Source: a virus
IMG/VR virus record: IMGVR_UViG_3300002140_000218
Coordinates: 1 to 22,997 of that record
Strand: one strand, 5' to 3'
DNA length: 22,997 nt
The position numbers and the translations under genes are program-made. Of the stretch, positions 1 through 22,997 are shown one piece after another; within the stretch, counting starts at the first letter, position 1; every line of letters begins with the position of its first letter. The notes below the pieces were generated by a model. It was not told the DNA's origin. It did not search any database and was given only the letters and a program-made list of their open reading frames with translations.

Positions 1-3000
1 TAACTGGTGATGTAACTGGTAACGTAACTGGCGACTTAACTGGTAATGTAACTGGTGACGTAGTTGGCGATTTAACTGGTGACGTAGTTGGTGCTCTAAC
101 TGGTAACGTAACTGGTAATGTAACTGGCGATGTAACAGGTGATCTAACTGGTAACGTTGTTGGTAACGTAACAGGTAATGTAACAGGCAACCTAACAGGT
201 AATGTAACAGGCGACCTAACTGGTGATGTAACTGGCGATGTAACTGGCGACCTAACAGGTAATGTAACTGGTGACCTAACAGGTAACGTTGTTGGTGCGT
301 CAGTATCAGCAAGTGCTGGCTTCACAGGCGACTTAACAGGTAACGTAACTGGCGATGTAACTGGTGATGTAACTGGTGATTTAACTGGTGATGTAACTGG
401 TAATGCCGATACAGCAACAGCACTAGCCACAGCACAAAACTTTAGCGCTTCCGGTGACGCAACAGCCGCTGCCGTATCATTCGATGGTACTGGCGCAGTT
501 GACTTAGCATTGACATTAGCTACATCTGGTGTTACTCCAGGTACATACGGTGACTCAACACACGCAGCCGCTATTACAGTAGATGCAAAAGGTCGTATCA
601 CTAGTGCTAGTCAGGTAAGTGTTTCTAGTACAATGACAATGACAGACGGTACTACTACCGATGTTGTTAACCTAGCTACTGATACAGTAACGTTTGCTGG
701 TACAGCAGGCGAAACAACAGTCGTCGTTACTGACAATACAGTTACAATTGGTTTACCAACAGACGTAACTACAGTTGGTGACTTAACTGTTGGTGGTGAC
801 TTAACAGTTAACGGTACATTAACCGCAATTAACTCTAACACAGTTGATATTGCAGACATCAACATTACTGTTGCTAAAGGTGCAGCCGATGCAACCGCAG
901 CTAATGGTGCTGGTTTAACAGTTGATGGTGCAGGCGCTACAATTACTTACGCTTCAGGCACTGATAGTTGGGACTTCAATAAAGAAGTTTACGCTAACGT
1001 AACAGGCGACCTAACTGGTGATGTAACTGGTAACGTAACTGGTAATGTAACAGGTAACGTAACTGGCGATTTGACAGGTGACGTAACAGGTGACGTAGTT
1101 GGTGATTTAACTGGTGATGTAACTGGTAACGTAACTGGCAACGCTGGTACAGTTACCAATGGTGTTTATACAACAGACGCTGGTACAGTAACCAACACAA
1201 TGTTAGCAGGTTCAATTGCTAATGCCAAGCTAATTAACAGCAAAGTTACAATTGGTACAACCGATGTTGTGCTAGGTACTGCGGTAACAACATTTGCAGG
1301 ATTAACAAGTATAACCTCAGCAGGATTTACTGGCGACCTAACTGGTAACAGTACAGGTATCCACACTGGTTCAGTTGTAGGTACAACAGTTTCAGCAAGC
1401 GGTGGCTTTACAGGCGCACTAACAGGAAATGTAACTGGTGATGTAACTGGTGATGTAACTGGTGACCTAACAGGTAACGTAACAGGTAATGTAACTGGTG
1501 ACTTAACTGGTAACAGTACAGGTGTACACACTGGTAACGTAACTGGTAACGTAACAGGTAACGTAACAGGTAATGTTGTAGGTGATGTAACAGGCGATCT
1601 AACTGGTGACAGTACAGGCCTACACACTGGTGCAGTAGCAGGTACAACAGTATCCGCAAGCGGTGGCTTTACTGGCGCACTAACTGGTAACGTAACTGGT
1701 AACTTAACTGGTAATAGCACAGGTCTACATACTGGCAATGTTGTAGGTAATGTAACTGGTAATGTAACTGGCGACTTAACTGGTGCAGTAGCAGGTACAA
1801 CAGTAACAGCAAGCGGTGGCTTTACTGGTGACTTAATAGGTGCAGTAACTGGTAATGTAACTGGTAACTTAACTGGTAACAGTACAGGTATCCACACTGG
1901 TAACGTAACAGGTAATGTAACTGGTGACCTAACAGGCAATGTTACAGGTAATGTAACTGGTGACCTAACAGGTGATGTAACCGGCGATCTAACAGGTAAC
2001 GTAACTGGTAATGTAACTGGCGATGTAACAGGTGATGTAACTGGTGACCTAACAGGTAACGTAACAGGTAACGTAACAGGTGATGTAACTGGTGACCTAA
2101 CAGGTAACGTAACAGGTAACGTAACCGGCGACTTAACTGGTGATGTAACTGGTAATGTAACTGGTGACTTAGACGGTGTTATTGGTGCTAACGCTCCTGA
2201 TACTGCAACATTTACCGCAGTAACAGTAAACCCAGACAACACAGCAGGTAACTACCTAACTACATTAGGTGCATCATTAGACGGTCTATTCCGTGTAGTA
2301 GCAAGTGCAACATACGACCAAGTGATCATTGGTGGTGACGGCACATCAGGTGACTTAACAACTGAAGCAAGATTGAAAGTTATTGGTACAGATTCGATAA
2401 TGATTCCATCTGGTTCAAATGCACAGCGTCCGGCTGCTCCTGAACAAGGTATGCTACGTTACAACAGTACAGTTGGTTCTGCTGAAATTTACACTGGTGC
2501 AGAGTGGAAGAACCTAGCAGGCGACTTTACTCTAATTACAGCAGACAGTTTCAGCGGTGATAATTCAACTGTAGCATTTACATTAAGCCAAGACGCTACT
2601 ACAGCCGGCGTAGTTGTAAGTATTAACGGTGTTGTTCAATTACCAACAAGTGCTTACTCTGTAAGTAGCACAACACTCACGTTCACTGAAGCACCTGCAA
2701 CAGGCGACGTTATTGACGTTAGAATCTTAGTAACAACTAGCTCATTGAGTGGTGTTGCTAGTGGCAACGGTGTTATGAAGTTGGAGCCAGTTAACGGTGC
2801 TATTAACATCTACACTGGTACAAGTGCTGGTACTATTACATCATACTGGAATACAGATGGTGCATTAGTTGAGAACAAGGCCGGCGTAGTTATAGCAGCT
2901 GGTGCTCCATCGACTCTTGTAACAATTGACGGAAACGCAATCCGTAGTGCTAAACTAGTGGTACAATCAACTAACGGTACAGACTACGAAGTAGCTGAAT

Positions 3001-3176
3001 TGTTGGTAATACATGATGGTACAACAGCAACGGTAACCGTTTACGGTCAAACTGCTACGAACGGCGAGTTCATGGAATACTCAGCAACAATGAGTGGTTC
3101 CAATGTGCTTGTACAAGCAGAGCCAGCAAGCGGATCAGCAACAGTGCGTGTAGCAAAACAGTACATCGCAGTGTAA
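1..3176 (+). CDS. Tail-fibre-like repeat protein, 5'-truncated by window edge
   Basis: The reading frame is open from base 3 to the TAA at 3174-3176, so the true start lies upstream of the window; a TTG at 510 is only an internal codon. The protein is dominated by a four-residue repeat of the form (V/L)-T-G-(N/D), coded by 12-base units, in blocks at about 3-300, 325-408, 996-1145 and 1330-2172. The last block carries longer inserts (G-T-T-V-S-A-S-G-G-F-T-G at 1380, 1641 and 1794; N/D-S-T-G-x-H-T-G several times). After the repeats come a Y-x-G-x-x-W segment (about 2430-2520), a beta-rich domain and a C-terminal module (about 2887-3173) also seen in the protein at 5156-6334. Such low-complexity beta-rich proteins are typical of marine T4-like phage fibres. 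Fibre identity is inferred; which T4 fibre it replaces is unknown. Confidence 0.8.
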   Translation, partial: TGDVTGNVTGDLTGNVTGDVVGDLTGDVVGALTGNVTGNVTGDVTGDLTGNVVGNVTGNVTGNLTGNVTGDLTGDVTGDVTGDLTGNVTGDLTGNVVGASVSASAGFTGDLTGNVTGDVTGDVTGDLTGDVTGNADTATALATAQNFSASGDATAAAVSFDGTGAVDLALTLATSGVTPGTYGDSTHAAAITVDAKGRITSASQVSVSSTMTMTDGTTTDVVNLATDTVTFAGTAGETTVVVTDNTVTIGLPTDVTTVGDLTVGGDLTVNGTLTAINSNTVDIADINITVAKGAADATAANGAGLTVDGAGATITYASGTDSWDFNKEVYANVTGDLTGDVTGNVTGNVTGNVTGDLTGDVTGDVVGDLTGDVTGNVTGNAGTVTNGVYTTDAGTVTNTMLAGSIANAKLINSKVTIGTTDVVLGTAVTTFAGLTSITSAGFTGDLTGNSTGIHTGSVVGTTVSASGGFTGALTGNVTGDVTGDVTGDLTGNVTGNVTGDLTGNSTGVHTGNVTGNVTGNVTGNVVGDVTGDLTGDSTGLHTGAVAGTTVSASGGFTGALTGNVTGNLTGNSTGLHTGNVVGNVTGNVTGDLTGAVAGTTVTASGGFTGDLIGAVTGNVTGNLTGNSTGIHTGNVTGNVTGDLTGNVTGNVTGDLTGDVTGDLTGNVTGNVTGDVTGDVTGDLTGNVTGNVTGDVTGDLTGNVTGNVTGDLTGDVTGNVTGDLDGVIGANAPDTATFTAVTVNPDNTAGNYLTTLGASLDGLFRVVASATYDQVIIGGDGTSGDLTTEARLKVIGTDSIMIPSGSNAQRPAAPEQGMLRYNSTVGSAEIYTGAEWKNLAGDFTLITADSFSGDNSTVAFTLSQDATTAGVVVSINGVVQLPTSAYSVSSTTLTFTEAPATGDVIDVRILVTTSSLSGVASGNGVMKLEPVNGAINIYTGTSAGTITSYWNTDGALVENKAGVVIAAGAPSTLVTIDGNAIRSAKLVVQSTNGTDYEVAELLVIHDGTTATVTVYGQTATNGEFMEYSATMSGSNVLVQAEPASGSATVRVAKQYIAV
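3..2172 (+). repeat. Degenerate 12-bp tandem repeats coding V/L-T-G-N/D
   Basis: Dozens of copies of a 12-base unit of the kind GTAACTGGTAAC / CTAACAGGTGAT run through this gene in several blocks, interrupted by unique fibre sequence (about 410-995 and 1146-1329). Copies differ mainly by synonymous changes (ACT/ACA, GGT/GGC, AAC/AAT, GAC/GAT), V/L swaps and N/D swaps. The result is a protein period of exactly four residues. The last block also has a higher-order period carrying S-A-S-G-G-F-T-G and S-T-G-x-H-T-G inserts. Confidence 0.9.
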
Positions 3177-3186
3177 TTTAGAAACA

Positions 3187-3211
3187 GTGACTGGGCATAA
3201 TGCCCAGTCAC
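3187..3211. other. Perfect 12-bp palindrome between two fibre genes
   Basis: GTGACTGGGCAT and ATGCCCAGTCAC flank a single A, giving a perfect inverted repeat 11 bases after the stop of the first fibre gene and upstream of the ribosome site of the second. No T-run follows on either strand, so it is not a classic intrinsic terminator. It may be an RNA-processing or 3'-end-protecting hairpin, or a cruciform or operator site. No late-promoter box was seen in this gap. Confidence 0.75.
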
Positions 3212-3239
3212 ACAATGCCTTACATAGGGAGAATGAACT

Positions 3240-4970
3240 ATGGCAAACAGCAATTTTGTAGTAAAAAATGGTCTTACAGTTGGTGCATTAGAAATTGATG
3301 CCGCAACTGGTAACATAACAACAACAGGTACCATTAGTGGTAACCTAAGCACAGCAAGTATCGCTAAAAACGATACAAGTATTGCACTAACTGATACTGG
3401 TTCCGGCAGCGATGTCTCAGTAACAATTGACGGCAGTACAATTTTTAATATTACCGCAGACGGTATCATTCCAACGATTAACTCCGACGGTACAACTGGT
3501 TACTCATTGGGTAGCCCTTCATTTGCATGGAAGGACGTTTTCGTATCGTCCGGTTCTTTGTATGTTAACGGTCAGAAAGTTCTTCAAGAAGATTCTGGTA
3601 ACATCGTTGTTTCAGCAGATGCAAATCAAAACCTAGTGTTTCAGACATCCGGTTCGGGTAACTTAGAATTAGATCCAACAGGATCAGGTGTTATCCTTGC
3701 AAAAGGTACATTCCAGATTCAGGATGGTACTAACATTACTAACAGCGCAGGCAACCCAGTTGCTGTTGCAGTTGGTGTAACAACTGATTCTATTATTTCT
3801 AAAACAACAAACAGCAACTTAAACTTATCTGCTAACGGATCGGGTTATGTTAACGTCACTGGCGCATTACGTGTTGGCGGTGATTTAACTATTGCTGGAA
3901 CAGTAACTACTATCAACAGTGAAACAATTAGCCTAGCTGATAACATCATTGACTTGAACAGTAACTTTACAACTGGTACACCGACTGAAAATGCTGGTTT
4001 CCGTGTTGTTCGTGGCGATGAAGCCGCAGTACAGGTGCGTTGGAATGAAGCCAATGACGTTTGGGAATTTACAACAGATGGCGCCGCGTACGGTACTATC
4101 GTTGCTAAGTCTTATGTTGATTCAGCAATCAGTACTAGTATTAGCGACCTAACCAATGGTGCAAGTGCAGCCTTTGACACTTTGAAGGAAATTCAAGATG
4201 CAATGGCAACTGATGCTGAATTGTCAGCGGCAATTGGAGCAATCACAACAGTTCAGAATGCTAACCAGTGGTCTACAGCTCGTACAATTACACTAGGTGG
4301 TGATCTAAGTGGTTCTGTAAGTGTTGATGGAAGTGCTAACGTAACATTGACAGCAACAATTGCAGACGACTCACACAACCACACTATTGCTAACATCGAT
4401 GGTCTGCAAGCCGAACTTGACGGCAAACTAACTGCCGGCGCTACTTCCGGTAGCGGTATCAGTGGTTCTGCAGATAGTGGCACATTTACTGTGACATCAA
4501 ACGCTACTAGTGCTAACACCGGAAGTACAATAGTATTCCGTGATGCTAGTGGCAACTTCAGTGCTGGCGTAATGACTGGTACAGCAACTAATGCACGTTA
4601 TGCTGACTTGGCAGAAAACTATGTTGGTGATAGAGTCTACGAAGCAGGTACCGTAGTTGAGTTTGGTGGTGCAGAAGAAATTACTGTTGCTGCCAGTGGC
4701 TCAACACGTATTGCTGGTGTAATTTCAACAGCTCCAGGATTCTTAATGAACACTGGTTTAAAAGGTGCAACCGTAATGGCAGTTGCATTTACTGGTCGTG
4801 TACCATGTAAAGTATCTGGTCCAGTACGTAAGGGTGATCTTATGATTGCTGGTCCTAACGGACACGCAATGAGAGCATCAAGCGAGCCACAAGCCGGAAT
4901 GGTTATTGGCAAGGCACTTGCAAACTTTGATGGCCAAAGCGGCGTAATCGAAGTAGCAGTTGGTCGTTAA
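3240..4970 (+). CDS. Tail-fibre / virion structural protein with YADLAE C-terminal domain
   Basis: A 576-residue beta-rich protein. Its ATG is preceded by AGGGAGA at a good distance. The first 190 residues are fibre-like repeats of G-T/S-rich strands. A central module (about 3853-4110, G-G-D-L-T-I-x-G-T-x-T-T-I-N-S) is also found in the first fibre gene, and a histidine-containing strip (D-D-S-H-N-H-T) follows. The C-terminus begins A-R-Y-A-D-L-A-E-N-Y (about 4591-4626) and runs on for about 120 residues. From memory, this kind of ending occurs in marine phage structural proteins and resembles the ADYAEYF-type C-terminal chaperone or self-cleaving domains of other phage appendages, but no cleavage residues can be assigned. 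A strong terminator follows at once. Structural role is likely; exact position in the virion is unknown. Confidence 0.75.
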   Translation: MANSNFVVKNGLTVGALEIDAATGNITTTGTISGNLSTASIAKNDTSIALTDTGSGSDVSVTIDGSTIFNITADGIIPTINSDGTTGYSLGSPSFAWKDVFVSSGSLYVNGQKVLQEDSGNIVVSADANQNLVFQTSGSGNLELDPTGSGVILAKGTFQIQDGTNITNSAGNPVAVAVGVTTDSIISKTTNSNLNLSANGSGYVNVTGALRVGGDLTIAGTVTTINSETISLADNIIDLNSNFTTGTPTENAGFRVVRGDEAAVQVRWNEANDVWEFTTDGAAYGTIVAKSYVDSAISTSISDLTNGASAAFDTLKEIQDAMATDAELSAAIGAITTVQNANQWSTARTITLGGDLSGSVSVDGSANVTLTATIADDSHNHTIANIDGLQAELDGKLTAGATSGSGISGSADSGTFTVTSNATSANTGSTIVFRDASGNFSAGVMTGTATNARYADLAENYVGDRVYEAGTVVEFGGAEEITVAASGSTRIAGVISTAPGFLMNTGLKGATVMAVAFTGRVPCKVSGPVRKGDLMIAGPNGHAMRASSEPQAGMVIGKALANFDGQSGVIEVAVGR

Positions 4971-4983
4971 TTAACACCTACCT

Positions 4984-5010
4984 AAAAAAGCACCTTCGGG
5001 TGCTTTTTTT
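4984..5010 (+). terminator. Intrinsic terminator with UUCG loop
   Basis: AGCACC-TTCG-GGTGCT forms a six-pair stem closed by a C(UUCG)G tetraloop, with an A-run before it and seven T after it. It lies 13 bases past the stop of the fibre gene ending at 4970. Because of the A-run it could also act on leftward transcripts. Confidence 0.92.
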
Positions 5011-5015
5011 ACGAG

Positions 5016-5022
5016 TAAATAC
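5016..5022 (+). promoter_or_regulatory. Putative late promoter (TAAATAC)
   Basis: GAGTAAATAC directly follows the terminator and precedes the small ORF at 5043. It matches the recurrent late box of this window (see 17841, 12151, 21866). Activity is inferred from similarity to T4 TATAAATA. Confidence 0.45.
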
Positions 5023-5042
5023 TTTCGTGGGATTTTACTAGT

Positions 5043-5129
5043 ATACCTACATTAGAAAAATTTGATACAGCCCAACTAGTGGAACTGTATAATACTCTAC
5101 CACCGGAACTTAAATCAACTCTGGGATAA
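5043..5129 (+). pseudogene. 28-codon ORF with ATA where a start codon is expected
   Basis: Reading from ATA at 5043 gives a protein-like 28-residue peptide (I-P-T-L-E-K-F-D-T-A-Q-L-V-E-L-Y, then a P-P-E-L-K ending) to TAA at 5127-5129. There is no ATG or TTG in this frame after the in-frame stop at 5016, and the only GTG is internal. A GGGA sequence (5029-5032) is placed ten bases before the ATA and a late-type box lies upstream, as for a real gene. It may be a gene whose ATG mutated to ATA, a rare ATA start, or the tail of a lost gene. Function is unknown. The downstream late box overlaps its stop codon. Confidence 0.4.
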
Positions 5130-5132
5130 ATA
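5126..5132 (+). promoter_or_regulatory. Putative late promoter (ATAAATA)
   Basis: GGGATAAATATG lies 24 bases before the ATG at 5156. The box sits at the usual distance for a short leader that carries the TAGGGA ribosome site. Confidence 0.6.
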
Positions 5133-5155
5133 TGCTATACTAGGGAATTTAACAA

Positions 5156-6334
5156 ATGGGATTAACCAGACCACGCTTAAACCAGCTTCAAGACTCTGAC
5201 TTTAAAAACAGTTGTCGTGTAGTACAATCTACGAACATTAATATGTCTGGCGGAGCTCCTGCAACAGTTGATTATGTTAACCTTCAAGTTGGCGACAGAG
5301 TATTAGCAGTTGGGCAAGCAGATGCAAGCGAAAACGGAGTATACTTTGTATCTTCACTTGGGTCCGGCGATAACGGTACATGGGTGCGAGCGTTAGACTT
5401 TAATTCTAATGCAAATATCACATCGGGTATTATGTTAGCTACAACAGAAGGGACAGACTATGGATCCAAGTTATGGCGACTAACGACTCCTGACCCAATT
5501 GTTATAGGGTCAACTGCCCTTGCATTTGTTTCAAACATTCAAAATAGTAACATCTATATTAAGGAAGTTAGTGTTGCTACTTCGCCTGTGCAAGTTGATT
5601 ATATTAATGCGTCTGGAATTACTACAGTCCAATGGATAGTATCGGCTAGGGATTTAATAAATGGGACGTACCGTACGTCGGTTATTGATGCAGTTACCAA
5701 TGGGACTACTGTTAATTACAGCGAGCACAGTATACTTTTGTCAGACTCTGCGCACGAAGTAATAACATCAACAGTTTCGATTACTGATGGTAATATTGTA
5801 TTATCGGCAGTTGGTGACAGCGTTAGTTGTAAAGTTACTGTACAGCGAATGTCACTTGGTAGTAGCACTACCAATGGGTATGTTGGCGCAAGTGTGCTCA
5901 CTGGCTTAACCGATTTAGTATATGATTTAACACCTGAGCTAGGCGGCAATCTAAACTTAAACAGTAATACTATTAGCGGATCTGGAAATATTGAATTAAC
6001 CGGTGATATTGCAGTTAGTGGCACGGTAATCTCTATGCCACTAGCAACTCAAGTTGATACTAGTACAAGCCCAGTGGATACATTTGCATTATCGGATTAT
6101 AGGGCTGCCAAGTACATTATTACAGTTAGCAATGCAACTAATTATAATGTAATTGAGGCATTAGTCGTGCATAACGGATCCGAATCGACTATATCAATAT
6201 ACGGCGAAGTTGCAACATTAACATCGCTAGGAGAGTTTAGTACCGACATAGTTAACGATGTAGTCCGCCTATTATATACAGGGTCAGGCAATAACAATAG
6301 TGTAAAAGTGTATGCTACGTATATTTCAAACTAA
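5156..6334 (+). CDS. Short tail-fibre-like protein
   Basis: A 392-residue beta-rich protein with TAGGGA upstream of the ATG. Residues about 20-125 match a common phage fibre domain of the type V-x-V-G-D-R-V-L-x-x-x-Q-x-x-x-x-N-G-V-Y, then W-x-R-A-x-D, then W-x-L-T-T-x-x-P-I-x-I-G-x-T-A-L-x-F. A D-L-T-P-E-L-G-G-N-L-x-L-N stretch (about residue 258) is another frequent fibre motif. The last 100 residues (about 6030-6331) match the C-terminus of the first fibre gene: E-A/L-L-V-V/I-H-N/D-G, then I/V-Y-G, then G-E-F, then V-K/R-V. It therefore looks like a third fibre or adaptor using the same end module. A receptor-binding role is inferred, not shown. Confidence 0.75.
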   Translation: MGLTRPRLNQLQDSDFKNSCRVVQSTNINMSGGAPATVDYVNLQVGDRVLAVGQADASENGVYFVSSLGSGDNGTWVRALDFNSNANITSGIMLATTEGTDYGSKLWRLTTPDPIVIGSTALAFVSNIQNSNIYIKEVSVATSPVQVDYINASGITTVQWIVSARDLINGTYRTSVIDAVTNGTTVNYSEHSILLSDSAHEVITSTVSITDGNIVLSAVGDSVSCKVTVQRMSLGSSTTNGYVGASVLTGLTDLVYDLTPELGGNLNLNSNTISGSGNIELTGDIAVSGTVISMPLATQVDTSTSPVDTFALSDYRAAKYIITVSNATNYNVIEALVVHNGSESTISIYGEVATLTSLGEFSTDIVNDVVRLLYTGSGNNNSVKVYATYISN

Positions 6335-6389
6335 AAATGCATAAGTATATGATGAGCATGCAGAACAATTTTATAGGAGCCACTGCAAA

Positions 6390-7070
6390 ATGTATAAAAT
6401 AGAACAAAAATTTAGAGCAACATACACCGGTGAAGACGTTGCAACATTTCTAGAATTCCGTGACGGACAACAGCAAGAGCCAGTTAAGGAATGGGTTCCA
6501 AACAGCGTTTTTAATAACTACATCACAACTCAAGCAGTTGTCATTGGTGGTGGCGAAACAGCTAAGAAATTCCCATTGAACAAACTTAAAGATCACCGCG
6601 GTGGCCTATTAGGTAGCAACAAGTTGCAAACGTATGGATGCAACGATATGTTTAAAAACATTGTTACCGATTTTCACGTCGCTGTTGGCCCAGACAATGT
6701 TGAAGAGTTAGTAGCGTCTGGCTATCATAAAAAGAGTGTTGTTTATACAAACAGCAAACAACTTTTAAAGTATCCAGGTAAAATGTATCTAGTCCCACAA
6801 GATCCACCGTTTAACGCTGGTACTCTTGCTATTTACATTGCGGCATTTGATGGCCATACTAAAATCTTTATGCTAGGTTGCGAAACAGAAGACAAAGAGC
6901 GTCCATTCTGGGTGCAAAGTGCTGGTATTATCTTTAAGACATACCCAGACACTGAGTTTGTGTATATTACACAGGAATCAGGTGGAACATTCCCTGCAGA
7001 GTGGAATGCAATGTCAAATGTTCGACATATTAGCGTTCAGCAGTTTATCCTGGAAGCTGATATCGGTTAA
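6390..7070 (+). CDS. Rossmann-like protein, possibly DUF115/MptE-like
   Basis: A 226-residue protein preceded by TAGGAG. The N-terminal 45 residues look like an added segment. A glycine-rich strand-turn follows (A-V-V-I-G-G-G-E-T-A-K-K, residues 49-60), then L-L-G-S-N-K and Y-G-C-N-D (82-86). A G-T-L-A-I-Y-I-A-A-F-D-G-H-T-K-I-F-M-L-G-C-E segment (144-165) comes next. This order recalls the DUF115/MptE-like Rossmann proteins that include sugar- and pterin-handling enzymes; similar genes occur near fibre genes in marine phages as I remember them. Substrate is unknown. Placed next to the fibre genes, it could modify fibres or surface glycans, but this is inference. The 3' end overlaps the opposing Nudix gene by 57 bases. 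Confidence 0.5.
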   Translation: MYKIEQKFRATYTGEDVATFLEFRDGQQQEPVKEWVPNSVFNNYITTQAVVIGGGETAKKFPLNKLKDHRGGLLGSNKLQTYGCNDMFKNIVTDFHVAVGPDNVEELVASGYHKKSVVYTNSKQLLKYPGKMYLVPQDPPFNAGTLAIYIAAFDGHTKIFMLGCETEDKERPFWVQSAGIIFKTYPDTEFVYITQESGGTFPAEWNAMSNVRHISVQQFILEADIG

Positions 7071-7490
7071 TGATTGAATAGTTTCAAGTTTGTCGACTAC
7101 ACGGTCGAACTGAAAACTACGCCATACCCCCGGATGCATAGGCCGGGGGTATTCTTTTATAGGAACCCAGCAATACCCAACATGCTCGTGGTTTAATGTT
7201 GGTATGAACTCGTTAACCACTGTTCCAAAGTAGGTGTGGAATACAAACTTTTCGTTATCACTAGTGAACGTTTCTAAATGAACGAAGCGAGTAACATCAG
7301 TTAATCCAATTTCTTCGTAAATCTCTCTACGTAATCCATCAATTGGAGTTTCGTTAGGTTCAACTTTACCCCCAGGCAATCCCCAAGTTTTACTGTGCTT
7401 AGTATCGTTACTGCGTAGCAGGAATAAAAATCGTTTGGTGTCCTGTGCGTATAGTACACACCCAACACCAGTTAAAGCACAATGCTCCAT
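7014..7490 (-). CDS. Nudix hydrolase
   Basis: The complete Nudix box Gx5Ex7REUxEExGU is present (G41, E47, R55-E56, E59-E60, G62, numbered from the chosen start). This gives a 158-residue Mg-dependent hydrolase that would cleave a nucleoside diphosphate linked to another group; the substrate cannot be read from sequence. The ATG at 7490 is chosen because AGGAAGG sits just upstream. A longer frame beginning at 7529 would only extend into gp15 and lacks a ribosome site. It overlaps the end of gp15 by 19 bases, which suggests translational coupling in the leftward operon. The last 57 bases overlap the opposing gene at 6390-7070. Confidence 0.9.
   Translation of the reverse strand: MEHCALTGVGCVLYAQDTKRFLFLLRSNDTKHSKTWGLPGGKVEPNETPIDGLRREIYEEIGLTDVTRFVHLETFTSDNEKFVFHTYFGTVVNEFIPTLNHEHVGYCWVPIKEYPRPMHPGVWRSFQFDRVVDKLETIQSLTDISFQDKLLNANMSNI
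7124..7157 (+). terminator. Intrinsic terminator for the rightward gene, inside the opposing Nudix CDS
   Basis: ATACCCCCGG and CCGGGGGTAT form a perfect ten-pair stem with a nine-base loop (7134-7142), followed on the plus strand by TCTTTTA. It lies 54 bases past the stop of the gene ending at 7070. On the minus strand the same bases encode Y-P-R-P-M-H-P-G-V-W of the Nudix protein and no T-run follows, so it should act only on rightward transcripts. Confidence 0.65.
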
Positions 7491-8920
7491 TCGCCTTCCT
7501 GGTAAATGCCCTCGACGCTTTTTGTCCATTGTCCATCAAACCATTTATATTGTATATTTGTATTTAAGTTAGTAACATACTCGAGATTGTTTTCTGTGCT
7601 GGAATCGAATACTACCCTCCATCTACCTGTCAGTAAGTCGTACTCGATTATGTCGTTTTCTTCAGCAATAAAGTTGCGGTTTTCTCCGCCTCCCCAAACT
7701 TCAGCACTGTCTGCATTGTCGCCGCTGCCAATATTTCCTAACGTTAAATACCTAACATTTTGCCCGGTTCTTGAAATATCTCTATTTTGCCCGGGAGCGT
7801 AGTTACCGCTTGAATCAAACATTAAATCAATAATGTTTTTATTGTAAGGGTCGATAATAGCGTCAATACCTCCGCTAATGGTGTTAGCAGGGAATGTATC
7901 ATCGACACGTTCGCTTACGATTAGCTGTGTTGGGTCAGCGGTATTGTACGAAACCCGCAATATAGATTCGTCGCCTGCTAAACTGATTAATCGAATTTCG
8001 GATAATCCGTCGTTTAGTGATCCGAATAGCTCTACTAAGCCTTTCCAATTTGCTCCAGCATTGTTTGACAGCACTGAGTCGTTGATGCTAGCAACATGGT
8101 TTGATTTAATTAGTGTAACTGTATTACCACTGTACATAACAGCATATCCGTACGGTTGAGTCACTCTCCTAGCAATGTACGTTTGGTCGTCAATGATCGA
8201 CGAATTGATATTACCGTTAGCATCATATACGCTATTAATAGCTTTATAGATAACACCGAGACGGTTAACTCTAGCTGGCGCACTAATCCAAATCGGTAAC
8301 TCAAAAGTCATAGTAGATATGCTTATGTCGTTATTCCCGCCCATTGGGACAGTTCTACTATCCCACCGAGTGTTAGTTAGTAGTACTGTGCTTAAGCTAG
8401 TCCAATCAATGTAGTTGTCGGTGCTTTGAATTTCTAAACTAGGGTTAAACAATGTAGACAATTGTTCTAGTAATTGTAGTTTTTGTTCAGTATTGCTAGT
8501 CCATATGTCTAACGATAATGTTAGTCTATACGGAACCGGCATTGGCCGCTCTACGTTAAAATTATCAAACTGCTCGCTGTCATATTCATTGGTTGCTGGA
8601 TTCCATCTACGCTGACGGATTTGCATTTTACTTACATGAAACGGTTCCTGCACCCTAGCACGATCGTAATCAAACGAGGTTATGTATACGCTCATAGCTG
8701 GCACACTAGACATGCTGTTTTCGCTACCGTTGCGTATAATCTGTGCTGCCTGCCTGCTTGGGTCGCCGTACATCACTGGAACACGTTGTATTGCAGTTGG
8801 GCTAGAAGAATCCTCACTTCCGAACTCTACATACACGTTGCTAACCATGCGTATAAACTGTTGGACAAATCGTCTTATTTGTCCGTCATAAAAGAAGTTT
8901 TGGTGGTAAGTGTCTGCCAT
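7472..8920 (-). CDS. 15: gp15-like proximal tail sheath stabiliser / tail terminator
   Basis: The N-terminal half fits T4 gp15. It has an F-F-Y-D-G-Q-I-R-R-F opening with a long first helix, then R-V-P-V-M-Y-G-D-P-S-R-Q at about residues 46-57, then P-A-M-S-V-Y-I-T-S-F-D-Y-D. It continues with P-Y-R-L-T-L-S-L-D-I-W-T-x-N-x-E-Q-K-L-Q-L-L-E-Q and a F-N-P-S-L-E-I-Q-S-T-D-N-Y-I-D-W segment. gp15 caps the top of the tail tube and sheath and joins the tail to the neck. At 482 residues it is much longer than T4 gp15 (272), with an extra C-terminal half containing W-x-G-G-G-E-N and Y-D-L-L-T-G-R-W. The ATG lies five bases after the stop of the upstream gp14-like gene, so they form one operon. Confidence 0.85.
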   Translation of the reverse strand: MADTYHQNFFYDGQIRRFVQQFIRMVSNVYVEFGSEDSSSPTAIQRVPVMYGDPSRQAAQIIRNGSENSMSSVPAMSVYITSFDYDRARVQEPFHVSKMQIRQRRWNPATNEYDSEQFDNFNVERPMPVPYRLTLSLDIWTSNTEQKLQLLEQLSTLFNPSLEIQSTDNYIDWTSLSTVLLTNTRWDSRTVPMGGNNDISISTMTFELPIWISAPARVNRLGVIYKAINSVYDANGNINSSIIDDQTYIARRVTQPYGYAVMYSGNTVTLIKSNHVASINDSVLSNNAGANWKGLVELFGSLNDGLSEIRLISLAGDESILRVSYNTADPTQLIVSERVDDTFPANTISGGIDAIIDPYNKNIIDLMFDSSGNYAPGQNRDISRTGQNVRYLTLGNIGSGDNADSAEVWGGGENRNFIAEENDIIEYDLLTGRWRVVFDSSTENNLEYVTNLNTNIQYKWFDGQWTKSVEGIYQEGEWSIVL

Positions 8921-8925
8921 TTTGA

Positions 8926-10104
8926 TTATCCGTTATTATCTGCTTTGGGTGTAAATGCTTTGCTTAATGCCTGACGGGTCGGTACTGTGTTATTTGCATC
9001 AGCAGGATCAACATACGACTCATTGGTGTTGATCCAGTTGTCTCTGAATGTAGTATTATCTAACGTATTTGGAGTTAGTCCTGATCGTACTACGTCAACT
9101 TGTTTAACCCATCTCGCTCCGTCGTACTTAAACATTCGATTAGGCAAATAGTCAAGTCTAAGGAACATATCGTTTATACTCGGAGAAACAGGGAACGTAG
9201 TTCCGCTGCCGGTATGTCCGCCAAACACGGCGCCTGTTAAATACCCAGTAACTCGAGTGTTCGAGTTTTGTGCAGTAGCACTATCATCACTGGCAAGAAT
9301 TTCTTCGTCACCGGCATTGAATATAGTATCGTCTGCACTAGGTAAATCAATTCCTAATGCGTCGGGTAATTTTGGAGTATATAAACTAGATGTATCGTAA
9401 CCGCTTTTAGGAACTTCGAATTCTGCTTGTGCAATTACTGCATCATTGATTGCAATCGATTTATCGTATGTACTTAGTATCTGGGCAATAGGTGTATTGC
9501 TGTCATCTGATATTTTAATTTTGTTAATAATATCTTTGTATTCTTGTGCATCAACTAACGGCTCAAACTTAACACGCCACAAGTGCGGCCACCAAGTTGG
9601 TGTAAATCCTTCGCTAGCAAAACTAGCGTCACCGGCAACATAATATCGCTTTAGTGCCGCAGGTACATCTTCGTCTAAACTATCAAAATCTTTAAGGTGT
9701 TGTAGTTCAATGACATCGCCTGACACAATACGCCGGCCTAGCAACTTAACCATATCATTGATATGGAATGTCATGATAATAGTATTTCCGCTTAGGAAAA
9801 TTCCAAATTGAGTTAAATCAAAATCATTATCGCCTCGAGTGTAGTGCCCGCGGAGATTGTAGACATTTTCGTCGTATTTGCGATCGCGGTTTTCTACAAA
9901 CAATAAATCTTGTATATTTTGCTCGCTTTGGTTTAAGTATTGCGGTTGAGTTGCATCGCCTTTGTCGCCTTGGTCTTTAGTCCCGATATATTTGTGGACA
10001 TGAACTCCAGTACCACCGACTGTAAACATCTCACTGATCCGACGATCCATAAATTTGTAATCGTTGCTATGTTTTCCGTCTTTCCAAAGGCTAAGTCTAG
10101 GCAT
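8926..10104 (-). CDS. Neck protein, probable gp14 (virion structural protein)
   Basis: A 392-residue protein, first gene of the leftward operon, with CAGGGA before its ATG. Residues 114-205 contain the core I associate with neck proteins of marine T4-like phages: F-G-I-F-L-S-G-N-T-I-I-M-T-F, G-R-R-I-x-S-G-D-V-I-E-L, R-Y-Y-V-A-G-D-A, then W-W-P-H-L-W-R-V-K and a D-A-Q-E-Y-K-D-I segment. The layout (FG, beta strand, GDVI, then P-x-LW-x-V) parallels T4 gp14. The C-terminal third is acidic and ends in an M-F-L-R-x-D-Y-L-P-N-R-M-F-K-Y-D-G-x-R-W-V motif that recurs in other virion proteins here. Gene order beside gp15 supports gp14, but it is longer than T4 gp14 (256). Confidence 0.6.
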   Translation of the reverse strand: MPRLSLWKDGKHSNDYKFMDRRISEMFTVGGTGVHVHKYIGTKDQGDKGDATQPQYLNQSEQNIQDLLFVENRDRKYDENVYNLRGHYTRGDNDFDLTQFGIFLSGNTIIMTFHINDMVKLLGRRIVSGDVIELQHLKDFDSLDEDVPAALKRYYVAGDASFASEGFTPTWWPHLWRVKFEPLVDAQEYKDIINKIKISDDSNTPIAQILSTYDKSIAINDAVIAQAEFEVPKSGYDTSSLYTPKLPDALGIDLPSADDTIFNAGDEEILASDDSATAQNSNTRVTGYLTGAVFGGHTGSGTTFPVSPSINDMFLRLDYLPNRMFKYDGARWVKQVDVVRSGLTPNTLDNTTFRDNWINTNESYVDPADANNTVPTRQALSKAFTPKADNNG

Positions 10105-10131
10105 GATCTAATATCCCTGTAATAATGCTAT

Positions 10132-10138
10132 TATTTAT
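10132..10138 (-). promoter_or_regulatory. Putative late promoter for gp14-gp15-Nudix operon
   Basis: On the minus strand the sequence reads GGCGATAAATAATAG, 28 bases upstream of the gp14-like ATG, leaving a leader that carries the CAGGGA ribosome site. It is the same box as in front of the rightward structural genes. Confidence 0.6.
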
Positions 10139-10181
10139 CGCCAAATTGGATGCATCTGTTCTTCTTTACTAGAATTTAATC

Positions 10182-10214
10182 TGTCAACTACTTAATATTG
10201 CTAAGTAGTTGACA
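10182..10214. repeat. 13-bp perfect inverted repeat in a divergent promoter region
   Basis: TGTCAACTACTTA and TAAGTAGTTGACA are separated by seven bases. Each outer end reads TTGACA when read outward, like a -35 box on both strands, but no -10 box stands 16-18 bases away on either side. It lies between the leftward late operon and the rightward early genes. Candidate roles are an operator, an RNA hairpin or a replication-related site; no T-run follows. Confidence 0.7.
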
Positions 10215-10262
10215 TTAAGCCCGTGCAGGCAGACTTTCCTTATATTGTGTATTACATACAAG

Positions 10263-10490
10263 ATGATATTCATTAAACATTTTTTAAAAAATTTATCCAT
10301 TTGCATATTGTTATTAGTTGTAATTGTTAGCATTATTATATTGGGTAAATGGATATTCAGCGAATATATTGCAGGATTTGGATTATTAATTGTAATCCTT
10401 ATACTCTATCTAATTGCAGATAAGAGCTACAAAGATGCTCACTACGAGCTAATGTACAAAAAAACTAAAAATCCGCCAAAAAAAGGTTGA
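10263..10490 (+). CDS. Small two-helix membrane protein
   Basis: A 75-residue protein from the ATG at 10263; a TTG-started extension to 10209 would begin inside the inverted repeat and is not believed. It has a short basic start (F-I-K-H-F-L-K-N), two hydrophobic helices at about residues 11-28 and 35-52 with a short polar turn (K-W-I-F-S-E-Y), and a lysine-rich tail ending N-P-P-K-K-G. No family is recognised and the ribosome site is poor. Its size and shape would fit a phage inner-membrane protein of unknown purpose. The stop overlaps the -35 box of the next promoter. Confidence 0.55.
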   Translation: MIFIKHFLKNLSICILLLVVIVSIIILGKWIFSEYIAGFGLLIVILILYLIADKSYKDAHYELMYKKTKNPPKKG

Positions 10491-10515
10491 CCTTTTGGTA
10501 AGATAGCAGTATAAT
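10487..10515 (+). promoter_or_regulatory. Sigma-70 promoter (TTGACC-17-TATAAT)
   Basis: TTGACC at 10487-10492 and TATAAT at 10510-10515 are separated by 17 bases, with predicted start near 10522, 27 bases before the ATG at 10549. The near-consensus boxes suggest early, host-polymerase transcription. Confidence 0.85.
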
Positions 10516-10548
10516 ATACACATACACTAACAAAACAAGGTATACACT

Positions 10549-10752
10549 ATGAATGATTTTTACCGGGTAGTTGAGCAGTATGTGCGTGAAGCGGTTAACA
10601 CTACCGATAACATTGACGACAACGGGTTTATTAACTGGAATTTTGTGGATGCTGATGTGTTTATGCGTGTCAATCCAACTAAACAGTGCGTCGGTGTATA
10701 CTATGAATGCTTTGAAAAAGCATGTGATAAGGTTGAATCGGAGTTAGTCTAA
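10549..10752 (+). CDS. Small hypothetical acidic protein
   Basis: A 67-residue protein preceded by CAAGGT and by a strong early-type promoter. It has an N-terminal helix (D-F-Y-R-V-V-E-Q-Y-V-R-E-A-V), a central F-I-N-W-N-F-V-D-A-D-V-F segment, a V-G-V-Y-Y-E-C-F strand and an acidic end. It has two cysteines and no membrane segment. No family is recognised. Small acidic proteins made early are common phage host-takeover factors, but nothing here shows that role. Confidence 0.6.
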   Translation: MNDFYRVVEQYVREAVNTTDNIDDNGFINWNFVDADVFMRVNPTKQCVGVYYECFEKACDKVESELV

Positions 10753-10801
10753 TGCGAGTTAGAGTACCCCAACGGAGCCTAGCCAAATCGGTACAACTAA
10801 A

Positions 10802-10828
10802 GTAACTAGTTGACACCTGAGGTAACTA
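10802..10828 (+). promoter_or_regulatory. Direct repeat GTAACTA x2 over a -35 box (possible operator)
   Basis: GTAACTA occurs at 10802-10808 and again at 10822-10828, exactly 20 bases apart (about two helical turns). The copies flank the TTGACA box of the promoter at 10810-10838. A repressor or activator could bind both copies on one DNA face. The copies are short, so chance is possible. Confidence 0.3.
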
Positions 10829-10838
10829 CTGTTATAAT
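10810..10838 (+). promoter_or_regulatory. Consensus sigma-70 promoter (TTGACA-17-TATAAT)
   Basis: A perfect TTGACA (10810-10815), 17-base spacer and perfect TATAAT (10833-10838) lie 35 bases before the ATG at 10873. This is a full-consensus promoter and should be very strong with host RNA polymerase. Confidence 0.92.
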
Positions 10839-10872
10839 AGTATGAGTTCAACATAATTTTGGAGTAGTTTGT

Positions 10873-12135
10873 ATGGCCACGTCAGCAAAAACAACACGTA
10901 AGACTATCGTTAAAGCGCCGAAGAAGCCTAAGATTAAATATTCAGCACCCAGGCGCGGCGCGAAAATAATAGAACCTTCATGGGAAGGTGCGTTGGAGTG
11001 GGATGGTGCAACATTCCATAGCAGTCGACGTAGAGCCGCAGACTTTTACTACGAGTATTTTAAATCAGCAGACCTTATGCCGCATCTATGGACATGGATG
11101 AAGGACAATGATTATACACCTGTGGATATTAAAGCCGCAAAAGCCGCACCAAATCACAAAATTAATATCTCAACCTGTTACCTTGCTCGCATGTTAGTAA
11201 ACGGTATGCCGGACTATCATAAAGCTCATGCTGAGTATTGGGAAAGTTTAGCTGGCACGTCCGGCGAGATTAAACCTGTTAGCGAGCACCTGCATAAAGT
11301 GCTACAAGAAGTAATTAAAGTAGGCATGCCGTTAGTTGCTCGAAAAGAAGCAGAAGAAAAAGAGCTCGCACGCCAAGCTGGCAATGCAGTTGTTTACAAG
11401 AAGCCTACTATCCAGGATCGGCTCAATGAAAAAGTAAGTGAAATAATCGGCGAACTCGAAGGGCGGTACGATAATATTATCTTAGGCGGTAACACCCCTC
11501 CTGAGGCATACAAGCTGTTTCAGGACGAGAATCTACCGCAAGCAAAAATTAGTATGGTAGCAGATCATTTTTCTAAATTTAAAACTAGTTTAGAGGATGA
11601 CTGGGCACTAGCTAAAAAAGGTGACGAGCAGTGTAAAGAAGCATATAGTCATATGAAAGCCTCTGATTTTAAGCGGGCAATTAATTGGTATGACTCTGTA
11701 TTAGCCGATTGTGACAGCTTCTCAGCACTTAAAAAGACTGCTCGTAAAGCACGTATTAAGAAAGCACCGAGTAAAGAAAAGCTAGTGACTAAACTTAAGT
11801 ATCTTAAAGATGACACAAGTTTAAAGGTTGCAAGCATTAACCCGGTTGATATTCTAGGCGCGAGCGAGCTGTGGGTTTTCAATGTAAAAACTCGTAAACT
11901 TGGCAAGTATGTTTCGTTGAACTCCAGTGGGCTTAGTGTTAAAGGAACAACTATCGAAAACTTCACGGAAGTAGGTAGTGTACAGAAGACGTTGCGTAAA
12001 CCTAATGAACAACTAGCGGAGTTTGCTAAAGTAGGCAAAATACAATTGCGCAAATTTATGGAATCGGTTAAGACCACTGACACTAAACTTACCGGACGAA
12101 TTAACACAGATACTCTCCTTCTTAAAGTCCAATAA
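10873..12135 (+). CDS. Hypothetical early protein with basic N-terminus
   Basis: A 420-residue protein led by a perfect sigma-70 promoter and a GGAG ribosome site. The first 30 residues are rich in K, R, T and P (many basic residues), suggesting nucleic-acid contact. Then comes a mixed domain with W-E-G-A-L-E-W-D-G, F-H-S-S-R-R-R-A-A-D-F-Y-Y-E-Y-F and W-T-W-M-K-D-N. Helical stretches (about residues 130-290) follow, then a beta-rich C-terminal part (W-V-F-N-V-K-T-R-K-L-G-K-Y) with more basic residues. I do not recognise the family and see no catalytic motif. Its position among structural genes but under an early promoter suggests a DNA-transaction or host-takeover role, which is a guess. Confidence 0.75.
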   Translation: MATSAKTTRKTIVKAPKKPKIKYSAPRRGAKIIEPSWEGALEWDGATFHSSRRRAADFYYEYFKSADLMPHLWTWMKDNDYTPVDIKAAKAAPNHKINISTCYLARMLVNGMPDYHKAHAEYWESLAGTSGEIKPVSEHLHKVLQEVIKVGMPLVARKEAEEKELARQAGNAVVYKKPTIQDRLNEKVSEIIGELEGRYDNIILGGNTPPEAYKLFQDENLPQAKISMVADHFSKFKTSLEDDWALAKKGDEQCKEAYSHMKASDFKRAINWYDSVLADCDSFSALKKTARKARIKKAPSKEKLVTKLKYLKDDTSLKVASINPVDILGASELWVFNVKTRKLGKYVSLNSSGLSVKGTTIENFTEVGSVQKTLRKPNEQLAEFAKVGKIQLRKFMESVKTTDTKLTGRINTDTLLLKVQ

Positions 12136-12142
12136 CGATTTG

Positions 12143-12178
12143 AATCCTGCTAAATACAATAGAACATTTAGCAGGATT
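12143..12178 (+). promoter_or_regulatory. Hairpin holding a late promoter and the gp13 ribosome site
   Basis: AATCCTGCTAAAT (12143-12155) and ATTTAGCAGGATT (12166-12178) form a perfect 13-pair inverted repeat with a ten-base loop. The TAAATA box (12151-12156) spans the left arm and loop edge; the AGGA ribosome site (12173-12176) is in the right arm. A transcript running in from upstream would fold and hide AGGA. A transcript starting about five bases after the box (near 12162) would lack the left arm and leave it open. This is the layout known from T4 genes such as soc and e. Confidence 0.7.
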
Positions 12179-12183
12179 TACTA

Positions 12184-13053
12184 ATGGCTACACTTAAAAC
12201 TGGTTTAAACGCAGACGGCACCCTAGTTGCTGATACACTATATGACCCACTAACCGGTACAGGCGCAGGTCAAATTGAGTTTGATCAGTCTGGTATGACT
12301 ACCGCTAATTCGTTACGTGCCCAAATTGAAACATACATCCGATTAAAACTAGGCGACGGGCTAGTGGATGTAGAACTCGATAAAGAACATTACGACTTAG
12401 CAGTTACTACAGCATTGCAGAAGTACAGACAGCGTAGTTCGAATGCAGTAGAACAAAGCCATGCGTTTTTAACACTATTACCAGAAACACAAGAGTACGT
12501 GTTACCGAAAGAGATAATGCATGTTCGGAGCATTTACCGTCGGGGAATTGGTAGTGTCACCGGTAATACTGCTACTCAATTTGAGCCATTCTCTGCAGGA
12601 TATATGAACACCTACATGCTAGTTGCAGGTCGTGTCGGCGGACTACTAAGTTATGAACTATATTCGCAGTACCAAGAATTAGCAATGACGATGTTTGGCG
12701 GATATATGCAGTTCCAGTGGAACAACTCAACTAAAAAATTAACAATCTTACGTAAGATTCCAGTTGGGTCTGAGGAAACAATTGGCTTGTTAATTGATAA
12801 CTACAAACCAGATATTATGTTGTTAAACGATCACATGGTATACCCATGGATCCAAGAATATGCATACTCTGTTGCTAAACGTATACTAGGCGAAGCCCGT
12901 AGTAAATTTGCTAGTATTGCAGGCCCGTCTGGAGGCACAGCGCTAAACGGCCCGTCACTAGTAAGTGAAGCGATCACTGAGATAGCGGCACTTGAGCAAG
13001 AACTAAAAGATTACGTTGATGGCGGCATGCCGTTGACATGGATTACAGGGTAA
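12184..13053 (+). CDS. 13: Neck protein gp13
   Basis: A 289-residue protein close in length to T4 gp13 (309). It carries the features I know from gp13 of marine T4-like phages: L-R-A-Q-I-E-T-Y-I-R-L-K-L-G-D-G, then L-D-K-E-H-Y-D-L-A-V-T-T-A-L-Q-K-Y-R-Q-R-S-S near residues 62-83. It continues with Y-V-L-P-K-E-I-M-H-V-R-S-I-Y-R-R-G and a W-I-Q-E-Y-A-Y-S-V-A-K-R-I-L-G-E helix, ending G-M-P-L-T-W. gp13 and gp14 form the neck collar that seals the head and joins it to the tail. It lies 2 kb away from, and opposite in direction to, gp14 and gp15. Expression appears controlled by the hairpin at 12143-12178. Confidence 0.82.
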   Translation: MATLKTGLNADGTLVADTLYDPLTGTGAGQIEFDQSGMTTANSLRAQIETYIRLKLGDGLVDVELDKEHYDLAVTTALQKYRQRSSNAVEQSHAFLTLLPETQEYVLPKEIMHVRSIYRRGIGSVTGNTATQFEPFSAGYMNTYMLVAGRVGGLLSYELYSQYQELAMTMFGGYMQFQWNNSTKKLTILRKIPVGSEETIGLLIDNYKPDIMLLNDHMVYPWIQEYAYSVAKRILGEARSKFASIAGPSGGTALNGPSLVSEAITEIAALEQELKDYVDGGMPLTWITG

Positions 13054-13058
13054 TAACA

Positions 13059-13355
13059 ATGCGGGCATACGAGTTTTTACCTGAAGATAATGGCTTAAAC
13101 GAGCACGAGCTAGTATGGGCCAAGTCCAAAAAAGGACCAGTGATGAAGTGGCGTTGCACCACTGGCCAGCGCCAAGGTAGGGTGGTTCCTCATGTACTCG
13201 ATTGCAGTCAGCCTATTGATCTAGCTAAACGTGCCAAGATGAAAGTTACTCGTGCAAATACTAAACTTAAACAAGCAAGAAAAGCTAAAAAAACAAAAAG
13301 GGTAAACCCTACTAGCAGATTAATTCAGATGCTAAACGCTATTAAAAAACGATAA
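13059..13355 (+). CDS. Small basic protein (MRAYEFL start, KWRCTTGQRQGR motif)
   Basis: A 98-residue protein starting at ATG 13059, five bases after the gp13 stop; a longer frame from 13038 would overlap gp13. The N-terminus M-R-A-Y-E-F-L is followed by K-W-R-C-T-T-G-Q-R-Q-G-R-V and a V-L-D-C-S-Q-P segment. A very basic C-terminus (many K and R, A-K-K-T-K-R-V-N-P-T-S-R) ends the protein. Similar small basic proteins occur near head and neck genes in marine T4-like phages as I recall, without known function. The two cysteines and basic tail would suit DNA or RNA binding. It is probably co-transcribed with gp13. Confidence 0.65.
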   Translation: MRAYEFLPEDNGLNEHELVWAKSKKGPVMKWRCTTGQRQGRVVPHVLDCSQPIDLAKRAKMKVTRANTKLKQARKAKKTKRVNPTSRLIQMLNAIKKR

Positions 13356-13363
13356 CGTACTGC

Positions 13364-13392
13364 TTGACAATACAAACTCTATGTTGTATACT
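13364..13392 (+). promoter_or_regulatory. Sigma-70 promoter (TTGACA-17-TATACT) for gp1
   Basis: TTGACA at 13364-13369 and TATACT at 13387-13392 with a 17-base spacer, 26 bases before the gp1 ATG. It gives gp1 early expression separate from the late genes around it. Confidence 0.9.
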
Positions 13393-13418
13393 AACTGTAT
13401 TACACATGGAGTTTTTTT

Positions 13419-14093
13419 ATGATTATCGGAATTTGCGGATTAATTGGTAGCGGTAAAGGCACAGTGGCTGACTATTTGGTTAGTGAGCATGCTTATCAAA
13501 AAATTAGCTTTGCGGATAAACTTAAAGATGCAGTAGCAACACTATTCGACTGGGATAGAACGTTACTTGAAGGCGATACGCCAGAGTCACGATTGTGGAG
13601 GGAAGAGCCCGACACCTTTTGGACCGCAGAAACTAGCAAAGAAATTACACCACGTCTAGTGCTACAACTATTCGGCACCGACTGTATGCGTAATGGATTT
13701 TACGATGGGATATGGGTAAGTTTGCTAAAACAACGAGTCCTAGCAAATCCTACTACAAACTTTGTAGTGCCGGATGTGCGGTTTCCGAATGAAATTAATG
13801 CAATCCGTGATATCAGCGGAAAGATAATATTTGTACGCAGAGGCGAAATGCCAACATGGTGGGCTAATGCAGTTAAAACTAATGCAGCCGGTAAAGATGG
13901 GGAGCGTATTGTTTTTGACTCAGGTGATCATATGGAAGTTGCTTATCCTGAGGTACATGCTAGCGAGTGGAGTTGGGCAAGGCACACCAGCGAATTTGAT
14001 ATCACTATTAACAATAACGGAACGTTAAATGAGTTACATCAACTTATTAATTTAAAACTTACCCAATTAGAAATTGCTAATGTTAGTGCTTGA
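13419..14093 (+). CDS. 1: Deoxynucleoside monophosphate kinase, gp1-like
   Basis: A 224-residue P-loop kinase, close to T4 gp1 (241). The Walker A motif G-L-I-G-S-G-K-G-T is at residues 7-15; a S-F-A-D-K-L-K-D-A segment (about 30-38), L-Q-L-F-G-T-D-x-x-R and V-V-P-D-V-R-F-P-N-E-I-N (Walker-B-like, about 116-127) follow in the order seen in phage dNMP kinases. The enzyme phosphorylates dNMPs to dNDPs to feed phage DNA synthesis. GGAG precedes the ATG and a near-consensus sigma-70 promoter lies just upstream, so it should be made early although surrounded by late genes. Its end overlaps the opposing HNH-like gene by 27 bases. Confidence 0.88.
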   Translation: MIIGICGLIGSGKGTVADYLVSEHAYQKISFADKLKDAVATLFDWDRTLLEGDTPESRLWREEPDTFWTAETSKEITPRLVLQLFGTDCMRNGFYDGIWVSLLKQRVLANPTTNFVVPDVRFPNEINAIRDISGKIIFVRRGEMPTWWANAVKTNAAGKDGERIVFDSGDHMEVAYPEVHASEWSWARHTSEFDITINNNGTLNELHQLINLKLTQLEIANVSA

Positions 14094-14417
14094 TTTCCAT
14101 TGAGTTTTAGACTCGTGTAACTCTATTTTACAGTTTGCACAGATTGTACGGAGATTGAATTCGTCTACATTGGACAGATTCCCGTCGACATGAAACACCG
14201 TTAGTTGTTTGTTGTATCTAGCCTTAAAGCCGCACTTATCACAATGCGGTTTTTTACGATACCCGAATCGGTACCATTGCGGTGCCGCAGGCTTTAGCTT
14301 TTTTCCCTTCCGGCTACAAGGGTCGCATAGCTTACGATAATATACCCGATCGCCCTTACGGCAATTTACTGCTACGGGTCTATCGTCGCAAATAGGGCAA
14401 AGAGGTCGGTAATTCAT
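14067..14417 (-). CDS. HNH-like zinc-finger protein
   Basis: From the ATG at 14417 it has 116 residues; a GTG at 14432 would add five residues but lies inside the promoter box. It carries four C-x-x-C pairs (C7/C10, C31/C34, C59/C62, C93/C96) and the HNH-type core F-H-V-D-G-N, N-V-D-E-F-N-L-R-T-I-C-A-N-C. The general-base His (H76) and Asn residues are present, but the usual His after the last Cys pair is replaced by K-I-E, so nuclease activity is uncertain. The family appears in marine T4-like phages from memory. It could be a homing-type or packaging-related nuclease, or only a zinc-binding protein. Its ATG stands five bases after a late box, so its mRNA may lack a leader. Confidence 0.7.
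   Translation of the reverse strand: MNYRPLCPICDDRPVAVNCRKGDRVYYRKLCDPCSRKGKKLKPAAPQWYRFGYRKKPHCDKCGFKARYNKQLTVFHVDGNLSNVDEFNLRTICANCKIELHESKTQWKSSTNISNF
14226..14255 (+). terminator. Possible rightward terminator inside the opposing HNH-like CDS
   Basis: AAAGCCGCA and TGCGGTTTT can pair (one G-U) around a ten-base loop, ending in six T (14250-14255) on the plus strand. It lies about 130 bases past the gp1 stop. On the minus strand these bases encode the K-K-P-H-C-D-K-C-G-F-K zinc-binding segment, so the hairpin could be a coding side effect. Confidence 0.45.
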
Positions 14418-14422
14418 ACTAC

Positions 14423-14428
14423 TATTTA
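14423..14428 (-). promoter_or_regulatory. Putative late promoter, five bases from the ATG
   Basis: On the minus strand GGTAAATAGTAGTATG places TAAATA five bases before the HNH-like start codon. In T4 the late box ends at about -6, so transcription would begin at the ATG itself. Confidence 0.5.
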
Positions 14429-14461
14429 CCACGTCTTACGGGGCAAACCTTAATTAAGGGC

Positions 14462-14481
14462 ACCGTAACTGACGGTTTTTT
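14462..14481 (+). terminator. Weak terminator-like hairpin upstream of sheath gene
   Basis: ACCGT-AACTG-ACGGT is followed by TTTTT (14477-14481 after the arm). An outer GGGCA/TGCCC pairing is also possible. It would insulate the sheath promoter at 14493 from incoming transcripts. The stem is only five pairs, so confidence is modest. Confidence 0.45.
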
Positions 14482-14492
14482 GCCTGCCCCAA

Positions 14493-14499
14493 ATAAATA
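14493..14499 (+). promoter_or_regulatory. Putative late promoter for tail sheath
   Basis: CAAATAAATAC lies 72 bases before the sheath ATG, giving a predicted leader of about 67 bases, longer than for most genes here. AAGGAAG precedes the ATG. Confidence 0.6.
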
Positions 14500-14571
14500 C
14501 ATTTAAGTGAATTGGGTGTTGGCATTCTGCGTTGCATTCAAAGATATTACTTATGATAAGGAAGAAAAAAG

Positions 14572-17500
14572 ATGGCATTGATCTCACCAGGTTTAGAGTT
14601 ATCTGTAACAGACGAAAGCGCCTATATACCTGGCGCAGTTGGAACAGTACCTCTAGTATTCCTAGCAACAGAACAAGATAAAACAGCGAACGGTGCTACC
14701 GCCGCTGGCACAACAAAAGAGAATGCGGCTGCATTGCAGGTATTTACTAGCCAACGTGAGCTAGTAACACAGTTAGGCGCACCGATCTTTAAGCAGTCTG
14801 CAAGTGGAACTCCGATCCATGGAACAGCATTGAATGAATACGGCTTATTAGCGGCGTATAGCACATTAGGTTTAACTAATCGTTTATACTCAATCCGTGC
14901 CGATGTTAACTTAGCTGAGTTAGAAGCAACAAGCATTCGACCAGTTGGTAAAGCAGACAACGGAACCCATTGGTTAGATTTAAACACAACTGATTGGGGC
15001 GTGTATGAATGGCAAGCCGCAACCGGGCAATTTATTAAGCGTACACCAATTCTTGTAACAGACCTAGCAGATGTATCCGGAGCAGGCAACTATCCAAATG
15101 GCTATATTGGCGAAAACGGCGACTTTGCAATTGTTACAGTCAACGCCGACTACGGCTTAGCTGCTAACCAATTATTCCACAAAGGGCCAACTGGATATTG
15201 GAATCCAGTTGGCGACGATTCATGGCAGCTACATCACCCAACCGTTGAATCTACAGAGTTAAACCCAGTGTTAACACTTGGCTCGTCTATTTCGTTAAAC
15301 GGTGTTACTGTGCAGACGGTATCTGGAACGTCAGTTACTGACCTAGCACAAGACATTACACTCGCTGCGGGATTAACCGGAGTTGTTGCAAAAGTAACAG
15401 CATCTGGTACATTGCAACTATTTGCAGATTCAACCGCCACAAGCGATGGATTCACAGCTGATGGTGTAATTTCGATTGTAAACTTAAGTGGCGACTTGCT
15501 CGGAGAGTTAGGCATTGTTGCTGGTGATTATAACAGTCCAACAGTTTCGTATGCATCGTATATTGATATTCCGGCATGGAGAGCATCTGACAGTGTGCCT
15601 CGTCCAACTGGATCTGTATATGTCAAGACTACCTCAATTGGGGCAGGTGTAAACTTAGCAGTTAAGAAATATAACAGCGACGCTAACACTTGGGTGGCCC
15701 AGGCAGTCGTTGTTGCTGCAGATATGGTAAAAGCAAGTTACGCACTTGATCCGTTTGCAAACGGCTTTAGCATTCCGTACGGCACTGTTGTTGGAATTGC
15801 GTCAGCTGACGATACCGATGTAACATCCACTGGATATCAGTCATCTATACGACTAGCAGTCCGTAACGTCCAGGGCAAAACGATTCAATCAGGCACAGTT
15901 ACTGGATTAGCAGGTGGTGGCGTATTCACTGTAAACGTCTCACGTAGCGGATTTGATACGTTGTTTGGATACCAACTAACCTTTAACGAAACTGTAACTA
16001 CTGCTGCAGACTGGGTAACTCGTTTCTCAGCAGTTGGTATTCCTGAAGTTAGTGCGTCAGCCAAAGGCAATACTATTACGCTAACACACGAAACAGGTGG
16101 TATTATTGTACTGCGTGACACAACTGGTACAATGGTTTATGGTGCCGGATTTACTCCTGCTACACACATGGACGATGGCAAAGGTAACATTAGCTTATCT
16201 CCATGGTCGTGGTTAGAGTACGAAGTAGGGTTTACAACACCGTACAAAGCTCCAGCTGACAACACATATTGGTACTACGGCGATGCAACAACAGTTGACA
16301 TCATGGTTAATGATAACGGCTGGAAAGGCTACCGCAATCTTGCAAACGATGCTCGCGGCTACAACTTAACAAATACTGATCCAGGCGGCGTTATTGTAAC
16401 AGCAACTAAGCCAACATCACAAAGTGATAACACCGCACTAGTTGCAGGTGATTTGTGGCTGGACACTAGCGATTTAGAGAACTTCCCTAAGGTATATCGT
16501 TACAATGATGCTAAACAGTGGGTTGCAATTGATGCAACTGACCGTTTTAGCCAAAACGGTATCGTATTTGCTGATGCACGATGGGACACTGACGGCACAA
16601 CCGATGTTGTTGCTGGTAATTTACCAAGTATCAAAGACTTAACAACAAGCAACTACTTAGACTTAGATGCACCTAACTACAAGCTATACCCACGTGGGAC
16701 ACTGTTGTGGAACACTCGTCGTAGTGGTTACAATGTTAAGAAATTCGTTAGCAGCTACTTCAACGAAGATAGTTTCCCAGGCGAGGATATGCCAAGTGTA
16801 ACTGATGCATGGATTAGTGTCAGTGGCTTAAAGGATAGCGGCGCACCATTTATGGGATCGCTGGCTCAGCGCAACATGGTTGTTAAGGCTATGAAAGCAG
16901 CGGTTGATGCAAATACCCAGATTCGCGAAGAACAGTTTGCGTTTAACTTAATTACTGCACCAGGCTTCCCTGAGGTTATCCCTAATATGGTCGCACTAAA
17001 CAACGATCGTAGGAATACTGCGTTTGTTATCGGTGATACACCAATGACACTCCCTGCTAACAGCGTGTCTATTGCAAATTGGGCAAATAATACAGATGGT
17101 ACAGGCTTAAGCACTGCTGATCCGTACTTAGCAGTTTATTACCCAAGTGGCAGGACAAATGATTTGAGCGGAAACACAGTAGTCGTTCCTCCAAGTCATA
17201 TGGCGCTACGTACATTTGTACGCAACGACAACGTAAGCTATCAGTGGTTCGCACCAGCTGGCGTACGTCGCGGATTGATTGATAACGCCGCTGATATTGG
17301 TTATGTTAACAGCAAAACAGGCGGCTTTGTACGCAACGGCATTAACAATGGATTACGTGATGCATTATACGAAAACCGTGTTAACCCATTTACTATCCTA
17401 CCAGGCGTTGGTTTAGTATGTTGGGGTCAAAAGACACGCAACCCAGTAGCAAGTTCATTGGATCGTGTAAACGTAGCGCGACTAGTAAACTACATTCGTA

Positions 17501-17781
17501 CAATCCTTGCTAACGCAGGCAATGCATTCTTGTTTGAACCGAATGATAAAATCACACGCGATCAAATTAAGAACATCATTGAAGGTGCATTAAACGATTT
17601 AGTTGCTAAACGTGGTATTTACGATTACCTAGTTGTATGTGACGATTCTAATAATACACCGACACGTATTGCACGTAATGAGTTGTACGTTGATGTAGCT
17701 ATTGAGCCGATGAAGGCGGTTGAGTTTATCTATATTCCAATCCGCTTAAAGAACCCAGGCGATATTGCCGCAGGTGTATAA
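14572..17781 (+). CDS. 18: Tail sheath protein gp18, with large insertion
   Basis: The contractile sheath subunit. The N-terminus (P-G-L-E-L-S-V-T-D then V-G-T-V-P-L-V-F-L-A) and the C-terminal 300 residues are sheath-like: P-S-H-M-A-L-R-T-F-V-R-N-D, then V-N-P-F-T-I-L-P-G-V-G-L-V-C-W-G-Q-K-T, then R-V-N-V-A-R-L-V-N-Y-I-R. The end has Y-D-Y-L-V-V-C-D, N-E-L-Y-V-D-V-A-I-E-P and F-I-Y-I-P-I-R. At 1069 residues it is far longer than T4 gp18 (659). The extra material is in the middle (about 121-760) and includes several short aromatic modules of the type W-L/V-x-T ... Y-x-Y-N ... W (near 131-157, 344-377, 559-589, 613-653). These probably form surface-exposed domains on the tail. It is the first gene of the sheath-tube block. 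Confidence 0.93.
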   Translation: MALISPGLELSVTDESAYIPGAVGTVPLVFLATEQDKTANGATAAGTTKENAAALQVFTSQRELVTQLGAPIFKQSASGTPIHGTALNEYGLLAAYSTLGLTNRLYSIRADVNLAELEATSIRPVGKADNGTHWLDLNTTDWGVYEWQAATGQFIKRTPILVTDLADVSGAGNYPNGYIGENGDFAIVTVNADYGLAANQLFHKGPTGYWNPVGDDSWQLHHPTVESTELNPVLTLGSSISLNGVTVQTVSGTSVTDLAQDITLAAGLTGVVAKVTASGTLQLFADSTATSDGFTADGVISIVNLSGDLLGELGIVAGDYNSPTVSYASYIDIPAWRASDSVPRPTGSVYVKTTSIGAGVNLAVKKYNSDANTWVAQAVVVAADMVKASYALDPFANGFSIPYGTVVGIASADDTDVTSTGYQSSIRLAVRNVQGKTIQSGTVTGLAGGGVFTVNVSRSGFDTLFGYQLTFNETVTTAADWVTRFSAVGIPEVSASAKGNTITLTHETGGIIVLRDTTGTMVYGAGFTPATHMDDGKGNISLSPWSWLEYEVGFTTPYKAPADNTYWYYGDATTVDIMVNDNGWKGYRNLANDARGYNLTNTDPGGVIVTATKPTSQSDNTALVAGDLWLDTSDLENFPKVYRYNDAKQWVAIDATDRFSQNGIVFADARWDTDGTTDVVAGNLPSIKDLTTSNYLDLDAPNYKLYPRGTLLWNTRRSGYNVKKFVSSYFNEDSFPGEDMPSVTDAWISVSGLKDSGAPFMGSLAQRNMVVKAMKAAVDANTQIREEQFAFNLITAPGFPEVIPNMVALNNDRRNTAFVIGDTPMTLPANSVSIANWANNTDGTGLSTADPYLAVYYPSGRTNDLSGNTVVVPPSHMALRTFVRNDNVSYQWFAPAGVRRGLIDNAADIGYVNSKTGGFVRNGINNGLRDALYENRVNPFTILPGVGLVCWGQKTRNPVASSLDRVNVARLVNYIRTILANAGNAFLFEPNDKITRDQIKNIIEGALNDLVAKRGIYDYLVVCDDSNNTPTRIARNELYVDVAIEPMKAVEFIYIPIRLKNPGDIAAGV

Positions 17782-17785
17782 AGTA

Positions 17786-17827
17786 ATTAACTGTACAGTT
17801 AATGAAAGTTGAAAGGCTTTCATTAAC
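17786..17827 (+). repeat. Two overlapping inverted repeats between sheath and tube genes
   Basis: ATTAACTGTACAGTTAAT (17786-17803) is a perfect palindrome. GTTAATGAAAG (17798-17808) and CTTTCATTAAC (17817-17827) form an 11-pair stem around eight bases. They share bases 17798-17803, so the RNA can form one hairpin or the other. No T-run follows. They may slow polymerase or protect or process the sheath mRNA. Confidence 0.7.
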
Positions 17828-17840
17828 TACAGTAATACAG

Positions 17841-17847
17841 ATAAATA
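17841..17847 (+). promoter_or_regulatory. Putative late promoter for tail tube, inside a palindrome
   Basis: ATAAATA sits at the centre of ACAGATA-AA-TATCTGT (17837-17852). A start five bases on (near 17853) gives a 16-base leader with AGGAGA before the tube ATG, the best ribosome site in the window. Confidence 0.65.
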
Positions 17848-17868
17848 TCTGTAACAGGAGATAAAAAC

Positions 17869-18486
17869 ATGTCAGTTGCAAGTTTAACAAAATTTACAGT
17901 TCCATTGGCTACAGACCAAAGTGCATCGTCGCAAGGTTTGTTAATGCCAAAACTAAGCTATCGATTCCGTGCAAGTTTCGATAACTTTGGCGTTGGTCAG
18001 CCGAAATCAGAATTAACCAAACAAGTAGTAAGTATTAGTCGTCCGCAAGTTAGCTTTAACCCGATTACAATTGATACGTACAACAGTAAAGTTTACTTAC
18101 AAGGTAAACCGGAGTGGCAAGAAGTTAACGTTACATTGCGTGACGATGCAAGCGGTGCAGTTGCACGCCTAGTAGGTGAACAGATCCAGAAGCAATTTGA
18201 CTTTATGGAACAAGCTAGTGCAGCAAGTGGCATTGACTATAAGTTCTTGCTTCGTTATGAAGTATTAGACGGTGGCAACGGTGCCCAAGCACCTAATATT
18301 TTAGAAACATGGGAAATGTATGGTTGCATGTTGTCTAACGTAAATTATGGCGAAATGTCATATGATAATAACGAACCTTTAACTATCCAACTAACTATTC
18401 GATTCGATAATGCTATCCAATCTCCGGTTGGTGTTGGCGTTGGCACTCTAGTAGGACGTACAGTAGCAGGCGCTATCACTGGATAA
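17869..18486 (+). CDS. 19: Tail tube protein gp19
   Basis: A 205-residue tube subunit (T4 gp19 has 163). The tube-fold core is clear: a first strand Y-R-F-R-A-S-F-D-N-F, then K-Q-V-V-S-I-S-R-P-Q-V-S-F (51-63), Y-N-S-K-V-Y-L (71-77), W-Q-E-V-N-V-T-L-R-D-D (83-93). A helix with I-Q-K-Q-F-D-F and a late W-E-M-Y-G-C-M-L-S-N-V-N-Y-G segment follow. The protein stacks as hexamer rings inside the sheath and forms the DNA channel. It follows the sheath gene as in T4. It has its own late promoter and very strong ribosome site and is followed by a strong terminator, as suits a high-copy virion protein. Confidence 0.93.
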   Translation: MSVASLTKFTVPLATDQSASSQGLLMPKLSYRFRASFDNFGVGQPKSELTKQVVSISRPQVSFNPITIDTYNSKVYLQGKPEWQEVNVTLRDDASGAVARLVGEQIQKQFDFMEQASAASGIDYKFLLRYEVLDGGNGAQAPNILETWEMYGCMLSNVNYGEMSYDNNEPLTIQLTIRFDNAIQSPVGVGVGTLVGRTVAGAITG

Positions 18487-18548
18487 TCCAGACGACGCTT
18501 TATAATAATATTAGTTTAGCATCTATTGCTACTGTGCATGTAAATTTG

Positions 18549-18579
18549 AACCCGGGTATAAAAACCCGGGTTTCTTTTT
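18549..18579 (+). terminator. Intrinsic terminator after tail tube gene
   Basis: AACCCGGGT and ACCCGGGTT pair perfectly around a six-base loop and are followed by TTCTTTTT. The stem has six G-C pairs. It ends the tube transcript 93 bases past the stop. Confidence 0.9.
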
Positions 18580-18582
18580 GGC

Positions 18583-18589
18583 ATAAATA
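18583..18589 (+). promoter_or_regulatory. Putative late promoter, five bases from the ATG
   Basis: GGCATAAATAATGTTATG places ATAAATA (18583-18589) exactly five bases before the ATG at 18595, right after the tube terminator. If the T4 spacing holds, transcription starts at the A of the ATG and there is no leader or ribosome site. Confidence 0.6.
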
Positions 18590-18594
18590 ATGTT

Positions 18595-19941
18595 ATGAAT
18601 ATTAATCAATTCTTAAAGCAGTTAACCACTGGAGACACAGTAAAGGATTATCAACATGCAAGTAAGTTGTTTGTTGCGGATACCTACAAGCTGAGTCCAA
18701 AGTATGGTTTTCTGTACCATGTTGCATTTGATTTAGCTCCTGAAATAGCCAAGACTCCAAGTACACAGCAGATGGAGTTAGGTATGTTAGTGAAAGCCGC
18801 AACATTACCGTCGTTTAAGATTGATGTTAAAAAAACAAACGCATACAACAGACCTAGCTTTTCGCAAACAAAAGTAAATTACGATGAAGTACGCATTACG
18901 TTTCATGATGACTCTGCAGATGTAGTTAGAAATTTTTGGTATGATTACTATTCGTATTTTTATCGCGATAGTGACTATACCGAAAATGTTTACCGTGCAG
19001 GCCATAAGTACCAACCGAGGCAAGCGCAAACGTTTGGATATACCCCAAGAGACTACCCGTCAACCAATGGGCAATTACAATTTATTAATGCTATACGATT
19101 ATACAGCTTACATCAGAAGCAGTTTAGCGAATATATTTTAATTAACCCGATCATCACTAGTTTTAAGCACGGTGAGCATCGATCGGATGCAAGTGATTTA
19201 ATGACACACGAAATGACTATTGCATACGAAACAGTTAAGTATGCAACAGGTTATGTAACAGAAGAAAGTGTCAAGGGATTTGCTACATTACACTACGATA
19301 ATCAGCCGAGTCCTCTAACCCCGGCAGGCGGCGGGACTAATAGTATTGCTGGTCCGGGTGGATTGCTAGATACTGCAAGTAGTGTTGTCACTGACCTATC
19401 CGAAGGTAACTTTGCAAGTGCATTATTCAAAGGCGGTAGAGGGTTACAAAACTTTAAAAATGCTGATCTCAGCGCAATTGCTGGTGCCGAGTTAATGCAA
19501 GCTGGTAAGGATATCCTGTCAGGGCAAAATCCATTGGATCGTATGCAGGTGCCTTCGTTGTCGGCATTGTCTAAGACAGTAACTAGTGCCATTGGTATGA
19601 CCCAAGGCGGAGCCACTGCTGGTATGGATGATAATGCGCTAGCTCAAAATGCACGAATGATAGGTGGCTTAAGCCCTAATGTATCGAGTAACGGTGATTT
19701 CTTAAGCAACGCTTCTGCATTCGGATCTGATTTGTTAAAGTCAGTAAGCAATTTTGCACCGTCGTTACCAACTAGTCTGGGATCGTGGAGTAATCCACTG
19801 GGGCTATCCAAAGCAGTAGAAGGCGGAATTAGAGCACTACAGGATCCAAATGCTCCTCCTTATACAGGCGACGATCCAATTATTAGAGCACGATTAGGGC
19901 TACCTCCTGTTAACGAACTAGACGATGGGGACTTTTCTTAA
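18595..19941 (+). CDS. Baseplate-tail tube junction protein, gp48/gp54-like
   Basis: A 448-residue protein whose N-terminal 110-220 residues resemble the tube protein beside it. P72 ... Y84-N85 ... Y-D-E-V ... T-F-H-D-D (96-106) lines up with P59 ... Y71-N72 ... W-Q-E-V ... T-L-R-D-D in gp19. In T4, gp48 and gp54 are tube-fold proteins that start the tail tube on the baseplate, so this is the likely role; which of the two it is I cannot say. The second half (residues about 240-430) is low-complexity, rich in G, S, A and L, with amphipathic stretches. The next gene's ATG overlaps the stop (TAATG). It has no ribosome site and may be translated from a leaderless mRNA. Confidence 0.65.
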   Translation: MNINQFLKQLTTGDTVKDYQHASKLFVADTYKLSPKYGFLYHVAFDLAPEIAKTPSTQQMELGMLVKAATLPSFKIDVKKTNAYNRPSFSQTKVNYDEVRITFHDDSADVVRNFWYDYYSYFYRDSDYTENVYRAGHKYQPRQAQTFGYTPRDYPSTNGQLQFINAIRLYSLHQKQFSEYILINPIITSFKHGEHRSDASDLMTHEMTIAYETVKYATGYVTEESVKGFATLHYDNQPSPLTPAGGGTNSIAGPGGLLDTASSVVTDLSEGNFASALFKGGRGLQNFKNADLSAIAGAELMQAGKDILSGQNPLDRMQVPSLSALSKTVTSAIGMTQGGATAGMDDNALAQNARMIGGLSPNVSSNGDFLSNASAFGSDLLKSVSNFAPSLPTSLGSWSNPLGLSKAVEGGIRALQDPNAPPYTGDDPIIRARLGLPPVNELDDGDFS

Positions 19942-20324
19942 TGTCGTACGATTCACTACCAAGTAATATATCCTCGATTAGTATTAGTCAAGCGGATAAA
20001 GATATAAGAACATATTTTACAAACTATTTTAATCGTATTGTTGATATTTCGTCGGGGCAACACGACGTCATTTTATCTTATTTTGAAAAATTTACAAATA
20101 ACAAAGTTGCCGCTGAAGCTCTAGCTAGTGCTATTATATACACTGCACAAAATCAACGACAAGATCCTATTCAAGTGCTAGAGTACTTTACAACACTTGA
20201 AGTTGGTAAGTTAAATTCGTACCTTTGTATGTTTTTAAACTTAAATAGAGTAGGTACTAGCTTATTAGGTATAAACAATCGCCAAGTACGAAATAAATAT
20301 GTAAAAAGAAACATAATTTCATGA
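19941..20324 (+). CDS. Small structural protein, possibly gp26-like baseplate component
   Basis: A 127-residue protein with overlaps at both ends: its ATG shares bases with the preceding stop and its TGA overlaps the gp4 ATG. It has an early helix (A-D-K-D-I-R-T-Y-F-T-N-Y-F-N-R-I), then A-S-A-I-I-Y-T-A-Q-N-Q-R-Q-D-P-I-Q-V-L-E-Y-F. The C-terminal L-N-S-Y-L-C-M-F-L-N-L-N-R-V-G-T-S-L-L-G is followed by Y-V-K-R-N-I. The ending resembles short baseplate or hub proteins (gp26/gp51 type) that I recall from marine T4-like phages. The assignment is from memory and uncertain; a virion role is supported by its operon. Confidence 0.55.
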   Translation: MSYDSLPSNISSISISQADKDIRTYFTNYFNRIVDISSGQHDVILSYFEKFTNNKVAAEALASAIIYTAQNQRQDPIQVLEYFTTLEVGKLNSYLCMFLNLNRVGTSLLGINNRQVRNKYVKRNIIS

Positions 20325-20755
20325 GCAAGTATGCCCAAGGCAAGTTTCAGATAAAAAATTCCGAAAAGTATGTTGGTAAGCATAGCCCAACTTACCGTAG
20401 CAGTTGGGAGCATGTGTTTATGACATTTTGCGACAATAATCCCAACATACTTAAATGGGCTAGCGAAGCAGTACGTATTAACTATAGAAATCCGTTTACT
20501 GGGAAGAACACAATATACGTTCCGGATTTCTTGATTTATTATATTGACAAAGGTGGGCACCATCATGCTGATGTAATAGAAGTTAAGCCTCGGAAAGAAA
20601 CTAACCTCGAGGAGGCAAAAAGTCCACGAGACAAAGCATACGCAGTATTGAATATGGTAAAATGGGAAGCAGCTCGTGCTTGGTGCAAGCAACAGGGTTT
20701 AAACTTCAGAATTATTACCGAAGATCAGATATTTCACCAAGGAAAAGGTAAATAA
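20321..20755 (+). CDS. 4: Head completion nuclease gp4
   Basis: A 144-residue protein matching T4 gp4 (about 150). It begins G-K-F-Q-I-K-N-S-E-K-Y-V-G, then Y-R-S-S-W-E-H-V-F-M-T-F-C-D-N-N-P-N-I. The nuclease core follows: E30, V-P-D-F (D69) and V-I-E-V-K-P (E87, K89), the PD-(D/E)xK pattern of TnsA-like endonucleases. In T4 gp4 acts after packaging, with gp2, to finish the head so a tail can attach. It is translated by coupling to the previous gene (ATGA overlap). A late box overlaps its stop codon. Confidence 0.9.
   Translation: MSKYAQGKFQIKNSEKYVGKHSPTYRSSWEHVFMTFCDNNPNILKWASEAVRINYRNPFTGKNTIYVPDFLIYYIDKGGHHHADVIEVKPRKETNLEEAKSPRDKAYAVLNMVKWEAARAWCKQQGLNFRIITEDQIFHQGKGK
20749..20754 (+). 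promoter_or_regulatory. Putative late promoter for the TRAP-binding protein
   Basis: GGTAAATAATAC overlaps the last codons and stop of gp4. A start near 20760 would give an 88-base leader, the longest in the window, with a hairpin at 20765-20783, a TTTTCCGGAAAA palindrome (20812-20823) and a TAGGAGA ribosome site. Confidence 0.5.
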
Positions 20756-20847
20756 TACTGAAGACGTAGTTTCGACAACTATGTTAATCAGATGAGGTTA
20801 TCTACCTTTCTTTTCCGGAAAAAAAAATCACTAGGAGATAAAAATAA

Positions 20848-21801
20848 ATGTCACAAGTAAAGAAAATCCGTTGGGTGCTAGCACATGAGCCAATCGAGCT
20901 TTTCATTCGTGCCGCTAAAGTTTTTGAAGCAGAAATTGCTGAAAAAGCCGCTGGTAAGTTTGAAATCGAAGTAATGACTCTTGCTGAGTACTCTGCAAAA
21001 TACAACGATGGTAAAATCGTTACTAAGCACGAACTAGTTGATCTATTAGACGCTGGTAAAATTGAAATGTCACAGACATACACAGTTTCACTAGGTCAGA
21101 TCTGCCCAGACTTCCGTGCATTAGATCTACCATTCTTGTTTAAAGATCACGACCATGCTAGCCGCGTATTCGAAGGCGAAGTTGGTGCAAGTCTACTAGA
21201 CGGCCTAGAGCAGTCTGGTAAAGGCGTTAAAGGTCTAGCATTTACATACAGCGGCGGCTTCCGTATTGTCCCAGGACAAGAAGCTGTTAACAAGATCGAA
21301 GATCTACGTGGTATGAAAGTTCGCACATCATTCTCACCAGTTGCTATTGATACATTCAAAGCACTTGGCGCTGATGTAGTTCCAATGGAACTTGAAGAGC
21401 TATCTGAAGGTATTGCAAACGCTGATGTAACAATCGGTGAAAGCACATACCCACGTGTTTACGCACTAGGTCAGAACAAAGTATCTAAAGTTGTTAACCA
21501 CACTGAGCACAGTTTGTTCCTAACTTCTATCCTAGTTGGTAGCAAAGTTTGGGAATCTTTATCTGCAGAAGAGCAAGCAATTGTTGCCGATGCTGCTAAA
21601 GTTGCCGCAAGACACGAACGTGAAATCAGTATCGCTGACGTTGCACTAACACAGGCACGTTGCGAGCAAGACGGTATTGAAGTTGTACGCCTAAGCAAAG
21701 AAGAGCAAGCTCGCTTTGCTGATGCAACAGCACATCTGTATACCCAAGTTGAGTCATACGGCATTAACCCAACAGTTGTTGATGCAATTAAGCGTGCTTA
21801 A
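20848..21801 (+). CDS. TRAP-type solute-binding protein (DctP family) without signal peptide
   Basis: A 317-residue protein with the DctP-family pattern: first strand K-I-R-W-V-L-A-H, a long helix with F-I-R-A-A-K-V-F, G-K-F-E-I-E-V, then L-D-L-P-F-L-F-K-D (92-100). It continues with G-L-A-F-T-Y-S-G-G-F-R, D-L-R-G-M-K-V-R (152-159), L-G-A-D-V-V-P-M (173-180) and L-S-A-E-E-Q. R159 aligns with the arginine that binds the ligand carboxylate in characterised members. In bacteria these proteins are periplasmic and feed a membrane permease. Here the protein begins at the first strand of the mature fold, and an in-frame TAA (20845-20847) directly before the ATG excludes a signal peptide. It should stay in the cytoplasm or enter the virion. 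TAGGAGA precedes the ATG. It has its own promoter and terminator. Ligand and role unknown. Confidence 0.88.
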   Translation: MSQVKKIRWVLAHEPIELFIRAAKVFEAEIAEKAAGKFEIEVMTLAEYSAKYNDGKIVTKHELVDLLDAGKIEMSQTYTVSLGQICPDFRALDLPFLFKDHDHASRVFEGEVGASLLDGLEQSGKGVKGLAFTYSGGFRIVPGQEAVNKIEDLRGMKVRTSFSPVAIDTFKALGADVVPMELEELSEGIANADVTIGESTYPRVYALGQNKVSKVVNHTEHSLFLTSILVGSKVWESLSAEEQAIVADAAKVAARHEREISIADVALTQARCEQDGIEVVRLSKEEQARFADATAHLYTQVESYGINPTVVDAIKRA

Positions 21802-21814
21802 TTGATTAAAACTT

Positions 21815-21845
21815 AAAAAAAAGGCACCGCAAGGTGCCTTTTTTT
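21815..21845 (+). terminator. Intrinsic terminator with GCAA loop
   Basis: AAGGCACC-GCAA-GGTGCCTT with an A-run before and seven T after; a GNRA tetraloop closes the stem. It lies 14 bases past the stop of the TRAP-binding protein gene and may work in both directions. Confidence 0.94.
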
Positions 21846-21865
21846 ACGGCGGCACACTATTGATG

Positions 21866-21871
21866 TAAATA
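21866..21871 (+). promoter_or_regulatory. Putative late promoter (GTAAATAC)
   Basis: TAAATA follows the terminator and lies 28 bases before the ATG at 21900, leaving a leader with CATAAGGT. Confidence 0.55.
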
Positions 21872-21899
21872 CAGTAATAAAACCATAAGGTATAGCAGT

Positions 21900-22448
21900 A
21901 TGACTAAAAAACTCGAAGATTTCTTTAATATCGATAATACACAACCAGACGATATTGAGCCAGCCTACCCAGACGATGACGGTCCGCTAACCACTGATCA
22001 ACTCGAACAGGTGCAACGTTCAGTGACAGTTAGTTCAGCGACTATAAGAGAAGTAGATGCAGCCATTGAAAAGATCGACGTTGCATTGCCTACTATTCGA
22101 GATCTAGATGCTAGTGATGCAGAGATGGACGACCTTGCTAAACTAGCTCAAGAAAAATTTCAGGACTTAATGGATCTAGGCATGAACGTAGAGCCGAGAT
22201 TCAGCGGAGTTATACTACAGACAGCTAGCACTTTACTAGGGCATGCAATCACCGCAAAGACAGCAAAGATAGATAAAAAATTAAAAATGGTACAGTTGCA
22301 ATTACAAAAAGCAAAACTAGACCAGCAGATTAAAAAAGAAAATAAAGCAAACGAAAATGATGCCGACGAGCCACTAAGTGGCACAGGCATGATAATTGAT
22401 AGGGATACATTGTTGAAGCAAATCCTTGACGCAAGTAAAAAAGATTAA
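21900..22448 (+). CDS. Probable terminase small subunit gp16
   Basis: A 182-residue, highly charged, mostly helical protein. It has an acidic N-terminus (N-I-D-N-T-Q-P-D-D-I-E-P-A-Y-P-D-D-D-G), then I-R-D-L-D-A-S-D-A-E-M-D-D-L-A-K-L-A-Q-E-K-F. M-N-V-E-P-R-F-S-G-V-I, a T-A-S-T-L-L-G-H-A-I-T-A-K segment and a K-rich coiled-coil stretch (about 120-148) follow. The central helical pair with a conserved E-P-R-x-S-G turn is what I remember from gp16 proteins of marine T4-like phages; T4 gp16 is 164 residues. gp16 forms rings that bind DNA and regulate the large terminase. No large terminase is in the window. It could also be another small structural protein. Confidence 0.6.
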   Translation: MTKKLEDFFNIDNTQPDDIEPAYPDDDGPLTTDQLEQVQRSVTVSSATIREVDAAIEKIDVALPTIRDLDASDAEMDDLAKLAQEKFQDLMDLGMNVEPRFSGVILQTASTLLGHAITAKTAKIDKKLKMVQLQLQKAKLDQQIKKENKANENDADEPLSGTGMIIDRDTLLKQILDASKKD

Positions 22449-22452
22449 TCTG

Positions 22453-22459
22453 ATAAATA
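22453..22459 (+). promoter_or_regulatory. Putative late promoter (GATAAATAT)
   Basis: The box begins four bases after the stop of the gene ending at 22448 and lies 37 bases before the ATG at 22497. The ribosome site is weak (AAAAAGG about 14 bases before the ATG). Confidence 0.55.
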
Positions 22460-22496
22460 TTATACAAATACGCTAGTAAAAAGGCTAATAACTTAC

Positions 22497-22949
22497 ATGA
22501 AAACATTTGCAACCTATTATTTCGAGTCTGACAAGATTTACGAATTTAAAATTAAAATTGCTAACATCAAGTTAACAAAAGATATCATTGACCGCATTAA
22601 AAACGCATGCGATGTATTTCAAGTTGAAACGATGAGCAAGCCTAAGTCGGCACCAATTGGTGAGCATCCAGAATTTCGCCGTCTAGGTGCAATCGAAACA
22701 GAAACATTTAACATTGAGATGAAGTACCCTGCTACAGCCGAAGTGTTGCAACGATTAATTACTACTCGTGCAATGATTCCTGCGCAGTTTATTGCTATTG
22801 CTAGAGCCGGTGATGCGTTCGACGTCGAAGATCAAGACGCCGAAGACGATGCTGGTAAACAAGACACAGTTGGGCAAAAGCGTATAGACAGCATGCTCAA
22901 GGATTTTGAAAAAAATTCAACAAAATTTAAAACTGCTAAAGCAAACTAA
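22497..22949 (+). CDS. Virion-assembly protein, possibly prohead core (gp68-like)
   Basis: A 150-residue protein. It starts with a strand (Y-Y-F-E-S-D-K-I-Y-E-F-K-I-K-I-A-N), then a helix (I-I-D-R-I-K-N-A-C) and V-E-T-M-S-K-P-K. An I-E-M-K-Y-P-A-T-A-E-V-L-Q-R-L-I stretch and a long acidic run (D-V-E-D-Q-D-A-E-D-D-A) follow, with a lysine-rich end. Size and position before a further small gene recall the prohead-core genes near gp20-gp21 of T4-like phages (T4 gp68 has 141 residues), and similar proteins with an I-S-K-P-K motif occur in marine phages as I recall. The identification is tentative. Confidence 0.5.
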   Translation: MKTFATYYFESDKIYEFKIKIANIKLTKDIIDRIKNACDVFQVETMSKPKSAPIGEHPEFRRLGAIETETFNIEMKYPATAEVLQRLITTRAMIPAQFIAIARAGDAFDVEDQDAEDDAGKQDTVGQKRIDSMLKDFEKNSTKFKTAKAN

Positions 22950-22959
22950 GGAACTTATT

Positions 22960-22997
22960 ATGAACGAGATTTTATCATTACTAAAAACATTTGCTCA
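22960..22997 (+). CDS. Start of a further gene, cut by window end
   Basis: ATG at 22960, ten bases past the previous stop and preceded by AAGGAAC, opens a frame reading M-N-E-I-L-S-L-L-K-T-F-A to the window edge. Only 12 residues are visible, so the product is unknown. By T4-like order it could be another small prohead-core protein. Confidence 0.5.
   Translation, partial: MNEILSLLKTFA

Follow-up and report, generated by a model that had tools for sequence, protein, structure and literature searches.

A signal-less TRAP-type solute-binding protein of T4-like phages as a possible cytoplasmic binder of small carboxylates

The window analyzed here, the whole 22,997-nucleotide stretch of IMG/VR virus record IMGVR_UViG_3300002140_000218, encodes a solute-binding protein (SBP) of the TRAP (DctP) type, which we confirm as a real and complete member of this class. 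Judged from its sequence, it belongs to a phage-borne subfamily devoid of signal peptides. Solute-binding proteins are textbook extracytoplasmic proteins. We estimate a probability of about 50% that this one serves T4-like phages as a cytoplasmic, stoichiometric binder of small carboxylates, i.e., as a buffer or sponge, and not as a transporter subunit. Since the SBP is made without an export tag and from capsid-like codons, its probable role is to bind a small acid within the cell that the phage has infected. In the mechanism we propose, it would be produced in large amounts in the host cytoplasm late in infection, would close on a small carboxylate, and would buffer or sequester this compound without handing it over to a membrane transporter. 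With less confidence, we suggest that the ligand may be a substrate or product of linked carboxylate-activating enzymes, such that the phage would steer a single small-acid pool.

The gene and its protein

The SBP gene lies on the plus strand at positions 20848–21801 and encodes 317 amino acids, which profile, fold, and sequence matches identify as a TRAP/DctP-type SBP without a signal peptide. In Pfam, the protein matched PF03480 (DctP) with E=3e-49 and 168.3 bits (cut-off 23.4). In NCBIfam, it scored 137.4 bits against TRAP_S1 (cut-off 50) and 139.8 bits against TIGR00787 dctP, the latter being below the cut-off of 175. Its PHROG match is PHROG_31178, a group of unknown function. The AlphaFold model (mean pLDDT 96.2, pTM 0.92) adopts the two-domain TRAP SBP fold, and its top structural match, 4p47, covers the full length (E=4.2e-26, TM 0.87). 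All of the 50 best PDB matches listed are TRAP-type proteins (TM 0.78–0.88), and a second structural comparison aligned about 300 residues with TRAP binding proteins at Z scores of 33.6–36.3. The structural matches 7bbr and 7bco carry titles of sugar-acid binders. By sequence, the nearest solved structure is 4xfe, followed by 4p47, 4pdd, and 4n8y. Profile and fold searches alike lead to DctP, and the complete TRAP solute-binding fold proposed in the preliminary description is borne out.

The gene is under purifying selection, with dN/dS values of 0.20–0.23 against the relatives L003, L007, and L008 and 0.15 against L013; the comparison with L075 was saturated. A chance or mis-called ORF is ruled out by the Pfam match, the confident model, and the dN/dS values. 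The gene is also not a truncated pseudogene that has lost its signal, because all 80 loci analyzed from a first IMG/VR scan have the same short start and dN/dS is about 0.2.

The ligand-binding arginine motif reported earlier, DLRGMKVR, is present in the window SBP. Its arginine is R159, which by motif we take to be the equivalent of the carboxylate-binding R147 of SiaP. All 40 phage copies in an alignment have both R159 and R139, the latter being located 20 residues before it. In a wider set of 45 phage rows besides the window, R159 is found in 41 and R139 in 44. Loss of R159 affects four of these 45 rows and 4 of the 14 nearer signal-bearing cellular rows; the diverged copy at G002:108759-109838 has VQT in its place. 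When the 45 phage rows are taken together with 11 cellular rows that lack a signal and 14 nearer cellular rows that have one, W9, H13, P15, TYSGG 133–137, R139, E198, R203, H221, T226, E257, and R258 are near-uniform, and the subfamily carries the signature WV[LI]AHEP, FTYSGG[FY]R, and ESTYxR. Among another 14 signal-bearing rows, which are more distant, R139, E198, and R203 are each retained in no more than 9–10. By residue conservation, the pocket retains its binding residues, and the sharing of signature residues between phage and nearer signal-bearing rows suggests that the protein switched compartments with its binding site mostly intact.

Genomic context

A 170,893-bp IMG/VR contig contains the window SBP gene at 100% identity and is the record of the window's phage (G004). 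It encodes gp23 and the large terminase subunit, three asparagine-synthetase-like PP-loop ORFs, and a second signal-less SBP copy of 46% identity. With respect to an N-terminal glutaminase domain, Pfam gave no match of any kind in the four proteins of 224–401 amino acids from this phage. Misassembly of host DNA into a viral contig is ruled out by the presence of gp23 in 16 of 50 records, by the finding that each of 8 whole records encodes SBP as well as PP-loop ORFs, and by the gp4/terminase context.

On the plus strand, an in-frame TAA stop (20845–20847) abuts the ATG of the SBP gene and leaves no room for a signal peptide, and a Shine-Dalgarno sequence, AGGAG, is located at 20833–20837; both had been described previously and are confirmed. 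Downstream of the gene, at 21816–21845 of the same strand, folding yields a hairpin terminator with a 13-bp stem, a GCAA loop, and A-run/T-run flanks (-19 kcal/mol, z=-5.15, 0 of 200 shuffles equally good), in agreement with the GNRA-loop terminator assigned to the gene before. A consensus terminator scan listed this hairpin on the minus strand only.

The late promoter attributed to the gene is no more than plausible and represents the weakest part of the earlier claim. A weak late-promoter-like motif, GTAAATAATA, lies over the gp4 stop codon (20748–20757, plus strand) and resembles the motif enriched upstream of genes in the window's phage, [GC]ATAAATA; GATAAATA is present in 11 of 160 upstream regions of this phage and 14 times genome-wide. 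However, a consensus scan found no sigma-70-like promoter upstream of the SBP gene, and TATAAATA is likewise missing there. With at most one mismatch, TATAAATA occurs below chance frequency in the window, and its nearest match upstream of the gene, TAAAAATA, falls within the spacer between the ribosome-binding site and the ATG. The GTAAATAATA stretch is also found upstream of an ORF at G004:49074.

The upstream neighbor (20321–20755, plus strand) encodes a gp4-like head-closure protein (PHROG_218, 2.6e-41), whose Pfam match, PF08722, is a TnsA-like nuclease. The downstream neighbor (21900–22448, plus strand) encodes 182 amino acids, and the terminase large subunit gene follows about 4 kb downstream of this region. 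The location between gp4 and a probable gp16 originally given for the SBP gene holds on the gp4 side, but the presumed gp16 matches only PHROG_16202, a group of unknown function. The gene has a terminator of its own, but the term self-contained cassette leaves out of account the second copy in the same phage, the many relatives located beside asparagine-synthetase-like genes, and a codon usage that predicts very high expression.

Distribution of the subfamily and its cellular relatives

The first IMG/VR scan yielded 109 relatives and a wider, profile-based scan 439; in each case the best 80 were analyzed, so the rows examined lean toward close relatives. In 80 of 80 first-scan loci (best 80 of 109), an in-frame stop lies upstream and the ATG is located 5–8 residues before the first-strand tryptophan. 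After repeats had been removed and rows shorter than 225 amino acids, L103 among them, had been dropped, 82 of 82 distinct phage rows were signal-less and started just before the mature domain, whereas 28 cellular rows had a signal and 11 did not. Signal peptides were judged by start position, a hydrophobicity script, and eye; L284 and L103 were assigned to the signal class by hand. None of the phage homologues in either set thus appears to have a signal peptide, which is what would be expected of an intracellular sponge and supports the view that this copy should do something other than a normal periplasmic binding protein.

Nine of the 80 loci (L014, L016, L020, L026, L035, L055, L063, L074, and L080) have a further in-frame ATG upstream, and in L035, L063, and L082 the extended frame contains a hydrophobic run. 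A longer, signal-bearing start in these last three was rejected, as each has an ATG and a purine-rich stretch at the short start.

A pattern-based scan of 84,980 genomes returned 28 loci, every record being titled as a MAG. Cellular genomes thus contain close kin far less often than IMG/VR does. In a class sample around L088, 1 of 369 genomes matched at E<=1e-60, namely the centre genome itself, and in a phylum sample around L094, 14 of 290 genomes matched at E<=1e-40. In the nearest cellular kin, from records titled Bacteriovoracaceae or Bacteriovorax, the same type of start, [IVA][RK]W[VL]LAHEP, is preceded by an N-terminus that looks like a signal peptide by eye and by the hydrophobicity script. 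On a quick tree of 85 rows, which has long branches among its outer rows, two changes of signal state are required. A branch with an SH-aLRT value of 85 separates off 46 phage and 9 cellular signal-less rows, and the signal-less cellular rows L097 and L106 are placed apart. In a collection of cultured phages, tblastn with the window protein matched 15 records at up to 34.7% identity, which we take to be bacterial sequence, either within fragments that lack annotation or in contigs from bacteria.

Codon usage and the virion alternative

Codon usage was compared with that of gp23 for ORFs of at least 150 amino acids (84–192 per record) in seven gp23-bearing records that were fetched whole; G006 was fetched whole too, and no gp23 was found in it. 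With gp23 at rank 1, the best SBP copy took rank 2 in G004, G007, G012, and G013 and rank 3 in G002, G003, and G005. When gp23 was excluded and GC3 was accounted for by regression, the SBP held rank 1 or 2 of 83–191 ORFs in all seven records. The combined product of rank/n, 1.4e-14, is nominal and not a true probability because the seven phage records are related. The two copies of the window's phage rank 2 and 4 of 122 and the extra copies of G005 rank 4 and 10; the diverged copy of G002 ranks 36 of 192. The top ranks include several further ORFs that belong to the virion (gp23 according to PHROG, the rest by our own reading of the ranking). Codon usage predicts expression of the SBP at the level of the capsid protein.

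High abundance could also mean that the SBP is part of the virion, either as a capsid decoration or as an internal protein that uses the SBP fold as a sticky or glycan/acid-binding domain. We regard this as unlikely, and yet as the strongest rival explanation, because apparent virion genes are found among the other ORFs with capsid-like codons; the codon usage of the SBP next to gp23 and the location of the window-clade gene among head and packaging genes, between gp4 and the terminase large subunit, point the same way. However, the gene moves: it is found near gp4 in the window clade, near UvsX/helicase-like genes in marine records (by reading of the sequences), and near PP-loop genes elsewhere. 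Signal-less cousins are located on contigs that read as bacterial chromosome, and the nearer exported cousins have retained the signature residues to the same degree.

Linkage to PP-loop genes

At least one ORF with an SGGxDS motif was present in the flanks of 60 of 78 non-redundant viral loci and none nearby in the other 18, in a motif-based count over flanks of 5 or 8 kb without a shuffled control. For eight whole records, two PP-loop families were defined by profile and compared with a random-shift control. Of the 25 PP-loop ORFs in these records, 12 are no more than 5 kb away from an SBP gene versus 2.3 expected, and 0 of 5000 shifts gave as many. The SBP of G006 is nearly identical to that of G007 (316/319); without this near-duplicate record, 10 of 23 PP-loop ORFs lie within 5 kb and 2 of 5000 shifts gave as many. 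The cellular contigs L082, L089, and L091 have PP-loop neighbors as well.

In PP-loop family I, S112, G113, G114, D116, and S117 are invariant in 45 rows. The nearest structures to the family I model are TsnB9 and the beta-lactam, asparagine, and carbapenam synthetases (Z up to 12.0, 267 residues aligned, rmsd 4.8). Since Foldseek gave no match at E<=0.001 for this model, family I would be a distant relative of these synthetases. One PP-loop protein matched Pfam Asn_synthase below the cut-off, and PADLOC reported weak DndC/QueC/BrxA matches for two.

Adjoining genes in many loci could reflect a direct partnership, in which the SBP would present a carboxylate to the PP-loop enzymes for adenylation and amide formation. 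The resemblance of the PP-loop model to the synthetases listed above is consistent with such substrate delivery. So is the distribution in cultured phages, where three PP-loop queries had 0 matches among 50,697 records and the SBP only the distant ones described above. We nevertheless find this partnership unlikely. The PP-loop ORFs have codon ranks of 25–151 and mostly ordinary usage, so that predicted expression of the two proteins differs widely and a stoichiometric SBP/PP-loop complex is improbable. In G004 and G005, moreover, the PP-loop genes are far from the SBP copies. Recruitment with family I fetched 50 records (of 78 loci), 22 of them with an SBP, four of which were previously known; the other 28 show no SBP and many of these are fragments, and the count is biased because family I was built from SBP-linked proteins. 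Buffering or sequestration of a carboxylate is favored over delivery because the SBP is predicted to be expressed much more strongly than the linked genes.

Exported binding proteins and transporter genes

If the SBP reached the periplasm by a non-classical route, it could act as an ordinary uptake helper that feeds a TRAP transporter. In fold and residues it matches transport SBPs, and DctM (PF06808) is encoded in 6 of 50 phage records, one of these being a partial match at a contig end. G002 (244 kb, gp23 present) has DctQ in addition to DctM and, like G018 and G025, carries DctM between two SBP genes of the subfamily. However, the other 44 records show no DctM, and the DctM of G002 has its own signal-bearing DctP. 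This DctP is encoded between the two signal-less SBP genes, so that genes for exported and for non-exported binding proteins stand next to each other in at least this phage. The window SBP lacks an export signal and the 170,893-bp record, which may be incomplete, shows no DctM, neither of which fits a TRAP transporter subunit. Signal-bearing cousins exist in cells, which argues that the signal-less state of the phage line was kept. With no signal in any of the 82 phage rows, uptake is a very unlikely role.

Export of binding proteins is within the capacity of these phages: a TctC-like cluster is present in 19 of 78 loci, and all 12 members listed have a signal-like N-terminal stretch by eye.

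On four cellular contigs (L086, L087, L092, and L100), from two Gammaproteobacteria MAGs and two Bacteriovoracaceae/Bacteriovorax MAGs, a signal-less SBP gene follows an MFS gene, which in L087 is cut by the contig end, and a gene for a protein of about 200 amino acids with an HxD motif. These neighbors are absent from L088, another signal-less copy from Gammaproteobacteria. Three of three MFS neighbors tested scored above the oxalate/formate-antiporter cut-off. In five sequences of this family of about 200 amino acids, an HTD is invariant, as are a His located after it and an Arg, which may be read as a triad like that of 2-oxoglutarate oxygenases; Pfam and NCBIfam gave nothing for the proteins tested.

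Discussion

Among the functions initially considered for the SBP, holding a carboxylate in the cytoplasm fits the evidence best and a place in the virion is possible, but action after lysis found no support of its own. According to this last idea, the protein would act only on solutes released from the lysed cell, as its late-region context might suggest. We give it hardly any credence: a freely diffusing protein would have no plausible benefit for the phage, and signal-less cousins stand beside MFS genes on cellular contigs. Some observations also count against the cytoplasmic binder, namely the rows without R159, the diverged G002 copy with its lower codon rank, the PP-loop genes that are distant in G004 and G005 or missing nearby in 18 of 78 loci, and the different neighborhood of L088.

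The cytoplasmic binder can be extended, tentatively, to a metabolite sponge. A periplasmic receptor would have become a capsid-abundant cytoplasmic trap that locks up a host carboxylate signal, nutrient, or antiviral product. In many phages, its partners would be asparagine-synthetase-like enzymes that draw on or feed this small-acid pool. In some, a break at the hinge would have given separate N and C halves, and in one case the C half would be duplicated. We consider this full version possible but doubtful. If the reading is true, a signal-less line in hundreds of phage contigs, whose products are predicted to rank with the most abundant proteins of the phage, would represent transport receptors that were repurposed as intracellular metabolite traps. 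It would also indicate that there is a small acid which the T4-like phages infecting uncultured bacteria need to control. In addition, it cautions against labeling such SBP genes as uptake "auxiliary metabolic genes".

In an open-access library that leaves most subscription journals and preprints outside, a family of phage TRAP SBPs without signal peptides is not described in anything we found. A TRAP-receptor-like gene of Ralstonia jumbo phages is mentioned in passing, beside ABC transporter subunits, and the passage does not refer to a signal peptide. This gene probably belongs to another subfamily, since the 15 records that tblastn matched to the window protein include no phage of Ralstonia.

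With the SBPs of DctP/TRAP-T systems (PF03480; 4p47, 4xfe, 4n8y, 7bbr/7bco, SiaP), the window SBP has the whole fold in common, as well as two arginines 20 residues apart and the conserved Glu region. Unlike them, the phage SBP has no signal peptide, is phage-borne, uses capsid-like codons, and carries its own signature, and the record of its phage is without DctM. The cousins from Bdellovibrionota including Bacteriovoracaceae (L083, L085, L090, L094, and others) share most signature residues and form the nearest side branch, but they have signal peptides of their own by eye and hydrophobicity script; their neighbors include an NMT1-type ABC binding protein (L085) and an AMP-ligase (L083).

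The phage sponges Tad1/Tad2 and Acb2 are abundant phage proteins that sequester a small molecule in the cytoplasm. Their folds are unlike that of the SBP and their ligands are nucleotides. The PADLOC defense search gave no match for the SBP. What the phage SBP may share with these sponges is the working idea, applied to a different class of ligand, as its fold suggests a small carboxylate.

TRAP genes in phage and viral records

A complete phage-borne TRAP transporter, comprising the membrane subunits DctQ and DctM and a signal-bearing binding protein DctP, is encoded at 8759-14441 of locus L208 (record G002). It is flanked on both sides by genes for signal-less TRAP/DctP-type solute-binding proteins (SBPs), and a Rieske/ring-hydroxylase-type gene follows the whole group. 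DctM was present in 6 of the 50 records scanned. TRAP genes also occur in the cultured-phage collection INPHARED, on unannotated fragments such as OR845268, OR847573, OR848427 and similar entries; these look like bacterial DNA filed as phage.

Among the 78 viral SBP loci, 19 carry TctC/Bug-type binding proteins (e.g., L053:6018-6929 and L064:6049-6942). The N-termini of the 12 such proteins inspected are signal-like, and one of the two tested exceeded the Pfam cut-off. A membrane protein of about 84 aa is encoded near the SBP in 30 of the 78 loci (e.g., L040:3703-3960), and the single one tested is a DUF2061 protein. Some cellular relatives of the SBP also have notable neighbours: in L085 and L097, an NMT1-type binding protein that itself adjoins ABC-like genes, and in L083, an AMP-ligase together with a carrier-protein-like gene that scores just below the cut-off.

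Naturally split SBP genes

SBP genes are naturally split in four related records (L303, L305, L307 and L311) and in L318:9603-11141. In the four related records, an ATG directly preceded by TAATAA lies at the hinge, at about model position 154 (near 13171 in L303). When their halves were compared separately, synonymous codon changes exceeded other changes in 12 of 12 cases. The order in L318 is one N-half gene, a hairpin-like stretch and two C-half genes in tandem.

PP-loop genes, tail-tube-like genes and a probable late promoter in the window's phage

The window's phage alternates two asparagine-synthetase-like PP-loop genes with genes encoding 224-227 aa, whose products match no Pfam family (L190:16289-19988). 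A 598-aa ORF in L062 seems to be a fusion of a PP-loop gene with a partner of the 224-227-aa type. Two tail-tube-like genes matching PHROG_4542 adjoin in the window, at 17869-18486 and 18595-19941; the second, encoding 448 aa, is far longer and matches more weakly. In the 170,893-bp record of this phage (G004, L183-L191), the GATAAATA/CATAAATA motif is strongly enriched 5' of ORFs and is probably its late promoter.
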